NCBI GenBank assembly: GCA_035627955.1
Contig: DASPKU010000001.1
Coordinates: 310,001-374,000 of the forward strand
DNA from: Phycisphaerales bacterium
Lineage (GTDB): Bacteria > Planctomycetota > Phycisphaerae > Phycisphaerales > UBA1924
Direction of reading: 5' to 3'
Length of the DNA: 64,000 bases
Each line of letters opens with the position of its first letter. Within the stretch, counting starts at the first letter, position 1. The notes under the pieces were generated by a model, which had not been told where the DNA came from, did not search any database, and saw only the letters and a list, made by a program, of their open reading frames with translations. The position numbers and the translations under genes were made by a program. Positions 1-64,000 of the stretch are shown here, piece after piece.

Positions 1-619
1 TGTCGAGTTCTTGGTAGGTGACCGTCTCTTCGATCTTGAAGGTCTTGTCGATCAACTCGAGGTGGTCTTCCATCTTCTCGGTGTCTGCCTCACTCACGTC
101 CTCACTGTTTTCGAACTCCGCGATCACCTCCCGCTTTCTCTTGTTGGTTTTTACGAGCTCTTTGAAGAGAACCCAAGGAAACTTCGCGGTCGACTTAGAG
201 AGGAACGCGAACTTGTACTTGACGTCGTCAGGCGCGGCGACTTCGCCGCTGAGGATGTTGAAGTACAGCTCCTTCCCCTCATAGCTCCCCATCAGCCCGA
301 TGAAGAGGCTCTGGAGTCGCTGTTGCCCGTCGAGTACCAAGCACTTCTTCTTGTTGTCCTCGGGCACGTAGAAGTGGGATAGTTTGAGCGTTTCGCGCCA
401 GTTGTCGATGAACTTGCGTCGCCGAATGCCGCTCGTCGTCTTCCAAACCAGCAGCGTGCTGATTGGGTACTGGCGGAGAATCGAGTCGAACAACCGGCAG
501 ATCTGGTCCTCACTCCAGACGAAGGGCCGCTGGATGTTGGGCAACCAGAAGCCTCCCTCGTTTTCGGGGTTGTTGAGGTAGTCGACAATCTTCCGGATCG
601 TGAGTTTCTGGTTCTTCAA
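1..619 (-). CDS. DUF262 (GmrS/ParB-like) protein, 3' part missing
   Basis: The visible 206 residues carry the DUF262 signature: an IQRPFVW motif near residues 29-35, YPIS at 51-54 and LDGQQRLQSL at 96-105. The family has a ParB/sulfiredoxin-like fold and includes GmrS-type subunits of type IV restriction enzymes, where the DGQQR region is part of the nucleotide-dependent core. I start it at TTG 619, because an in-frame TGA (the stop of the upstream gene) sits only four codons before it and GGGAG lies five bases upstream of the TTG. The coding frame is the same as that of the preceding DUF4391 gene, separated by a 12-base gap, so the two are surely co-transcribed. The C-terminal part, which would show whether an HNH nuclease domain (DUF1524) is present, is beyond the edge. 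Its role here is inferred to be defence. Confidence 0.8.
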   Translation of the reverse strand, partial: MKNQKLTIRKIVDYLNNPENEGGFWLPNIQRPFVWSEDQICRLFDSILRQYPISTLLVWKTTSGIRRRKFIDNWRETLKLSHFYVPEDNKKKCLVLDGQQRLQSLFIGLMGSYEGKELYFNILSGEVAAPDDVKYKFAFLSKSTAKFPWVLFKELVKTNKRKREVIAEFENSEDVSEADTEKMEDHLELIDKTFKIEETVTYQELD

Positions 620-631
620 AGGTACTCCCAG

Positions 632-1399
632 TCACAGTTTCGCTATGGCTTCACGGTGCTGCGACTGGAGCAACTGCAACTCAAGGTTGAGTTCCACCAA
701 GCGCGAGGTCTGCCGCTCCTTGGTGGCCAGGGAGCGCAGGGAGGCCATTCTACTTTCCAGCACGGAAACCGCCAGCAGCGCGGCGCGTCTTTCCGCGGCT
801 TCTTCCGGGGTCGCGGGGACGCGGAAGTTGGTGGTGAGGCGGGCGGCGTCCACCGCCGTGAAGGCGTCCATCCAGCCGCGGTAGAGGGCGTAGAGGTGGG
901 GCCGGGGGCGCGCGGTGAGGGCGAGGGCGGGGAGAAGCTGTTGGCAGAGGGCCGTGGGGAGCTCGCCAAGGCGCACCTCGTGCACGTCGCCATCAAGGAC
1001 GGTCTTGCCGGATTCGCCTTGGGACCAGCGCTTGTCGACCAGGGAGAGGCGTGGGCCTGTCGGCATCCCCGAGGCGATGAGGAGCAGCGGGTATGGAATG
1101 GCACGGTGGACAAGCTCGGTGAGGCGCGCGGCCTTGGCGTCAGACGCCCCCGCGCGGAGGGTGAGCGTGAGCACGGCGACTTCGAGCACTTCGCGGGCGT
1201 CGTCGCGGTAGGCGGCAAGCCCGACGGTGGTGGGCTTGAGGGCGGCTGTCCAGTGGAGCTCGTCAACGAGGTCGTTGATGGACTTCTTGTCGGTGCCGGT
1301 CGCGGCCCCGTGCTCCACGAGCAGCTTCTTGGGGACGCGCTGCCCCACCAGGGCGCTGGAAGGGAGCCCGCAAGCCGCGATGACTTCGTCGGCCGTCAC
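632..1399 (-). CDS. DUF4391 domain protein
   Basis: A 255-residue protein with the DUF4391 pattern: an RVPKKLLVEHG stretch near residue 21, a TDKKSINDLVDELHW block and LKPTTVGLAAY, followed by a C-terminal helical tail. The biochemical function is not known. From general knowledge of genome neighbourhoods, DUF4391 genes often sit next to SNF2-like helicases and modification methylase/Res genes. The start is GTG at 1399; its GTGA overlaps the stop of the helicase gene by four bases, so translation is probably coupled. The stop at 632 is 12 bases before the DUF262 start. It is best read as a helper subunit of the surrounding putative defence module. Confidence 0.72.
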   Translation of the reverse strand: MTADEVIAACGLPSSALVGQRVPKKLLVEHGAATGTDKKSINDLVDELHWTAALKPTTVGLAAYRDDAREVLEVAVLTLTLRAGASDAKAARLTELVHRAIPYPLLLIASGMPTGPRLSLVDKRWSQGESGKTVLDGDVHEVRLGELPTALCQQLLPALALTARPRPHLYALYRGWMDAFTAVDAARLTTNFRVPATPEEAAERRAALLAVSVLESRMASLRSLATKERQTSRLVELNLELQLLQSQHREAIAKL

Positions 1400-4300
1400 G
1401 CGATGCCGCTCGCCGGAGGCAGGATGACCAGGTACGCGAGTACTTCGAAGTCGTTGACACCCGCGAACTCGCCCTTGCGGGTGGTGGTGCCTCCGGGGGT
1501 GAAGAGGCTGGCGGCGGAACGCTCGTCGCTGCGGCTTTGGATGGCGGCGGTGGCGGCCGCGAGCAGCTTCTGGGCGTGCTGCATGTCGCGGCCGAAGTGG
1601 GTGGCCTTGTCGAAGCGGGCGCAGGCGGAGGCGTCGGGGAGGTCCTTGCCGATACAGAGGCGCTTGAGGCGGTCGAGGATCTGCTTGGCCTGGGTGTAGC
1701 CCAACAGCACGGCGCCGTCGTCGCCCACGTGCACGAGATAGTTGGGCGCGAGCGGGTACCCCGGTTCGGGCAGGACCTTCGGGGGCACGCCCTCTTCTTC
1801 CACGGCCTGCAGGCAGAAGATGATCCCGGGCGGGATGTCGTCGTCGGCGGAGGTGGTGACAGCGAAAGCGCCGAGCGGCAGGTTCTCGAGTTCCCCGGGG
1901 TGGGCGCGGGCGTACTCGGCGAGGTCGATGCGGAAGTCGGTGAGGGTGAGGTCGGCGATGGAGACGCCGGTGGAGAGGTCTTCGAGGTCGATCACGGCCT
2001 CCTGCAGCTTGAGCAGCTGAGCGCGGCGGTACTCCAGGTCGTTCATGGGGTCGCCCGACTGCGTCTCGATGATGTTCTCTTCGCCGGTGGCGGAGACGTC
2101 CAGCAGGACCATCTTGCCGCTGACGCGCTGCTCAAGGTTGATGTACTCCTCCAGCTCCATGTTGGGCCAGAAGTTGACAAGCTGCACGCGGGCGTTGGTG
2201 GAGCCGATGCGGTCAATGCGGCCGAACCGCTGGATGATGCGCACCGGGTTCCAATGGATGTCGTAGTTGACCAGCCAGTCGCAGTCCTGGAGGTTCTGGC
2301 CCTCGCTGATGCAGTCGGTGGCGATGAGCAGGTCGATCTCGCCCTCGGACGCGAGGTCCTCGGGCCGCTGCTTGGAGCGCGGGGAGAAGGCGCTGAGGAT
2401 CGAGGCGTGGTCCTTGCGAAGGTTAGTGAGGGTGGTGTGGTTGCGGCCGTGACCCGTCATGACGGCGGACTCGACGCCAAGTGTTTTCTTCGCCCAGGGC
2501 GCGAGCTGCGAGTAGAGGTAGTCGGCGGTGTCCGCGAAGGCGGTGAACACGATCACCTTGCGGTTGCCGGGGTTGATGGGCTTCTCGCACTTCTTGAGGA
2601 TTGCATCCTTGAGGAGCGCGAGCTTGTGGTCGCGGGCGGGTGTCACGAGCCGGGCGGCGGAGAGGAGGGTGCTGAGGCGGTTGCGGTCCTCGATCAGGTC
2701 CTGCCGCCAGCGGACCAGGTCCACGTCGCTCAGCAGCACCTTGACCTTGCGGCCGACAAGCAGCGGCTCGAACGCCGGGTCGTCGATATCTACGTCCTCG
2801 ATGTTCACCTCTTCGAGCTCGGCCCCGCTGGAGTGGTCGTCGATGCGGGCGATCGTGGCCTCGACGTCCCGGAGCTGACGCTCCAGGGTGAGGGAGAACG
2901 AGTGGATGGAGCTCTCCATCCGCTTGAGCACGTTGACCCGGAGCAGGTGCACGAGGCTCTCTTCCCGGTCCACCTGCCGCCAGAAGCCCTTGCCACCCTT
3001 GACCTCGGTGCTGTACTTGCGGTCGTAGGCCTCCTGCTTGTGGCCGAGGATGTAGCGGAGCGGGGCGTAGGCGGCGAGGTTAAGGCGTCGGATCTCCTGG
3101 TTGATCTCGCGTATGGGACGGAACTCGCGTTCGATGTCCACGTCCGCCTTCACGTTGATTGGCTTGAGGCGGTCGGGGAACCTGCCTGTCTCCGCGGTGC
3201 CGTAATACTTCTCCACGTGCCGCCGTGAACGGGCGATAGTGAGGTGGTCGAGGAGCGCGAAGTAGTCGAAGCCGAGCATGTCCACGAGCTTCGTGGGGGT
3301 GCGTTCGTCCTCATCGAGCTCCAGCCAGCGGTTGAACTGCTTCTGGGCGAGCCGGGTGGTGCGGTCGATGCTCTCGATGCCGAACGGGGCAAGGGCCGTG
3401 TCGTCGCCCTCGGTTGCGAAGGCGATCTGGTTGCGCAGGTCCGCAAGACGGTTGTTGACCGGCGTCGCGGAGAGCATGAGCACGCGGGTCTTCACGCCCT
3501 CCTTGATGATCCGCCGCATGAGGCGGTCGTAGCGGGTTTCACCGTCCGCGCGCGGAGTCTTTTTGTTGCGGAAGTTGTGCGATTCGTCGATCACGACGAG
3601 GTCGTAGTTGCCCCAGTTGACGTGCGTGAGGTCGATGTCCCCCGACTGGCCGCCTTCGCGAGAGAGGTCGGTGTGGTTGAGCACGTCGTAGTTGAAGCGG
3701 TCGGCCGCGAGGATGTTGCGGCGGTCGTTCGAGGCGTACAGCGTCCAGTTGTCGCGGAGCCGTTTGGGGCAGAGGACGAGCACGCGGTCGTTGCGGAGCT
3801 CGTGGTACTTGATGACGGCGAGGGCCTCGAATGTCTTACCCAGGCCGACGCTATCGGCGATGATGCAGCCGCCGAAGCGGTTGAGCTTGTCGATCGCGCC
3901 AACGACACCATCGCGCTGGAACTTGTAGAGCTTTTTCCACACGACGGTCTCACGGATGCCGGTCGCCGCATTGACGACGCGGTCCTCGTCAAGGGCGTCG
4001 CCTCTGGAGCCGATCAGGTGGTGCAGGATCGCGGCATAAGCCGATCGTGGCCCGGAGTGCTCGATGAGCTTGGCCAGCGAGGCGATGAACGCATCACGGT
4101 GCTCGGGCGAAGAGGGGAGCGATGCCCATTGCGCGTCGAACCACTGCCCGAAAGTGGCGGCCTCCGATGGGCTTTCGGTCGCCTGCGTGATTGCGAGGGG
4201 GTTGCCCGGAAGCAGCCCAAGGCCCCCAGAATTCAAAGCGAAGCTGCCAACCGTCGCAAGGCGGGGCGACCGCTCCTGGTCGCGCAGGATCATGGTTCCT

Positions 4301-4662
4301 TGTGGCAGGTCCGATCGGGCCCGCCGAACTTCAACGGCCGCTCCCGCCCAGCCTTGCAGCTGCCGCGCGAGCCAACGGCTCCTCAGTTCATTACGTGCAG
4401 GCCTCTCCTGGGCGTCTCCTTGCAGGAGAATGTCGTGCTTCGGCCCGGGAAGGATCAGCCGTGTCGATTCAGCACTACAGAGAACCCTTTCGAGCCCCGC
4501 GAACCCAAACAGCGACATGCTCGGCGTAGCGATATCGAGCCGGAAGGGTGATGCGGCCGCCGCAGAGGCGAGAAGATCAGCGGCACGGTCTGTCCCGACG
4601 TTGGCAACAACTCGCATGAATCCTCCCGCCTGCAGCATACGGGCAAGCCGAGCGGTACTCAA
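1396..4662 (-). CDS. SNF2-like helicase with degenerate phospholipase D-like N-terminus
   Basis: A 1088-residue superfamily 2 ATPase. Walker A is ADSVGLGKT (about 269-277), motif II is IDESHNF (358-364) and motif III is LSATP (397-401). The C-terminal lobe has IATDCISEGQNLQ and IIQRFGRIDRIG, i.e. motifs V and VI of SNF2/RapA-type translocases. The first 170 residues resemble a PLD-like domain (GSFALNSGGLGLLPGN is like the second half of an HKD motif), but no HxK is visible, so nuclease activity looks lost. Helicases of this build occur in defence clusters. It is the first gene of the leftward run and overlaps the next gene by four bases. The start could instead be the Met at 4638 or 4617; there is no strong ribosome binding site at 4662. 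Confidence 0.85.
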   Translation of the reverse strand: MSTARLARMLQAGGFMRVVANVGTDRAADLLASAAAASPFRLDIATPSMSLFGFAGLERVLCSAESTRLILPGPKHDILLQGDAQERPARNELRSRWLARQLQGWAGAAVEVRRARSDLPQGTMILRDQERSPRLATVGSFALNSGGLGLLPGNPLAITQATESPSEAATFGQWFDAQWASLPSSPEHRDAFIASLAKLIEHSGPRSAYAAILHHLIGSRGDALDEDRVVNAATGIRETVVWKKLYKFQRDGVVGAIDKLNRFGGCIIADSVGLGKTFEALAVIKYHELRNDRVLVLCPKRLRDNWTLYASNDRRNILAADRFNYDVLNHTDLSREGGQSGDIDLTHVNWGNYDLVVIDESHNFRNKKTPRADGETRYDRLMRRIIKEGVKTRVLMLSATPVNNRLADLRNQIAFATEGDDTALAPFGIESIDRTTRLAQKQFNRWLELDEDERTPTKLVDMLGFDYFALLDHLTIARSRRHVEKYYGTAETGRFPDRLKPINVKADVDIEREFRPIREINQEIRRLNLAAYAPLRYILGHKQEAYDRKYSTEVKGGKGFWRQVDREESLVHLLRVNVLKRMESSIHSFSLTLERQLRDVEATIARIDDHSSGAELEEVNIEDVDIDDPAFEPLLVGRKVKVLLSDVDLVRWRQDLIEDRNRLSTLLSAARLVTPARDHKLALLKDAILKKCEKPINPGNRKVIVFTAFADTADYLYSQLAPWAKKTLGVESAVMTGHGRNHTTLTNLRKDHASILSAFSPRSKQRPEDLASEGEIDLLIATDCISEGQNLQDCDWLVNYDIHWNPVRIIQRFGRIDRIGSTNARVQLVNFWPNMELEEYINLEQRVSGKMVLLDVSATGEENIIETQSGDPMNDLEYRRAQLLKLQEAVIDLEDLSTGVSIADLTLTDFRIDLAEYARAHPGELENLPLGAFAVTTSADDDIPPGIIFCLQAVEEEGVPPKVLPEPGYPLAPNYLVHVGDDGAVLLGYTQAKQILDRLKRLCIGKDLPDASACARFDKATHFGRDMQHAQKLLAAATAAIQSRSDERSAASLFTPGGTTTRKGEFAGVNDFEVLAYLVILPPASGIA

Positions 4663-5122
4663 AGAGGGGCCCGATAAGAGGAGCTTGAAGCGTGGGGGTC
4701 CGCAGCATCGTTGAGCCCGGGCGTGGTGTCCAGGGCGAACTTGAGGCGTCTGAGCCCCTTTGCACGCGCATCTCTCCTCTCAACGGACCCGATAAGACTG
4801 GACCGTAAGACTGCGGCAGGGGCGATCCGCACAAATCCGGCAGGACCTGGCCGCTGATGTTCGCATTTTGAAGACAAGTCACTGTTTTGTCCGGCTCCGA
4901 TTCCCGATGAGGTTGTCACGCACCTGGCCGCGTGGGTTTGGGTGCGGTCGGCGGTTGGACCGGAAGCAACGATGGACAGGGTTCGCGGCGGGCCTTGATG
5001 AGCCCCAACCGCACAATGAAACCCCGTCCGGTGCGACCGCCGGCGATCGTGGGGTTTGTGTGTATCGCGGGGGGTGCCCGCGGCCCCGGTGTTCCAAGTG
5101 ACTTTCAGAGAGGAGGCCAGCG
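4663..5122. other. 460-base gap between divergent genes
   Basis: No convincing gene. It lies between the leftward helicase gene and the rightward gene at 5123, so it should contain promoters for both. The 10-mer CCCGATAAGA occurs twice, at 4670-4679 (just upstream of the helicase start) and 4788-4797. The rightward gene has a strong ribosome binding site, GAGAGGAGG, ending about seven bases before its ATG. I could not identify a good sigma-70 promoter. Confidence 0.5.
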
Positions 5123-5794
5123 ATGGCAGTTCTCCCCAACGGCCGCAAGGCCAAGGTCCAGTTCTTCAAGGACCGCAAGAGCAAGCTGATCGCACAGGCG
5201 GCCAACGTGGGGCTCAGCCCCGCGGCGGTCACGGCCCTGTTTGCCAAGATCGACAAGGCGGAGACCGACGGCCAGGCCGCGGTGGACGCGCACAACACGG
5301 CCAAGAGCGCCACGCAGAAGTACTACGCCACCTCCGACGATGCCATCAGCGACGGGCGCGAGGTGATCCGCACGGTCAAGGCCTTCGCCGCGACGCAGGC
5401 GGACCCGGCGGCGGTGCTGGCCCTCGTCGACATCCCCGAGGACGCCCCGCCCAGCCCCGCGGTGGCCCCCTCGGTCCCCACGAACATCCGCGGCAGCATC
5501 AGCACCGACGGCATCCTCACCATCGCGTGGGACGCCAAGGAGAGCGGGCCCAGCGCCGGGATCGTGTTCATGATCCACCGCAAGCTGCAGGGCGAGGGCG
5601 AGTTCCGCCTGATCGGGGCCACCTTCACCAAGCAGTACATCGACACCGGCTTTGAGCCGAGCATGGGCGTCACCGCGTACAAGGTGCTGGCCCAGCGCGG
5701 CAGCCTCACCAGCCCCTGGAGCACCACCATGCAGGTGGACCTGGGCGTGGGCGGGAGCGGCTTCAGTATGCTGTCGTCCAAGATGGCGGCGTGA
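5123..5794 (+). CDS. Hypothetical protein with fibronectin type III-like C-terminal half
   Basis: A 223-residue protein with no signal peptide. The first 110 residues are Ala-rich and helical (a stretch beginning MAVLPNGRKAKVQFF, then a long amphipathic region). The second half, about 118-215, has a fibronectin type III-like look: PSVPTNIRGSIS, then ILTIAWDAKE, a central FMIHRKLQGEGEF strand pair and a closing SPWSTTMQVDLG. Such domains bind surfaces or partner proteins; no catalytic residues are visible. The start is well supported by GAGAGGAGG seven bases before the ATG. It appears to be a single-gene unit ending in a clear terminator at 5876-5910. I cannot name a function. Confidence 0.75.
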   Translation: MAVLPNGRKAKVQFFKDRKSKLIAQAANVGLSPAAVTALFAKIDKAETDGQAAVDAHNTAKSATQKYYATSDDAISDGREVIRTVKAFAATQADPAAVLALVDIPEDAPPSPAVAPSVPTNIRGSISTDGILTIAWDAKESGPSAGIVFMIHRKLQGEGEFRLIGATFTKQYIDTGFEPSMGVTAYKVLAQRGSLTSPWSTTMQVDLGVGGSGFSMLSSKMAA

Positions 5795-5798
5795 GGCA

Positions 5799-5998
5799 TT
5801 CACCACAGAGGCACAGAGACACAGAGCCGGAAGGGCAGAGGCCTTGTGTGAGTGGTGAGGTGTGAGATCGATCAAGGCGCTCGGGCTCCAGGCCCGTGCG
5901 CCTTTTCTTTTTGCGCCCTTTCTGTTCTTCCCGTTTCTTGTTCTTGTTCTCTCCTGCCTTTTTTCACCCCCGCCTTTCTCTGTGTCTTTGTGGTTCAA
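5799..5998. repeat. Inverted pair of CACAGAG-type octamer repeats
   Basis: At 5803-5826 the octamer CACAGAGG/CACAGAGA is repeated about three times. At 5976-5998 the reverse-complement form (TCTCTGTGTCTTTGTGG) appears, so the two arms face each other across about 150 bases that include a terminator. Repeats with this look are scattered in intergenic regions of several large bacterial genomes; the function is unknown. Confidence 0.6.
5876..5912 (+). terminator. Intrinsic terminator after the gene at 5123
   Basis: GGCGCTCGGGC, a four-base loop region, GCCCGTGCGCC, then TTTTCTTTTT. An 11-position stem with one T/T mismatch and a T-rich tail, about 80 bases after the stop codon. Confidence 0.8.
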
Positions 5999-6168
5999 TC
6001 CTCCGGTCCTCCGGCCCCGGCGTTTCTCCGCGCAACTCCGCCCTTCCGCGCCACTCCGCGTACCGGCCTTCCTGTACCCGCCTTCCGCTTCGCGCCTTCG
6101 CTCCCCTTCGCGCCCTTCGCGTTCAACCCCTCCGGAGTTCGCCAGCGACAACGGGTAGACTGCCGGTC
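5913..6168. other. Pyrimidine-rich gap with CTTCGCG and CTCCGCG repeats
   Basis: No gene is supported. The stretch holds one arm of the CACAGAG repeat (5976-5998), then CTCCGCGCAACTCCG-like words near 6025-6060 and a CTTCGCGCCCTTCGCG run at 6089-6123. The latter is the complement of a repeat seen at 18822-18839. It is probably non-coding repeat debris. Confidence 0.5.
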
Positions 6169-6351
6169 ATGAAGTTCACCATCGCCGCGATTGTGCTGGT
6201 GGCCGCGGGGCTCGCGGTGGCGGTGGCACGCGAGGGGCACGCGTCGTGGGCGGACATCGCGATTTTGGGGGTGGCGGTCATTTCCGTGTGCGTCTTCGGG
6301 GCGCTGCCGGTGGTGGTGGGGCGGGTGAGGCCACCACGACGCCGGGATTGA
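6169..6351 (+). CDS. Small two-helix membrane protein
   Basis: A 60-residue open frame starting MKFTIAAIVLVAAG. Two hydrophobic segments (about 4-20 and 29-50) flank a short polar stretch, AREGHASW, and the protein ends in a basic tail, RVRPPRRRD, which would favour a cytoplasmic C-terminus. No family is recognised and there is no strong ribosome binding site. It follows a repeat-rich gap and is separated by 227 bases from the topoisomerase VI operon. Small hydrophobic proteins of this sort are common, but this call rests only on composition and reading frame. Confidence 0.45.
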   Translation: MKFTIAAIVLVAAGLAVAVAREGHASWADIAILGVAVISVCVFGALPVVVGRVRPPRRRD

Positions 6352-6374
6352 GCCGCTCGGGGCGAAGTCGCGGA

Positions 6375-6407
6375 TTGGCGGCCCCCCGGCGGGGGTATAA
6401 ACCCCCG
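6375..6407 (+). promoter_or_regulatory. Possible promoter in a GC hairpin before the topoisomerase VI operon
   Basis: TTGGCG at 6375-6380 and TATAAA at 6396-6401 are 15 bases apart, a weak sigma-70-like pair. The TATAAA is exactly the loop of a hairpin, CGGGGG-TATAAA-CCCCCG (6390-6407). It is the only AT-rich word in the gap. The spacing is shorter than optimal, so this is tentative. Confidence 0.25.
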
Positions 6408-6578
6408 GCCAGCGGCGTCCCCGGGGCCGACCCGGGCGCAAGCGACAGGTGAACCGCAGCCGCGGCGTCTGCCGCTCACCCGATCGCGCGGGCTTTGCCG
6501 ATACCGGCCTCCAGCGGCTACCCTGCCGCCGAAGTTGTTTCCAGAGAGAGGACACCCAAGCCAGGGAGGGCGTGGGCG

Positions 6579-8900
6579 ATGACGGCACTGATGGCTTCCC
6601 CAGCACTGACCACGGACGACATGCCAAAGAGCACGACAGCGAACCGGACGGTGGAGCGGGCCGGCAAGGCCGCGGACTCCGCCAGAGAGCCCAAGCAGAA
6701 GGTGACGGCCGAGACCATGGCGGCCCGCCAGCGCGACATCAGCGTGAGCGAGTTCTTCGCCAAGAACCGCCACCTGCTGGGCTTTGACAACCCCCGCAAG
6801 GCCCTGCTGACCACGGTCAAGGAGGCCGTGGACAACTCGCTGGACGCCTGCGAGGAGGCGGGCATCCTGCCCGACATCACCGTGGTGATCGAGGACCTCC
6901 AGCCCGACCGCGGGCGCGAGGTGAAGAGCTCACGCTACCGCATCACCATCGTCGACAACGGCCCGGGCATCGTGCGGCACCAGGTCGAGCACATCTTCGG
7001 GCGGCTGCTCTACGGCTCCAAGTTCCACCGCCTCAAGATGAGCCGCGGGCAGCAGGGCATCGGCATTTCGGCCGCGGGCATGTACGGGCTGATCACCACC
7101 GGCAAGCCGATGCTGATCCAGACCCGCCCCAAGGCCAGCAAGCCGGCCCACCACATCGAGCTGGCGATCAACACCAAGACGAACCGTGCCGAGGTCACGC
7201 TCGACGAGGAGACGGAGGACTTCCCGCTGCAGCGGATCCGCGTGCTGACGCCCTCGACGCGCGAGCTCTCCGAGAAGAACGAGTTCCTCTCGCAGCGCGA
7301 CTTCCCCACCGGCACCAGCGTCACCATCGAGCTGGAGGGCAAGTACCAGCGCGGGCGCGGCAGCGTGGACGAGTTCCTCGAGCTCACCGCCATCGCCAAC
7401 CCCCACGCCAAGTTCACCTTCGTCCGCCCCACGCGCGAGAGCGCGGAGGAGGAAGAGCCGACGCTGCTGCGCGGCAAGAAGGCGGCGGAGGCGCTGAGAG
7501 CCGCAGCGGAGGCTGAGAAGAACGCCGCGGCCGCAGCGGCGACCAGTGCCGGAGGCAGCGAGCCCGCCAAGCCCAAGATCACCGAGGACTACGGCGACCT
7601 CGTCGTGTTCCCGCGGGCGGTGAACGAGCTGCCGCCGGAGACCAAGGAGATCCAGCCGCACCCCAAGGGCGTGGAGCTGGGCACGCTGCTGCAGATGCTC
7701 AAGGACTATGAGCAGGCCGAGAAGGGGGGCACGCTCTACAACTTCCTGCAGGAGAAGTTCTGCCGCGTCTCGCCCTCGACCGCCGGCGAGCTCTGCACCG
7801 CCGCGGGCAAGAAGGTGACTAGCCGCACCAAGGTGGCCGACATCGAGCCCGAGAACGCCGAGGCCCTGTACAAGGGCTTCCAGGAGGTGAAACTCCTGCC
7901 CCCGCCCACCGACTGCCTGGCCCCGATCGGCGTGCGGCAGCTGCTCGCGGGCATGCTCAAGGGCGTGCGGGCCGAGTTCTACGCGGCCTCCTCGCGCGAG
8001 GCCGCGATCTACCGCGGGCGGCCGTTCCTCATCGAGGCCGCGATCGCCTTCGGCGGCGAGCTGCCCGCGGACGACTCCGCCCGCGTCATCCGCTTCGCCA
8101 ACCGCGTGCCGCTGCTGTTCCAGCAGTCCGCGTGCTCGTCGTTCAAGGCCGTGACCGAGACGAGCTGGAAGAACTACAACCTGCAGCAGCCCCGCGGCAG
8201 CCTGCCCGTGGGCCCGCTGGTGATCATGATCCACATGGCCAGCGTGTGGGTGCCCTTCACCAGCGAGAGCAAGGAAGCGATCGCGGACTACGACGAGATC
8301 CGCAAGGAGATGAAGCTGGCGCTGATGGAGTGCGGCCGCAAGCTGGGCACGTACCTCCGGAAGCGTCAGGCCATGCGCCGCCAGAGCGAGCGGCGCGACG
8401 TGTTCGAGCGGTACATCGGCGAGATCTCGCAGGCCGTGCAGGCGATCAACGGCACCGACGCCAAGAAGCTGTACGAGGCCCTGCTGGCGCAAGCCAAGAA
8501 GCACACCGCTATCGCCGACATGCAGCTGGACGAGGACGGCAGGGCAATCAAGGAAGACCCTGCTGACCAGGACGGCGTGATCATCGTCGAGGACGTCGCG
8601 GCGGGGGGCCCTGCGACTGCACGGGCCGACGAGCCGCCCACGGGCAAGCTGTCAAAGGCCGAGGCCGCGGCCCTCAAGGTCGCCTCGCTCGCCAAGGGTG
8701 ATGATGAGGACCAGCCGAAACTGATGGACGTCGCCGAGCCCAAGCGGCTGGACCGCAAGGGCAAGGCTCCCGAGAAACCAGCCCGTAAGACGAAGCACGA
8801 GGGGAAGGGCGCGCCCAAGCAGCCGGAAGGTAAGGCCGCAAAGCCTAAAATGCGGCTGGTGAACGGGAAGCTGATACCTGCGGACGAACGGCTCTTCTGA
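6579..8900 (+). CDS. top6B: DNA topoisomerase VI subunit B
   Basis: This is the ATP-binding subunit of the type IIB topoisomerase. It binds ATP through a Bergerat (GHKL) fold and drives strand passage by the A2B2 enzyme. Seen in the sequence: N-box KEAVDNSLDACEEA (about residues 81-94), DNGPGI (126-131), YGSKFH and SRGQQGIG (155-162), then TGTSVTIELEG. A region near 400-480 should be the H2TH domain, followed by the transducer domain with VPLLFQQSACS. At 773 residues it is longer than most archaeal B subunits (about 530-650), owing to an Ala/Glu-rich insert near 300-330 and a Lys/Pro-rich tail of roughly 120 residues. I start at ATG 6579, which has GGGAGG upstream; a TTG at 6495 would add 28 residues. 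Its stop TGA shares a base with the next ATG. Confidence 0.93.
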   Translation: MTALMASPALTTDDMPKSTTANRTVERAGKAADSAREPKQKVTAETMAARQRDISVSEFFAKNRHLLGFDNPRKALLTTVKEAVDNSLDACEEAGILPDITVVIEDLQPDRGREVKSSRYRITIVDNGPGIVRHQVEHIFGRLLYGSKFHRLKMSRGQQGIGISAAGMYGLITTGKPMLIQTRPKASKPAHHIELAINTKTNRAEVTLDEETEDFPLQRIRVLTPSTRELSEKNEFLSQRDFPTGTSVTIELEGKYQRGRGSVDEFLELTAIANPHAKFTFVRPTRESAEEEEPTLLRGKKAAEALRAAAEAEKNAAAAAATSAGGSEPAKPKITEDYGDLVVFPRAVNELPPETKEIQPHPKGVELGTLLQMLKDYEQAEKGGTLYNFLQEKFCRVSPSTAGELCTAAGKKVTSRTKVADIEPENAEALYKGFQEVKLLPPPTDCLAPIGVRQLLAGMLKGVRAEFYAASSREAAIYRGRPFLIEAAIAFGGELPADDSARVIRFANRVPLLFQQSACSSFKAVTETSWKNYNLQQPRGSLPVGPLVIMIHMASVWVPFTSESKEAIADYDEIRKEMKLALMECGRKLGTYLRKRQAMRRQSERRDVFERYIGEISQAVQAINGTDAKKLYEALLAQAKKHTAIADMQLDEDGRAIKEDPADQDGVIIVEDVAAGGPATARADEPPTGKLSKAEAAALKVASLAKGDDEDQPKLMDVAEPKRLDRKGKAPEKPARKTKHEGKGAPKQPEGKAAKPKMRLVNGKLIPADERLF

Positions 8901-9202
8901 TGCAGTTGCACGGGATCAACTTCGACAATGACGCAATCGCCGCCTTCTGTCGGCGGCATGACGTACTGCGCTTCAGCTTGTTCGGGTCCATTGTTACTGA
9001 CAAGTTCGGTTCAGGGAGCGACATCGATGTGCTAGTCGAGTTCCCGCCTCGCGGCGGCCCCGGGCTCTTGGGGTTCGCCGCGATGGAGATCGAGCTCTCC
9101 ACGCTTTTCGGCCGGGAAGTTCACCTTCACACACCGGCGATGCTCGGGCCTCTTTATCGGCTCGAAGTGGAACCGAAAGCGATGGTTCAGTATGCCGCGT
9201 AA
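8900..9202 (+). CDS. MNT-type minimal nucleotidyltransferase (antitoxin-like)
   Basis: A 100-residue polymerase-beta-like nucleotidyltransferase. The GS...SDIDVLVEF motif (GSIVTDKFGSGSDIDVL, about residues 30-46) supplies two metal-binding aspartates. The usual third acidic position, normally VDL, reads VHL in GREVHLHTP, which is unusual. In MntA/HepT (type VII) modules such an enzyme silences its HEPN partner by AMPylating a tyrosine. The gene starts on the last base of the top6B stop (TGATG) and overlaps the following HEPN gene by 11 bases, so the pair is embedded in the topoisomerase operon with coupled translation. The antitoxin role is inferred from family and pairing. Confidence 0.85.
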   Translation: MQLHGINFDNDAIAAFCRRHDVLRFSLFGSIVTDKFGSGSDIDVLVEFPPRGGPGLLGFAAMEIELSTLFGREVHLHTPAMLGPLYRLEVEPKAMVQYAA

Positions 9203-9584
9203 GGACCGTGCCCCAACCGGTCCGACCGATCGCGCGAGGATGCAGCACATGCTGCAGTCCACGATTGATATCGCCGAGTACTTGAACGGCCGTACGCGGG
9301 ACGATCTCGAATCCGATTCGATGTTCCGGCGCGCGGTGATAAACGCGTTGCACGAGATCGGCGAGGCCGCCGTCCGGATGTCGGATGAGGGACGACAGCA
9401 ACTTCCCGGAATCCCGTGGGAGCTGGTCTTTAGAATGAGGAACGTGCTGGTGCACGTGTACTGGGGTATCGACTTCGACCGCGTCTGGAAAGCCGCGATT
9501 GAGGATGCGCCGGTGCTCAGGGCCGCCATCGAGAGCTTCATTAGAAGCACCGGAGAGGATCAGATACCAGGGGGATCTCAATGA
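9192..9584 (+). CDS. HEPN (HepT/DUF86-like) ribonuclease-type toxin
   Basis: A 130-residue helical protein of the HepT/DUF86 family. The catalytic signature RX4HxY is intact: RNVLVHVYWG near residues 80-89, in which the tyrosine is the residue AMPylated by the partner in studied type VII systems. Upstream helices include AVINALHEIGEAAVRMS. HEPN proteins of this kind act as RNases or tRNA-targeting toxins. The start ATG lies inside the 3' end of the nucleotidyltransferase gene (11-base overlap), and its stop overlaps the next ATG by four bases (ATGA). Intact motifs suggest a working toxin, which makes its position between topoisomerase genes notable. Confidence 0.87.
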   Translation: MPRKDRAPTGPTDRARMQHMLQSTIDIAEYLNGRTRDDLESDSMFRRAVINALHEIGEAAVRMSDEGRQQLPGIPWELVFRMRNVLVHVYWGIDFDRVWKAAIEDAPVLRAAIESFIRSTGEDQIPGGSQ

Positions 9585-10213
9585 CCACCGCCACCACACC
9601 GTCCACCGGCCGCAAACTCGCCTTCAACATCCAGCCCGGCGAGTCCTACACCATCCGCCGCAAGGTCTTCAAGATCTTCGGCGCCGCCTTCCACATCTAC
9701 GACCCCAGTGGCAACCTCGCGGGGTACTGCAAGCAGAAGGCCTTCAAGATCAAGGAGGACATCCGGATCTACACCGACGAGTCCATGCAGCAGGAGCTCG
9801 TCTCGATCCGCGCCCGCCACGTGCTGGACTTCAGCACCACCTACGACGTCACGCTGCCCGACGGCTTCGCGATGGGCTCGCTGCGGCGCAAGGGGCTGTC
9901 GTCGACGTTCCTCCGCGACGAGTGGCTGATGTTCGACGACAAGAACCGCCAGGTCGCGGTGGTGAAGGAGGACAACGCCTTCGCCGCGTTCTGCCGCCGC
10001 TACCTCGACTTCGTCGCGTTCTTCTTCCCGCAGAAGTTCACGCTCACCAAGACCGACGGCACCCCGATCGCCAAGTTCCGCCAGCACTTCAACCCGCTGG
10101 TGTTCCGCATGAGCGTGGCCGTGCTGGCGGATGACCCCGAGATCAACGACCTGGTGATCCTCGCCACCGGCTGCCTGCTCACCGCGATCGAGGGCCGGCA
10201 ATCCGGCGGCTGA
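9581..10213 (+). CDS. LURP-one-related / tubby-like C-terminal family protein
   Basis: A 210-residue soluble protein resembling the LURP-one-related (LOR) family, which has a tubby/phospholipid-scramblase-like beta barrel around one helix. The recognisable parts are YTIRRKVFKIFGAAFHIYD, GNLAGYCKQKAFKIKEDIRIYTDE and the later DKNRQVAVVKED and KFTLTKTDGTPIAKFRQHF strands. LOR proteins are poorly understood; some bind membranes or nucleotides, but no biochemical role is assured. It overlaps the HEPN stop by four bases and is 48 bases before top6A, so it is translated as part of the topoisomerase operon. The family call is from pattern memory and is moderately secure. Confidence 0.65.
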   Translation: MTTATTPSTGRKLAFNIQPGESYTIRRKVFKIFGAAFHIYDPSGNLAGYCKQKAFKIKEDIRIYTDESMQQELVSIRARHVLDFSTTYDVTLPDGFAMGSLRRKGLSSTFLRDEWLMFDDKNRQVAVVKEDNAFAAFCRRYLDFVAFFFPQKFTLTKTDGTPIAKFRQHFNPLVFRMSVAVLADDPEINDLVILATGCLLTAIEGRQSGG

Positions 10214-10261
10214 TCCACAACGAACCCAACAGACCACACGATTACGGCGACGGAGTGCCCG

Positions 10262-11407
10262 ATGGCGAAGAAGAGTTCAGGGAAGCCCGAGACCAGCGCG
10301 AACAAGCGGCTCAAGGAGCGCGACGCGCGCACCCAGCAGAAGATCGTCGGCCTCGCCGACGAACTGGCCAAGCGCACCTTCTCGGGCAAGGAGCCCAAGA
10401 TCGAGATCCCGCTGCGCACCAAGTCCAACACCATCTGGAACAAGAAGAAGGGCATCCTCCAGATGGGCGACGCCGCGGCCGAGCGCGAGCTGTTCAGCCT
10501 CAACCAGGCCAAGCAGTTCATGCAGACGATGCTGCACGCCAGCACCATCAAGGACCTGATCGCCGCGGGCAAGACCTCCAGCCTCCGTGGTGTGTTCTAC
10601 AAGGCCAAGCACACCGTCGCGGGCACGAAGGAGAACACCTTTGACACCCAGGACGAGAGCGACCCCATCCTCGAGGACCTGGAGGTCTCGTTGGGCGCGC
10701 TCCGCGAAGAGCTCCACATCTTCGCCGACAACCGCGGCAGCATGGTGGGCAACATCACCATCATCGACAAGGGCGACGCGATCGACTGCCGCCGCATGGG
10801 CAGCGGCGGCTACGCCATCCCGAGCATCGTCGAGCCCGACGTCATCGAGTTCGGCAAGTGCGAGGCCAAGTTCGTCCTCCACGTCGAGAAGGGCACGGTC
10901 TGGAACCGATTCAACGAGGACCGCTTCTGGGAGGAGCACAACTGCATCCTCACCCACGGCGGCGGACAGCCGCCGCGCGGCTGCCGGCGGCTCCTCCAGC
11001 GCTTCAACCAGGAGCTCAAGCTCCCCATCATCTGCCTGCTCGACTGCGACCCCTGGGGGCACTACATCTACTCGGTGATCAAGCAGGGCTCGATTTCGCT
11101 CGCCTTCGAATCATCGCGCCTGGCGATCCCCGAGGCCAAGTTCCTGGGCATCCGCGCCAAGGACTACGTGCAGTGCGACCTCACCGAGGCGGTCAAGATC
11201 GACCTCAGCGACAACGACATCAAGCGGGCGAAGGAGATCGCCGCGTACCCGTGGTTCGCCGAGAACAAGCAGTGGCAGAAGGAAATCCAGAAGATGCTCG
11301 ACAACGGCTTCAAGATGGAAGTCGAGTCGCTCATCAACAAGGACATCAGCTACGTCACCGAGACGTACGTTCCCGAGCGGCTGAAGGCCAAAGACTGGCT
11401 GGATTGA
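10262..11407 (+). CDS. top6A: DNA topoisomerase VI subunit A (Spo11-like)
   Basis: This is the DNA-cleaving subunit of topoisomerase VI, 381 residues, close to the usual length. The winged-helix (5Y-CAP) domain contains the likely catalytic tyrosine Y113 in SSLRGVFYKAK. The Toprim domain has its acidic residue E209 in VEKGTVWNRF and the DxD pair D261/D263 in LLDCDPWGHYIY. Together with top6B it should form a heterotetramer that relaxes and decatenates DNA with two-base overhang breaks. The ATG has GGAG seven bases upstream. The stop codon is followed within ten bases by a hairpin of the family described in the findings (11418-11439). Confidence 0.93.
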   Translation: MAKKSSGKPETSANKRLKERDARTQQKIVGLADELAKRTFSGKEPKIEIPLRTKSNTIWNKKKGILQMGDAAAERELFSLNQAKQFMQTMLHASTIKDLIAAGKTSSLRGVFYKAKHTVAGTKENTFDTQDESDPILEDLEVSLGALREELHIFADNRGSMVGNITIIDKGDAIDCRRMGSGGYAIPSIVEPDVIEFGKCEAKFVLHVEKGTVWNRFNEDRFWEEHNCILTHGGGQPPRGCRRLLQRFNQELKLPIICLLDCDPWGHYIYSVIKQGSISLAFESSRLAIPEAKFLGIRAKDYVQCDLTEAVKIDLSDNDIKRAKEIAAYPWFAENKQWQKEIQKMLDNGFKMEVESLINKDISYVTETYVPERLKAKDWLD

Positions 11408-11417
11408 TCGCATGTGC

Positions 11418-11439
11418 CACGACCGCTCTGACGGTCGTG
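11418..11439 (+). terminator. 3'-end hairpin (TGCCA family), copy 1
   Basis: CACGACCG, loop CTCTGA, CGGTCGTG: an 8-bp stem preceded by GTGC, ten bases after the top6A stop. There is no T tract. Three related hairpins follow other genes (16628, 18026, 19494). It could be a terminator or an RNA 3'-end stabiliser. Confidence 0.45.
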
Positions 11440-11491
11440 CTCTTGCATCATGGTGGCGCCCGAGACCGCGACGTTCTGATACCCTCGCCCC

Positions 11492-12922
11492 GTGCCCCTC
11501 ACGCCCCTGCTGAACGAGGTCGAGGTCCCGCAGGACTTCCGCTCCGAGTACGAGTCGGAGAGCCTGTCCCACTTCCGCAGCCGCTACATGATCCTCGCCG
11601 GGGTCGTCGCGGCAATGCTCTTCGCCATCGGCGTGCTCCAGCTGCACTTCAGCGCGGAGCTTGCAAGCCTGAGCCGCCCCGGGAGGCTGGGCGGACTCGC
11701 CGCTGCATTCGCCGGCTGCGGGGGCGTGCTGGTGCGCCTGCTCCAGGTTGCGTGGGCAAAGCGCCCGTTCACCCGAGAGCAGCTGCTCAACCGGGTTCGG
11801 CGCCTGATCATCGCCTTCACACTGCTGCAGATCCCCGCCGCCTTCGCCTTGTCCGCACTCATCAACCGGGCCATCGAGGAGAACGGCGGCACCTTCCATC
11901 TGGGTTTCGGGATCCCGCCGCTCCTCGCGAGCCTGCTGGTCCACTTCGTCGCGGCCCTTTTGATCCCGTGGACGGTGCGCGAGGCGATCCGCCCCATCCT
12001 GCCCTTTGTGCTCGTGTTCACGTTTATTTCCGTGCTGGCGCTTGTCACCGGCGATTCGGATCTTGCCGCCTTCCTCCTGCACATGCTCGTGACGGTGACC
12101 GTGGTGGTGCCCGGCCTCGTCATCTCCTGGTGGCGCAACAGCCGCTTCACCGAGGGCTTCATGAACCGGGCCGTCCGTGCCCGGTATGCCGAGCTCTCGG
12201 CCGAACTGTCCACCGCTCGCCGCATCCACGATCGTCTTTTCCCGCTGCCCATCCGCGACGGCAGTGTGCGCGTCGAGTTCGCCTACGAGCCCATGCGCCA
12301 GATCGGCGGCGACATCCTGTACGCACGGCGCAGCGACCGCGGCGTCATCGACCTCGTCGTCATTGACGTCACCGGCCACGGCATTGCCGCGGCCCTCGCC
12401 GTCAACCGCCTGCACGCCGAGCTCAGCCGCGTCTACGGCGTCAACCCCGCGGCCGCGCCCGAGCAGGTGATCGCCGCCCTCAACTCGTACGTTGGCCTCA
12501 CCATGGCCTCGGACCGCATCTTCGCGACCGCGCTCTGCGTCCGCGTGGACCCCGTTTGCGGCACGGTGACGTACTCCAACGCCGGCCACCCGCCGGGCAT
12601 GCTGTTCTCACGCCGCAGCGGCGCGGGCTGGCGCACGCTCGACGCAACCGCGACCATGCTCGGCGTGCTCGACGAGCCAGACTTCACGTCCGGCACGCAG
12701 TGCCTCCCGCTGCACGCGGGCGACGTGCTCTACTGCTACTCCGACGGCGCCATCGAGAGCCGCACGCCCGACGACCGCATGCTCGGTCTTGACGGCTTCC
12801 GCAGAATGCTGGAGAAAGTCCCGCCGCCCGAGAGCGTTGTCAGCGACGTGCGCACCTTCCGCGGCGGCCCACCCCAGGACGACACGCTGGTGGTCCGCGT
12901 CGAGCGCATCGACCAGGCTTAG
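11492..12922 (+). CDS. Membrane-anchored SpoIIE/RsbU-type PP2C phosphatase
   Basis: A 476-residue protein. Residues about 30-225 contain about six hydrophobic segments (for example MILAGVVAAMLFAIGVL and LLVHFVAALLIPW). A short helical linker, ELSTARRIHDRLFP, leads to the phosphatase domain. Its metal-binding motifs are visible: QIGGDILYA, VIDVTGHGIAAALA, and GDVLYCYSDGAIES. Such enzymes dephosphorylate anti-sigma-factor antagonists or other partner-switching proteins at the membrane; the substrate cannot be told here, as no kinase or STAS gene is nearby. The start is GTG 11492. It lies 84 bases after top6A with a hairpin between, so co-transcription is uncertain. Its stop overlaps by four bases that of the convergent gene at 12919. 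Confidence 0.85.
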   Translation: MPLTPLLNEVEVPQDFRSEYESESLSHFRSRYMILAGVVAAMLFAIGVLQLHFSAELASLSRPGRLGGLAAAFAGCGGVLVRLLQVAWAKRPFTREQLLNRVRRLIIAFTLLQIPAAFALSALINRAIEENGGTFHLGFGIPPLLASLLVHFVAALLIPWTVREAIRPILPFVLVFTFISVLALVTGDSDLAAFLLHMLVTVTVVVPGLVISWWRNSRFTEGFMNRAVRARYAELSAELSTARRIHDRLFPLPIRDGSVRVEFAYEPMRQIGGDILYARRSDRGVIDLVVIDVTGHGIAAALAVNRLHAELSRVYGVNPAAAPEQVIAALNSYVGLTMASDRIFATALCVRVDPVCGTVTYSNAGHPPGMLFSRRSGAGWRTLDATATMLGVLDEPDFTSGTQCLPLHAGDVLYCYSDGAIESRTPDDRMLGLDGFRRMLEKVPPPESVVSDVRTFRGGPPQDDTLVVRVERIDQA

Positions 12923-14124
12923 CGCTCGCCCTTTGCCTCTGGTTGCGACGGCTCCGCTTCCGCCGGTTTCATGAACCGCTTGATCATCGCCCCCGCCGCC
13001 TGGTCGCAAGCTTTCGACGCGCTATCCCCCGCGACGTTCGTCGCCACCAGCACCGCCATATCGAGCTCCGGAGCCGCCCACACCACGCAGAACCACATCG
13101 TGTTGCTGCCCGCGTGCGTGAGCACCGTGCCGTCGCCGCCGGGGCCCTTGCCCCACGGCCGCCTCACGATCCCCCACCCAAATCCATAGTCGTTGCCAGG
13201 CCCCTCGTACGCCCGGTGGATGCGGGCGAACGTCTCAGGCTTGAGCAGCCACGTGCCCGCGGGCCGGTCCGCGCGGTGACCCCCCGTGTGCTGGGCGATG
13301 TACCTACCCCAGTCCGCCAGTGACGCGTGCACGGTGCCCGCGGGACCCATGGCCGCGGGGTTGTCGGTGCGCGTCGGTGAGCCGTCGCGGCGGTGCCCCC
13401 AGGGCTGGTCCACCTCGCGCTTCCTGCCCGGCGGCCCGAACCCCGCGGTACGCACGCCAAGCGGCTCGAATACCCGCTCGCGCATGAGGTCCTCCCAAGC
13501 CTCGTCGCACACCTTCTCCGCCATGGCGCCCGCGAGCACGTAACCGGCATTGGAGTAAAGGTACTTGGTCCCCGGCTCGTGCAGCGGCTCCTTCGCGAGC
13601 ACCTCGCGTACCGCGGTCTGACGCTGCGCCCGCACGCCCTCCGCCGCGAGCCACTCGCCCGGGCGCGGCAGGTTCGCGACCACGCCCGCCCGGTGCGCCA
13701 GCAGTTGCTCCAGCGTCACACTCTTCCACCGCTCGTGCTTCTCAACGTCGGGAAAGACCTCGCCAAGGGTGGAATCCCACCGCAGCTTCCCTTCCTCCAC
13801 CAGCACAGCGCACAGCGTCGCCGTCATCGACTTCGTGCACGACCCCAGGTGCCACCGGTCGTCCATCGTCGCCTTCGTCTCGTCACCGGCCTTTCGCACG
13901 CCCGTCACGCCCTGCGCGAGCACCTCCCGCCCGCGGGTGACGACCACCGCCAGCGCCGGCAGCTCGCCCGTTTCCCGCAACGGTTCGAGCACCTCCGACA
14001 CATCGACGGGCGCCTCCAGGGCAACTTGCGCGGCCTTTCCGTCGGCCGCCGGAGCCCGCACCTGCGCATACCCCGGCACGCCCGCCGCAAGCACCGCCGC
14101 CACCCCCACAACACATACCCGCAT
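12919..14124 (-). CDS. Secreted serine hydrolase, beta-lactamase class C-like
   Basis: A 401-residue protein with a signal peptide (MRVCVVGVAAVLAAGVPGYA). The serine beta-lactamase/DD-peptidase-like fold is shown by the SxxK motif S95-C-T-K98 in GSCTKSM, by YSNAGY (the YxN motif, near 199) and by HAGSN towards the C-terminus in place of KTG. This family includes esterases and D-aminopeptidases as well as lactamases, so the substrate is open. The protein would act in the periplasm. It is convergent with the phosphatase gene and lies immediately downstream of the frameshifted S41 protease gene (four bases apart), suggesting a two-gene exported-hydrolase unit. Confidence 0.82.
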   Translation of the reverse strand: MRVCVVGVAAVLAAGVPGYAQVRAPAADGKAAQVALEAPVDVSEVLEPLRETGELPALAVVVTRGREVLAQGVTGVRKAGDETKATMDDRWHLGSCTKSMTATLCAVLVEEGKLRWDSTLGEVFPDVEKHERWKSVTLEQLLAHRAGVVANLPRPGEWLAAEGVRAQRQTAVREVLAKEPLHEPGTKYLYSNAGYVLAGAMAEKVCDEAWEDLMRERVFEPLGVRTAGFGPPGRKREVDQPWGHRRDGSPTRTDNPAAMGPAGTVHASLADWGRYIAQHTGGHRADRPAGTWLLKPETFARIHRAYEGPGNDYGFGWGIVRRPWGKGPGGDGTVLTHAGSNTMWFCVVWAAPELDMAVLVATNVAGDSASKACDQAAGAMIKRFMKPAEAEPSQPEAKGER

Positions 14125-14128
14125 GCCG

Positions 14129-15444
14129 CTACTCCTTCTGCTTTGTTGTCAGGTGCTCCAGCGCCGCGCGTATCTGCGGGTCCTTCCCGGTCGCGTACGG
14201 AAGGTCCCGCGCCACCGCAATATCCGGCTCCACGCCCACGCCCTCGAGCCGGTCGCCGTCCACGTGCACATCGGCTACCGCCACGTACAGCACGCTCCCA
14301 TCGGCCAGCGGCCGCAGCGTCCCCGCCAGCACAGCCCCCGCGGTCCGCTCGCCAACCAGCGTACCCACCTTCGACTTCTTGAACCCGTACGCCAGGATCT
14401 CCTTGCCGCTCCGCGAGCCGCCGTCGATCAGCATCACCACCGGGTTCGTTCGGGGATTCCACGCCTGCCGCTGCTCGTGCGACTCGCCCTCGCGGCTGGT
14501 CATCACCATCCGCGGCACGGTGCTGTTGAATACCTCCAGGTACCGCGGCATCGCCCCGCCCCACCCCGCGCGCAGGTCCAGGATCAGCGGCAACCCATGG
14601 TGCTCGGTCCGCGCCAGGGCGAAGTGCGTTTCCATCACATCCCGCAGCGCATCCTGGTACGCCGGGCTCGCGTACGACCGGATCCGCACGTACGCCACCT
14701 TCCGCCGTTGTGCTCGATCAGCGACGCGCTGTCGCGGATGGACTCCGTGAACATCGCCTTCGGGCGGATCCTTTTCGGCGTGACAGTTACCTCGCGCGGC
14801 TCCTCGCCCTCGCGCCGGCGGATCGTGACCGTCACCTCCTCGCCCTCGCGTTCGCGGAAGGGCTCGATGTCCCCCCACGCCCCGCCGTCCACACCCAGCA
14901 GCTCGTCGCCCGCGAGGATTCCCGCCTTCTCGGCCGGCCCGCCGTCGTACACATCGAACGCGAACACCTTCCCACCGATGGTCTTCGTAGCCAGCCCGAT
15001 GCCCACGTACTCCACCCGCCCCGGCTTGATCTTCGACCCCGGCCGACGCGGCACGCCATCGGGGAAGAACACATCGAGAATCTCGTAGTACTCACGCTGC
15101 CCCGGGTGGTAGTGGGCCGTGTGCGAGGCCTTCAGCCGCGCCAGTGCGTCGTTAATCACCACTGACAACTCGGCCGCGCTCTCGGCCCGCCGGGCCCGTG
15201 GCAGCAGCTCATCCTTCACCCCCTCCCAGTCCACGCCGTGCATCTTGGGGTCGTAGAACGCCGTGCGCGTCACCCGCCACGCCTCCAGGAACACCGCCTC
15301 GGTCGTCGCCTCCTCGGGCGCAGGCTCGGCATCGATGGGCCGCGGCGGCTCATCCGGAACATCCGATCCCTGGGCAAAGACCGGGGCGGTGAATGCCGGG
15401 GCCGTCCCCACCAGCAGCGCCAACAGCCAGACGAGCCTCCGCAT
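14129..15444 (-). pseudogene. S41 family protease, interrupted by a frameshift
   Basis: Two overlapping frames together give one S41 protease. The first (from ATG 15444, after a 16-residue longer alternative) has a signal peptide (MRRLVWLLALLVGTAPAFTA), an N-terminal helical part with AFYDPKMHGVDWEGVK and a PDZ-like domain near GGPAEKAGILAGDELLGVDG. It is coherent until SLIEHNGG near 14703 and then turns to junk. The protease part continues in the -1 frame from RKVAYVRIRSY, with LDLRAGWGG and the nucleophile region IDGGSRSGKEILAY. A one-base loss in the AACGGCGGAAGG region explains it. There is no classical slippery heptamer, so this is either a sequencing error or a real inactivating mutation. 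The catalytic motifs themselves look intact. Confidence 0.8.
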
Positions 15445-15509
15445 GCGGTGCTTCCCTTCCACCCCAACGCCCCACTCGAAGCCAGTGTACATCGACCTAC
15501 CCTCCCCTG

Positions 15510-16622
15510 ATGTCCCAGGTCGCCTCGAAGCTTGCCCCGCACGTGCCCGCCCGCGTCTTCGAGAAGCTCCACGCCCTCTCCAAAAACGAGCAGGAGCTCG
15601 CGGCCATGCTCGAGGACCCCCAGGTCCTCACCGACCACAAACGCGTCCGCGACGCCTCCATCAAGCGGGCCGCGCTCACGCCGGTCGTCAGCGGCTACCG
15701 CGAGTTCGCCGCACTGGAGAAAGAGATCGCCGACCTCGAGCAGGCCGTCACCGAAAACAAGGACCCTGAATTCGTTGCCCTCGCCAAAGCGGAGCTCCCG
15801 GCCCTCAAGGGCCGGGCGGCCACGCTCATCCAGGAGGTCCTCTCGCGCCTGGTCACCACCGACGACCGGCGCGTGGGCTCGGTGATGCTCGAGGTCCGCG
15901 CCGGCACCGGCGGAGACGAGGCCTCGCTGTGGGCACGCGACCTCATCGACATGTACCAGCGCTACGCGAGCAAGCGCGGCTGGTCGTTCGAGCCCCTGGA
16001 GGTCACGCCCGAGGAGGGAGTGGGGGGAATTCGCTCGGCCGTGATCAACGTCAAGGGCGACGGCGTGTGGAGCGAGCTCGCGTTCGAGGCGGGCGTGCAC
16101 AGCGTTAAGCGCGTGCCCGCCACCGAAGCCCAGGGCCGCATCCACACCAGCACGGCAACCGTCGCCACGCTGCCCGAGCCCGAGGAGGTCGACCTCAAGA
16201 TCGACTGGGCCAACGACGTCGAGGAGTTCGCCACGCGCGCCCAGGGCCCCGGCGGGCAGAACGTCAACAAGGTCGAGACCGCCTGGCAGATCCACCACAA
16301 GCCCACCGGCATCATCATTAAGATGATGGAGGCCAAGAGCCAGCAGCAGAACCGCGAGCGTGCCCGCCGCCTCCTCATGGCCAAGCTCTACGAGGCCGAG
16401 CAGCGCCGCCAGCACGCCGAGCGCTCCGCGGCCCGCAAGGGCCAGATCGGCACCGGCGACCGCAGCGAGAAAATCCGCACCTACCGCTGGAAGGAGGGCA
16501 TTGTCGCCGACGAACGCCTCCCCGGTCAGTACTCCCTCCGCGACCTGATGGCCGGCGACATGGACGACCTGTTCCGCGACCTGCTGACGCAGGAAACCCA
16601 GAAGCGGCTGGCGGAGCTCTGA
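15510..16622 (+). CDS. prfA: Peptide chain release factor 1
   Basis: A 370-residue class I release factor that reads UAA/UAG and triggers peptide release. The RF1-type codon-recognition motif PAT is present in RVPATEAQGRIHTS (near residue 203), and the catalytic GGQ is in GPGGQNVNKVETAW (near 250). The sequence after GGQ (NVNKVETAW) differs from the HVNTTDSA of common RF1 proteins. The N-terminal domain is helical (HVPARVFEKLHALSKNEQELAAM). I start at ATG 15510; in-frame codons upstream overlap the divergent S41 gene and look non-coding. No prmC methylase follows; instead a hairpin and a flavoprotein gene lie downstream. Confidence 0.93.
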   Translation: MSQVASKLAPHVPARVFEKLHALSKNEQELAAMLEDPQVLTDHKRVRDASIKRAALTPVVSGYREFAALEKEIADLEQAVTENKDPEFVALAKAELPALKGRAATLIQEVLSRLVTTDDRRVGSVMLEVRAGTGGDEASLWARDLIDMYQRYASKRGWSFEPLEVTPEEGVGGIRSAVINVKGDGVWSELAFEAGVHSVKRVPATEAQGRIHTSTATVATLPEPEEVDLKIDWANDVEEFATRAQGPGGQNVNKVETAWQIHHKPTGIIIKMMEAKSQQQNRERARRLLMAKLYEAEQRRQHAERSAARKGQIGTGDRSEKIRTYRWKEGIVADERLPGQYSLRDLMAGDMDDLFRDLLTQETQKRLAEL

Positions 16623-16627
16623 TGTGC

Positions 16628-16651
16628 CACGATCATGTCCTCATGATCGTG
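16628..16651 (+). terminator. 3'-end hairpin (TGCCA family), copy 2
   Basis: CACGATCATG, loop TCCT, CATGATCGTG: a perfect 10-bp stem preceded by GTGC, six bases after the prfA stop, followed by TTTGGC. It has the same flank as copies 1 and 3 but a different stem sequence. Confidence 0.5.
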
Positions 16652-16670
16652 TTTGGCTGAGCATCGGCGC

Positions 16671-18011
16671 ATGACCGGTCCCTGCGACATCGCCATCATC
16701 GGCGCCGGCGCCGCCGGCCTCTTCGCCGCCATCTGGGCCGGTCGCAAGGCCGCGCCCGGTACCCGCATCATCGCCCTCGACGGCGCTAAGAAACTCGGAG
16801 CCAAGATCCTCGTCGCCGGCGGCGGCCGCTGCAACGTCACGCACTACCAGGTTGACGAGCAGCAGTACGCCGGCTCCTCACCCAACGCGATCCGCAAGGT
16901 CCTCCGCAGCTTCGACGTGCCACAGACCGTCGCCTTCTTCGAAGAACTCGGCGTCACGCTCAAACGCGAAGAGACAGGCAAGCTCTTCCCCACCACGGAC
17001 GACGCGAACACCATTCTGAACGCCCTTCACCGCGCCGCCAGCAACGCCCGCGTCGAGCTCATCAACCCCTGGCGGGTCGCGTCGATCAACCGCACGCAAG
17101 ACGGCTTCGTCATCGAGCGCGATCAACACACTCAGCCTTCAACTCCGCGTACCTCCGCCCCCTACGCACACTCCGCGGTGGATGCATTCACCTGCATCAC
17201 AGCCAGGCGCATCATCCTCGCCACCGGCGGCCGCGCCCTCCCCCTCACCGGCTCCGACGGCAAGGGCTACGAGTTCGCCCGCTCCCTCGGCCACACCACC
17301 ACCGACCGCATCTTCCCCGCCCTCGTGCCGCTGACCATCCCTAAAGACCACCCGCTTACCACCCTCTCCGGCCTCACCCGCAACTGCACGCTCGAGCTGC
17401 GTGCCTCCACAGGCAAGAAGCTCAAGAGCTTTACAAACTCCACCCTGCTCACCCACTTTGGCCTCAGCGGCCCCAGCGTCCTGGACATCAGCCGCTATCA
17501 CACGGCCGCGAAGATCGACGACCCCGGCGCCCAACTGGTGATCTCCTTCCTGCCCGGCGCGACTCACGATCAGCTCGACGCCGCCCTCGTCGCCGCCCGC
17601 ACCAGCAGGCTCAGCCTCGCCCGCTGGCTCACCGAGCTGCCACTACTTGGCGACGAGCCACTCCCCGAGCGACTCGCCCGCGTGCTGTGCACGCTCGCAG
17701 GCGTCGACGCGGCGCAGCCCGTCTCGCAGCTGTCCAAGGACCACCGCCGCGCCCTCGTCACCGCGTGCGCGGCGCTCCCGCTGCCCATCACCGGCGACCG
17801 CGGCTACACCTACTGCGAGGTCACCGCCGGCGGCGTCCCGCTCTCCGAGGTCAACCTCGCCACCATGGAAAGCCGCGTCTGCCCGGGCCTGCACTTGTGC
17901 GGCGAGATCCTCGACGTCGACGGCCGCATCGGCGGCTTCAACTTCCAGTGGGCCTGGGCCAGCGGCTACCTCGCCGGACGCGGTACATCGGCTGCGCTGC
18001 AGGAAGCCTGA
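16671..18011 (+). CDS. HI0933/YhiN-type NAD(P)/FAD-dependent flavoprotein
   Basis: A 446-residue flavoprotein. It begins with a dinucleotide-binding GAGAAGLFAAIWAGR motif, followed by the family hallmark KLGAKILVAGGGRCNVTH. Later landmarks are RIILATGGRALPLTGSDGKGY and TAGGVPLSEVN with a closing GEILDVDGRIGGFN, typical of this family. The members are FAD enzymes with uncertain physiological substrates (related to BaiN-type reductases). The preferred start is ATG 16671; a TTG at 16653 would add six residues. It lies 48 bases after prfA and ends with another 3' hairpin at 18026. Confidence 0.88.
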   Translation: MTGPCDIAIIGAGAAGLFAAIWAGRKAAPGTRIIALDGAKKLGAKILVAGGGRCNVTHYQVDEQQYAGSSPNAIRKVLRSFDVPQTVAFFEELGVTLKREETGKLFPTTDDANTILNALHRAASNARVELINPWRVASINRTQDGFVIERDQHTQPSTPRTSAPYAHSAVDAFTCITARRIILATGGRALPLTGSDGKGYEFARSLGHTTTDRIFPALVPLTIPKDHPLTTLSGLTRNCTLELRASTGKKLKSFTNSTLLTHFGLSGPSVLDISRYHTAAKIDDPGAQLVISFLPGATHDQLDAALVAARTSRLSLARWLTELPLLGDEPLPERLARVLCTLAGVDAAQPVSQLSKDHRRALVTACAALPLPITGDRGYTYCEVTAGGVPLSEVNLATMESRVCPGLHLCGEILDVDGRIGGFNFQWAWASGYLAGRGTSAALQEA

Positions 18012-18025
18012 CCGTCAGGGAGGGC

Positions 18026-18047
18026 ATGGCCGCGTCCTCGCGGCCAT
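18026..18047 (+). terminator. 3'-end hairpin (TGCCA family), copy 4
   Basis: ATGGCCGCG, loop TCCT, CGCGGCCAT: a perfect 9-bp stem, 15 bases after the stop of the flavoprotein gene. It shares the TCCT loop with copy 2 but its left flank is GGGC rather than GTGC. Confidence 0.45.
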
Positions 18048-18135
18048 ACGGTGCACCTTGTGATTGCGTATTGCGGACGCGCCACGTATCGCCGCCAAGC
18101 GCGGAGATGCCCGCGCTCACGCTTGGGCTTCCTGC

Positions 18136-18792
18136 TCATACCTCGATCGTCTTGGGCTCCCGCACGATCAGCTCCGCCTCAGTCTTGCTCTTCACCTCAT
18201 CCACGCTCACGCCGGGCGCGAGCTCCTTCAGGACAAAGCGGCGGGCGGCGGGGTCCATCTCCAGCACGCACAGCTCGGTGATCACCATGTCCACGCACCG
18301 GCGTCCCGTCAGCGGCAGCGAGCACTGCTTGACGAGCTTGGCCGCGCCCTTGGCGGTGTGCTCCATGGTGACGACGACGCGCTTGACGCCCGCAACCAGG
18401 TCCATCGCGCCGCCCATGCCCTTGACCATCTTGCCCGGCACCATCCAGTTCGCGAGATCGCCCTCTTGCGAGACCTGCATGGCCCCGAGGATGCACAGGT
18501 CGATGTGCCCGCCGCGGATCATGCCGAAGGACTCGGCCGACGAGAAGAACGACGCGCCCGTGCGGGCTGTCACCGTCTGCTTGCCGGCGTTGATGAGGTC
18601 CGCGTCGACCTCGGCCTCGGACGGGAACGGCCCGATGCCCAGCAGCCCGTTCTCCGATTGCAGCCACACGTCCATCCCCGCGGGCACGTAGTTCGCCACG
18701 AGCGTCGGCATCCCGATGCCCAGGTTAACGATGTAACCGTCCCTCAGCTCCTTCGCCGCACGCATGGTGATCTGATCACGGGTCAATGGCAT
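18136..18792 (-). CDS. CoA-transferase subunit B (3-oxoacid type)
   Basis: A 218-residue class I CoA-transferase beta subunit. It has [15 protein letters not shown], the catalytic glutamate in [10 protein letters not shown], a [13 protein letters not shown] stretch and [16 protein letters not shown], all typical of ScoB/AtoA/PcaJ. It would transfer CoA between succinyl-CoA (or acetyl-CoA) and an acetoacetate-like acid, but needs an alpha subunit that is not next to it on either side. The ATG at 18792 begins [13 protein letters not shown], matching the usual N-terminus; upstream in-frame codons run through repeat DNA and are non-coding. The exact substrate cannot be read from the sequence. Confidence 0.9.
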
Positions 18793-18821
18793 GGGCGAAG
18801 GGTAGCTTGCGGGGGCATGGA

Positions 18822-18839
18822 ACGCGAAGAGCGCGAAGG
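18822..18839. repeat. CGCGAAG-type short repeat
   Basis: CGCGAAGAGCGCGAAGG upstream of the CoA-transferase gene. Its complement recurs at 6089-6123 as CTTCGCG words. A TCTGCCCTCC pair follows near 18880-18900. These look like dispersed low-complexity intergenic repeats. Confidence 0.45.
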
Positions 18840-19055
18840 GAAGACCGAAGGCCCGAAGCTCGGAATCAGCGAGTCTTCTGCCCTCCTCTGCCCTCCTCTG
18901 CGATCCTCCCACCCATACGCAAACGACCTCCGGGGAGGCACTTGCGACACCGTGGTCGCCGCAGCCTGCACACCCCTGAAACGCAACCCATCCTCTGCCG
19001 TATCACTCTGTACGCTGTTAGCGATCACCAACCCAGCACCACTCCAGGAGAGCCC

Positions 19056-19481
19056 ATGAACCCCACCGTCAAGTCCGTCCTGTCCCGCTCGATTGTGCTC
19101 GCGGTCGTTGCCTCCGCCGCGCTGCTTCCCGGCTGCATCATCGTCAGCCGGCACGAGGAGCCCGCCACCGTCGTCCTGCCCGAGGGCAAGTACACCGGCG
19201 CCATCCGCGCGGCCCAGGCCATCAGTTTCTCTGACGAGCGCACCGCGGCCCTCACCACCATCGCCCGCAAAGACGACCTTGAGGAGATCGACCAGCATCG
19301 CATCGTCTACCTGCTCCGTCGCGACGGCGGCTACAGCACCGACAAGACCAACGTCGCCATCGCCCTTGTGGAGAACCCCAACTGCACGGCGGCCACGAAG
19401 AACATGATCGGCTCTTACGCGAAGGACATCGCGTCGTTCTCCAGCGACCGCACCCGCCTCGCCGCGGCCCTGTCAAAGTAA
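19056..19481 (+). CDS. Putative lipoprotein, unknown function
   Basis: A 141-residue exported protein with a lipoprotein signal: basic start (MNPTVKSVLSRS), hydrophobic core and lipobox LLPGC with Cys27. The mature part, about 114 residues, is helical with no recognised domain; it contains ISFSDERTAALTTIARKDDLEEIDQHRIVYLL, suggesting a short helical repeat. The start is supported by AGGAG about seven bases upstream of ATG 19056. A hairpin of the 3'-end family (19494) and a normal terminator (19557) follow it. It would sit in a membrane facing the periplasm. Confidence 0.75.
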   Translation: MNPTVKSVLSRSIVLAVVASAALLPGCIIVSRHEEPATVVLPEGKYTGAIRAAQAISFSDERTAALTTIARKDDLEEIDQHRIVYLLRRDGGYSTDKTNVAIALVENPNCTAATKNMIGSYAKDIASFSSDRTRLAAALSK

Positions 19482-19493
19482 CCGGACCCGTGC

Positions 19494-19517
19494 CATGACC
19501 GTCCTCTGACGGTCGTG
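19494..19517 (+). terminator. 3'-end hairpin (TGCCA family), copy 3
   Basis: CATGACCGTC, loop CTCT, GACGGTCGTG: a 10-bp stem with one T-G pair, preceded by GTGC, 12 bases after the lipoprotein stop. A second, conventional terminator lies 40 bases further on, so this hairpin may serve another purpose. Confidence 0.45.
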
Positions 19518-19556
19518 CTTCCGCTCACACGCATAGAGCGATCAACCGCCCCATCG

Positions 19557-19583
19557 AGCCCTCGCCCAGCTGCGAGGGCTTTT
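19557..19583 (+). terminator. Intrinsic terminator after the lipoprotein gene
   Basis: AGCCCTCGC, six-base loop, GCGAGGGCT, then TTTTC. A 9-bp perfect stem with a short T run. Confidence 0.75.
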
Positions 19584-19618
19584 CATTGGTGCTGCCGCAA
19601 CGCCGCACCAAATGAAAC

Positions 19619-19644
19619 AGGCCCGGGCGGTGAGGCCCGGGCCT
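19619..19644 (-). terminator. Terminator of the giant surface protein gene
   Basis: AGGCCCGGGC, six-base loop, GCCCGGGCCT: a 10-bp stem located 26 bases beyond the stop of the leftward gene. On the minus strand it is followed by GTTTCATTT. Confidence 0.65.
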
Positions 19645-19670
19645 GAGGTGATGCTAGCTGTCGCCGCTGA

Positions 19671-22600
19671 TCAGCTGATCTTGTTCAGCGGGGTGAGGAT
19701 GCCGAAAGGCACGCCGATGGTCGACCAGCCGCCGTTGAGGTCCAGGTCGTAGTGCGTCATGCTGGCGACGAACGGCGAGTTGCTGGAGGCGTCGACGCCG
19801 AAGAACAGACGCTTGTTCTTCCCGATGATCTCCTCGAGCTCCTCGAGGCGGACCTCCAGGAAGCCGTTGGCGTTGACCGTCCGCGTGAGCGTCTCGACCG
19901 TGCCGTCGACGAACGCGATGCGGATGGTGATGTCGTTGTCGATGTTGCCGGGGTTGTAGAAGAAGAGCGACTCCTGCTGGCGGCCGGGGAAGCGGGCGTC
20001 GATGAAGGCGTCACCGAAGAAGATCTGGTTGGCCGCGACGGTGCTGGCGTTGGTGGAGTTCGCGTCGCCGTGCTGGTTCTCGACGCTCGAGGCAACGATC
20101 GGCACGTTGGAGGTGTAGGTGAGGCCCACGGGCTGGTCCGGCGTGAGGCCGAGCGTGTCGCCGGTCAGGCGGACGGTCGAACGGGCCGGGATCAGGATCG
20201 TGCGGTTGAAGGTGGGCAGGCCGGGGTTGCGGACATAGGTACCCGTCAGCGTCAGGGTCGCCGGCGAGTTGCCGGGGTTGTAGAAGTTGACCTCCGACTT
20301 CACGGCGTCGCCGTGCGAGATGTTGGTGATCACGCCAGCGGTCGAACCCGCCCCCGCTTCGCCCAGCAGGCCGATGGCGCTGGTCTCCACCAGGTTGTAG
20401 TGGCTGAGCGACGCGACGACGCCGATGAACGCCGCGTTGTTGGCGGGGTTCACGGGGGTGACCGTGAGGGTCGCCCCATAGACGCCCACCGGGAAGTCGG
20501 CGAGGCTGTTGATGGAGAAGCCGCCGCGACGGTTCGCCCCGAACTGGATCGTGACCGACTTGGACACGCCGTCCACGTTCGCGGTGAGCGTCGCGTTGAC
20601 CGCGAAGTTGTTGGGGTTGTAGAAGACGATGAAGTCGCGGACGCCCGGGTCCTTCTCGACGCGGGCGAAGTTGAAGGTGGACGCGGTGGTCTCGGTGAAG
20701 CTGTCGCCCAGGCCGTTGCCGAAGTCGTAGTGCGCCAGCGTCGCGCCCAGTGGCTTGCTGGAGTTGATCACGATGGCGTACGGCACGTTGAAGCGCAGGC
20801 CGGGGACGACGTTGTTGGGGTCGATGATCGTGAGGCCGTCACGCGAGTTGGCGCGGATGGTGCGGGTCGCGACCACCGTCTCCAGCTCGCCGTACTCGTA
20901 CCGCAGGACAATCGTGTAGGTCACATCCTCGTCGTTGGGGTTGACGATCGATACGAACTCACGGATGTTCTCGTTGGCGAAGCCCTCGGGGTACACGAGC
21001 TGGTTGACCAGCGGCTGTGTGTTCACCTTGACGGTGTACGAGCCCACGCTGTCGCCCAGGCCGTCGACCACGATGTAGTAGGTGCTGGTCGCCGCGCCTT
21101 CGAAGGTGAGGTACGCGATCGAGCCGGGTGCGCCGTCGGAGTCGAAGGCGACCTCGGACGAGACCTCCTCGTTAGCCGCGTTCAGCACGCGGATGGAGGC
21201 CCGCAGCAGCGAGCCGGTGTTGGCCTGCAGCTGCACGAACACCTTGCCCGCCGCGGTAGTTGTGAAGCGGAACAGGTCACGGTCGTTGATCACATCGATC
21301 ACGTCCGAAGCCTGCCCGTCGCCCGTGCGCGGGTTGAGGTTGATCACGGTGGGGGCGTTGAAGTCGATGGCGTCGGGGGTGTTCCCGTTGCCGCCCGTGC
21401 TGGCCGGGCCCGAGACGCTGAGGCTGTACTCGCCGGTCTCGGTGGTCAGCGGCACGCCCGTGAGCGCGTCCGTCAGGATGTAGTACCTCGTCCCTGCGAC
21501 GGCGCCGGGGATCGTCAGGGTGATCGTCTCCAGACGCCCGGCCGGGGCCGAGGTCAGGATCAGATTGCCCTGGGCATCAAAGACCTTCATCGACGGCGCG
21601 ATGCGGCCCGCGGCCGTATCAAAGGGCGTCATCGTGATGGTCACGGTGCCGTTGCGGATGGTGGTGAAGGTGAAGAGGTCGGAGTCCCCGGCGTACTCGA
21701 ACCGCGGGTTGAGCGGGTCGCCGCCGGCGGTGCCGCCGATCTGGCCCTTGCCGGTGCTGAAGCTCAGCGGGATGTTGGACGCAGCGTTCGCCAGGCTGAA
21801 CTCGCCCTCGTTGGGGAAGTCGTCCACCGGCGGCGCGATCACGCTGACCGTGTAGTCGCCCGTGGTGGTCGTGTTCACGTTGGGGTTCAGCGGGTCCTCG
21901 AAGCCCTCGACCACTACGAAGTACGTGACGCCGCGGACCGCCGTGAACGTCGCGATGGCGGTGCCGGCGATGAGATCATCCGCGGCCAGCCCGCTGGTGA
22001 TCACGTTCGCGTTGGCATCAAGGATGGTGACGCGGGTGCGGATGGTGGAGCCGTTCGGGCGAGACACGACGATCGAAGCCGAGCCGCCTGCCGGCGCGGT
22101 GAATACGAAGAGGTCGCTGTCGGTCGCCACTTCGATGCTGCCGGTCGCATTGCCCTGGCCCGTGCCGGAATCCAGCGCGATGCGGGTCGCAACATTGAAC
22201 TCGCCGTTGTCAAACGTGCCGTCGAGGTCCGTATCGCCATCCGGGTGGTCGTCGGTGGGCGTGAAGGTGATGCCCAGCGTGTAACGGCCGAACCCGCCGA
22301 CCGGGTCGGTGCCGCGCACCACGACGTAGTAGAAGGGGTACTCGCGGAGCACGTCGCCGTTCTGGTCCAGGATGCGGCGGTCGGGCGTGACCGGGAAGCG
22401 GACCGAGCCGCCGTCGCCGGTAGCCACACCGATGCGCATCAGCACCGGGTTGCCCGAGCCGTCCTCGCCGACCTCGTAGATGGTCACCTCGGGGTTCAAT
22501 GTCGGGTCGAGCGAATCCACCGCAAGGGTGAAGGGCTCGAACCCGCTGACGCGGAACTTGAACGCGTCGCTGTCGCCAGGCGACTCGATGCGGCCGGAGG

Positions 22601-25600
22601 CGTTGCCCAGTCCCTGGAAGTCAAACAACTCGATCTCGGTGGCCTCGCCGAACTTGATGGCATCGGCGTGGTCATCGATCGCGGGCACGCCCGACACGTC
22701 CACGCGGTACGCGCCCTGGCTGCCGCCCTGGCCGAACACGCGGATGAGGAACTTCTCGCCCGCCGCGGCGTTGAGCGTGAAGGTCACGCCGCCGCCCGCA
22801 CGCGGGGCGCCAACGCCCGCGGCCGCGTTGTCGATCCACCCGAAGCTGTTGTAGCGGAACACAGCGAACTGCGGGAGCAGCCCGTTGCCGGCGCCGGTGG
22901 GCACCACGTCGATCTTCATCGCGCCCGGGCCGGGAGCGATGACCATGAACTGGTCGATGTCGTTGGGGTTGAGCGGGGTGTTGCGAATCACGCCGGTGAT
23001 CGACCCGCGCCCATTGGTGAGCGAGTCGGCCTGGTTGTCGCCCAGCAGGATCGGGGTGGCGAGCTGGTCGCTCCCCGTGCCGCCCGCGTTGGCGTGATCG
23101 TCAAGGACCTGCTGGCCGTTGACGATCTCCGCGTTCTGGTTGGGCATCTGGTTGATGATCAGGCGGTACGCGCCATGGTCCACCCGAGCCTCGCGCTCGC
23201 GGTCGATGACCTCGACGCGGGCGTCGGGGTCGTCCTCGCGCCCGTTCCGCCACTTCTGCCCGCTCTCCACCTGCACGAAGTAGAAGTTGCCGGCCACCAC
23301 GGGGATGACCACGCGCGGGTCGCGCTGCGTGAACAGCGCGTACAAGCGGTCGGGGTCCGCCGGATCGCGGGTGTCGTTGGGCTCCTGGTCGTTGTTGGGC
23401 AGCACGCCGCCGATCGTCCCAACCGTCGTCCCGCCGCTGATGATCTTGTCCCCGTCAGCATTCAGGACAAAGTCGCCCGGGGCGTACATGTTGTCGTCGT
23501 TGTAGCCGACCTGCACGAAGTCGTTGCGGAAGACCCGCAGCGCCGCGTCCAGGTAGCTGGTGATGATCTTCTGCAGACCCTCGAAGTCCTGCGGGTGCGT
23601 GCCCTGGAGGCTGAACCCGAACTCATCCAGCAGGAACGCCGTGTCGATCCGGATCTCGACGAAACCGGTGAACTCGGCGCGGAAGCTGTAGATGTCCACG
23701 TCATCGCGGTCGTGGATGTTGCCGATGTCGTAACCCTCGGTCATCACGTCGTTGAGCGACGGGGTGACGTGGAAGGTCCGGTTCGCATTGCCGTTGGGGG
23801 GCGTGCCGGGCGGCACCGCGGCCGAGTTGCGGTAGTTCGTCCCGTCGCCGTTGATCAGGGTCGTGTTGATCGAGAAGTTGAACGCGTTGGAGAACTCGCC
23901 CTCGTCGGGCTCCTCGGCGTACTGCGAGTTGACGTCGTCCTGGACGCCGTCGCCATCGATGTCCGGCGCCGAAGCCGCGGAGGTCACGCTGAAGGAGTAG
24001 CGGCCGGTGCCCGTGCCGCTCACCTCGATGTAGTACGTCTCACCCGCCCAGACCTCGATGCCCTCCAGCTGGACGTTGAAGCCGCCGCCGGGCGCATCGG
24101 GCGGAGCCTGCAGCGCGCCGTTGATCATGCCCGACGGATCGGGGAACGGCGGCGCGATGGTCTCGCTGCCCGGGCGCGTGAAGTCGTAGACCAGGTTGAA
24201 GTTCGAGTCGAACACGCGCACCCGCGTGTTCAGGAACGAGGCGCCCTCGGGCTGCAGCACCAGCTGCAGCTTGGTGGAGCGGCGGTCGTGCCGGTCGTAC
24301 TCGAAGGGGTTGCCGTCGTCGAACGACGCCAGCGCGAACACCGTCGGTGCCGGCGCGTTCTGGTCCAGGTTCCAGACGCCGGAGTTGACGCCCGGCAGAC
24401 CGAATCGGGCCGTGATGTTCGGCTCGCCCGTGTTGAGCGGGGTGACCCACTCGAAGAAGTCGCCCTGGCCCAGGTTGTGGCCGGAGAACTGCGCAACGTG
24501 GAAGGCGTCCCACTCGTTGCCGTCGCCGTCGAACACGCTTTCGAAGTCGCCGCCGACGTACAGCACTTGCTGCGGCGTCTCGGCGATGGCCACGGAGATG
24601 TCCGGCGCCTGCTCGTCGGTCATGGCCACCACGGCGCGGACCACGCCCGAGGTGCCGCCGGACAGTGTCACCACCGGCACGTCAATGCCGTTGGTGATAC
24701 CGAAGTTCCCGATGCTCTGCAGGTCGCCGCCGACCACGAGCAGCGGATCGATTTCGTTCCCGTTCAGGTTCGGCGGGTCCCACACCGTCATCGACAGAAC
24801 GCTCTCGCCCGCCGCGCCCGCGAACAGCCCGAAGTTGCCGTGGATCAGGCGGGGGTTGTAGATGTCGGCCTGCGGGTCGATCGGCTCATCCGGGTCCGCC
24901 AGATCGAACGGCGCCACATAGCCGAACGCAACGAGGTTCGGGCCGATCGCCTGACCGTTCACCTGCGTGAACCGTCCGCCGATGTACAGCACGCCCTCCT
25001 GCACGGCCTCGAAGTCGGGCTCGCCCTCCGGCTGATCACCGTCCGGATCGCCCGAGTCGAACACCGCGAGCGAGAACACCGGCCCATTCAGATTGAACAC
25101 AGGGGCCGTGCCGCCGAAGGGCGGCACGTTCGGAACGCCGTCGTCGTCCGGGTCGGGGTCGCCGGGGATCGCGCCAACGCGACCGGTGCCCAGGTTCTCC
25201 CAGTTCACGCCGTTCCACGCGGCGATGTTGCCCGCGGCCACGCCATCAGCATTGGAGAACTCGCCGCCCACAATCAGCGACAGAGGACGGTCCGGAGTAT
25301 CCGCGACGAAGCGGATGTCCGGCGTCGGAGGCTCATTGTCCTGGAAGGCGCGCTCCGCGTTGGGATCGGCGAAGTCGTACGTGGTCAGCGCGTGCACGGT
25401 GCCGTTCACGCCGTTGCCCATCGGGTTCCAGCCGAAGTTCAGGTCGAAGAACGCGATGTTGTTCGCCGCGGTTCCGCCGCCGACCGACGTGAACGATCCG
25501 CCGATGAACAGCTGCGGCGCACCCTCGTCGTCGCCGGGAATCGCGTTGGGATCATCTTCCTCGCCGCCCGGCAGCGAGCCGTTGGAGTCGAACTCGCCGG

Positions 25601-27752
25601 GGTTGTACGAAGTGATCGCGCGGACCGGACCGTCGGTGTCGCCCAGGGTGAGCCAGCCGAAGTTGCCGGTGTTGGGGTCCTGGATCCAGATCGCAAGGTT
25701 CTTCACCGTGACGATCTGTCCCGTGGGATCGACGAACTTCAGGTCGAAGTCGCCGCCGACGACCAGCACATGGTCCGTCAGACCGTCCGCAGGCTCGCTC
25801 TCGGGGTCCAGGTCCCAGTCATACAGGGCGTAGATCTCAGCCCGGGCCGTGCCGGGTGTATCGGGGTTGTCCTGGAAGCCCAGAAGATCGGTGGGCGTCG
25901 CCTGCCGCTGATCGCCCACGGCGAACCAGTCGGCCGCATCCCAGATCGCGAGGTTGCGGCTGAAGGTCGGCCACGGGTTGGGAGCCTGCGCGAAGTCGAA
26001 CGCGCCGCCGACGAACAGGGAGGTGCCCGCATCGTCGTTGTCGCCGTCGTAGTTGCCCAGCATGCTGACCTGCGGCACGAACTGGAAGATGTCCGTGTCG
26101 CCGGCGCCCTCGATGCGGCCCTGCCCGGTGGCCGTGGTGAGCAGCCCGTGATCGCGGACCACGTTGCCGAACTGGTCGAACACCGGCGTGGCGTCGCCCC
26201 AGATGAGCGCCGTCGCGAGCTGGAACGCGCGCCGTGTCGCGTTGTAGTTGGTGCCGTCACCCGTCGGCGGGGTATTCGGGTGATCATCCAACGGGATGTT
26301 GGTGTCGATCGTGTGGTTGCTCTCGACCGTCAGGTTGTAGGTGGTCCCGCTGTTGAGCTCGAACCCATCGACGATGAGGAAGTACCGCTTGCCGCCCTCG
26401 AGCACCGCGCTGATCTGCGGGTTCAGACCCGAGAAGTTGTTGTTGAAGGCGACGAGGTTGCCGGCGTTGTCATAGAGGCGCAGTGCGCCGTCGGTCAGCC
26501 GGCTCAGGCCGGCCGGTGTCAGGCTGATGATGGTCCGGCCGCTGCCGAGCGACGTGAACTCCCACGAGTGTGTCTGGAAACGCGGGTTGGGGATCTGCGG
26601 ATTCGGGGCGGTGGACGGGTCGCCGAACCCGAGCATGGACCCGGTGAGATTGCCCACGCGCGTCACGCGGTCGATCGGAATCTCGTCCGTCAGCGCATCC
26701 ACCACCAGGAAGAATGGCCCGGTAGCGAGATTGATGTTCGGGTTGCGGATCTCGTCGCTGCGGACGCGGATGTAGTACGTCTCGCCGGGGCGGGCCCGCA
26801 GCGTCGTGAACGCATCGTTGATGCGGCCCGCATCGTTGTCGCTGGCGACCAGCACGCCCTGCGAGTTGTAGACCTCGACGCGCGTATCGAGGCGGCGAGC
26901 CAGGTTCGGGTCGGTCGACTGCACGTTGACCGTGACGAAGTCGTTGTACTGCGAGCCGCTGGGGATGACCAGCTTGTAGACGATGCTGTCCTGCCGCAGA
27001 CGCGACTCGACGGGCAGACCGGCGCCGCCCAGCTGCCCGAGGATGGGCGTGATCGGAATCGGCGGGACCACGCTGTCATCCGGCACCGGGCTGCCGAACT
27101 CACGGGCGACACCCTTCTCCGTGGCCAGCTCGGCGCCGATGTCCGTGGGGGTCGTCCGCGCGTCAATGCGGAGGGTGTACGTATTGTTCGCCGTCAGGTT
27201 GGGCTTGGGATTCGGGTAGTCGCTGCTGACCTTCACGCGGTATGACTGGCCCGCCGTGGCGATGAAGCTGGCAAAGCCGTCGCTGGCCGGTCCCGAGGTC
27301 ACCGGCGCGGCGGTCGGCCCGTTGTTCGTCGTGCCGCTGGCTACCAGCAGCCCCGCCTCGTTGTAGACCTCCACCCGCGTGTTCAGGCTGCTCGATGGCG
27401 TCTCATTCGACGTGTCCGCCAGGATCGTCACGAAGTCGGTCGCCGGCGCAAGGAAGCTGTACCAGTCGTCGTCCGTCGACGAAACCGCGGGGTTGATCAC
27501 GCCCGACCCGTTCGGGTTCTGGATCGAGTTCCCTCGCCCCTCGGCGTCAAAGGTGATGAACGCGAGCGGGCTGTTGATACTGCCTTCGAGGAGCTGCCGC
27601 TGCTCGAGGTTCTCAAATGCGGTCCGCGAGGCCTGCAGGTTCAGGCCCATCGCCCGCCCGACGCTCGACAGCAGTCGAGAGGTCGCGGACGCCTGCCGCG
27701 TGCTCGTACCCGTGAACTTCGAGAGGAGAGAACGGAAGTCCTTCCGATCCAT
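19671..27752 (-). CDS. Giant secreted LEPR-XLL-type surface protein, 2693 residues
   Basis: A very long extracellular protein. Near residues 45-57 it has FENLEQRQLLEG, a variant of the planctomycete LEPR-XLL motif found at the N-terminus of large exported proteins. Then come several pre-peptidase C-terminal-like (PPC) beta domains, e.g. DDWYSFLAPATDFVTI and DIFQFVPQVSM. Residues about 570-1100 hold repeats of the form VVGGxF...NIAxWDG...WxxLG, suggesting a beta propeller. More PPC-like units follow to about 2240, many containing D(L/I)F.F or (S/T)YYIVV. The last 445 residues contain four similar strand-rich repeats with F(Y/V)NPxN. There is no PEP-CTERM tail. I start at ATG 27752, which has GGAG six bases upstream; an ATG at 27764 lacks one. 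It probably acts in adhesion or the cell envelope. Confidence 0.88.
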   Translation of the reverse strand: MDRKDFRSLLSKFTGTSTRQASATSRLLSSVGRAMGLNLQASRTAFENLEQRQLLEGSINSPLAFITFDAEGRGNSIQNPNGSGVINPAVSSTDDDWYSFLAPATDFVTILADTSNETPSSSLNTRVEVYNEAGLLVASGTTNNGPTAAPVTSGPASDGFASFIATAGQSYRVKVSSDYPNPKPNLTANNTYTLRIDARTTPTDIGAELATEKGVAREFGSPVPDDSVVPPIPITPILGQLGGAGLPVESRLRQDSIVYKLVIPSGSQYNDFVTVNVQSTDPNLARRLDTRVEVYNSQGVLVASDNDAGRINDAFTTLRARPGETYYIRVRSDEIRNPNINLATGPFFLVVDALTDEIPIDRVTRVGNLTGSMLGFGDPSTAPNPQIPNPRFQTHSWEFTSLGSGRTIISLTPAGLSRLTDGALRLYDNAGNLVAFNNNFSGLNPQISAVLEGGKRYFLIVDGFELNSGTTYNLTVESNHTIDTNIPLDDHPNTPPTGDGTNYNATRRAFQLATALIWGDATPVFDQFGNVVRDHGLLTTATGQGRIEGAGDTDIFQFVPQVSMLGNYDGDNDDAGTSLFVGGAFDFAQAPNPWPTFSRNLAIWDAADWFAVGDQRQATPTDLLGFQDNPDTPGTARAEIYALYDWDLDPESEPADGLTDHVLVVGGDFDLKFVDPTGQIVTVKNLAIWIQDPNTGNFGWLTLGDTDGPVRAITSYNPGEFDSNGSLPGGEEDDPNAIPGDDEGAPQLFIGGSFTSVGGGTAANNIAFFDLNFGWNPMGNGVNGTVHALTTYDFADPNAERAFQDNEPPTPDIRFVADTPDRPLSLIVGGEFSNADGVAAGNIAAWNGVNWENLGTGRVGAIPGDPDPDDDGVPNVPPFGGTAPVFNLNGPVFSLAVFDSGDPDGDQPEGEPDFEAVQEGVLYIGGRFTQVNGQAIGPNLVAFGYVAPFDLADPDEPIDPQADIYNPRLIHGNFGLFAGAAGESVLSMTVWDPPNLNGNEIDPLLVVGGDLQSIGNFGITNGIDVPVVTLSGGTSGVVRAVVAMTDEQAPDISVAIAETPQQVLYVGGDFESVFDGDGNEWDAFHVAQFSGHNLGQGDFFEWVTPLNTGEPNITARFGLPGVNSGVWNLDQNAPAPTVFALASFDDGNPFEYDRHDRRSTKLQLVLQPEGASFLNTRVRVFDSNFNLVYDFTRPGSETIAPPFPDPSGMINGALQAPPDAPGGGFNVQLEGIEVWAGETYYIEVSGTGTGRYSFSVTSAASAPDIDGDGVQDDVNSQYAEEPDEGEFSNAFNFSINTTLINGDGTNYRNSAAVPPGTPPNGNANRTFHVTPSLNDVMTEGYDIGNIHDRDDVDIYSFRAEFTGFVEIRIDTAFLLDEFGFSLQGTHPQDFEGLQKIITSYLDAALRVFRNDFVQVGYNDDNMYAPGDFVLNADGDKIISGGTTVGTIGGVLPNNDQEPNDTRDPADPDRLYALFTQRDPRVVIPVVAGNFYFVQVESGQKWRNGREDDPDARVEVIDREREARVDHGAYRLIINQMPNQNAEIVNGQQVLDDHANAGGTGSDQLATPILLGDNQADSLTNGRGSITGVIRNTPLNPNDIDQFMVIAPGPGAMKIDVVPTGAGNGLLPQFAVFRYNSFGWIDNAAAGVGAPRAGGGVTFTLNAAAGEKFLIRVFGQGGSQGAYRVDVSGVPAIDDHADAIKFGEATEIELFDFQGLGNASGRIESPGDSDAFKFRVSGFEPFTLAVDSLDPTLNPEVTIYEVGEDGSGNPVLMRIGVATGDGGSVRFPVTPDRRILDQNGDVLREYPFYYVVVRGTDPVGGFGRYTLGITFTPTDDHPDGDTDLDGTFDNGEFNVATRIALDSGTGQGNATGSIEVATDSDLFVFTAPAGGSASIVVSRPNGSTIRTRVTILDANANVITSGLAADDLIAGTAIATFTAVRGVTYFVVVEGFEDPLNPNVNTTTTGDYTVSVIAPPVDDFPNEGEFSLANAASNIPLSFSTGKGQIGGTAGGDPLNPRFEYAGDSDLFTFTTIRNGTVTITMTPFDTAAGRIAPSMKVFDAQGNLILTSAPAGRLETITLTIPGAVAGTRYYILTDALTGVPLTTETGEYSLSVSGPASTGGNGNTPDAIDFNAPTVINLNPRTGDGQASDVIDVINDRDLFRFTTTAAGKVFVQLQANTGSLLRASIRVLNAANEEVSSEVAFDSDGAPGSIAYLTFEGAATSTYYIVVDGLGDSVGSYTVKVNTQPLVNQLVYPEGFANENIREFVSIVNPNDEDVTYTIVLRYEYGELETVVATRTIRANSRDGLTIIDPNNVVPGLRFNVPYAIVINSSKPLGATLAHYDFGNGLGDSFTETTASTFNFARVEKDPGVRDFIVFYNPNNFAVNATLTANVDGVSKSVTIQFGANRRGGFSINSLADFPVGVYGATLTVTPVNPANNAAFIGVVASLSHYNLVETSAIGLLGEAGAGSTAGVITNISHGDAVKSEVNFYNPGNSPATLTLTGTYVRNPGLPTFNRTILIPARSTVRLTGDTLGLTPDQPVGLTYTSNVPIVASSVENQHGDANSTNASTVAANQIFFGDAFIDARFPGRQQESLFFYNPGNIDNDITIRIAFVDGTVETLTRTVNANGFLEVRLEELEEIIGKNKRLFFGVDASSNSPFVASMTHYDLDLNGGWSTIGVPFGILTPLNKIS

Positions 27753-28120
27753 ACCGGGCTCCATAAGGATGACCCTGCGGACTGCCGTTCCAGCGGCAGT
27801 GGGGTGCAGGGCGCCGTGGGCGTGTCGCGTGGCTCGGAGCGTCGTTGCCCCGGGCTCCTGTGCGCGGCTGCCCTTTGGGGGGCAACTGCTGAGAACCGCG
27901 CCAGACAGTTGCCTGTCCGTCACGGTTCCTCATCGCGCCAGCTTCGCCAGTCTAACTGGAACGTCGTGGTTGTGTCCAGTCACAGGTTTGGGGAACGTTG
28001 GCGATCCGTCCTCCCACCTTCCGGCGGCTGCCAATGCCTACCCACAATGGGCGCGCAGAGACCGCCGTCGGCCAGTGAAGTTCGACCCCGATTTGACCAC
28101 GGTTCCCGTGGGCCGTTAGC
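27753..28120. other. 368-base gap upstream of the giant protein gene
   Basis: No gene is supported. It should hold the promoter of the leftward giant gene. A 7-bp hairpin, ACTGCCG...CGGCAGT (27781-27800), would lie in its 5' untranslated region about 30 bases before the start. I see no clear sigma-70 pair. The leftward open frame continues through much of the gap without a plausible start signal. Confidence 0.45.
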
Positions 28121-28151
28121 GGGCGCGCGATTTGTTGACGCCGGCGCGCCC
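28121..28151 (-). terminator. Hairpin after the racemase-like gene
   Basis: GGGCGCGC...GCGCGCCC, an 8-bp stem with a 15-base loop, beginning directly at the TAA stop of the leftward gene. There is no clear T tract, so it is a weak terminator candidate. Confidence 0.45.
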
Positions 28152-28844
28152 TTACCGCCGGATCGACCGCCGAACGCTTGCCTCCGCCAGGATCTCGGCG
28201 GAGTCGTACACAGGCAGGGGGGAGTTCTCGGCCGTGACCAGAAGGGACGCCTCGCTGCTCGCCAGGATCACCCCTTCGCACCCCCTGCGGGCCAGGTCGC
28301 CGATGGACGACAGCACCGCAAGTCTGGATTCGGGACGGGTTTGGCCGTACACGAGCTCCTCGAAGATGATTCGGTCGATCCTGTCCGCCGTGTCCTCTTC
28401 AGGGGCCAGCACCTGCACCCCCCGCAAGCCAAGGTGAGTCTGGTAGGTGCTGCTGTACATCACCATCTTCGTCCCGATCAGCCCCACGGCCCGGCGGCTG
28501 TCCGCGGAGATCGCCTCCGCTACCAGTTCGGTCATTGTCAGCCAGGGGATCGGCGAGCCGACCTCCGCCAGTTGCACGCCGTGCTGCACCGCGTTGTCGG
28601 GGGTCAGGCAGAACTCCGCCCCACACCGTGCCAGCAGCTCCGCCGACCGCCGCAGCAGTTTCCCTACCAGATGCCAGTCGTCCTTGCGGATGGCCGCGAT
28701 GTACGTCTCCAGCGGCTCATTGTGCAGCGACACCCTCGGCTGTTCCTCCGGTGGGAGAGCCTTGGCGGCGCGGCGCATGATCTGGCGGTAGAACAACGCC
28801 GCCCCCTCGGGGCTCACGCCGACGATGCCGATGTGGCTGCTCAC
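28152..28844 (-). CDS. Aspartate/glutamate racemase family protein with altered catalytic residues
   Basis: A 230-residue Asp/Glu racemase homologue: SSHIGIVGVSPEGAALFYRQI at the start, TPDNAVQHG near 81-89, a TELVAEAI helix and GVILASSEASLL near 191-202. Active members use two cysteines, the second in an LGCTE motif. Here that position is Ser196 (LASSE), and the first is either displaced (Cys79) or replaced by Asp83. Racemase activity is therefore doubtful; it might be a binding protein or use another chemistry. The GTG at 28844 gives the expected N-terminus; a longer frame from 28931 adds a Pro/Arg-rich stretch unlike the family. It stands alone, divergent from the HscB-like gene. Confidence 0.75.
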   Translation of the reverse strand: MSSHIGIVGVSPEGAALFYRQIMRRAAKALPPEEQPRVSLHNEPLETYIAAIRKDDWHLVGKLLRRSAELLARCGAEFCLTPDNAVQHGVQLAEVGSPIPWLTMTELVAEAISADSRRAVGLIGTKMVMYSSTYQTHLGLRGVQVLAPEEDTADRIDRIIFEELVYGQTRPESRLAVLSSIGDLARRGCEGVILASSEASLLVTAENSPLPVYDSAEILAEASVRRSIRR

Positions 28845-28985
28845 TGGCTCACGCGTCCTTCCTGGGGTGGGGGCCCGGGCCGCTTCCCTCCTGTTTGGCT
28901 CCGGGTGGAGGATACATGAAGGAGCGGTCAATGTGTTGCAGGGGCGACTTACCCGATCGGCACACGCGCGGGGGTAGCATCAGGC

Positions 28986-29531
28986 GTGACAAGCCAGACG
29001 AGCGACCCCTTCACCCTCCTCGGCGTTCCCGCGCGCTACGACCTCGACCACGCCGCCGTTGAACGCGCGTACTTGTCCCGCGCCGCGCTGCTGCACCCGG
29101 ATGTGGTGGGGGACGGATCAATTGCTGAGAGTGAAGCCGCTGTTCAACTCGCGCAGCTCAACCGTGCGAAGGCCACACTGCTCAACGACGAGCGCCGCGC
29201 CAACGCGCTCCTCGCGGCCCTCGGCGGCCCCTCCAAGGAGCAGGACAAGAGCCTGCCCGACGGCTTTCTCTTCAAGATCATGGAAACGCGCCAGGAGATC
29301 GAGGCCGCGATCGCCAGCGGCGACCAGCAGCAGCGGGGCCGCTGGCAGCAGTGGGCCCAGGCGCAGCGCGCCGAATACCGCGAGCGCGTCGCCAAACTCT
29401 TCACGGCCAGTGGCGAGGCCCGGGCGCTCCAGGCCGTCCGCACCGAGCTCAACGCCTGGCGCTACATCGAGCGGCTGATCGAGCAGCTCGACCCGCGGTA
29501 CGACCCCGCATCCCGGGACTTCGCCGACTGA
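28986..29531 (+). CDS. hscB: HscB-like J-domain co-chaperone
   Basis: A 181-residue protein with an N-terminal J domain (LLGVPARYDLDHAAVERAYL, HPD at 37-39) and a C-terminal helical region, LPDGFLFKIMETRQEIEAA, that matches the scaffold-binding domain of HscB. HscB delivers IscU-type scaffolds to the Hsp70 HscA in Fe-S cluster transfer. No isc, hscA or ferredoxin genes are beside it, so the family call rests on the domain order. The start is GTG 28986. It is convergent with the small membrane protein gene at 29560. Confidence 0.78.
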   Translation: MTSQTSDPFTLLGVPARYDLDHAAVERAYLSRAALLHPDVVGDGSIAESEAAVQLAQLNRAKATLLNDERRANALLAALGGPSKEQDKSLPDGFLFKIMETRQEIEAAIASGDQQQRGRWQQWAQAQRAEYRERVAKLFTASGEARALQAVRTELNAWRYIERLIEQLDPRYDPASRDFAD

Positions 29532-29559
29532 TAACGCTCACAGAGGGCCAATCAGCCAA

Positions 29560-29922
29560 TCACTCCCCGGGCTCTGCCGCCCCCGGCATCGTGCTGGACT
29601 CACGCCGCGCCCGCTTCTTCTGCCCATAGCTCCAGAACGCGTACGCACCGAAGGCCACCAGCGCCCCGATCAGCGCCGGCACTGCGAGAATCGACGCCAC
29701 GAAGAACAGCGACGTCACCGTCAACGCCACCACCAACGCCCCCACCAGCAGGAAGGTGCTGCCCACCGCCGCCACCGGGTGCTCCGGCCGCTCCTTGCGG
29801 TCGCTCTCTTCGTCCTCCGCACACTGCCGGCGGATCGCGTCCTGCTCGTTGCGGTCACGGCCGTACCGCCGCTGCATGTCGTCATCAATGGCACGCCCGG
29901 TGTCCGAGAGCCGTCTCGTCAC
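29560..29922 (-). CDS. Small membrane protein with two hydrophobic segments
   Basis: A 120-residue protein. The first 50 residues are charged (RLSDTGRAIDDDMQRRYGRDRNEQD), then come two membrane segments (about 55-75 and 78-97: STFLLVGALVVALTVTSLFFVAS, split by a short turn, and VPALIGALVAFGAYAFW), and a basic tail QKKRARRE. GTG 29922 is chosen because AAGGAGGT stands six bases before it; an ATG at 30021 would add residues antisense to the next gene's leader. No family is recognised. It is divergent from the thioredoxin-like gene at 30014. Confidence 0.7.
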   Translation of the reverse strand: MTRRLSDTGRAIDDDMQRRYGRDRNEQDAIRRQCAEDEESDRKERPEHPVAAVGSTFLLVGALVVALTVTSLFFVASILAVPALIGALVAFGAYAFWSYGQKKRARRESSTMPGAAEPGE

Positions 29923-30013
29923 GATGCACCTCCTTGCATGCCCAAGTGTCCGGGTGGGATGGTGCAACTCCGCTAAGTTCCACCTGAACCGTGCCCCGCG
30001 GCTAGGGTTCTGC

Positions 30014-30586
30014 ATGCTCACCCCCGCGTTTTTCAGGGCGAAGTTCGAGCAGGGTCTGCCCTATGAGAAGTATGTCGCGGGCGCCCGCCCCGACCAGCGG
30101 ATGAACTGGGAGCGGCACCACGCCGCGGTCCGGTTGACCGACGCCCAGCGGGCGCTCCTGGACGGGTTCACCCGCCGCATGAACGTGCTCGTGACCTCGG
30201 GCCTCTGGTGCGGCGATTGTGCCGTGCAGGTTCCGATGCTCGCTCACATCGCGGGCGCGAACCCCGTTATTCAGCTCCGCATGCTCGATCGTGACGAGCA
30301 CGCCGACCTGTCCGATCAGATCCGCATTTGCGGCGGCCTCCGCGTCCCCACCGCCGTGTTCCTCAATGAGGACTTCGAGTTCATGTCCATCCTGGGCGAC
30401 AAGACCCTCACCCGCCTTCGGTCCCAGGGGGCCAGGCTGGGGATGGGGGCGTTCTGCGAGCTTCCGGGGGCCAGCGCCCCCACGGACATGGTGGGGGGCA
30501 CGGTGGCCGATTGGCTCCAGGAGTTCGAGCGGGTGCAGCTGATGCTGAGGCTGAGCCCCAAGCTGCGGGATCGGCACGGCGATTAG
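30014..30586 (+). CDS. Thioredoxin-like protein
   Basis: A 190-residue cytoplasmic protein with a redox-active CxxC in SGLWCGDCAVQVP (Cys66, Cys69), preceded by a beta strand MNVLVTS and followed by a GGLRVPTAVFLNEDFEFM stretch with the cis-proline (RVP) of the thioredoxin fold. The N-terminal 50 residues (LTPAFFRAKFEQGLPYEKYV) and the C-terminal helix are family-specific additions. WCGDC rather than WCGPC places it among the thioredoxin-like proteins of unknown partner. ATG 30014 is chosen because upstream codons are shared with the divergent gene's region. Confidence 0.82.
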   Translation: MLTPAFFRAKFEQGLPYEKYVAGARPDQRMNWERHHAAVRLTDAQRALLDGFTRRMNVLVTSGLWCGDCAVQVPMLAHIAGANPVIQLRMLDRDEHADLSDQIRICGGLRVPTAVFLNEDFEFMSILGDKTLTRLRSQGARLGMGAFCELPGASAPTDMVGGTVADWLQEFERVQLMLRLSPKLRDRHGD

Positions 30587-30641
30587 CAGACCCGAACGGG
30601 TGCATAAAACACGGTTGTGCCAGCAAAGTGTCCGGAATCTC

Positions 30642-30670
30642 TTGACAAACTTTGCGCTTTCTGGGATATT
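30642..30670 (+). promoter_or_regulatory. Sigma-70-type promoter of the PEP-CTERM gene
   Basis: A perfect -35, TTGACA (30642-30647), a 17-base spacer and GATATT (30665-30670) as -10. Transcription would start about 30677, giving a leader of roughly 155 bases before the ATG at 30834. Confidence 0.7.
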
Positions 30671-30733
30671 CTCCCCAACCGAGTAAGGCGGGAGAGAGAC
30701 AAGACACCTCCTCCTTGCTCAACGAGACAGGCA

Positions 30734-30768
30734 GGCCCGGGGCCCAGGATGGCCTCCGGGCTTTGTTC
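30734..30768 (+). promoter_or_regulatory. Leader hairpin with T-rich tail
   Basis: GCCCGGGGCC, loop CAGGAT, GGCCTCCGGGC then TTTGTT, within the leader of the PEP-CTERM gene. One bulge and one G-T pair. It resembles an attenuator, but no alternative pairing was identified. Confidence 0.4.
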
Positions 30769-30833
30769 CTGTCGCCGCGCCCTCTGCTGGGGGAGCGGTT
30801 GACGAGGTGTGTTTTTTGAGGGAGGAGACGCAG

Positions 30834-31487
30834 ATGAAGAATGTGCTGATGGTGCTGGCCCTCATGGGCGCAGCGGGTTCCGCGATGGCCTACGACGTCC
30901 CGGCGTCCCAGGTCCGCGGTGTTTCGTTGGATCAGCTCGTGGGCGGCGGCAGCTACGACGCCCGCGTCGCCCCGGTCTATTCCGGCATCCCGGGTCCCTA
31001 CTCGGCCTTCGCGGCCGCCACCGGCGCTGCTGGTTTCGACGACTACACCTCCACCGTGACCGGCGGGGCCTTCACCATCGCCAGCCTGCGGTTCGTCGGT
31101 GGCGTGGCGCAGGCCAACGGCACGATGCGCATCAACTTCTACAACCCCGACGCGACGCTGGCGACCTTCGCCAACATCACGCTGCCCAGCGCCGGTGACT
31201 TCATCTGGACGATCACCTTTGGCACCCTGCCCGACGGCAGCGACTCCGCCTTCGTGGTCCCCTCCGCTGGCTTTATGGAGATGGTCGTCGGCGCCGGCTT
31301 TACCGGTCGCTGGTTCTTCACCACCACGGCCCCCACGGTCGGCTCCAACAACATCGCGGTCGGCACCGGCAGCACCCTCAACCCGCAGCGCCGCAGCGCG
31401 TTCGAGCTGAACGCGGTGCCCTCGCCCGCTTCGCTGGCCCTGCTTGGCGTTGGTGGCCTGATGGTCACCCGCCGCCGCCGCGCCTGA
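30834..31487 (+). CDS. PEP-CTERM exported protein
   Basis: A 217-residue secreted protein. It has a signal peptide (MKNVLMVLALMGAAGSAMA), a beta-rich middle with Gly/Thr/Phe-rich strands such as DDYTSTVTGGAFTIAS, and a PEP-CTERM-type tail: VPSPASLALLGVGGLMV followed by the basic RRRRA. Such tails direct proteins to an exosortase, which cleaves and anchors or releases them, usually with exopolysaccharide production. No exosortase is in this window. The ATG at 30834 has GGAGGAG upstream; it has its own promoter (30642) and terminator (31515). The middle resembles a secreted carbohydrate- or matrix-binding domain but I do not recognise it. Confidence 0.82.
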   Translation: MKNVLMVLALMGAAGSAMAYDVPASQVRGVSLDQLVGGGSYDARVAPVYSGIPGPYSAFAAATGAAGFDDYTSTVTGGAFTIASLRFVGGVAQANGTMRINFYNPDATLATFANITLPSAGDFIWTITFGTLPDGSDSAFVVPSAGFMEMVVGAGFTGRWFFTTTAPTVGSNNIAVGTGSTLNPQRRSAFELNAVPSPASLALLGVGGLMVTRRRRA

Positions 31488-31514
31488 TTCGATCGATCCA
31501 ACTGAACCTTCGAG

Positions 31515-31544
31515 GAGCCGCGCCGAAAGGCGCGGCTCTTCCTT
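31515..31544 (+). terminator. Intrinsic terminator of the PEP-CTERM gene
   Basis: GAGCCGCGCC, GAAA loop, GGCGCGGCTC, TTCCTTTT. A perfect 10-bp stem with a GNRA-type loop and T-rich tail. Confidence 0.88.
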
Positions 31545-32150
31545 TTAGTGCAGCCTGTGCAGCCCCGCGGCGGCGCGGGCCTGGTTCAGCAGCACGAACG
31601 CCGGTGGGTGGTCCTTGACCAGCTTGAGCAGCTGGCTCTGCGTGGCGCACAGCCGCAGCGCCGCCTTGCCCACGTCCAGGCCGCTCGCCCAGATGACGTC
31701 CATCGCCTCGCCCAGGATCGCCGGGTAGTCCTTGTGCTCGGGGTTGCACGAAATCCTCCCCTTCCCGCTCTCCGGGCAACGCGAGCGCCACAACTCCGAC
31801 CTCACCTCCCCGCTCGGCACCGGCGTCCGCACGCCCACCGCGAGCGCCAGCCGCAGCCGGAAGATCGCGACCCGCCGGTTTTCCACCGCGCTGCGGCGCT
31901 CCCCGGCGTGCGCCTCGATGTTCGTCGGCGTGTGCAGCACGGTCACACGGGACTCGACCTTGTTGCGGTTCTGCCCGCCCGGTCCGCCCGCGCGGTCCTT
32001 GCTGAAGTCGCACTGTGTGACGAGGTCCTCCTCCGCGAGCGTGGCCGGGTGAGGCGCGGCGAGCAGGATCGGCTCGGGGGGCGGCGGCCCCTTCGGCGCC
32101 GCGTTCTTTGCGGGCGTGGCGGGCTGGTTCTTGTAGCGGAACGGGTTCAC
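31545..32150 (-). CDS. GGQ-domain release factor-like protein
   Basis: A 201-residue protein that has only the peptidyl-tRNA hydrolysis part of a class I release factor: GGPGGQNRNKVESRV with GGQ at 58-60. It lacks the codon-recognition domain with a PAT/SPF motif. The basic N-terminus and C-terminal helices (ISCNPEHKDYPAILGEAMDVIW...) could bind the ribosome. By family analogy with ArfB/YaeJ and RF-H it would release stalled peptides, but the tail differs from ArfB. It lies ten bases after tsaD on the same strand, at the end of a protease-tsaD-GGQ run. Confidence 0.8.
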   Translation of the reverse strand: MNPFRYKNQPATPAKNAAPKGPPPPEPILLAAPHPATLAEEDLVTQCDFSKDRAGGPGGQNRNKVESRVTVLHTPTNIEAHAGERRSAVENRRVAIFRLRLALAVGVRTPVPSGEVRSELWRSRCPESGKGRISCNPEHKDYPAILGEAMDVIWASGLDVGKAALRLCATQSQLLKLVKDHPPAFVLLNQARAAAGLHRLH

Positions 32151-32160
32151 GCTTCGCTCC

Positions 32161-33225
32161 CTAGCACGCGGTGGTCGGCGTCGCCTGAAGGTCCAGCCCC
32201 GAAACCTGCCCGGCCCTGATGAACTCGTGCGCGAGCCCCGCGATCATCGCCGCGTTGTCAACGGTGAACGCGCGGGCCGGAAGCCGGAGATCCACGCGAT
32301 GCTTCGTGCTCCAGCGCTGCAGATCGGCGCGGAGGCGGCTGTTCGCGGTCACACCGCCGCCGGTCAGCAGCGCGACCGGCTCGGCCGAGCGCGGCAGGCG
32401 GTCGAGCGCGCGCGTGAGCTTCAGCAGGACCGCGTCGGCCGCGGCCTTCTGGAAGCTGGCCGCGAGGTCGGCGCGCCGGCGGTCATCCAGCGGCGGCACG
32501 GCCGTCTGCTCGGAGTGCCGGCCGGGCACGCCGCGGGCGGCGTACAGCACGGCGGTCTTGAGCCCCGAGAACGAGAAGTCCAGCGAGTCGGGGCTGATGC
32601 GGCTGATGGGCAGCTCGAAGGCGTCGGGGTTCGCGCCCGGCGTGCTCGCGAGCCGGTCGAGGTTGGGCCCGCCTGGGTACGGCAAACCCAGGATCGTCGC
32701 GGCCTTGTCGTACGCCTCGCCGATCGCGTCGTCGATCGTCGCGCCCAGTCGAGTCACGCCCGTCCACGAATCCAGCCTGTAGATCGACGTGTGGCCGCCG
32801 CTGACGACCAGCCCGAGCGCGGGGAAGCGCACCGGCGCGGGCGCCGAATCGTCGCCGGTGTGCAGCATGCCGGAATACAGGTGCGCGTGGACGTGATCGA
32901 TGCCGACGAGCGGCTTGCCGAGGGACCACGCGAGCGCGCGGGCCGCGGCGACGCCGACCAGCAGCGAGCCGATCAGGCCGGGGCGGTTGCCCACGGCGAT
33001 GGCGTCGATCATGCCGAGGCCGACGCCGGCGTGCTCGAGCGATTCGCGGATGACAGGGAGAATGCGCTCGACGTGGGCGCGGCTGGCGAGCTCGGGGACG
33101 ACGCCGGCGTAATGCTCGTGGAGGTCGTGCTGGCTGGAGACGATACTGGAGAGCACGCGGGTTCCGTCCTGCACCACGCTGGCCGCGGTTTCGTCGCAGG
33201 AGGATTCGATGCCCAGTATCAGCAT
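32161..33225 (-). CDS. tsaD: tRNA threonylcarbamoyladenosine synthase subunit TsaD
   Basis: A 354-residue ASKHA-fold protein. It begins MLILGIESSCDETAASVV, has the metal-binding DHVHAHLYSG (HxxxH, near 109-114) and VVSGGHTSIYRL, and closes with LTGGGVTANSRLR and FTVDNAAMIAGLAHE. With TsaB and TsaE it transfers threonylcarbamoyl from TC-AMP to A37 of ANN-decoding tRNAs. The start overlaps the protease stop by one base (TAATG), so translation is coupled. The TsaC/Sua5 partner is encoded separately at 52991. TsaB and TsaE are not seen here. Confidence 0.95.
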   Translation of the reverse strand: MLILGIESSCDETAASVVQDGTRVLSSIVSSQHDLHEHYAGVVPELASRAHVERILPVIRESLEHAGVGLGMIDAIAVGNRPGLIGSLLVGVAAARALAWSLGKPLVGIDHVHAHLYSGMLHTGDDSAPAPVRFPALGLVVSGGHTSIYRLDSWTGVTRLGATIDDAIGEAYDKAATILGLPYPGGPNLDRLASTPGANPDAFELPISRISPDSLDFSFSGLKTAVLYAARGVPGRHSEQTAVPPLDDRRRADLAASFQKAAADAVLLKLTRALDRLPRSAEPVALLTGGGVTANSRLRADLQRWSTKHRVDLRLPARAFTVDNAAMIAGLAHEFIRAGQVSGLDLQATPTTAC

Positions 33226-34967
33226 TACTTCTTGAATTCGGGTGCGTCGGGCTTCTTGACGTCGGCATCGAGCAGCCAGCGCTCGAGGTCGTTGCCGGTG
33301 ATCTGGAGGGTGGCGACGACCTTGCCGTCCTTGTCCTTGATCTCCATCTGGCCGCCCTTGAGGTCGATGGTGTCGGCCCAGAGGTCGGGGCGCGGGGCGT
33401 TCTTCGCGGCGGGCACGGCGTCCTCGATAGCGATCATGCGCTTCTCGGTGCGGAGGAGCTCGCGCTCGAGGCGCTCGTGGTAGAGGCGGAGCTGGGTGAG
33501 CTCGGCGGAGGCGATCGCGCCGGTCTGCATGCCGCTCTGGCCGGTGGGCGACCAGTTGCCGGTCTCGAGTTTGCCCTGCACGGCCTTCACCGCGGCGGTG
33601 AGCTGCGGGTCCTTGAGCGTTGCGAGGATGGACTCTGGGTTGCTCCAGTCGGTCGGCGCGGTCTCCTCCTTTGGCGCAGACTTGGGAGTCGGCATGGACT
33701 TGTTCTTGCCGAGCACGTCCTTGTTGACGAGGGCTTCCTCGCGCCGGCGGACCTCGAACATGGCTTCGAGCTCGTCGTCGGTCACAGGGACATAGAAGCC
33801 TTCGGTGGGGTCCACGCCCCATGTCGCGGCGTCGTCCTTGCGGGTGATGCTGCGGCCGCTGGGGAGGAAGTAGCCCTGCTCGGTGAGCTTGAGCTCGCTG
33901 CCGTTGCCGCTGGGCAGCTCGAGGACGACCTGCACGCTGCCCTTGCCGTAGGTGCGGGAACCGACGGTGATGGCGCGGTGGTTCTCGACGAGCGCGCCGG
34001 CGAGGACCTCGCTGGCGGAGGCGCTCTGGCCGTTGATCAGCAGGGCGAGCGGGAAGTTGGCGAGGGTGCCGTCCTTTTTGGCGCGGGTGACCTTCTCCTG
34101 GAAGGCGCGCCCGCGGGTGGAGACGATGATGCCGTCCTCGAGGAAGAGGTCGGCGATGGACTCGGCCTCGCTGAGCAGGCCGCCGCCGTTGCCGCGCAGG
34201 TCGAGGACGAGGCCCTGGAGTCGGCCCTCGTGGGCGCCAAGGCTCTCGAGGGCGGTGAGGAGCTCCTCGCTGCACTTAGGGGTGAACTGCGTGAGGCGGA
34301 TGTAGGCGATGCCGCGGGTGGGGTCGATCAGGTACTGCCAGGTGTTGGGGGCGTCGGGGTTGCGGTGGAAGCCCTTCACGCTCTTGGTCTTGATCTGGTC
34401 GCGGGTGACCTCGAGCGGGAAGCGCTCGCCCTCGCGCTCGACGGTGAGCTTGATGATGGTGCCGGGGTTGCCCATCAGCAGGTCGACGCACTTGTCAACC
34501 GAGAGGTTCTCGGTGGACTTGCCGTCGATCTCGATGATGCGATCGTTGGGCATCAGCCCGGCCTTGAAGGCGGGGGAGTCTTCGAGGGGCGAGACGATGG
34601 TGAGCCAGCCGGTGGCGGTATTGACGGTCGCGCCGATGCCGACGTACTCGCCGGTGAGGTCCTTGTTGAAGCTGGTCTTCTCGGCGGCGGGGACGTAGAC
34701 GGTGTAGGGGTCGTTGAGGGCGTCGACCATGCCCTTGATGGCGCCCTCCTTGAGGGCCTTCTCGTCGGGGGTCTCGACGTAGCGGCTGGAGATAATGGAC
34801 TTGATCTCGATCAGCTCGTCGAAGAAGCGGTAGTCGTTGTTGCGCTGGCTGATGGCGAGGGTGGAGCCGAGCACGGCCCCGCCGAGCACGAGGATGAGGG
34901 CTGACTCGAAGATGATCCGACTCTTGGCCACGCCAGGCTCCTTGCGCACCCCTGCGACAGTCTTCAT
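33225..34967 (-). CDS. C-terminal processing protease (S41, CtpA-like)
   Basis: A 580-residue membrane-anchored serine protease. A membrane segment lies near 18-40 (IIFESALILVLGGAVLGSTLA), a PDZ domain near 105-185 (GEYVGIGATV... MPNDRIIEIDGKSTENLS), and a catalytic S41 domain with LDLRGNGGG and a Ser-Lys dyad, S317 in GQSASASEVLAG and K342 in YGKGSVQ. Such enzymes trim periplasmic proteins from their C-termini. The tail (about 440-580) has a coiled-coil region (LRLYHERLERELLRTEKRM) and is an addition to the common core. It is the first gene of the run leading to tsaD and the GGQ protein. Confidence 0.92.
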   Translation of the reverse strand: MKTVAGVRKEPGVAKSRIIFESALILVLGGAVLGSTLAISQRNNDYRFFDELIEIKSIISSRYVETPDEKALKEGAIKGMVDALNDPYTVYVPAAEKTSFNKDLTGEYVGIGATVNTATGWLTIVSPLEDSPAFKAGLMPNDRIIEIDGKSTENLSVDKCVDLLMGNPGTIIKLTVEREGERFPLEVTRDQIKTKSVKGFHRNPDAPNTWQYLIDPTRGIAYIRLTQFTPKCSEELLTALESLGAHEGRLQGLVLDLRGNGGGLLSEAESIADLFLEDGIIVSTRGRAFQEKVTRAKKDGTLANFPLALLINGQSASASEVLAGALVENHRAITVGSRTYGKGSVQVVLELPSGNGSELKLTEQGYFLPSGRSITRKDDAATWGVDPTEGFYVPVTDDELEAMFEVRRREEALVNKDVLGKNKSMPTPKSAPKEETAPTDWSNPESILATLKDPQLTAAVKAVQGKLETGNWSPTGQSGMQTGAIASAELTQLRLYHERLERELLRTEKRMIAIEDAVPAAKNAPRPDLWADTIDLKGGQMEIKDKDGKVVATLQITGNDLERWLLDADVKKPDAPEFKK

Positions 34968-35086
34968 TATAGGTTCGCGGGGTGGGGGCGCTCGGGTCTC
35001 GGGAAGTGGAGGAGAGGAGGAGAAGGGGGTGGAGGAGAGGGGGAGCGGGGTGACGGCTGGCGGATCGACCCTACGCTTTCGGCCCT

Positions 35087-36427
35087 ATGCCGAACGTCTA
35101 CCCCTTCCGTGCTGTGCAGTTTGCTCCGCGTCCTGACCTTTCGAGCTTCGTGGCCCCGCCGTACGACGTGCTGGACAAGAGCGCGAAGGAGCGGATGCTG
35201 GGGAAGAACGCGAAGAACATTGTGGCGATCGACCTGCCGCACACGCCGGCGAAGGAGCTGGGGCCGCCAGAGGCGTATGGGAAGGCCGCCGAGATGTACC
35301 AGGCGTGGCTCGCTGATGGCACGCTCAAACGCGGCGAGAAGCCTGCAATGTTCGCGTACCGGCAGACGACACGGACGCCGGACGGGAAGGTGAGCCAGCG
35401 GAGCGGGATGGCGTGCTGCGTGGAGGCGGTGCCGTTCGGGCCGCGGGAGGGCGGCGGGATCCTGCCGCACGAGGAGACGTTCAGCGGGCCCAAGGAGGAC
35501 CGCTTCGCGCTGATGAAGGCGACCAGGGCGCAGCTGTCGCCGATCTTCGGGCTGCACGCGGACGAGCGCGGGGCCGCGACCAAGCTGCTGCAGAGCGTGA
35601 TGGGCAAGGGCAAGCCCGATATCACCGCGGACATGGGCGACGGCGTGCTGCACGAGGTGTGGACCGTCACGGATGAACAGACCATCCGCGCGTACCAGCA
35701 GGCGCTGGCGGGCGAGGACGTGTTCATTGCTGACGGGCACCACCGGTACAACACGGCGCTGAACTACATCAAGCACATGGAGGGTCAGGGCGCGGTGCCG
35801 GCGGACCATCCGGCGCGCCGCTGCATGATGGTGCTGATCGGGATGAGCGATCCGGGGCTGGTGATTTGGCCCACGCACCGGGTGCTGGGCGGGATGAAGG
35901 ACTACTCGTGGGATGCGCTGCTCAAGAGCGGCGCCGCCCATCTGAAGCTGGAGCCCGTCGCCGGCACCCTCGCGGACCTGGAGAAAGCGCTGCTGACGAA
36001 GGGCAGCGGCGGTGAGCCGCGGGTTGGGCTGTACGACTTCAAGAGCGGCAAGATGGCGGTCGCGAATCCCGCGACGCCCGATCCGCTGAAGGCGCGGTTC
36101 GGGAGCAAGCCCGAGGCGTGGCGGAAGCTCGATGTGGCGTTCACGCAGTATGTGATCGTGGAAGAAGTCTGCCAGAAGGCGCTGAATGGTGGAGCCGCGG
36201 TGAAGTGGGCGTTCCCCCACACGCTGCGGGAGGTTGAGGAGATTGGGCGCGGGGCGGAGACCGGGGCCGGTGGCGGCGCGGGGTTCGCGCAGCTGGCGGT
36301 CATCGTGCGGCCGACGCCGCTGGAGGCCGTGCGGGATGTGAGCCGTGCCAACGAGCTGATGCCGCAGAAGAGCACGTTCTTCTACCCGAAGATCGCGACG
36401 GGGTTGTTTGTGAATCCGTTGGAGTGA
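35087..36427 (+). CDS. DUF1015 family protein
   Basis: A 446-residue protein with the DUF1015 pattern: MPNVYPFRAVQFAP and SSFVAPPYDVLD at the start, and FIADGHHRYNTALNYI near the centre, a conserved motif of the family. DUF1015 proteins are widespread in bacteria and archaea, sometimes near serine biosynthesis genes, but the biochemical function is unproven. No serA/serC gene is adjacent here. There is no signal peptide, so it should be cytoplasmic. It is divergent from the protease gene. Confidence 0.9.
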   Translation: MPNVYPFRAVQFAPRPDLSSFVAPPYDVLDKSAKERMLGKNAKNIVAIDLPHTPAKELGPPEAYGKAAEMYQAWLADGTLKRGEKPAMFAYRQTTRTPDGKVSQRSGMACCVEAVPFGPREGGGILPHEETFSGPKEDRFALMKATRAQLSPIFGLHADERGAATKLLQSVMGKGKPDITADMGDGVLHEVWTVTDEQTIRAYQQALAGEDVFIADGHHRYNTALNYIKHMEGQGAVPADHPARRCMMVLIGMSDPGLVIWPTHRVLGGMKDYSWDALLKSGAAHLKLEPVAGTLADLEKALLTKGSGGEPRVGLYDFKSGKMAVANPATPDPLKARFGSKPEAWRKLDVAFTQYVIVEEVCQKALNGGAAVKWAFPHTLREVEEIGRGAETGAGGGAGFAQLAVIVRPTPLEAVRDVSRANELMPQKSTFFYPKIATGLFVNPLE

Positions 36428-36443
36428 GGGGGAAGGGTCGCTC

Positions 36444-36465
36444 GCGGAGACGCGGAGACGCGGAG
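36444..36465. repeat. GCGGAGAC octamer repeat
   Basis: GCGGAGAC is repeated two and a half times just before the ribosome binding site of the next gene. It resembles the CACAGAG and CGCGAAG repeats elsewhere in the window. Confidence 0.5.
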
Positions 36466-36475
36466 GGGAGTCGTC

Positions 36476-36865
36476 GTGGAGAGGCCGCCCCGTGCGCTGA
36501 TCGAGCGGGAGGTGCTCCGGCTGTTGCACGCCGTGGGATGCGAGTTCCCCGCTGACCTCGGAATGGAATCGGAATGGGGGGCTGTCTGGGACAGCCTTGA
36601 CGAGATTGACTTTGTCCTGCGTGTCGAACTGGAGTTCGACATCAGCCTGCCGGATTTTCCCAGCAGCGGGGTGCAGCGCGAGATCTGGGAGCGGCGGCCG
36701 TTCCGTCTGCGCGACTTCGTCGACCTGATCGAGGTGCAGTGGGGGACGGGGTGCCCCGGGGAGCCGCGGTGCGGTGAGTGTGGGTATGGCCTCGCCGGCG
36801 TTCCGCCGGGGCGTTGCCCGGAGTGCGGTGCGGCGTTCCGGCGGTTGTTCGTTCAAGGGGAGTGA
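36476..36865 (+). CDS. Acyl-carrier-like domain fused to a zinc-ribbon-like tail
   Basis: A 129-residue protein. Residues 5-88 resemble an acyl carrier protein: VWDSLDEIDFVLRVELEFD looks like the DSL phosphopantetheine site (Ser40) and helix II, then ISLPD and a final FVDLIE helix. The tail, residues 99-119, has RCGECGYGLAGV and GRCPECGAAF, a Cys4 ribbon (C99, C102, C114, C117) of a type frequent in planctomycete proteins. I know no described protein with this pair, so the ACP reading is inference from pattern. The start is GTG 36476 with GGGGAG upstream. It follows the DUF1015 gene by 48 bases and may be co-transcribed with it. Confidence 0.7.
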   Translation: MERPPRALIEREVLRLLHAVGCEFPADLGMESEWGAVWDSLDEIDFVLRVELEFDISLPDFPSSGVQREIWERRPFRLRDFVDLIEVQWGTGCPGEPRCGECGYGLAGVPPGRCPECGAAFRRLFVQGE

Positions 36866-37599
36866 GCGCGCCGCGGGCGGCGTTCCATGCGAGGACCTAC
36901 GGCGCGGTGGATCGAGTTCGCGGAGCAGGCGTGTGCAGGCGCGGAGTTGGTCGGCCCCGGATTTGGCGGTGGCGATGTCGTCGTCGAAGCGGCGGCGGGC
37001 GAACTGGATGCGCGCGTGCTCGGCGTCGAGGCGCTGAAAGCGCTCGGCGAGGGCTTCGAGATTGGCCAGGGCGGAGGGCACGAGCGGAATGTACGGGAGA
37101 TATAAGGGGTGTGCAAGAGGATTTGCGGGAAATGTTCGGTAGTTGGTGTAAGGCGTTGGGTGGAGGGTGGTTGCGGCGTCCGCGATCGGGCGCAGTGAGG
37201 GTCCCGGGTCGCGATTGGAGGGAGGGGCGCCCCTTCGGGGGCTCCGGTTGCATGCGTCCTCAACCCAGGGTTGCGCTCGCGGACTCGCTTCACCCTGGGC
37301 TACTTCAAGGCGCCCCTGGCGGGGCTCAGGGAAAGAAGCCCGGAGCAGCACGGGACACAGCAGCCCCTAAGTTGCACAACATTCAGCATCAGTCCGCATG
37401 AGTTGCACAGAAGTCGGGGACCGACAGGCGTCGCGGTCTACCTGTTGCGGGCGGCTGGGGCTGCGCGGGTGGTGAGTGGTTAAGGGCGTGGAAATCGGGG
37501 GGTGTGGGGGGCAATGGGGCGGATCGGTTGTATGGTCTGGCCTGAGAGATGGCCGGGGCCCGAGAGGGACCTGGCCTGAGTGGTTCGAGGGAGCGTCCC
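36866..37599. other. 734-base gap with repeat elements
   Basis: No gene is supported with confidence. A leftward frame starting GTG 37084 (SALANLEALAERFQRLDAEHAR) reads like a helical peptide, but it has no stop before 34967 and is antisense to two real genes. The right half contains a composite repeat at 37224-37327. Direct repeats AGTTGCACA occur near 37372 and 37401. This gap should hold the promoter of the glycosyltransferase gene. Confidence 0.5.
37224..37327. repeat. Composite palindromic intergenic repeat
   Basis: GCCCC-TTCG-GGGGC hairpin (37229-37242), then an outward palindrome with arms CCCAGGGT (37264-37271) and ACCCTGGG (37292-37299) around a GC-rich core, and a GGCGCCCC/GGGGCT tail. 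An AACCCAGGGTT...ACCCTGGGCT element of this look is, to my recollection, common between genes in planctomycetes. Confidence 0.55.
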
Positions 37600-38592
37600 A
37601 TGCATATCGCGGTGGCCGCGGACAGGCGGTTTGATCTTGGGCTGGTGGTGACGGTGCACACGCTGCTGCAGCGGACGCGTGGGCCATTCACGCTGTCGGT
37701 GCTGACGGGGGAGGACGGGCTGTTGCCGCGGGCGCAGGCGTTCGTGGAGCGGCGGTGCCGCGAGGCGGGCGTGACGCTGGTGATCCACAGCATCCCGCGG
37801 AGCTTCGGGGCCAGTTACCGGGCGCCGTGGGCGCACCACTCGACGGCGAACTTGTTCCGGCTCATGCTGCCGGAACTGCTGGCGGACCACGAGCGGGTGC
37901 TGTACCTGGACTGCGACCTGGTGGTCGCGGATGACGTGCGGGCGCTGTGGGATTGGGACCTCAAGGGGCACGCTGTGGGTGCGGTGCGGGACCTGTGGTT
38001 CCCGACGATGGAAGAGGCGGACGCGGGTGTGGCGGCGCGGCGGGAGCTGGGCTTCCGCGGGTCCACGGCGTACTTCAACAGCGGCGTGCTGGTGATGGAC
38101 CTGGACGTGTGGCGGCGCGAGCAGGTGGCGCAGCGGACGTGCGAGCTGCTGTGGGCGCACATGGACGTGTTCGACATGGCGGACCAGGATGCGCTGAACC
38201 TGGTGCTGCAGGGGGAGTTCGCCGAGGTTGAGCCGCGGTGGAACGTGCAGATCGCGGCGATGCGGGCGCTGAAGACGCTGAAGCACCCGTTCCACCGGGA
38301 GCTGGAGCGGATGCCGGAGGTGCGGCGGTCTCCGGGGATTGTGCACTTCACGGGGCCGCACAAGCCGTGGAACGCGCCGGGGGGCCTTAGGAATCTGGAG
38401 CGGTCGCGGTACTCGCGGGCGCTGGTGTCGTGCGGGTATCTGTCCGCGGGGGAGAATGCGCGGCGGGCGCTGCGGACGTGCGCGGCGTATGCGCGGATTG
38501 TAGGGGGGAAGGTGGTGCCGTCGCTGCGGCCGGTGGAGTCGCACATGAGACGGCGGGAGGCGGTTGGGGTTGGGGTGGGGGCGAAGTCGTGA
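37600..38592 (+). CDS. Glycosyltransferase family 8 protein
   Basis: A 330-residue GT8-type retaining glycosyltransferase. It starts MHIAVAADRRFDLGLVVTV, has the metal- and donor-binding DxD in VLYLDCDLVV (D104, D106), FNSGVLVMDLDVWR, DMADQDALNLVLQG and a C-terminal HFTGPHKPW with histidine ligand. GT8 enzymes use UDP-glucose or UDP-galactose to build lipopolysaccharide-like cores or glycoproteins. ATG 37600 is preferred to a longer frame from 37549 because it gives the family N-terminus, and GAGGGAG stands nearby. It is a single gene between two gaps, so its acceptor is unknown. Confidence 0.9.
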   Translation: MHIAVAADRRFDLGLVVTVHTLLQRTRGPFTLSVLTGEDGLLPRAQAFVERRCREAGVTLVIHSIPRSFGASYRAPWAHHSTANLFRLMLPELLADHERVLYLDCDLVVADDVRALWDWDLKGHAVGAVRDLWFPTMEEADAGVAARRELGFRGSTAYFNSGVLVMDLDVWRREQVAQRTCELLWAHMDVFDMADQDALNLVLQGEFAEVEPRWNVQIAAMRALKTLKHPFHRELERMPEVRRSPGIVHFTGPHKPWNAPGGLRNLERSRYSRALVSCGYLSAGENARRALRTCAAYARIVGGKVVPSLRPVESHMRRREAVGVGVGAKS

Positions 38593-38761
38593 TCATCAGG
38601 TCAGGCAGGTGATGATCGCTGTGATTGTGTGATCGCCGCGGGAGTTGAGCGATTCCATAGCGACGAAGACGTCGCCGTGGCACGCGGTGACAGTTGGTCG
38701 TTACACGACGATTTCGCCCAATCCGGGACTTCGCCCAGAGCGGCTCAGTCCCGGCGTCGTT

Positions 38762-41665
38762 TCAATCTGTGGTGAGCTCTTTGAGTTTGCGGAGTTGGTC
38801 GAACGCCTGGAGGGGGGTGAGGGCGTCGAGCTTCACTTCCTTGAGGGCGTCGATGGCGGGGTGCTGGAGGTACTGGGTGAAGAGGGGGAGCTGGCCGTCT
38901 TCGTCGATGGGGCGGGGCTTGGGCACTCGCTTGGTATCGGGTTTCGCCGTGGTGCTCGAGGGGGCGTTGATAGGTAGCGAGCTTGAGGTGCCGGCAGTGT
39001 GGACGGCGAGGGAGGCGAGGACTTCGCGGCCGCGGGAGACGACGGTGGCGGGGATGCCGGCGAGCCGGGCGACATGCAGGCCGTAGGACTGGTCGGTGCG
39101 GCCGGGGAGGATGCGGTGGAGGAAGACGATCTGCGCGTGGTCGTCGCCGCCGGGCCACTCGCGGACGGCGACGTGGAGGTTGGTGACGCGGCCGGGGAGG
39201 CGTTCTTCGAGGTCGGTGAGCTCGTGGTAGTGGGTGGCGAAGAGGGTGCGGGGGCCCGACGAAGTCGGAAGTCGGAAGTCGGAAGCCGGAAGTGAAGGCG
39301 ATGTGGGATGTGGGATGTCGGATGTCGGATGTGAAGGCGAAGCCAAGTGCTCCACGATGGCCCAGGCGAGGGAGAGGCCGTCGAGGGTGCTGGTGCCGCG
39401 GCCTATTTCGTCGAGGACGACGAGGGAGTGGGGCGTGGCGTGGTTGAGGATGTTGGCGGTCTCGATCATCTCGACCATGAAGGTCGACTGGCCCGCGTGG
39501 AGGGCGTCGTCGGCGCCGATGCGGGTGAAGACGCGGTCAACGAGGCCAATGGTGGCGCGGTCGGCGGGGATGTAGCTGCCGGTGTGGGCGAGGAGGGTGA
39601 GGAGGGCGGTCTGGCGGATGTAGGTGCTTTTACCGGCCATGTTGGGGCCGGTGATGAGGGCGAGAGCGGGGAAGTGGGAAGTGGGAAGTCGGAAGTCGGA
39701 GCCGGAGGGGAAGGCGAACGCGCTGCGGTCGCCGAGTTCGATGTCGTTGGGGACGAAGTCGCCGCCGAGGGATTCGTCGAGAACCGGATGGCGACCGGCG
39801 TGAATCTGGAGGGCGGGCTGCTGGACGATGGTGGGGCGGGTCCAGCCTCGGCGCTGGGCCTTGTCGGCGAAGCCCAGGAGGACATCGAGCTCGGCGACGG
39901 TGTCGGAGAAGAGGGAGATGGCGGGGAGGGCGGTGGTGGCCTGCTCGCAGAGCCTGGTGAAGATGTCGCGCTCGCGGTCGAGGGCTCTTGCCTCGGCGCT
40001 GGTGACCTTGGTCTCGTACTCGCGGAGCTCGGGGGTGGTGTAGCGCTCGGCGTTCTTGAGGGTCTGCTTGCGGGTGAGCTCGGGCGGGGCATTGCGGGAC
40101 TGGGCCTGTGGGAGCTCGATGTAGTAGCCGGAGACCTTGTTGAAGCCGACCTTGAGGCCGGGGAGCTTGTGGCGAGAGGCGAGGGTGCCCTGGTAATCGG
40201 CGAGCCAGGAGGTGGAGTCCTTCTGGAGGGCGCGGGCTTCGTCGAGGGCGGCGTCGTAGCCGTCGCGGATGAGGCCTCCCTCGCGGAGGTGGGCGGGTGG
40301 CTCTTCGATGCACGCGGCGAGGATGGCGCTGGCGATTGGCGTGATGGTGTTGCGCGACTGGCGGAGGCGCTGCTCGATGGTGGCGAGGGCGGGGACGCCT
40401 TCGAGGGCTTCGAGCAGGGCGTCGGCCTTGTCGAGGGAGCGGGCGAGGCCGACGAGGTCGCGGGGGGTGGCGCGGCCGAGGGAGACGCGCCCGGCGATGC
40501 GGGCGATGTCCTGGACATTGCTCAGGGTTTCGCCGAGCTGCGCGGCGAGGGTGCGGTCGTCGATGAGGGTGGCGACGGCGTGCTGGCGGGCCTCGATGGC
40601 GGCGAGGTCGCGGAGGGGGCGGCAGAGCCAGTCGCGGAGGAGGCGCTTGCCCATCGCGGTGCGGACGACGGAGCGCGGGCCGGTGACGGCGGCGAGGAAG
40701 ACGCCGAGGAGCGAGCCCTCGAGGCTGCCGGAGGAGGCGGAGGTCTGGCCGCGGATGGTGCGTTCGATCTCGAGGGAGCGGAGGGAGACGGCGTCGATGG
40801 TGACGAAGTTGTGGGGGTCCTCGCGGCGTGGGGGGCGGAGGTGTTTTAAGCTCGCGCGGCTCGCGGCGAGGCCGGCGGTGGCGGCGGTCTTGGCGTCCTC
40901 TTCGCTGAGGGTCTGGGTTTCCTGGAGGTAGCGGATGATGGCGCCGGCGGCGGGGATGGCGGGGTCGTCCTCACGGAGGCCGAAGCCGGCGAGGGTGCTG
41001 ACCTGGAAGTGGTTGGTGAGGGCCTCGAGGGCCTCGCTGACGCGGAACTGCCAGCTCGCGCGAGGGGTGCCGGAGAGGCCGAGGCGGTCGAGGACCTTCT
41101 TGACGCGCGGGGCGGGCTTGAGGTCGGCGGCGGCGTAGAGGAGCTCGCGGACGCCACGGCGGGCGAGCTCGTCGGCGATGGTGGCGTGGCTGCAATCGAT
41201 CAGCGTGAACAGGCCGGTGGCGACCTCGACCACGGCGAGAGAAGCGGGGGAGTCGTCGCCGTCGCCGGTGAAGACGATGGCGGCGAGGGTGGTAGGGGCC
41301 TCGGACTCGAGGAGCGATTCGTCGACGAGCGTGCCGGGGGTGAGCACGCGGGTGACGGCGCGGGGGACCAGACCCTTGGGCGCCTGCGAGGCTTCCATGA
41401 GCTGCTCGCACACGGCCACCCTGAAACCCTGGGCAATGAGGCGCTTGAGGTAGGTGTCGAGCTGGTGGTAGGGCATGCCGCACATGGGCACGCCCTCGGT
41501 GCGCTGGGTGAGGGTGAGGCCGATGGCGCGGGAGACGGTGACAGCGTCGTCGTCGAAGAGCTCGTAGAAGTCGCCGATGCGGAACAGGAGCACGCAGTCG
41601 GGGTGCCGCTTCTTGAAGCGGTAGTACTGCTGCATCGCGGGTGTTTCGCGGGGGTCGGACGCCAT
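38762..41665 (-). CDS. mutS: DNA mismatch repair protein MutS with repeat-encoded insertions
   Basis: A 967-residue MutS. The N-terminal mismatch-binding domain has TPAMQQYYRFKKRHPDCVLL, the lever and clamp follow, and the ATPase domain has Walker A GPNMAGKST (near 671), the DEIGRGTSTLDG Walker B and ATHYHEL. Two segments interrupt otherwise conserved regions. One, just before Walker A (39668-39705), is encoded by a GGAAGTC-type heptamer; the other, between VEHLA and GPRTLFATHYHE (39258-39342), contains tandem GGAAGTC and GGATGTS repeats and adds about 28 residues rich in Ser, Pro, Thr, Asp and Phe. Both keep the frame. MutL is not in this window. The gene runs toward the glycosyltransferase gene and starts 75 bases after rdgB. 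Confidence 0.95.
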   Translation of the reverse strand: MASDPRETPAMQQYYRFKKRHPDCVLLFRIGDFYELFDDDAVTVSRAIGLTLTQRTEGVPMCGMPYHQLDTYLKRLIAQGFRVAVCEQLMEASQAPKGLVPRAVTRVLTPGTLVDESLLESEAPTTLAAIVFTGDGDDSPASLAVVEVATGLFTLIDCSHATIADELARRGVRELLYAAADLKPAPRVKKVLDRLGLSGTPRASWQFRVSEALEALTNHFQVSTLAGFGLREDDPAIPAAGAIIRYLQETQTLSEEDAKTAATAGLAASRASLKHLRPPRREDPHNFVTIDAVSLRSLEIERTIRGQTSASSGSLEGSLLGVFLAAVTGPRSVVRTAMGKRLLRDWLCRPLRDLAAIEARQHAVATLIDDRTLAAQLGETLSNVQDIARIAGRVSLGRATPRDLVGLARSLDKADALLEALEGVPALATIEQRLRQSRNTITPIASAILAACIEEPPAHLREGGLIRDGYDAALDEARALQKDSTSWLADYQGTLASRHKLPGLKVGFNKVSGYYIELPQAQSRNAPPELTRKQTLKNAERYTTPELREYETKVTSAEARALDRERDIFTRLCEQATTALPAISLFSDTVAELDVLLGFADKAQRRGWTRPTIVQQPALQIHAGRHPVLDESLGGDFVPNDIELGDRSAFAFPSGSDFRLPTSHFPALALITGPNMAGKSTYIRQTALLTLLAHTGSYIPADRATIGLVDRVFTRIGADDALHAGQSTFMVEMIETANILNHATPHSLVVLDEIGRGTSTLDGLSLAWAIVEHLASPSHPTSDIPHPTSPSLPASDFRLPTSSGPRTLFATHYHELTDLEERLPGRVTNLHVAVREWPGGDDHAQIVFLHRILPGRTDQSYGLHVARLAGIPATVVSRGREVLASLAVHTAGTSSSLPINAPSSTTAKPDTKRVPKPRPIDEDGQLPLFTQYLQHPAIDALKEVKLDALTPLQAFDQLRKLKELTTD
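39258..39342. repeat. In-frame heptamer repeat inside mutS (copy 1)
   Basis: GGAAGTC/GGAAGCC tandem (39262-39293) followed by GGATGTG/GGATGTC tandem (39300-39332). Translated as a seven-residue cycle (SDFRLPT and HPTSDIP forms) inside the MutS ATPase domain, at a loop site between conserved motifs. Confidence 0.85.
39668..39705. repeat. In-frame heptamer repeat inside mutS (copy 2)
   Basis: GGGAAGT, GGGAAGT, CGGAAGT, CGGAG... seven-base tandem, read as SDFRLPTSHFP just before the Walker A strand. It shares the SDFRLPTS peptide with copy 1. Confidence 0.85.
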
Positions 41666-41686
41666 GGGAGGAACAGGGTACCGCGC

Positions 41687-41720
41687 GATGTCGGATGTGG
41701 GATGTCGGATGGCGGATGTG
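41687..41720. repeat. GGATGTC heptamer repeat between mutS and rdgB
   Basis: GATGTCG-GATGTGG-GATGTCG-GATGGCG-GATGTG, five seven-base units in the 75-base gap between the two leftward genes. It is the same family as in mutS but in non-coding DNA. Confidence 0.8.
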
Positions 41721-41740
41721 ACAGGAACCGACAGGCGGAA

Positions 41741-42421
41741 TCAGCCGTGCGGTCCCCTGAGAAGCTGGGCGATTTCGTGGGCCATTGCCTTGGCGGCGTG
41801 GGCGCGGTGGGAGAGGGCGTTCTTCTGGTCCTTGGGGAGCTCGGCGGAGGTGAGGTGAAAGTCGGGGGCGACGAGGAAGAGGGGGTCGTAGCCGAAGCCG
41901 TTGTGGCCGCGGGGGACGTGGGGGGGCGTGCCGATGCGGCCCTCGAAGGTGCCGCGGGTGAGGGCTGCTGGGATAGGGGAGTTGGGGAGGGCCAGGGCCA
42001 TGACGCAGACGAACCGCGCTGAGCGCTGCTCGGGGGGCACACCTTCCAGTTCGCGGAGGATGCGGGCGTTGTTGAGGCCGTCTCGCTGTTCGCGGGGTTT
42101 GCCGTCGTCGTGGCCCTCGTTGTAGTAGTGGCTGCTGATGACGCCGGGACGGCCTTGCAGAGCGTCGATCTCGAGGCCGGAGTCGTCGGCGAGTGCGGGT
42201 AGGCCGGTCTGCTGGGCGTAGCTGAGGGCCTTGATGGTGGCGTTGTCGGCGAAGGTACTGCCGGTTTCGTGGGGCTCGACCGTGTGGGCGGGGACATCCT
42301 TGAGGCCAAGAAAGCGGACGCCTTTGATGCCCGCGTCGGCGAAGATCGCGCGGAGCTCATCGACCTTGTGGGGATTGCCGGTCGCGAGGACGATCGTGGA
42401 GAGGTGGGCGTAGGCGGGCAT
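41741..42421 (-). CDS. rdgB: RdgB/HAM1-type non-canonical purine NTP pyrophosphatase
   Basis: A 226-residue ITPase-like protein that clears dITP, XTP and similar nucleotides, preventing mutation. The family signature appears as TIVLATGNPHKVDELRAI at the start, ADDSGLEIDALQGRPGVISSHY (the substrate and metal region), ARFVCVMAL, and GHNGFGYDPLFLV with AELPKDQKNALSHRAHA. It lies upstream of mutS on the same strand, 75 bases away, so two mutation-avoidance genes may be co-transcribed, with a heptamer repeat between. ATG 42421 is chosen because the long upstream frame is antisense to the PfkB gene. Confidence 0.93.
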   Translation of the reverse strand: MPAYAHLSTIVLATGNPHKVDELRAIFADAGIKGVRFLGLKDVPAHTVEPHETGSTFADNATIKALSYAQQTGLPALADDSGLEIDALQGRPGVISSHYYNEGHDDGKPREQRDGLNNARILRELEGVPPEQRSARFVCVMALALPNSPIPAALTRGTFEGRIGTPPHVPRGHNGFGYDPLFLVAPDFHLTSAELPKDQKNALSHRAHAAKAMAHEIAQLLRGPHG

Positions 42422-42449
42422 GCTGACATTGTTGTCATACTCTCGCGGC

Positions 42450-43775
42450 ATGAGAGAAAGGCAGCAGATTGCGGGTGCGGCGGCGGACGCGCTGGAGGGG
42501 CTGGCACGCGAGGGCAAGTTCAGGCCTGCGCTGATCGGGTTCGATGGGTTTATCGATGCGATCACCGAGGCGGTGGACACGCGGCACGATATGACCCCGC
42601 GCGGGTACACGCGGATGCGAACGATCACGCAGTTCGCTGCGCGGGCCGCGGCGGCCGCGGGGAAGAGCACGAACATTGAGCTGGTGGTGACGGAGGAGCG
42701 GTTCGGGGGGAATGGGCCGCTGATGGCGGGGGCCCTTGGCAGAGTGGGTGTGCCGGTGACGTATGTGGGGGGCGTGGGGGCTGGGGCAGGGGAGGGAGAA
42801 CGGAGAGCGGAAAACGGGGGGAAGGCAAGCCCCGCTCTCGGCTCTCCGCTCTCCCTGCCTTTGCATCCCGTCTTCCGGCCCTTCGCGCGGCGCTGCCGTG
42901 CGGTGTACCCGATCTGCCCGCCAGCGCACACCGATGCGCTGGAGTTCGATGACGGCAAGATCATGTTCAACCGGCCGGCGAACGCGCAGGCGGTGACGTG
43001 GGAGCGGATCGTGGAGGTGCTGGGGCTCGACGTGCTGGTGCGGCTGGTGGGCGAGGCTTCGCTGCTGGGGATCGTGAACTGGTCGCTGCTGGGGGGTGTG
43101 GAGGGGATCTGGCGCGGGCTGATGCGGGACGTGCTGCCGAGGGTGCAGGACGCCAGGAGCAAGCGGGTGTACATTGACCTGTCGGACCCTGCGAAGCGCA
43201 CGGATGAGGATGTGCGGCGGGCGATGGGGCTGCTGCGCGAGTTGAACGAGCACGTGCCGGTGACGCTGGGGCTGAACCTGGCGGAGGCGGAGCGGATGGC
43301 AAGGGTGTTCGGGCTTGGAATCAGAGAGGGTGGGAGCGGGGGGGCGGGCTTTCAGCCCGCAGCGGAGGTTCTTGGAGACCTCGGAATGCGTGTGAGGCGG
43401 ACGGAAGAAGAGGAAGATTGCGGGCTGAAAGCCCGCCTCCCCGGCCTGAAGGTGTTGGTGCCGGAACTCGCGGCGGCGCTGCGGGGCTCCATGCGGCTGG
43501 ACACCATCGTGGTCCACCCGCGCGAGGGCGCGGCCGCCGCGAGCGAGGACGGCGCCGCGTGGTTCGATGGCCCCTTCACCAGCACGCCGCGGCTGTCCAC
43601 GGGGGCGGGCGATCACTTCAACGCGGGGTTCGCACTGGCGCAGGTGCACGGGTTGCCTCTGGCGCAGTGCCTGGCGGTGGGCTGTGCGGTGAGCGGGGCG
43701 TACGTGCGGGACGCGGAGTCGCCCTCGCTGGAGCGGCTGGTGGGGTTCATGCGATCACTGCCAGCGGCGGAGTGA
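42450..43775 (+). CDS. PfkB-family carbohydrate kinase with repeat-derived insertions
   Basis: A 441-residue ribokinase-type sugar or nucleoside kinase. The core is clear: LIGFDGFIDAITEAV at the start, VVTEERFGGNGPLMAGALGRVGVPVTYVGGVGA, and the ATP/active-site motif RLSTGAGDHFNAGFALA near the C-terminus with the catalytic aspartate in GAGD. Two stretches are not part of the fold. One (42794-42855) is a 26-base-arm inverted repeat encoding GEGERRAENGGKASPALGSP; the other (43338-43443) is bounded by an inverted pair of GCGGGCTTTCAGCCCGC palindromes. They enlarge the protein beyond the usual length of 300-350 residues. ATG 42450 lacks a strong ribosome binding site. Its substrate is not indicated by neighbours. 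Confidence 0.85.
   Translation: MRERQQIAGAAADALEGLAREGKFRPALIGFDGFIDAITEAVDTRHDMTPRGYTRMRTITQFAARAAAAAGKSTNIELVVTEERFGGNGPLMAGALGRVGVPVTYVGGVGAGAGEGERRAENGGKASPALGSPLSLPLHPVFRPFARRCRAVYPICPPAHTDALEFDDGKIMFNRPANAQAVTWERIVEVLGLDVLVRLVGEASLLGIVNWSLLGGVEGIWRGLMRDVLPRVQDARSKRVYIDLSDPAKRTDEDVRRAMGLLRELNEHVPVTLGLNLAEAERMARVFGLGIREGGSGGAGFQPAAEVLGDLGMRVRRTEEEEDCGLKARLPGLKVLVPELAAALRGSMRLDTIVVHPREGAAAASEDGAAWFDGPFTSTPRLSTGAGDHFNAGFALAQVHGLPLAQCLAVGCAVSGAYVRDAESPSLERLVGFMRSLPAAE
42794..42855. repeat. Inverted repeat inserted in the PfkB kinase gene
   Basis: Arms 42794-42819 and 42830-42855 match at 22 of 26 positions when one is reverse-complemented, with a ten-base loop. The left arm itself is a heptamer series (GGAGAAC, GGAGAGC, GGAAAAC). 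It is in frame. Confidence 0.8.
43338..43443. repeat. Paired REP-like palindromes inside the PfkB kinase gene
   Basis: Two copies of GCGGGCT-TTC-AGCCCGC in opposite orientation (43344-43360 and 43420-43436) with extended flanks that are reverse complements (GGGGRGGCGGGC...GCCCGCAR). Between them are about 60 bases. The whole insert stays in frame and gives GGAGFQPA and CGLKARLP. Confidence 0.85.
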
Positions 43776-43800
43776 TCGGCTTGATCGTGAGGGATCACTC
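43770..43800. terminator. Hairpin between convergent genes
   Basis: GAGTGATC ... GATCACTC, 8 bp with a 15-base loop, in which both stop codons (TGA at 43773 and its mirror at 43795) fall inside the arms. It lacks T tracts, so a shared bidirectional terminator is only possible. Confidence 0.35.
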
Positions 43801-46029
43801 CACGTTGAGGCCCGCGACGTAGTTGTTCAGGTCCGCCTCAGCCTTGCGGAGGGCTTCGCGGGCTTTGTCGAGGTCGTTGGCGAGCTGCTCGACCCTGGTT
43901 TCCTGCTCGGTGAGCTTCTTGAGGTAGTTGGCGTACAAGGTGGAGGTGCGGTCGATCGCGGCCATGTTCTGCCGAATACGGTTCTGGTCGGTGTCGATCG
44001 CCTGCCGCTGGGACTCGAGGTCTGCGATGCGCTGCTGGGCCTGGCTGACCAGCGACTGGAGGCGCTGTGCCTCGCGGAAGGCCTGGATCACGGCGTCGCT
44101 CACGACGCCGTTGCCCTGCTGCTGGTAGGCGAGCAGCGTGGGCAGGTCGATCGAGAGCACGCCGATGGTGCGGCTGCTGATGAGCTCCTGGGCGATCTTG
44201 ATCGTGCTCGCCTTGGTGGCCTCGACGGGCACCTCGAAGCGGTAGAGGGTGTCGGTCTGCTCGGCGGGCTGCTTGGGCTGAGCGAGCGTCCAGCCGCCGC
44301 CCAGGCGGGGCTGCTCCACGACGACGAGGCGGTCGCGGGCCTTGTCCTTGTTGGTGAAGGTGTACGACACGGCGTTCTGGTAGAGGCTGGTGATGTCGAA
44401 GGCGCCGCGCACGAGCTTGACGCGGCGGATGCGCTCGTGGCTCTCGTCCTTGCGGAGGACGTTGACGTCGAGGTCAACGGAGTACGCGAGCAGGCGCTTG
44501 TCACCCGCGGGGACGTGGCCGATCTGGGCGTCGCCCGCGTAGGCGCCGCCGTCGAAGACGCTGATAGGGCCGGGCATGAACTGGAGGTTTGATGTGTTGC
44601 GGATCTCCAGGCCGCGCATCGGGTGCTCGCCGCCGTCGGAGGGGTTGAAGATGCTCACGCGGCGGCCGTCGATGCCGGCGTTGAGCAGCGGGATCATGGC
44701 GGAGCGCTGCCGTTCGACGGTGACGGGGTGGTCGACCTGGTACATGAAGACCTCGCCGGCCTCGACGGCCCCGCCCTGGGCGCGGGCGGCGTAGCCGGTC
44801 ATGTCTTCGGCGGACAACGGCTCGGCGACTTCGGCGACAGCGTTGTTATCACGGAAGGGTGACTGTCCGCCCGCGGCCTTCGAGGCGGGAGCCGGTGCCG
44901 GGGCCTCGCGGCGAGCACGGTCGCCCGGTCGACCGAGCGTGCGCTGCAGGTCCATCTCTGGCGCGTTGGTGTAATCGGTGCCCGCCGCGTACTGCCGCGG
45001 CAGCACGCCCGGCACCATGGGCACGGGGATCTCGGGGCGGAAGACGTAGAGCGGCTCGTACAGGTCCATGCGGAAGCTGACCGGGCGGCCCGCGACGAGC
45101 GAGAGCGTGACGTCCTTCCAGTCCTCGTCGGTGGTGTTCTCGACGATGGCCCAGGCCTGCATGGTGAAGCGGTCGTCGTTCTTCACCGGCTCAGCCTTGT
45201 CCTTGCTCTTCTGGGCGTCGGGCAGGACCAGGCGGTAGCTGGTCTTCCACATGGGGGCTTCCTGCACGTACGCGACGACGCACTCGCGGGCGCCCTCACC
45301 TGCGAAGTGGACATCCACGGTCTTGGTGCGGTCGGCGCGGTACTCGGCGACGGCGGCGAGGGCGCGGCCGAGCTCGGCGTTGAGGGCCTGGTCCTTCAAC
45401 TCGACGGAGTTGGCCAGCGAGAGCTTGATGGAGCGGATGCCGGCGCTGGTGACGATGTTGAGGTACTCGACGGGGACGGGCGGGGCGTCCTTGGTGACCG
45501 GCTCCATCTTGGTCTCGACGCCCAGGATCACGCCCTCAACGGTGGCGTCGGCGAAGGTAACGCGGACCTCGGTGCCGCGGAGCGCGGCGAGCAGCTGGCC
45601 GAGCGTGGGGTTGTTGGAGATGTCGACGCCGAAGCTGGCGAGGCGGCGGCTGAGCGGTTCCTTGCTGCCGTAGCTGATGCCGTCCACCGTGCCCTGGCGG
45701 GAGAGGTCGAGCGCGACCATGGACTTGAGGATGTCGTTGATCTGCTCGGTCTTGAAGCGGAGCTGCACGGCGGCGTTGCCCTGCACGAGGCCGCGGCGCT
45801 CGAAGGAGCCGACGCCGGAGCGGTAGAGGGTGATGCGGCGGATGGGAAGCTCGTCCTGGCCTTGCGACACGAGGGGGCGGCCCTCGGTGCGCAGCTCGTT
45901 GCGGCCGCCGTCGGCACTGTCGCGCTGGGCGAGGGCGGTGGGGGCGGCGAGGGCCAGCCCGGCGACGGCGGCGAGCACGGCAGTGCGGGTGAGGCGGAGG
46001 GCACGGGTGGCGAGGGCGGTCGAGGGCAT
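43795..46029 (-). CDS. DUF4139 domain exported protein
   Basis: A 744-residue exported protein with a signal peptide (MPSTALATRALRLTRTAVLAAVAGLALAAPTALA). The core is a DUF4139-type region, marked by YRSGVGSFERRG near the start, AYVQEAPMWKTSYRLVL, WAIVENTTDEDWKDVTLSL and a late HVPAGDKRLLAYSVDLDV. The last 110 residues form a coiled coil (REAQRLQSLVSQAQQRIADLESQRQ... and LTEQETRVEQLANDLDKAREAL). The function of DUF4139 is unknown; beta-rich structure and export suggest envelope work. AAGGAG stands five bases before ATG 46029. It is convergent with the kinase gene. Confidence 0.87.
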   Translation of the reverse strand: MPSTALATRALRLTRTAVLAAVAGLALAAPTALAQRDSADGGRNELRTEGRPLVSQGQDELPIRRITLYRSGVGSFERRGLVQGNAAVQLRFKTEQINDILKSMVALDLSRQGTVDGISYGSKEPLSRRLASFGVDISNNPTLGQLLAALRGTEVRVTFADATVEGVILGVETKMEPVTKDAPPVPVEYLNIVTSAGIRSIKLSLANSVELKDQALNAELGRALAAVAEYRADRTKTVDVHFAGEGARECVVAYVQEAPMWKTSYRLVLPDAQKSKDKAEPVKNDDRFTMQAWAIVENTTDEDWKDVTLSLVAGRPVSFRMDLYEPLYVFRPEIPVPMVPGVLPRQYAAGTDYTNAPEMDLQRTLGRPGDRARREAPAPAPASKAAGGQSPFRDNNAVAEVAEPLSAEDMTGYAARAQGGAVEAGEVFMYQVDHPVTVERQRSAMIPLLNAGIDGRRVSIFNPSDGGEHPMRGLEIRNTSNLQFMPGPISVFDGGAYAGDAQIGHVPAGDKRLLAYSVDLDVNVLRKDESHERIRRVKLVRGAFDITSLYQNAVSYTFTNKDKARDRLVVVEQPRLGGGWTLAQPKQPAEQTDTLYRFEVPVEATKASTIKIAQELISSRTIGVLSIDLPTLLAYQQQGNGVVSDAVIQAFREAQRLQSLVSQAQQRIADLESQRQAIDTDQNRIRQNMAAIDRTSTLYANYLKKLTEQETRVEQLANDLDKAREALRKAEADLNNYVAGLNVE

Positions 46030-46233
46030 GAGGGCTCCTTGGAGGTGTCGGGGTGTGCAACTCAGTGGTGCTTGGCGGCGGGCTCATCGGCCCGCGTTCG
46101 CCGCGTCTGTTTAGATCGCGGCGAGTGTGTTTGGTTCGCGCCACCAATGTATCCGTGCGGCGTGATCTTCGTGCCGGTTACATGGGTGTGACAGTCCGGC
46201 GTGCTCCCGAACGGAGTGCTTATCATCGGCCCG

Positions 46234-49200
46234 ATGCCGCAGTTGCCCGTTCTTTCGACAGGTTCTCGAGGCTACGAGCTGGAGGGGCTCGCGCGCGAGC
46301 TGGCCAACAGCATCGAGGGTGAGGTGCGGTTTGACCTGCACAACCGCATGCTGTACGCGACCGACGCGTCGCTGTACCAGGTCGAGCCGCTGGGGGTGGT
46401 GATCCCCGCGGATGTCGAGGACGCGGTACGGGCGGTGCAGTTCTGCGGGCGGAATGAGCTGCCGATCCTGCCGCGGGGCGGGGGGACGAGCCTGGCGGGG
46501 CAGTGCACGAACCGGGCCGTGGTCATCGATCTTTCAAACCGGTGCAACCGGCTGCTGTCGGTGGATGTGGCGGGGCAATCGTGTCTGGTGGAGCCGGGGA
46601 TCACGGTGGATGACCTCAATGATCAGCTCGGGGCGACGGGGCTGTTCTTCGCGCCCGACCCCGCGACGAGCCGGCACGCGAACATTGGCGGGTGCATCGG
46701 GAATAACGCGGCGGGGGCGCGGTCGATCCGCTACGGGCGGACGAGCGAGAGCGTGCTGGGCGTCGAGGTGTGCCTGGCGTCGGGCGAGCGGGTAACGCTC
46801 GACCAGGGCGCGGCGCTGCGGGATCCGCGTGTTCGCGCGATCACCGAGCGGGTGGTTGAGATCGTTCAGCGGCACGAGCGGCTGATACGCGAGCGGTTCC
46901 CCAAGACCATCCGTCGCAACGCGGGGTATGGGCTCGACATGGTGCTCAAGCAGCTGGACCTCGCCGCGAAGGAGGGCGTGGACCCGCTCGCGAAGGTGAA
47001 CCTCGCGCACCTGCTGTGCGGGAGCGAGGGCACTCTGGCGGTGACGCTCGGGGCGAAGCTGAAGCTGCATCCGAAGCCGCAGGCGCGCGGGCTGGCGGTG
47101 CTGGGGTTCGAGTCGCTGGACGCGGCCATCGACGCGGTGCTGCCGATCCTGGTGACGAACCCGACGGCGGTGGAACTGCTCGACGATACGGTGATTGACC
47201 TCGCGCGGGCGAACATGGAGTACCGCAGGTACGTGGACCTGATGCCGCAGCCGGCGGCGGGCAAGACGTTGAAGGCCGTGCTGTACGTGGAGTACTTCGA
47301 GCTGACGGCGGACCGCGTCGCGGCGAGCTTCGACGCGCTGCGGGCGGTCGCGGCGGGAATCCCGCTGCAGGCCCACACGGACGCCGCGGCAATGCTGAAC
47401 GCGTGGAAGCTGCGGAAGGCGGGCGAGCCGCTGCTGCACGGCATCCCGGGGCACAGGAAGCCGATCACGTTCATCGAGGACAACGCGATCCCGGTCGAGC
47501 GGCTGGCGGAGTTCGTCAAGCGGCTGCGCGGCATTGTCGCGGAGCACGGCACGCGGGCGGCGTTCTATGCGCACGCGAGCGTGGGTGTGCTGCACGTGCG
47601 GCCGCTGCTGGATGTGCACGAGGCGGACGACCGCGAGCGGATGAAGGCGATCGCGGTGGCGACGGCGGACCTCGCGAAGGAGCTGGGCGGCGTGATGTCC
47701 GGCGAGCACGGCGACGGGCGGGTGCGCTCGCCGCTGCTCGAGCGGTTCTATGGGCCCGAGCTCATGGCGGCGTTCCGCGAGGTGAAGCGGGTGTTTGACC
47801 CCAGGAACCTGCTGAACCCGGGGAACATCGTGGACCTGGACGGCGCGAACCCGCGACCGATCGCGTCGATGGCGGAGTCGCTGCGCGTGGAGCCCAAGCC
47901 CGGGCGGCCGGTGCACGTGCCCCCCGAGGTGCAGACGTACTTCAGCTACGACGATCAGCACGGCTTCGACGGGGCCGTGGAGATGTGCAACGGCGCGGGG
48001 GTGTGCCGCAAAAAGCAGGGCGGCACGATGTGCCCGTCGTACATGGCGACGCTGGACGAGCGGCACGCGACGCGCGGGCGCGGGAATGCGCTGCGGCTGG
48101 CGATCACGGGGCAGCTGAACGCGGACGGGAACGGCGGCACGAACACGCCGCTGTGGGACGACCCGGGCACGCTGGAGACGCTGAGGCTGTGCCTGTCGTG
48201 CAAGGCGTGCAAGACGGAGTGCCCGAGCAACGTGGACATTGCGCGGCTGAAGGCAGAGTACCACGCGCAGCGGTACAAGCAGGAGGGCGTGCCGCTGCGG
48301 GCGCGGCTGTTCGGGGCGGTACGGGAGCTGAACCGGGCGGGAGCAGTGATGCCGTGGCTGGCGAACGCGGTGGCAGCGAGCGGGCTGGGGAAGCTGGGCG
48401 CGAAGTGGCTGATGAATGTTGATCCGCGTCGGACGCTGCCGCCGTTCGCGAAGCCGCTGGCGAAGCAGTGGGGCACGGACGAGCCGGGTTCGGACAGGCG
48501 GATCGGCGGCGGTACTGACGCGACTGCAAAGCCACGGGTGGTGCTGTTCGGTGATTGCTTCACGTCGTACAGCGAGCCCCGGATCGGGCTGGCGACGCGG
48601 CGGGTGCTCGGTGCGTTCGGGTACGAGGTCGAGCTCGCGGACGCGGGGTGCTGCGGGCGTGCGAAGATCTCGATGGGGCTGCTGGAGTCCGTGATCGAGG
48701 AGGCGGACGCGACGCTCGCGCGTTTGCAGCCGTTCATTGAGGACGAGGGCGTGCGGGCGATCCTGTTCATGGAGCCGTCGTGCCTGTCGGCTATCAAGGA
48801 CGACTGGCTCACGCTCAAGCTACGGACGCCGCACTCAACGCGCCAGAAGCTCGCGGTCAAGTCGTACCTCGCCGAGGACTTCCTCGATCGGCAGTGGGAG
48901 GCACATCCGCGAAGGCCGCAGTTCCGCGCGCCCAAAGACGGCGTGATCCTGCACGGGCACTGCCACCAGAAGGCGCTGTGGGGTGCGGAGACATCGGCGC
49001 GGATGCTCAAGCGGGCCGCGGGCGACTGCGTGAAGACGCTGGACACGGGCTGCTGCGGGATGGCTGGGTCGTTCGGGTTCACGCGCGACAAGTACGAGGT
49101 ATCCATGAAGATCGGCGAGCTGTCGCTGTTCCCGGCGGTGCGGGCGGCCCAGGGCGCGTGCGTTGCCGCGCCGGGGACGAGCTGCCGGCATCAGATCCAC

Positions 49201-49266
49201 GACGGCACAGGCGTCACGGCCAAGCACCCGATGGAGTGGCTGAGCGAGTGGCTGGAGGGAGCATGA
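46234..49266 (+). CDS. FAD-linked oxidoreductase fused to an iron-sulfur CCG-domain protein
   Basis: A 1010-residue fusion of a GlcD/D-lactate dehydrogenase-type FAD domain and a GlcF-like Fe-S domain. The FAD part has LPRGGGTSLAGQCTN and GGCIGNNAAGARSIRYGRT, then a cap domain ending in SGEHGDGRVRSPLLERFYG. The iron-sulfur part has CRKKQGGTMCPSYMA, LSCKACKTECPSNVDI (4Fe-4S ferredoxin-like) and two CCG motifs, DAGCCGRAK and DTGCCGMAG. Such proteins oxidise 2-hydroxy acids (glycolate, D-lactate, 2-hydroxyglutarate) and pass electrons to quinones. The start is uncertain: ATG 46234 is used; GTG 46201 or 46219 are possible. It overlaps the next gene by four bases. Confidence 0.92.
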   Translation: MPQLPVLSTGSRGYELEGLARELANSIEGEVRFDLHNRMLYATDASLYQVEPLGVVIPADVEDAVRAVQFCGRNELPILPRGGGTSLAGQCTNRAVVIDLSNRCNRLLSVDVAGQSCLVEPGITVDDLNDQLGATGLFFAPDPATSRHANIGGCIGNNAAGARSIRYGRTSESVLGVEVCLASGERVTLDQGAALRDPRVRAITERVVEIVQRHERLIRERFPKTIRRNAGYGLDMVLKQLDLAAKEGVDPLAKVNLAHLLCGSEGTLAVTLGAKLKLHPKPQARGLAVLGFESLDAAIDAVLPILVTNPTAVELLDDTVIDLARANMEYRRYVDLMPQPAAGKTLKAVLYVEYFELTADRVAASFDALRAVAAGIPLQAHTDAAAMLNAWKLRKAGEPLLHGIPGHRKPITFIEDNAIPVERLAEFVKRLRGIVAEHGTRAAFYAHASVGVLHVRPLLDVHEADDRERMKAIAVATADLAKELGGVMSGEHGDGRVRSPLLERFYGPELMAAFREVKRVFDPRNLLNPGNIVDLDGANPRPIASMAESLRVEPKPGRPVHVPPEVQTYFSYDDQHGFDGAVEMCNGAGVCRKKQGGTMCPSYMATLDERHATRGRGNALRLAITGQLNADGNGGTNTPLWDDPGTLETLRLCLSCKACKTECPSNVDIARLKAEYHAQRYKQEGVPLRARLFGAVRELNRAGAVMPWLANAVAASGLGKLGAKWLMNVDPRRTLPPFAKPLAKQWGTDEPGSDRRIGGGTDATAKPRVVLFGDCFTSYSEPRIGLATRRVLGAFGYEVELADAGCCGRAKISMGLLESVIEEADATLARLQPFIEDEGVRAILFMEPSCLSAIKDDWLTLKLRTPHSTRQKLAVKSYLAEDFLDRQWEAHPRRPQFRAPKDGVILHGHCHQKALWGAETSARMLKRAAGDCVKTLDTGCCGMAGSFGFTRDKYEVSMKIGELSLFPAVRAAQGACVAAPGTSCRHQIHDGTGVTAKHPMEWLSEWLEGA

Positions 49267-49745
49267 GTCTGAACGTGCGGGCCGCGACACCGGGCGATGT
49301 GCCCACGATCCTGCGTTTTATCAAGGAACTCGCCGACTACGAGCGTGCCCCCGATGAGGTGATCGCCACGCCCACGCTGCTGAATGAGGCGCTGTTCGCG
49401 GCAAGGCCCGCGTGCGAGGCGTTCATCGGGGAGATCGACGGGCGGCCGGAGGGCTTCGCGCTCTTCTTCCACAACTTCTCGACGTGGAAGGGGCGACGCG
49501 GGGTGTACCTCGAGGACCTGTACGTCACGCCCGCCGCGCGCGGGAAGGGGCTCGGCAAGGCGCTGCTGTCGCGCGTGGCGCAGGTGGCGGTGGAGCGCGG
49601 GTGCCCGCGGCTGGAGTGGGCGGTGCTTGATTGGAACACGCCGGCGCTGGAGTTTTACCACGCGGTGGGCGCGGTGCCTATGACTGAGTGGACCGTGCAT
49701 CGGGTCACCGGGGACGCGCTCACGAGATTAGCGGCAGGCACCTGA
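49263..49745 (+). CDS. GNAT family N-acetyltransferase
   Basis: A 160-residue GCN5-type acetyltransferase: LNVRAATPGDVPTILRFIKELADYE, the acetyl-CoA-binding motif YVTPAARGKGLGKALLSRV (89-106) and LEWAVLDWNTPALEFYHAVGA. The FFHNFSTWKGRRGVYLEDLYV stretch matches the diamine acetyltransferase (SSAT) branch, so a small amine or amino-acid-like substrate is plausible. The start overlaps the oxidoreductase stop by four bases (ATGA), pointing to a two-gene operon. Confidence 0.92.
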   Translation: MSLNVRAATPGDVPTILRFIKELADYERAPDEVIATPTLLNEALFAARPACEAFIGEIDGRPEGFALFFHNFSTWKGRRGVYLEDLYVTPAARGKGLGKALLSRVAQVAVERGCPRLEWAVLDWNTPALEFYHAVGAVPMTEWTVHRVTGDALTRLAAGT

Positions 49746-49830
49746 CACCGGCGGGTTCGACGCGAAGGAAGACTCCGGCCCGCTCGCTTCGTTCGGGGCT
49801 CGTTTCGAACGGCGCTGAAGACCTCGGCCA

Positions 49831-51321
<1,491 letters not shown>

Positions 51322-51464
51322 GCTCGAGTGCTCCTGGTGTGACCTGGCCGATGAGGGCCGAAGTGGGGCCGAAGGATAGACGCGCGAGCCCGAACATCGG
51401 CCTGAATGCGTTTGCACTGAACGTGCGGGTTCACCTACCTTGGCGGCCCAAGGAGGTCAGCGTC

Positions 51465-51971
51465 ATGCCAGAGTTGTCACAAGTGTCGCAGCGCCAGCGT
51501 TCTCTCGAGTCGCTCAGGTTTGCCCACTCGATGACGGAGAGCCTGCTCAAGGACTTCCCCGAGGCGAAGGCGTGCCACCAGCCCAGCCCGACCGATAACC
51601 ACCTGCTGTGGAGCCTGGGGCACCTTGCGGCCACGTACGCCTGGATGCTGTCCCTGATCGGGAAGCCCTCGAGCCTGCCGGAGTCGTACTCGAAGTTGTT
51701 CGGCTGGGGAAGCAAGCCGACGCCGGATGCCACCGCCTACCCGCCGCTGGCCAGCGTGCGGGAGGCGATGGAGTCGGAGCTCGCGGCCTTCCTGCGGGCG
51801 ATCGCTGAGATGCCGGAAGCGCAGCTGTCGCAGCCACTTGCGAAGGACGTTGGCAAGTTCGCGAAGGACGCGATCGAGCTTGTTGATCGCGCCGCATGGC
51901 ACGAGGGGTGGCATTCGGGGCAGATCAGCTCCCTGCGCCGGTCGCTCGGGCTTCCGTACCTGATGGGCTGA
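51465..51971 (+). CDS. DinB-like putative metal-dependent protein
   Basis: A 168-residue four-helix DinB-type protein. The metal-binding histidines are seen as HLLWSLGHLAAT in helix 2 and WHEGWHSGQISSLRRSLG near 145-162. DinB-fold proteins include thiol-S-transferases and proteins of unknown enzymatic role, often induced by damage or stress. The ribosome binding site AAGGAGGT is seven bases before ATG 51465, so the start is well supported. It stands alone after the leftward dehydrogenase gene. Confidence 0.85.
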   Translation: MPELSQVSQRQRSLESLRFAHSMTESLLKDFPEAKACHQPSPTDNHLLWSLGHLAATYAWMLSLIGKPSSLPESYSKLFGWGSKPTPDATAYPPLASVREAMESELAAFLRAIAEMPEAQLSQPLAKDVGKFAKDAIELVDRAAWHEGWHSGQISSLRRSLGLPYLMG

Positions 51972-52164
51972 TTTGGGGGTGGGCTAACTCTGGCCGAACT
52001 GTGAACTTAGGGTGTTTTTGTCATGCGAATGCGATTTCGCGCTTCCAAATGGCACCTCACTGTGCTCTAATAGGGGTGTCCACGGGCTCCGTATCGGGGA
52101 GGATCCCCCGCGCGAGCGCCGTGGATCCGCGCCACCAGCGCGGGGTGTTGGTGAAGGGAAGAGA

Positions 52165-52929
52165 ATGAACCGCCTTGCTCTGATTGCATCCACGGCTGTG
52201 CTCGCCGCGTCCGCCGCGCACGCCGCGTCAGTGAACGTCGAGCTCACGCTGCTCGTTGACGTGTCGATCAGCATCGACTCGACGGAGTACGCGCGTCAGC
52301 GCGTCGGGTACCGGAACGCGTTCCAGAACCTGAACTTCGAGGCCATCGTCGGCGCGGGCAACTCGGTCGCCGTGAACTACATCGAGTGGTCGGGCACCGG
52401 GCAGCAGAGCATCCGCAGCATCAATGCGGCGCACCCGGACGGCTGGTGGCTGCTGACGAGCCAGGCGGACTGCAATGCGTTCGCCGCGCACCTCAACACG
52501 CTGACGCACAACCCCGGCACGACGACGGCGCCCCAGAGCGCCCTGCAGTACGCGGTGACCAGCGGCGGGATGTTCACGAACTCCTACACCAGCGCTCGCC
52601 AGATCATCGACGTGTCCGGCGACGGCCCAGCGAACTCGGGCCTCACGGGCACGCTGGGGCGTGACGCCGCGATTGCGGCCGGCGTTGATCAGATCAACGG
52701 CCTGGTGATCGGCAACGAGGACAACGTCCTCAACTACTACCTGAACAACGTGCAGGCCGGCGAAGGCTCGTTCACCATGCAGGCGAACAGCTTCGACGTG
52801 TTCCACAAAGCGATCCTCGACAAGCTGCGGATGGAACTGGGTCAGTCGATCCCGCTGCCTGGCGCGGCGGCGATGGGCTTCCTGGGCATCGGCGCGATCG
52901 CTTGCCGGCGGACGCGCGACCGCCGCTGA
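52165..52929 (+). CDS. Von Willebrand-like DUF1194 protein with PEP-CTERM-like tail
   Basis: A 254-residue secreted protein. After a signal peptide (MNRLALIASTAVLAASAAHA) come a VWA-type domain with a MIDAS-like DVSISID near 31-37, RQRVGYRNAFQ, SGTGQQS and QIIDVSGDGPANSG, all typical of DUF1194. The tail IPLPGAAAMGFLGIGAIACRRTRD is a PEP-CTERM variant (VPLPA type), with a hydrophobic helix and basic end. It would be sorted at the outer surface by an exosortase and bind ligands through the metal site. It differs in tail from the protein at 30834. GAAGGGAAGAGA precedes the ATG. A terminator follows. Confidence 0.85.
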   Translation: MNRLALIASTAVLAASAAHAASVNVELTLLVDVSISIDSTEYARQRVGYRNAFQNLNFEAIVGAGNSVAVNYIEWSGTGQQSIRSINAAHPDGWWLLTSQADCNAFAAHLNTLTHNPGTTTAPQSALQYAVTSGGMFTNSYTSARQIIDVSGDGPANSGLTGTLGRDAAIAAGVDQINGLVIGNEDNVLNYYLNNVQAGEGSFTMQANSFDVFHKAILDKLRMELGQSIPLPGAAAMGFLGIGAIACRRTRDRR

Positions 52930-52964
52930 GTGGTTGCTGCTGGCGGGTTGGAATCGAACCTAAG

Positions 52965-52993
52965 ACGCCGCTCCTTCTGGGCGGCGTTTTTTA
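52965..52993 (+). terminator. Terminator of the DUF1194 gene
   Basis: ACGCCGC, nine-base loop, GCGGCGT and TTTTTA. A 7-bp stem with a T tract. Confidence 0.8.
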
Positions 52994-53971
52994 TTGTGTG
53001 GGGGGCGTCGAGGCGCGGGTAAGGCGATCAACGATCGCGCTCCAGAGGCTGGCGTCTTCGGGTGACGCTCCGTGCGGGGCGGGGCTGATGACAATGATGC
53101 GGTCGGCGCCGGAGGTGTCGGCCTGGCGGAGGGCGCTGTAGAGCTCGCGGGCGTAAGCGTGCGGGTCCGTCGGCATGCGGAAGAGTGTGTGCGGCGGCTG
53201 CACGTGAAGGTCCGTGGTTGAGAGGACGGCGGCGCGGGTGCTGTTGTGGAGTGCGCGGGAGAGATCACTCGCGGGGATGAGGCGTGTGGGGGTGAGCGGG
53301 GCGTAGTGGCTGGCGAGCTGGCCGGGGCTTTCGGGCGTCGCAGTCAAAGGCGAGCCGGTGAGGACCGGGCGGTTGAGGACGCGGGCGATGGCCTCGGGCG
53401 TGATGAGGCCCGCCCGCAGCACGCGTATTTCATCCCCGAGTTTCACCACGGTGGACTCGATGCCGCCGGTGCAGGGGCCGCCGTCGAGGACGTAGACCTG
53501 CGCGGGCGTGAAGGACTCACGCACGTGGGCCGCGGTGGTGGGGGAGATGCGTCCCGACGGGTTCGCGCTCGGGCCGACCAGCGGGCCATCGAGGGCGCGG
53601 AGCAGGGCGAGCGTGAGGGGGTGATCGGGGCAGCGCACGGCGACGTTGGGCCCATCGGCAGTGACGACCGACGGCACTCCGCTGGCCTTTGGCAGGATGA
53701 TCGAGAGCGGCCCCGGCCAGAAGCAGTCGGCGAGCAACTGAGCATCCCGTGGCCATTCTGCGACCACACGCCTTGCCATCGCGGGGCCGCTGACGTGCAC
53801 GATGAGCGGGTTGTTCGACGGGCGTCCCTTGGTCTTGAACACGCGGCGCACGGCCGCCTCGTCGAGGGCATCGGCGCCCAGGCCGTAGACCGTCTCGGTG
53901 GGGAAGGCCACCAGCCCTCCCGCACGGAGGCGCTCCACGGCGTGCGCGATGTCGCGTTCACGATCGTCCAC
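52991..53971 (-). CDS. tsaC: L-threonylcarbamoyladenylate synthase (TsaC/Sua5)
   Basis: A 326-residue Sua5/YrdC-type enzyme that makes threonylcarbamoyl-AMP from threonine, bicarbonate and ATP, the first step of t6A synthesis. YrdC-domain features are LVAFPTETVYGLGADAL, KGRPSNNPLIVHV, PGPLSIILP and VGPSANPSGRISPT. It is longer than TsaC (about 190) and has the extra C-terminal Sua5 domain, with linker SPGQLASHYAPLTP, so it is of the Sua5 type. The start is GTG 53971; a TTG at 53977 adds two residues. TsaD (32161) is its likely pathway partner. Confidence 0.93.
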   Translation of the reverse strand: MDDRERDIAHAVERLRAGGLVAFPTETVYGLGADALDEAAVRRVFKTKGRPSNNPLIVHVSGPAMARRVVAEWPRDAQLLADCFWPGPLSIILPKASGVPSVVTADGPNVAVRCPDHPLTLALLRALDGPLVGPSANPSGRISPTTAAHVRESFTPAQVYVLDGGPCTGGIESTVVKLGDEIRVLRAGLITPEAIARVLNRPVLTGSPLTATPESPGQLASHYAPLTPTRLIPASDLSRALHNSTRAAVLSTTDLHVQPPHTLFRMPTDPHAYARELYSALRQADTSGADRIIVISPAPHGASPEDASLWSAIVDRLTRASTPPTQ

Positions 53972-53998
53972 GGGCAAGCGTAGGTGCGGCGTGCGCGA

Positions 53999-55870
53999 TC
54001 ACTTCACACGGCCACGGTCGTGCTCGACCTTGAGCGCGGGCTCGCCCGCCCAGCCGCGGGTGCCGCGGGCGCCCTCGAGGGCGTCGTCGACAGTGGGGAC
54101 GACGAACTGGATGTTGTTGCGCTCCAGCGTGGTGCCCATCGCCTGGAAGAGGGCGGAAATCGCGGTGTTGTAACGCACCAGGGCATCAACGGCGCCTCGC
54201 TCGGCGGCGGCCAGCCGCTCCTGCTGCTGGAACTCGAGGTTGAGCCGCTCGACCGTGTAGCCTGGGCCGATCTCCTTCTCAACCTGAAGGACGCGGAGAG
54301 CCTCGGCGGTCGCGAGCACGTTGGTGCGAGATGACTCGATGCGCTTGTAGAACAGCTGCACCTGGAGCAGGGCGCCGAGCACCTCTTCCACGGTGGTCCG
54401 CACGGTGTTCTGGTACGCGAGCACGCTCTGCATCCGCTCCAGCACGCGCCGGCGGTACTCGCCCTCCGCCCTGCGGTTGCCGATGGGTGCCTCGAAGGTG
54501 AGGCCAATGACGTAGCTGGCGAAGTTGGTCGCGAAAACGTCGTTGTAGGTCTCGTGGATCTGGTCGTTGAGGCCGCTGTACTTGGACTGGAGTCGCAGGC
54601 TCAGGTCGGGCAGGCGGGCGTTGCGTGCGACCGTCTGGCGGATCGAAGCGTCGTCGATGCCGATGATCGCGGACTGGATTTCGGGACGGTAGCGCAGGGC
54701 CGAACGGATGGACTCCGACAGGCTGTACTGCACCGGCTGGTCGATGGGGAAGTCCGCCGGGATCAGCAGCACCGTGGAGCCCACCGAGAACTCAGGGTCA
54801 TTGACGAGGGACTTGATCTGGTTGCTGATCAGGGCGAGCTGCGTCTGGGCCGCGAGCAGGTCGTCCTGACGCGTGGTGACGCGGGACATCGCGTCAGCGA
54901 TCTGCGCGGCGTTGGCGTCGAGGGGTGCGCGCTGGATGAGCTGGTCGCGGACGCGGATGCCGCGCTCCAGCAGCCGCTGCAGGACAAGCACGTCCTGGTG
55001 CGCCTGCACCAGCTGCCAGTAGCGTTCTTCCGTGTCGCTCACCACGCGCATGAGGTCGCGCCGCAGCGTCTCCACCGCGTTGCGCTCGGCGTTCCGCAGG
55101 ACACGGATTTCCGCCTGTGTCACCTCGGTGCCGAAGTTTCGCAGCAGCGGCTGGTCCCACTGGAACGTCACCGCCGAGGGGAACACCGCCTGATTCGTGG
55201 TGGTTGCTCCCGTCGGCTTGCTCTCGAAGTAGCTCAGCTCATTCTGGATGGTGAGCCGGCCGCCGCTGACCAGCGTGCGTCGGAGGCCGAAGCTGGATTG
55301 ATAGGTCTGGCTCTGCGAGGCCGCGCTGCCGATGTTGGGCTCGTTGGTGTTCTGGAAGCTGAGGTTGGAGAAGAAGGTCCAGTCGAAGCTGCCCTCGGCG
55401 GCGAGCACCTGCGCGGAGCTGACGGCGGGCCCCAGGCGGGCGAACTGCACGGCGATGTTGCGCTCCACCGCCGACTTCACCAGCCGCTCGAGGCTCACGT
55501 GCACGGTCTGCGCCGGGGCGCCGGTCAGGTCCTCGGGCAGCGGCAGCGGCACGCCTGTGTACGACTCGATGCCTGCCATCTTCCGAAGCTCTTCGATCTG
55601 CTCGGGCGTCATGCCCAGGGCTGACTGCCCATCAGCACGGGTGGTGGTGACCGGCTGCGGGTGCTGGTCGGCCTGGCGCAGCTCGCGGCGCGCGGCGTCG
55701 ATCATCGAGCGGCGGAGGTCGGACTGGAGCTTGTCCTGGAACGGGGAATGGCGCGGGGAGGCGCAGCCGGCGAGCATGCAGGCCACCCCCGCCGCGGCGA
55801 TGAGGGCGGGGGCCAAGGCCGGTGCAAGCGACAACTTTTGGACAAACCCTTCGGATCGGGGGCGTGGCAT
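53999..55870 (-). CDS. TolC-family outer membrane efflux lipoprotein
   Basis: A 623-residue protein with a lipoprotein signal (hydrophobic segment then LAGC, Cys35) and long helical/beta-barrel repeats of TolC/CusC type. Landmarks: QFARLGPAVSSAQVLAAEG, TFQWDQPLLRNFG, RNAERNAVETLRRDLMRVV, ESIRSALRYRPEIQSAIIGIDDASIRQTVARNARLPDLSL, and VIGLTFEAPIGNR. TolC proteins form the outer membrane channel of efflux or secretion machines. No inner membrane or adaptor partner is next to it here. It is 27 bases upstream of tsaC on the same strand. Confidence 0.88.
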   Translation of the reverse strand: MPRPRSEGFVQKLSLAPALAPALIAAAGVACMLAGCASPRHSPFQDKLQSDLRRSMIDAARRELRQADQHPQPVTTTRADGQSALGMTPEQIEELRKMAGIESYTGVPLPLPEDLTGAPAQTVHVSLERLVKSAVERNIAVQFARLGPAVSSAQVLAAEGSFDWTFFSNLSFQNTNEPNIGSAASQSQTYQSSFGLRRTLVSGGRLTIQNELSYFESKPTGATTTNQAVFPSAVTFQWDQPLLRNFGTEVTQAEIRVLRNAERNAVETLRRDLMRVVSDTEERYWQLVQAHQDVLVLQRLLERGIRVRDQLIQRAPLDANAAQIADAMSRVTTRQDDLLAAQTQLALISNQIKSLVNDPEFSVGSTVLLIPADFPIDQPVQYSLSESIRSALRYRPEIQSAIIGIDDASIRQTVARNARLPDLSLRLQSKYSGLNDQIHETYNDVFATNFASYVIGLTFEAPIGNRRAEGEYRRRVLERMQSVLAYQNTVRTTVEEVLGALLQVQLFYKRIESSRTNVLATAEALRVLQVEKEIGPGYTVERLNLEFQQQERLAAAERGAVDALVRYNTAISALFQAMGTTLERNNIQFVVPTVDDALEGARGTRGWAGEPALKVEHDRGRVK

Positions 55871-56174
55871 GGACCCTCAACGTAGCGGTGGGGGGGCGGT
55901 TGGTCAAAGGAAGGGCGCGGCCGGGACCCCGTGGGGGGCTTGCGTGGACGAGCGGCGGTGCGCCCTAAACCGGGGCAAACCTGTCGCTTGCAGTACGGTT
56001 TTTTGTGTTCCGCGGTTGCGGATTGTGCCGATGCGCAACCTTTGCCACTCCTGTTTACACTCGCCCCGCGCCGGCCTTGGCGGGGGGCTGCACGGAAGCG
56101 GTCGGCCGCTGGATTGGCCGTGACATGCCTTGACACGCGTAGACAAGCGCACTTTTTACGAGGAGCTGCCTCCC

Positions 56175-57662
56175 ATGCCTGGAGACAGAGTGACCACCGG
56201 AGGGTTCGTGTTCGCCATGCTGTCCCGTCTCTCGCCCGTCGCCGCCCTGGCGTTCCTGACCCCCGCGGCCATCGTCGCCACCGCCCATGGGCAGGTGCAG
56301 ACCGTGACGCCCTACTACGCCTCGGTCACGGTCGACAAGGCAACGGTGCGGTGCGGCGACAACGACCGGTTCTACAAGGTCGGCGAGCTCGCCACCGGCG
56401 ACATCGTGATGGTGGACGGCGAGGGCAGCTCGTGGTCGCGGATCTCCTACCCATCGAACCTCTACGCATTCGTGAAGGTGGAGGACGTGAAGGTGGACGG
56501 GGGCAACGCGACGCTGACCACCGCAAGCAAGCTAAAGGCGGCGAACGTCACCGCCGGCTTCCAGCCCTCGTGGAAGTCGCTGCTGGATGTGCCGCTCGCG
56601 CAGGGCGCGACGCTGAAGGTGCTGGAGCCCGTGAAGGAGGGCGAGTCGGTCGTCGGGTACAAGGTCGCGGCGCCGGAGTCGGCGCGGGCCTTCGTCGAGA
56701 CGCGCGTTCTGCGGCGGGCCACCGATGCGGAAGTCGCGGCGTTCAAGACCAAGGGCGGCGTGCCGGCGCTGCCGGCGGGCACTCCCTCCAACCCCGGCAC
56801 GACGACGCCAGCCAAGCCCACGACGGACGTGGTGCCTGGGCCCGGCAGCCCGGTGAACGCGCCCAACGGCAACCCCGGCGTGGTGCCATCGAGCACGCCC
56901 GTGAAGCCCGTGATCCAAGATGGCCAGGGCGTGACGCCAGTGGTCAGCCAGCCCGTCGATGCCACCGGCGAGAACAAGCCGATCGCCGCGACCGAGCCAA
57001 AGGAACGGCCGGTGAGTTCGCTCGAAGCCCTCGATGCCCGTTTCAAGGAGGTCTGGAAGCAGGCGCAGGTCTCGTCCGAAGTTGGCGAGATGCTGGCCGA
57101 GTTCCAGCGCACGCTGGACGAGACGCCCGCCGATCAGGTGGGGCGTCGGCGCGTGCTCCAGAGCCGCATCACGGCCTTGCAGACGCGCCTGGACCTCAAC
57201 AACCGCATCCGCGAGCAGGAGGAGGCCCGGGCAAAGCTCGACTCCACCAAGACCGAGCTGCAGAAGCAGATGGAGGTGTGGGAACGCGGGCGGGTGTACA
57301 CCATCGTTGGCGAGCTGCGTCCCAGCACGGTGTACGACGGCAAGAACCTGCCGCTGATGTACCGCGTGGTGTCGGTGGGCAGCACGAACGTCAAGACGCT
57401 GGGCTACCTCAAGCCCACGAAGGACATGGACCTCACCCGCATGCTCGGGCAGGTGGTGGGCGTGATCGGTGACGCGACGCTCGACCGCTCGCTCAAGCTG
57501 AACATCATCTCGCCGGTCAAGGTCGAGGTGCTGCGGTCCTCGCCGACTACTGAGACCGCCGCGCCCGCGACGGCCGCCACGCCTGAGAAGACCGAGAAGA
57601 CCACCCCGGCCAAGACCGCCAACGTCGAGGAGGGTGGCGACACCCCCTCGATGGACAAGTAA
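56175..57662 (+). CDS. Secreted protein with bacterial SH3-like N-terminal region
   Basis: A 495-residue exported protein. A signal sequence is near the start (VFAMLSRLSPVAALAFLTPAAIVATAHG). Residues about 40-160 resemble two SH3b-type repeats (VTPYYASVTVDKATVRCGDNDRFYKVGELATGD... WSRISYPSNLYAFV). A Pro/Thr/Gly-rich stretch follows (AGTPSNPGTTTPAKPTTD), then a coiled coil near 280-380 and a Thr/Ala/Glu-rich tail. The SH3 part may bind peptidoglycan or the envelope. GAGGAG precedes ATG 56175 by about ten bases; an ATG at 56130 is possible. A terminator follows. No family is secure. Confidence 0.72.
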   Translation: MPGDRVTTGGFVFAMLSRLSPVAALAFLTPAAIVATAHGQVQTVTPYYASVTVDKATVRCGDNDRFYKVGELATGDIVMVDGEGSSWSRISYPSNLYAFVKVEDVKVDGGNATLTTASKLKAANVTAGFQPSWKSLLDVPLAQGATLKVLEPVKEGESVVGYKVAAPESARAFVETRVLRRATDAEVAAFKTKGGVPALPAGTPSNPGTTTPAKPTTDVVPGPGSPVNAPNGNPGVVPSSTPVKPVIQDGQGVTPVVSQPVDATGENKPIAATEPKERPVSSLEALDARFKEVWKQAQVSSEVGEMLAEFQRTLDETPADQVGRRRVLQSRITALQTRLDLNNRIREQEEARAKLDSTKTELQKQMEVWERGRVYTIVGELRPSTVYDGKNLPLMYRVVSVGSTNVKTLGYLKPTKDMDLTRMLGQVVGVIGDATLDRSLKLNIISPVKVEVLRSSPTTETAAPATAATPEKTEKTTPAKTANVEEGGDTPSMDK

Positions 57663-57686
57663 ACCGCTCGATGGACCGAGCGACTG

Positions 57687-57713
57687 GGGCACGCTCCGGC
57701 GTGCCCTTTTTTC
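57687..57713 (+). terminator. Terminator of the SH3-like gene
   Basis: GGGCACGC, TCCG loop, GCGTGCCC, then TTTTTT. A perfect 8-bp stem; a second small hairpin, CGCTCG...CGAGCG (57665-57682), precedes it. Confidence 0.88.
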
Positions 57714-57739
57714 TGCGCCCGATTCCTACACTCCCCCCC

Positions 57740-59035
57740 GTGCAAGCCACACCACCCAAACTCGAGCTTCGCATGGGCGCCGGGCTATCCACGGCCGCGG
57801 ATTCAACGCGGGCCGCGGAGAACGCGTGCGACCAGTGCCTGGATGCCCTCGGAGGCGGGTCGGTGGACACCGCGTTCCTGCACTTCTCGACGCAGCACGT
57901 TGAGCACGCGGCCGACATCGCGGCCGTGGTGCTGCGGCGGCTGGGTGTCAAGAACCTCGTGGGCATCTCCACCGTCGCGGCGATCGGCGGCGTGAGCGAG
58001 TTGGAGGGCACGCCGGGGCTGTCGATCCTCGCGGGCTCGATGCCGGGGGTGACGGCCAAGACCTTCACCTTCGAGGAGCTGCCGGCGCTGCCGGATGATG
58101 AGGCCGCGGGACGGGAGGAGACCCTCGCGGCGATCGGCGAGGTGATGGGCGCGGGGCCGGACCTGCGGATGACGCTTCTGCTGGTGGACCCCTTCAGCGT
58201 GCCGCTGGTGCGGATGCTGCCGGCGATGAACCGGGCGCGGGGGGCGAGCAAAGCGCCGATCTTCGGCGGCATGGCCTCGGCGTCGACCTCGCCGGGCGGC
58301 AACGTGCTGGTGCTGAACGACCGCGTATTCCGCTCGGGGGCGGTGGGCCTGTCGCTGCGCGGCAGCCTGCATGTGGACACGGTGCTCAGCCAGGGGTGCC
58401 GGCCCTTCGGCCCCACGATGGTGGTGACGAAGGCCAAGGGCAACATGATCTTCGAGCTGGGCGGGCGGCAGGCGCTGGAAGTGGCGCAGGAGACCGTGCT
58501 GGACCTTGGCGAGGGTTACACGGAGAAGCTCGCGGGCGGGCTCTTCATCGGGCGCGTGATCGACGAGTACAAGGGGCGGTTCGGGCGCAACGACTTCCTC
58601 ATCCGCAACGTGGTGGGGGTGGACCAGAACCGCGGCGCGCTGGCGGTGGCGGACCGCGTGCGCGTGGGGCAGACGATCCGGCTGCACTGCCGCGACGCGG
58701 TGACGGCGCACGAGGACCTCGCGTTGCTGCTGGACGCGCAGAAGCTGTACGACAAGCCCAAGGGTGTCATGCTGATCACCTGCAACGGGCGCGGACGGCG
58801 GATGTTCAGCGCGACCGACACGCCCAACGACCACGACGCGCTGGCGGTGGCGCGGGCATTCTCACAAACCCAGGGCGGCGAGTTCCTCAGCAAGCCCGGC
58901 AAGCCCTTCGAGCCGCAGATCGAGGTGCCGGTGCCGCTCGCCGGGTTCTTCGCTAACGGGGAGATCGGGCCGGTGGGGGACGAGAGCTTCGTGCACGGGC
59001 ACACGGCGTGCCTGGCGCTGTTCCGCGATCCATGA
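57740..59035 (+). CDS. FIST domain sensory protein
   Basis: A 431-residue cytoplasmic protein with both parts of a FIST domain. The N-terminal part has TAFLHFSTQHVEHAADIAAVV, VGISTVAAIGG and a glycine-rich APIFGGMASAS; the C-terminal FIST-C part has LLITCNGRGRRMF and AGFFANGEIGPVGDESFVHGHTACLAL. FIST proteins are thought to sense small ligands and often accompany signal transduction modules, though this one is alone. The start is uncertain: GTG 57740 is used; ATG 57773 is possible. It follows the SH3-like gene after a terminator. Confidence 0.88.
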   Translation: MQATPPKLELRMGAGLSTAADSTRAAENACDQCLDALGGGSVDTAFLHFSTQHVEHAADIAAVVLRRLGVKNLVGISTVAAIGGVSELEGTPGLSILAGSMPGVTAKTFTFEELPALPDDEAAGREETLAAIGEVMGAGPDLRMTLLLVDPFSVPLVRMLPAMNRARGASKAPIFGGMASASTSPGGNVLVLNDRVFRSGAVGLSLRGSLHVDTVLSQGCRPFGPTMVVTKAKGNMIFELGGRQALEVAQETVLDLGEGYTEKLAGGLFIGRVIDEYKGRFGRNDFLIRNVVGVDQNRGALAVADRVRVGQTIRLHCRDAVTAHEDLALLLDAQKLYDKPKGVMLITCNGRGRRMFSATDTPNDHDALAVARAFSQTQGGEFLSKPGKPFEPQIEVPVPLAGFFANGEIGPVGDESFVHGHTACLALFRDP

Positions 59036-59051
59036 GTTGCCGCAACAGTCA

Positions 59052-59492
59052 ATGAATCCTGTGGAATGGCTTCTTGCGGGACCTCAGCGTCGCTTCCTAC
59101 GGGATGTGCGGACGCTGATCGCGCGTGAGCTCGAGGCGGTCGCGCCAACAAGGATGCGAACGAGGTACTCCGTCTGCGGTGCGTGGGCCTTTATCGATTG
59201 CGGCTCCGTCACCATCGAGGTGAGCTACGAGATGGAGTTCCGAGACGGGGTGTATGTAGCGGCGTGGCCGTGCGACGACTCCGTCGAAGGCGACCGACCT
59301 GAAAGCGCGACCATTCTGGGCGACAGCGGGCTCGATGCGTTCAACATTGAGGAGCGGCGCAGGTTCTTTGCATGGCTGGGGCGTCGCCTCGCAATGGATC
59401 TTCCAGAAGTACTCGCGTCGCGGAGTGGCCTCGGGCAACTCGCGGGGCTCGGCACGGCCTATACGGGTTGGAAGCGGGAACTCCATCCATAA
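59052..59492 (+). CDS. Hypothetical protein, 146 residues
   Basis: A small soluble protein, MNPVEWLLAGPQRRFLRDV at the start. It has a strand-rich centre (WAFIDCGSVTIEVSYEMEFRDGVYVAAWPCDD) and a helical tail (IEERRRFFAWLGRRLAMDLPEV). No signal or membrane segment. I do not recognise the family. It follows the FIST gene by 16 bases, so co-transcription is likely. ATG 59052 has no strong ribosome binding site; a TTG at 59037 overlaps nothing and would add five residues. Confidence 0.55.
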   Translation: MNPVEWLLAGPQRRFLRDVRTLIARELEAVAPTRMRTRYSVCGAWAFIDCGSVTIEVSYEMEFRDGVYVAAWPCDDSVEGDRPESATILGDSGLDAFNIEERRRFFAWLGRRLAMDLPEVLASRSGLGQLAGLGTAYTGWKRELHP

Positions 59493-59543
59493 GCGTTCAT
59501 GCCGGTTTTGCACGGTTGCTGGCCCGCGGGTGCACTGTGTGGC

Positions 59544-59711
59544 ATGCGCCAGTTCATATCTCTCATTGGGTTGCTGCTTGTGCTGGCCGCGGCGGTGCTG
59601 GTGCCGGGGTGCACCGCGGCCGATCGCGACCTGGGCACCGAGGACGAGGGCGACCGCATCGCGGATACCGCGCCCGGACAAGACAACCGCTCGCATGCGA
59701 AGCGGTGGTGA
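59544..59711 (+). CDS. Short lipoprotein, 55 residues
   Basis: A small exported protein with hydrophobic MRQFISLIGLLLVLAAAV and lipobox LVPGC (Cys22), followed by an acidic tail TAADRDLGTEDEGDRIADTAPG. Small lipoproteins of this kind are common; the short mature region suggests a membrane-tethered peptide. It follows the hypothetical gene closely. No family is known and the start lacks a strong ribosome binding site, so the call rests on the lipobox. Confidence 0.55.
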   Translation: MRQFISLIGLLLVLAAAVLVPGCTAADRDLGTEDEGDRIADTAPGQDNRSHAKRW

Positions 59712-59853
59712 CCTTGATGATTGAGCTGGAGTGAGTCAGCTGGTGACCCGGTGATCCCCGTGGTTCCTTTGTGCTGGACGGGAGCGGTCGGGTTTTGCTA
59801 CCCTTCCCCTCCGCACAGGGGTGATCTACAGGGGAACAACGCTCGTGAAGTCC

Positions 59854-62800
59854 ATGACAACCCGTTCGCTTTCGTACGCGGCCTGCCTGAGCCTCCTTGC
59901 CGGCCTGGCCGCGCCGGTTTCGGCGCAGAACAACCAGCCCAAGCAGGATGAGCCCGTGGGTGCGATGCTGCGGCTCCCGGATGTGAGCAAGGACCGCATC
60001 TGCTTCGTGTACGCCAATGACATCTGGACCGCGCCCAAGGCGGGCGGCGAGGCCACGCCGCTGGCGAGCCCGCCGGGGACCGAGTCGTTCCCGCGCTTCA
60101 GCCCCGACGGGAAGAGCATCGCGTTCGTGGGCAACTACGACGGCGGGCGCGACCTGTACACGCTGCCCTTGAGCGGCGGTCTGCCGACGCGCGTGTCGCA
60201 CCACCCCGGCGGCGAGACGCTGTCGGACTGGACCGCCGACGGCAAGCTCATCTACCTGATGAGCGGCATGGCGGGCCTGGGGCGGCAGTCGCAGCTGTTC
60301 ACGGTCGGCAGCACCGGCGGCCTGCCCGAGCGGCTGCCCGTGCCCTACGCGGGCTTCGGGTCGATCTCGCCCGACGGCACATGGCTCGCGTACACGCCGC
60401 ACTCGACCGACACGCGCACGTGGAAGCGCTACCGCGGCGGCATGGCGACCGACATCTGGCTGTTCAGCCTCAAGGACAAGTCCAGCAAGAAGATCACCGA
60501 CTGGGAGGGCACGGACACGATCCCGATGTGGGTGCCCAGGAGCGAGGACGGCAAGCGCAACGGCAGCACGGACGTCGTGTACTACCTGAGCGATGCTGGC
60601 CCGGAGCACCGGCTCAACGTGTGGAGCTACGACGTCAAGAGCGGCAAGAAGGAGCAGATCACCAAGTACACGGACAACGACGTGCGCTGGCCGAGCATCG
60701 GGCCAGGTGACGGCGGCAAGGGCGAGATCGTGTACCAGCTGGGCAGCGAGCTGCGGCTGCTGGACCTTGGCAGCAAGAAGGACCGCGCCATCAAGGTGAC
60801 GATCCCCGGCGCCAAGCCGATGATCAAGCCGCGCCTGGTGGATGCGTCGAAGAACATCACCAGCGCGAGCATCAGCCCCACGGGCAAGCGCGTGGTGATC
60901 GAGGGGCGCGGCGACGTGTGGTCGGCCCCCGCCAAGGAGGGCGTGACGCGGAACATGACCCGGAGCGACGGCGTGTTCGAGCGCAGCCCCGCGTGGTCGC
61001 CCGATGGCAAGTGGATCGCGTACCTGTCGGACGAAAGCGGGGAGTACGAGCTGTACATCCGCCCCAGCGACGGGCGCACGGCGGCGGAGAAGAAGGCGGA
61101 CAAGGACGCCGGTGATGAAGCGGAGAAGGTTGAGCCGTCGGCGCTGACGCGCAACGGCGAGCCGCGGAAGCTGACCAGCTTCGGCGCGGGGTTCCGCTTC
61201 AACCCCACGTGGAGCCCCGACAGCAAGCACATCGTGCTGACCGACCGCGCCGGCAAGGCGTTCCTGGTCGAGGTGACCACCGAGGGTGAGCCCAAGGAGG
61301 TCAAGGAGATCGACCAGGACCCGGTGGGCGAGCGGCTGAACCCCACGTGGTCGCACGATTCCAACTGGCTGGTGTACAGCCGCGGGGACGAGGAGTCGCG
61401 GCTCAGCTGCATCTGGGTGTACAACGTCAAGAGCGGCGAGAAGACCCGGCTCACGAGCCCGATGTTCAGCAGCCAGAACCCGGCGTTTGACCGCAAGGGC
61501 GACTACCTGTACTTCACGAGCAACCGCGCGATCGAGAACCCGACGTACGCGGATATCGATACGACCTTCGCGTACACGGGCACCGAGCTGCTGTACGTCG
61601 TGCCGCTGCGGGACTCGATGAAGAGCCCGTTCCTCCCGAAGAGCGACGAGGAGGAGTACAAGAAGGACGAGCCCAAGAAGGACGAGAAGAAGGAAGACAA
61701 GAAGGACGAGAACGGCGACGCCGAGAAGAAGGACAACGGCAAGGACGAAAAGGAGGACAAGCCTTCCGAGAAGGCCGCGGCTCCGGACGACGGCGTCTCC
61801 GGCACCTGGGAGGGCAAGGCGACGGGCGGGGGCGAGGGCTTCCCGCCCGAGGGCATCGCGTTCTCGATGAAGGTGACGCTGCACGCGGACGGCAAGGTCA
61901 CCGGCAGCGTGACCAGCCAGATGGGCACCGGCAACGGCGAGGGCACGTTCGACAAGGGCAGCGGCGCATTCACGCTCACCTTCACGGTCAAAGAGGCGAC
62001 GATCACGCTGACCGGCACCATCAAGGGCGAGGAACTGAGCGGCGACTGGAGCGACGCCCAGGGCGGCGTGTCCGGCAAGTGGACCTGCAAGCGCACGGCC
62101 AAGGGCGGCGAGGGCGGCGGCAAGCCCGAGGGCGACAAGGCCGGTGATAAGGCCAAGGACAAGGAGAAGAAGCCGCTCAAGATCGACCTCGAGAACTTCG
62201 AGCGGCGCGCGATCCAGGTCCCCGTGCCCGCGGGCGCCTTTGGCAACCTCATGGTCACGCACGATGGCAAGCTGATTTACCTCAAGTCGAGCGGCCGTCG
62301 CGGCGGCGAGACCGCCATCAAGATCTTCGACATCAACTCCGACGAGAAGGACGAGAAGAACGTCATCGCCGGCGGCGGCGGGTTCGAGCTTTCCGCCGAC
62401 GGCAAGAAGCTGCTGCTGATCCGCGGCAGCAACATCCAGGTCATGGACCCCGTCGCCGGTGGCGGCAAGCCCACCACCGTGCCCACCAGCGGCATGAAGA
62501 CCACCATCAACCCGCGCAACGAGTGGAAGCAGATCCTCGCCGACGTGTGGCGCCTCAACCGCGACTACTTCTACGAGCCCACGCTCCACGGCGTGGACTG
62601 GCCGAAGATGCGCGAGCACTACGGCAAGATGGTGGACGACGCCACCAGCCGCGAGGACGTCAACTGGATCATCGCCGAGCTCATCAGCGAGCTGAACATC
62701 GGGCACGCGTACGTGACCAGCCCAGGCGATGTCGAGCAGCAGCCCTCGCTGTCGGTGGGCATGCTCGGGTGCGACTATGAGCTTGTGAAGGACGGCGACA

Positions 62801-63753
62801 AGAGCGCATACAAGATCACGAAGATCCACGAGGGCGGCGCGTGGGATGTGGATGGGCGCGGGCCGTGCAGCCAGCCGGGCGTGAACATCAAGGAGGGCGA
62901 GTACCTGCTCGCGGTCAACGGCGTGCCCGTGGACACGAGCAAGGACCCGTGGGCGGCGTTCATCGACACCGCCGACCGCGCGACCATCGTCACGATCGGC
63001 AAGAACCCGGTTATCGACGACCAGTCCCGCGACGTGCTGCTCAAGCCCATGGGCGGGGAGCAGGGGCTGCGCACCCGCGCGTGGATCGAGAAGAACCGCA
63101 AGTACGTTGAGGAGAAGTCGGGCGGCAAGATCGGCTACATCTACGTGCCCAACACGGGCGTCGATGGGCAGAACGAGCTGTTCCGCCAGTTCGTGGGCCA
63201 GCGCGGCAAGGCGGCTCTCGTCATCGACGAGCGCTGGAATGGCGGCGGGCAGATTCCCACCCGCTTCATCGAGCTGCTCAACCGCCCGGTGACGAACTAC
63301 TGGGCGATCCGCGACGGCAAGGACTGGGTGTGGCCGCCCGACAGCCACCAGGGCCCCAAGGCGATGCTGATCAATGGCCTCGCGGGCTCGGGCGGCGACG
63401 CGTTCCCGTACTACTTCAAGCAGGCCAAGATCGGCAAGACCATCGGCACCCGCACCTGGGGCGGCCTGGTCGGTATCCAGGGCTACCCGGGCCTCATCGA
63501 CGGCGGCGGGATCAGCGTGCCGTCCTTCGCCTTCTACAAGCTGGACGGCACGTGGGGCGTCGAGGGCCACGGCGTCGACCCCGACATCGAGGTCGTGGAC
63601 GACCCGGCCAAGATGACCGACGGCGGCGACCCGCAGCTGGACGCCGCGATCGCGCACCTGACCGAGGAGCTCAAGACCAAGGCGTTCAACCCGCCCAAGC
63701 GGCCGACGAGCCCGAACCGTGCGGGGATGGGCATTCCGCCCGAGCAGCGGTAA
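59854..63753 (+). CDS. Tricorn-like S41 protease with beta-propeller domains
   Basis: A 1299-residue exported tricorn-type protease. After a signal peptide (MTTRSLSYAACLSLLAGLAAPVSA) come WD/DPP4-like beta-propeller blades (SFPRFSPDGKSIAFVGNYDGGRDLY, WSPDGKWIAYLSD, NPTWSPDSKHIVLTD), then a Lys/Glu-rich stretch (about 605-645), a small beta-rich insert (GTWEGKATGGG... TGTIKGEELSGDWSDAQGG, near 650-750), more blades and a C-terminal S41 domain. The nucleophile is likely Ser1179 in GSGGDAFPYYF and the histidine is His951 in IGHAYV. It may degrade peptides in the periplasm. The start may be GTG 59845 or 59821. Confidence 0.87.
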   Translation: MTTRSLSYAACLSLLAGLAAPVSAQNNQPKQDEPVGAMLRLPDVSKDRICFVYANDIWTAPKAGGEATPLASPPGTESFPRFSPDGKSIAFVGNYDGGRDLYTLPLSGGLPTRVSHHPGGETLSDWTADGKLIYLMSGMAGLGRQSQLFTVGSTGGLPERLPVPYAGFGSISPDGTWLAYTPHSTDTRTWKRYRGGMATDIWLFSLKDKSSKKITDWEGTDTIPMWVPRSEDGKRNGSTDVVYYLSDAGPEHRLNVWSYDVKSGKKEQITKYTDNDVRWPSIGPGDGGKGEIVYQLGSELRLLDLGSKKDRAIKVTIPGAKPMIKPRLVDASKNITSASISPTGKRVVIEGRGDVWSAPAKEGVTRNMTRSDGVFERSPAWSPDGKWIAYLSDESGEYELYIRPSDGRTAAEKKADKDAGDEAEKVEPSALTRNGEPRKLTSFGAGFRFNPTWSPDSKHIVLTDRAGKAFLVEVTTEGEPKEVKEIDQDPVGERLNPTWSHDSNWLVYSRGDEESRLSCIWVYNVKSGEKTRLTSPMFSSQNPAFDRKGDYLYFTSNRAIENPTYADIDTTFAYTGTELLYVVPLRDSMKSPFLPKSDEEEYKKDEPKKDEKKEDKKDENGDAEKKDNGKDEKEDKPSEKAAAPDDGVSGTWEGKATGGGEGFPPEGIAFSMKVTLHADGKVTGSVTSQMGTGNGEGTFDKGSGAFTLTFTVKEATITLTGTIKGEELSGDWSDAQGGVSGKWTCKRTAKGGEGGGKPEGDKAGDKAKDKEKKPLKIDLENFERRAIQVPVPAGAFGNLMVTHDGKLIYLKSSGRRGGETAIKIFDINSDEKDEKNVIAGGGGFELSADGKKLLLIRGSNIQVMDPVAGGGKPTTVPTSGMKTTINPRNEWKQILADVWRLNRDYFYEPTLHGVDWPKMREHYGKMVDDATSREDVNWIIAELISELNIGHAYVTSPGDVEQQPSLSVGMLGCDYELVKDGDKSAYKITKIHEGGAWDVDGRGPCSQPGVNIKEGEYLLAVNGVPVDTSKDPWAAFIDTADRATIVTIGKNPVIDDQSRDVLLKPMGGEQGLRTRAWIEKNRKYVEEKSGGKIGYIYVPNTGVDGQNELFRQFVGQRGKAALVIDERWNGGGQIPTRFIELLNRPVTNYWAIRDGKDWVWPPDSHQGPKAMLINGLAGSGGDAFPYYFKQAKIGKTIGTRTWGGLVGIQGYPGLIDGGGISVPSFAFYKLDGTWGVEGHGVDPDIEVVDDPAKMTDGGDPQLDAAIAHLTEELKTKAFNPPKRPTSPNRAGMGIPPEQR

Positions 63754-63780
63754 GCCGGTAGGACGAGCAACAAGCAACCC

Positions 63781-63815
63781 GGGCCTGCAGGTCACACGTG
63801 GCCTGCAGGCCCTTT
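63781..63815 (+). terminator. Terminator of the tricorn-like gene
   Basis: GGGCCTGCAGG, ten-base loop, CCTGCAGGCCC and TTT. An 11-bp perfect stem. Confidence 0.75.
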
Positions 63816-63929
63816 GCATTACGCGGCCAAGCTTGACCGAACCTTCACGATGCGCGGATAGACGGAGCGGCGGGTTTGTGGGATACTCAAGCGCAGGCAC
63901 TGAGAGCACCGCGTCCCAGGGGGTTCACC

Positions 63930-64000
63930 ATGGACGAGCGTCAGGCCAATCTTTGGGTTCAACTGGAAGCGTTTGAGATCGGCGGGCGCGACGCCGCGCT
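63930..64000 (+). CDS. Start of a gene that runs off the right edge
   Basis: An ATG at 63930 opens a frame beginning MDERQANLWVQLEAFEIG. Only 23 residues are visible, soluble and acidic in character. No family can be assigned. It may have its own promoter in the 63816-63929 gap, but no clear -35/-10 pair was found. Confidence 0.45.
   Translation, partial: MDERQANLWVQLEAFEIGGRDAA

Follow-up and report, generated by a model that had tools for sequence, protein, structure and literature searches.

The left edge of the window, the whole 64,000-nucleotide stretch of Phycisphaerales DNA analysed here, cuts through a cluster of adjoining genes for a SNF2-like helicase, a DUF4391 protein and a DUF262 protein, which raises the question whether these form a defence system of their own or belong to a larger one. 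An earlier note had taken them for a restriction-type defence cluster linked to a methylase and had considered their order a possible variant system. Extension of the sequence to the left shows a type III methylase (Mod) and Res directly after DUF262, and the window-edge genes make up the upstream end of a five-gene operon that is complete and is read on the minus strand in the order SNF2, DUF4391, GmrSD, Mod, Res (open reading frames and genome extension), in which a type III restriction-modification pair is combined with a two-gene motor module and a GmrSD-type nuclease. Its features are as follows.

1396 to 4662, minus strand: SNF2-family ATPase of 1088 amino acids, the operon's first gene (open reading frame; Pfam SNF2-rel_dom and Helicase_C; PADLOC C3a139)
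4084 to 4602, minus strand: N-terminal domain (approximately residues 21-193) of the same protein, with a PLD fold but without HxKxxxxD (predicted model, Foldseek, VIA)
632 to 1399, minus strand: DUF4391 protein of 255 amino acids (open reading frame; PF14335)
1 to 619, minus strand: GmrSD-type (DUF262 plus DUF1524) protein, 206 of its 556 amino acids inside the window (GmrSD_N, GmrSD_C)
Window -1051, equal to 8949 of locus L003, minus strand: end of the GmrSD gene left of the window (genome extension)
Window -1048 to -2976, equal to L003 8952-7024, minus strand: Mod, 642 amino acids (N6_N4_Mtase, MTase_III)
Window -2973 to -6236, equal to L003 7027-3764, minus strand: Res, 1087 amino acids (ResIII, RE_endonuc, REase_III)

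The four-base overlap of SNF2 and DUF4391 (1396-1399) and the 12-base gap between DUF4391 and DUF262 (620-631) had been described exactly to the base, as open reading frames and Pfam show; GmrSD and Mod, as well as Mod and Res, likewise overlap by four bases, the latter two being adjacent in one operon. As Mod and Res follow DUF262, the idea of an unknown three-gene system had to be given up, and the variant system survives in the narrower sense that Mod-Res pairs without SNF2-DUF4391 exist. A DUF262 gene broken downstream of the window edge is ruled out by the genome extension, which shows it intact beyond the left edge. The GC content is 0.554 for GmrSD, 0.597 for Mod, 0.688 for DUF4391 and 0.652 for SNF2 and, since Mod is low too, composition does not single out GmrSD. 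As the two right-flank genes searched are missing from the stretches of all eight relatives (0/8), no insertion boundary or empty site is definable; a Vut_1-like gene adjoins a MeaB-like gene in 3/8 of the relatives' stretches.

Judged by domains, motifs and adjacency, Mod and Res are a type III restriction-modification pair. Mod possesses a Pfam N6_N4_Mtase domain with intact DPPY and FAGSG motifs, scores 687 bits against PADLOC MTase_III and matches EcoP15I Mod with an E value of 7e-65, while Res combines ResIII and RE_endonuc (116 bits) with 1319 bits against PADLOC REase_III, a match to EcoP15I Res (E 5e-65) and intact GTGKT, DEPQ and C-terminal D...ETK motifs. EcoP15I consists of Mod and Res. 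The operon thus resembles the EcoP15I-type type III systems in the adjacent Mod and Res with family domains, motifs and sequence match, but differs by SNF2 and DUF4391 ahead of Mod-Res and by the embedded GmrSD.

The GmrS-like nature proposed for the DUF262 protein is borne out by PF03235 (GmrSD_N, 105.5 bits) with DGQQR at residue 97 and by PF07510 (GmrSD_C, 32.7 bits versus a cut-off of 23) with DHIFP at residue 449. The protein matches PADLOC HEC-05 with 336 bits and, with E 3e-32 over residues 8-551, the solved DUF262 protein 7p9k (587 amino acids), which we take to be BrxU. DUF262 with DGQQR and a DUF1524-like C-terminus with DHxxP are shared with the GmrSD and BrxU type IV endonucleases and with RloF, from which the window GmrSD differs in its host operon, an extended type III operon, and in its position between DUF4391 and Mod; according to the available parts of the sources, RloF is a DUF262 gene between hsdS and hsdR in Campylobacter type I loci (PMC4619093) and BrxU lies within a BREX island (PMC10952713, PMC12707154). 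The two nearest plasmid relatives of the window GmrSD are 51% and 56% identical, and homologues of SNF2, DUF4391, Mod and Res are absent from the stretches around them.

The SNF2 protein shows the motifs GLGKT at 273, DESH at 359 and QRFGRIDR at 811, and its best PADLOC profile is C3a139 'HKD+Snf2' with 364.8 bits. That its N-terminus is PLD-like and degraded, as had been read from the sequence, agrees with the domain model (m0740a05bbac5, pLDDT 85.5), which predicts a PLD fold similar to Zucchini (Foldseek E 9e-5) and SauUSI 7clg (VIA Z 12.6, with an rmsd of 3.5 over 148 residues). The catalytic motif HxKxxxxD (searched as H.K....D) is found in 0/33 aligned SNF2 N-termini, the window copy included, and 31 of the 33 have Q at the position aligned by eye with the motif histidine. 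The loss is therefore a trait of these relatives, which rules out a decay of the window copy alone as well as an active PLD nuclease at this N-terminus.

The DUF4391 protein matches PF14335 with 189 bits versus a cut-off of 29.9, and VHRAIPYP is invariant across 40 aligned DUF4391 sequences. The predicted structure (pLDDT 95.9) retrieves nothing at E <=0.001 from the PDB (best 0.14) or from viral structures (best 0.034), the VIA rows, with a top Z of 8.0, lie mostly on the helices of the C-terminus (194-255), and the DUF4391 profile reaches E 0.55 at best against PDB sequences; the lack of a convincing PDB or viral match for this model does not make the fold new. The invariant residues, viewed by eye only, lent no support to a PD-(D/E)XK nuclease.

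The SNF2-DUF4391 module is conserved among the related loci. In 47/49 loci of a first set, DUF4391 shares its stretch with a SNF2 homologue, which is within 300 bp in 43 of these 47 and overlaps it by exactly four bases in 34/47; in a second set, all 15 loci have SNF2 within 300 bp of DUF4391. Mod is found downstream in 45/49 and 13/15 loci, respectively, and the hosts of SNF2-DUF4391 come from many bacterial phyla, in addition to archaeal and conjugative plasmids. As a control for the Res family, eight further Res relatives were taken from plasmid records. Four of them (L091, L093, L096, L097) have neither SNF2 nor DUF4391 in their stretch; of these, L093 and L097 lie next to IS elements and have a split Mod or a truncated Res. 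Two others (L090, L094) have a distant SNF2 only, without DUF4391, with an annotated DUF262 gene between Mod and Res in L090. SNF2-DUF4391 is thus not needed by every Res of the family.

The gap between DUF4391 and Mod (slot 1) is a cargo slot, in which related operons hold other genes or none. GmrSD-type proteins occupy it in 12 of 59 assessable loci, and there is no room for a gene in 28/45 measured loci, or 30 if two split DUF4391 genes are counted. The order helicase, DUF4391, DUF262 does recur in other genomes, because DUF262 occupies an exchangeable slot. Loci L040 and L043 are 97% identical in SNF2 and 94% in DUF4391 versus 25% in the slot gene, and L039 and L041 96% and 94% versus 24%, which shows that the cargo is exchanged in place. 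In a quick tree with long-branch warnings, the three GmrSD_A rows require three changes and the four GmrSD_B rows four. Other cargo includes toxin-like genes (DarT plus macro, Fic, AbiEii, RhuM, YhcG), and further slot genes match the PADLOC profiles HEC-06, PDC-S02, PDC-S05 and PDC-M59A. In operons with DUF4391, GmrSD was seen only in the DUF4391-Mod slot, with none of the 28 slot-2 open reading frames tested clustering with it.

With respect to known systems, the embedded gene matches HEC-05 and so resembles the 'guilt-by-embedding' candidates (HEC, PDC) that Payne et al. 2024 (doi 10.1101/2024.01.29.577857) reportedly described, a study cited in the available parts of PMC12988326 and PMC12255303. 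Restriction operons with embedded cargo have been published before (RloF, DarTG2), and so has the notion that defence operons can harbour further defence genes. In the RRDM island of E. coli, as far as the accessible text of PMC12255303 extends, DarTG2 lies inside a type I operon with the repressor RptR; as an effector placed among restriction genes, it is comparable to the DarT that separates Mod from Res in L004 and L038, but the system is type I instead of type III and SNF2 and DUF4391 are not named in that text. The COG1743-DUF499-SNF2/nuclease operons, in which, according to the portion at hand of PMC7641849, the SNF2 helicase carries a fused nuclease of the PLDc or PD-(D/E)XK type and is accompanied by a methyltransferase, share SNF2 and methyltransferase with the window operon, which has a type III Res and no DUF499 gene. 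DISARM is suggested by DrmD as next-best PADLOC profile of the window SNF2 (128.7 bits), and was rejected at 153.8 bits against DrmD versus an NCBI equivalog cut-off of 610. Among the matches listed for the five operon proteins, DrmA and DrmB are represented only by a partial DrmA match in the SNF2 helicase part (79.7 bits), and BREX by the BrxHI/BrxHII helicases, which SNF2 matches in part, with no PglZ or BrxC. In the searched portions of the literature, which descriptions without the word DUF4391 could escape, a SNF2-DUF4391-Mod-Res system is not named and DUF4391 turns up in a single paper, as a table entry.

The five-gene operon probably has an anti-phage function, and a two-layer restriction, with Mod-Res directed against unmodified DNA, GmrSD against modified DNA and SNF2-DUF4391 as a helper, is the reading we hold to be rather likely. 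In the first layer, Mod would methylate host sites and Res together with Mod would cut DNA without the mark, with SNF2, its PLD fold bereft of the motif, and DUF4391 possibly aiding the type III complex in loading, moving or clearing DNA. In the second layer, GmrSD would, by analogy with GmrSD and BrxU, cut modified-cytosine DNA, that is phage DNA disguised against Mod-Res. We infer these activities, their division of labour and the helper role alongside the observed gene content, intact motifs, conserved core and slot exchange. The two nearest plasmid relatives without restriction genes in their stretches argue for GmrSD as an autonomous layer; against two separate layers, the four-base overlap with Mod would also fit a coupled role, and the Res relatives that do without SNF2-DUF4391 likewise count against the reading.

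A bolder proposal, to which we give a small chance, is that SNF2-DUF4391 is an undescribed type III upgrade, with the PLD-fold SNF2 now a DNA-bound sensor or motor, DUF4391 an adaptor of new fold and the gap a dedicated exchange site for backup effectors beside an almost unchanged core; if true, modification-dependent nucleases and toxins would be swapped there. About equally improbable is a guard arrangement, in which the embedded gene encodes a toxin-like effector restrained by the restriction complex and freed when a phage inhibits restriction. The toxin-like slot cargo would suit it, and the sources as far as available hold precedents in PrrC of EcoprrI (PMC12707154) and in the DarTG2 of a type I operon (PMC12255303); on the other hand, slot 1 is mostly without room for a gene, and the nearest plasmid GmrSD relatives, without restriction genes in their stretches, indicate that a restriction complex is not needed for carriage. 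Still less likely is a single complex of all five proteins with GmrSD as nuclease and DUF4391 as adaptor recruiting slot proteins: the overlapping genes of the window copy and the restriction of GmrSD to the DUF4391-Mod slot would be expected, but Res retains its own endonuclease domain, GmrSD is found in a minority of loci, distantly related GmrSDs swap beside an almost unchanged DUF4391 and L090 has its DUF262 gene without DUF4391. That an ordinary type III system merely has SNF2, DUF4391 and DUF262 as chance neighbours within a defence island, for which Mod-Res without nearby SNF2 or DUF4391 (L091, L096) might speak, is very improbable and already contradicted by the conservation of SNF2-DUF4391-Mod in both sets, with its recurrent four-base overlap and its spread across phyla and plasmids.

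DUF4391, a domain without known function, gains a recurring context as partner of a SNF2 ATPase ahead of a type III Mod-Res, a context which spans bacteria and an archaeal plasmid. The operon pairs with near-identical cores and differing slot genes are natural swap experiments on the contribution of the embedded effector and, as a related core is present in 10 out of 5,426 complete genomes of E. coli, its study is possible in a standard laboratory host.

At the left edge of the window, the earlier note had described three genes, for an SNF2-like helicase, a DUF4391 protein and a DUF262 protein, joined by a four-base overlap and a 12-base gap, an arrangement that holds with each family confirmed by Pfam. 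Upon leftward extension into the genome stretch L003 (contig positions 300001-319999; window coordinate plus 10,000), the DUF262 gene, for which a downstream break had been considered, is intact and adjoined by a type III methyltransferase (Mod) and then a type III restriction subunit (Res), with a 4-base overlap at each of these two junctions:

Window 4662-1396, minus strand: SNF2 gene, 1088 aa (ORF and Pfam)
Window 1399-632, minus strand: DUF4391 gene, 255 aa (ORF and Pfam)
Window 619 to beyond the left edge (L003 10619-8949), minus strand: DUF262 (GmrSD) gene, 556 aa, intact
L003 8952-7024, minus strand: type III Mod, 642 aa
L003 7027-3764, minus strand: type III Res, 1087 aa

A search of solved structures pairs Mod and Res with EcoP15I subunits, and of the motifs sought in the four operon enzymes only that of PLD is lacking. 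The operon is bordered on one side by genes for a MeaB/B12-binding protein and for a Vut_1 transporter, and on its opposite side by a 223-aa ORF that matches no Pfam family and a gene for a topoisomerase VI B-like protein; ARAGORN detected no tRNA in L003. The GC content of the GmrSD gene (L003 8949-10619), 0.554, is the lowest of nine L003 genes measured (others 0.597-0.699).

When the window's DUF4391 was used to scan GTDB contigs, 48 further loci (L-numbers) came up, and in the set of 49 that includes the window an SNF2 homologue is present in 47, Mod in 45 and Res in 33, counts which in several loci include gene fragments at contig ends; the Res of L033 is a 63-aa fragment. Three loci (L027, L031, L036) end within 0.4 kb past DUF4391, and no Mod was found in L010, although it does not stop within that distance. 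SNF2 and DUF4391 lie at most 300 bp apart in 43/47 loci, with a 4-base overlap in 34; another ORF intervenes in L021, L027, L045 and L048. In two Chlorobiaceae loci DUF4391 is divided into two ORFs (L005 9965-10759; L006 1000-1794); as L005 in addition shows no SNF2 in 9.9 kb upstream, its operon looks decayed, while L006 has only about 1 kb of upstream sequence. Tandem Mod-like genes within one operon occur in L088 (10135-13955) and L032 (10781-14704).

Because members of this first set had been picked for their resemblance to the window, a second set of 15 was taken by other routes, comprising 6 of 10 tblastn plasmid records and nine regions from Pfam-model genomes; partial matches in three genomes (G041, G304, G325) and anything scoring below the cut-off were excluded. 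In 15/15, SNF2 is found upstream of DUF4391 at a distance of no more than 300 bp (as two ORFs in L086), and Mod and Res follow in 13/15, the remaining L083 and L089 ending with their stretches; Res is truncated in L060, and the Res gene of L058 (9454-14164), an Acetobacter plasmid, is interrupted by an IS1380-type insertion sequence. One member is an archaeal plasmid (Methanomethylovorans), and three plasmids were typed as conjugative. DUF4391 exceeds the Pfam cut-off in 10/392 genomes of the window's phylum and 4/61 near relatives, both counts including the window's own genome, and occurs on at least 10 plasmids, a further two (L092, L095) having surfaced only via Res. The E. coli plasmid pP59A-2 (L095 2478-11081) carries a divergent core with a short annotated Mod (951 bases); among 5,426 complete genomes of E. 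coli, 10 hold close relatives of this core, 10/11 places being on plasmids, and megablast found none in phage records. A small annotated helix-turn-helix gene directly 5' of SNF2 (L060 7551-7748, L090 1648-1875, L094 2862-3062) is possibly an operon repressor like RptR.

The motif VHRAIPYP is invariant in the 40 DUF4391 sequences aligned (nine of 49 loci omitted, mainly split, cut or over-long ORFs). The DUF4391 model is confident (pLDDT 95.9), with no convincing structural relative in PDB or BFVD and no PADLOC match at E of 0.001; a PADLOC profile does fit SNF2 (C3a139). The degraded PLD-like N-terminus previously ascribed to the helicase is borne out: a model of 229 residues from residue 21, built on an alignment of 33 sequences (pLDDT 85.5, pTM 0.78), retrieves PLD proteins by Foldseek (Zucchini, E 9e-5), and the top VIA row is restriction enzyme SauUSI, in its PLD region (Z 12.6, rmsd 3.5, 148 aligned), several other PLD rows lying within 1 of its Z. 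H.K....D is absent from all 33 N-termini aligned, window included, from the 47 loci with SNF2; the residue aligned by eye to the catalytic His is Q in 31/33, and a nearby Gly is invariant. The modelled N-terminus thus keeps the PLD fold and has lost the catalytic motif in all sequences aligned, while the motor half retains GLGKT, DESH and QRFGRIDR.

The gap between DUF4391 and Mod (slot 1) reaches 300 bp in 17/45 measured loci, reduced to 15 since those of L005 and L006 are artefacts of split DUF4391. One homologous cluster including the window's GmrSD fills 10/15; DGQQR is conserved in 10/10 and D/EHxxP in 9/10 (absent in L013), and of five members searched with Pfam (window, L013, L015, L028, L041) all match GmrSD_N and all but L013 GmrSD_C. 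With the GmrSD_N proteins of L083 and L087 (the latter without GmrSD_C match), slot 1 holds a GmrSD-type protein in 12/59 assessable loci (45 + 14), counting L083, whose contig ends inside the gene. Slot 2, between Mod and Res, reaches 300 bp in 23/33, with no cluster member among 28 ORFs picked. Pfam assigns other slot genes to AlbA-HATPase, YhcG, DarT, macro, RhuM, BRO-N, Fic, AbiEii (its neighbour being a DUF6088 protein), a helicase whose C-terminus is of UvrD type and an SMC-like ATPase; several slot genes lack a Pfam match. PADLOC has profiles for HEC-05, which the window's GmrSD matches, and for several other slot genes. DarT and a second gene of one family, with a macro domain in L004, lie between Mod and Res in L004 (13445-15156) and L038 (11752-13479), resembling the DarTG2 island inside type I systems as excerpted in print (PMC12255303).

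Slot-1 cargo is exchanged in place: L040 and L043 share 97% identity in SNF2 and 94% in DUF4391 but 25% in the slot-1 protein, and L039 and L041 96%, 94% and 24%, the differing proteins in both pairs being two types of the GmrSD cluster, the second with DUF5655 in L015 and L028. Mod is 65% identical over 420 residues between L040 and L043; L040 and L041 share 89% in the slot protein, yet 56% over 418 in Mod, so changes of cargo and of Mod are not necessarily linked. A quick SNF2 tree with long branches flagged (57 rows over 900 aa; L007, L034, L050, L083 and L086 dropped as too short; five rows in which slot 1 could not be assessed left uncounted) requires three changes for the window's GmrSD type (3 rows), four for the second (4 rows) and five for GmrSD versus all else. 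The window SNF2 is sister to that of L032, whose slot 1 is empty, while the window's GmrSD shares 68-69% identity with the L040 and L041 proteins.

GmrSD matches the solved structure 7p9k, which we take to be BrxU, over its length (E 3e-32). Its nearest plasmid relatives are from Nostoc (56%) and Nitrosospira (51%), others among the matches listed reaching about 30% or less; as neither has homologues of SNF2, DUF4391, Mod or Res in the stretches examined (17.7 and 12.7 kb), the window's GmrSD can probably work by itself. Excerpts of published work describe GmrSD and BrxU as NTP-stimulated and cleaving modified-cytosine DNA (PMC10952713; PMC12707154).

Res relatives (E of 1e-30 or less) occur in 149 plasmid records, of which eight, additional to the second set, served as control, checked by sequence and annotation. 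Two (L092, L095) carry both SNF2 and DUF4391, two others have a distant SNF2 (65 bits) but no DUF4391, and four (L091, L093, L096, L097) have neither, with an insertion sequence splitting Mod in L093 and a truncated Res beside one in L097. The two intermediate plasmids (Rhizobium, L090 1648-10976; Cupriavidus, L094 2862-11015) show the order HTH, SNF2, Mod, Res, and L090 an annotated DUF262 gene between Mod and Res. As RhuM and a PDDEXK nuclease are embedded in systems without SNF2-DUF4391, the DUF4391 version is not alone in embedding genes.

Type III systems and GmrSD are already known, as are RloF (PMC4619093) and the occurrence of RhuM, Doc and PrrC in restriction operons (PMC3710099), and Payne 2024 is cited for embedded candidates at large. 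For the SNF2-DUF4391-Mod-Res core no description was found in the literature searched, though an earlier one may exist. The main rival explanation of the operon, a guard arrangement as for PrrC, appears unlikely. Most likely, the window operon combines two defence layers, whereby type III Mod-Res would act against DNA without the host mark and GmrSD against DNA with disguised cytosines. The weak point of the two-layer reading is SNF2-DUF4391: its conserved position and a motor with lost PLD motif suggest a helper that would load, move or clear DNA for Mod-Res, although type III systems with this Res but without the module exist.
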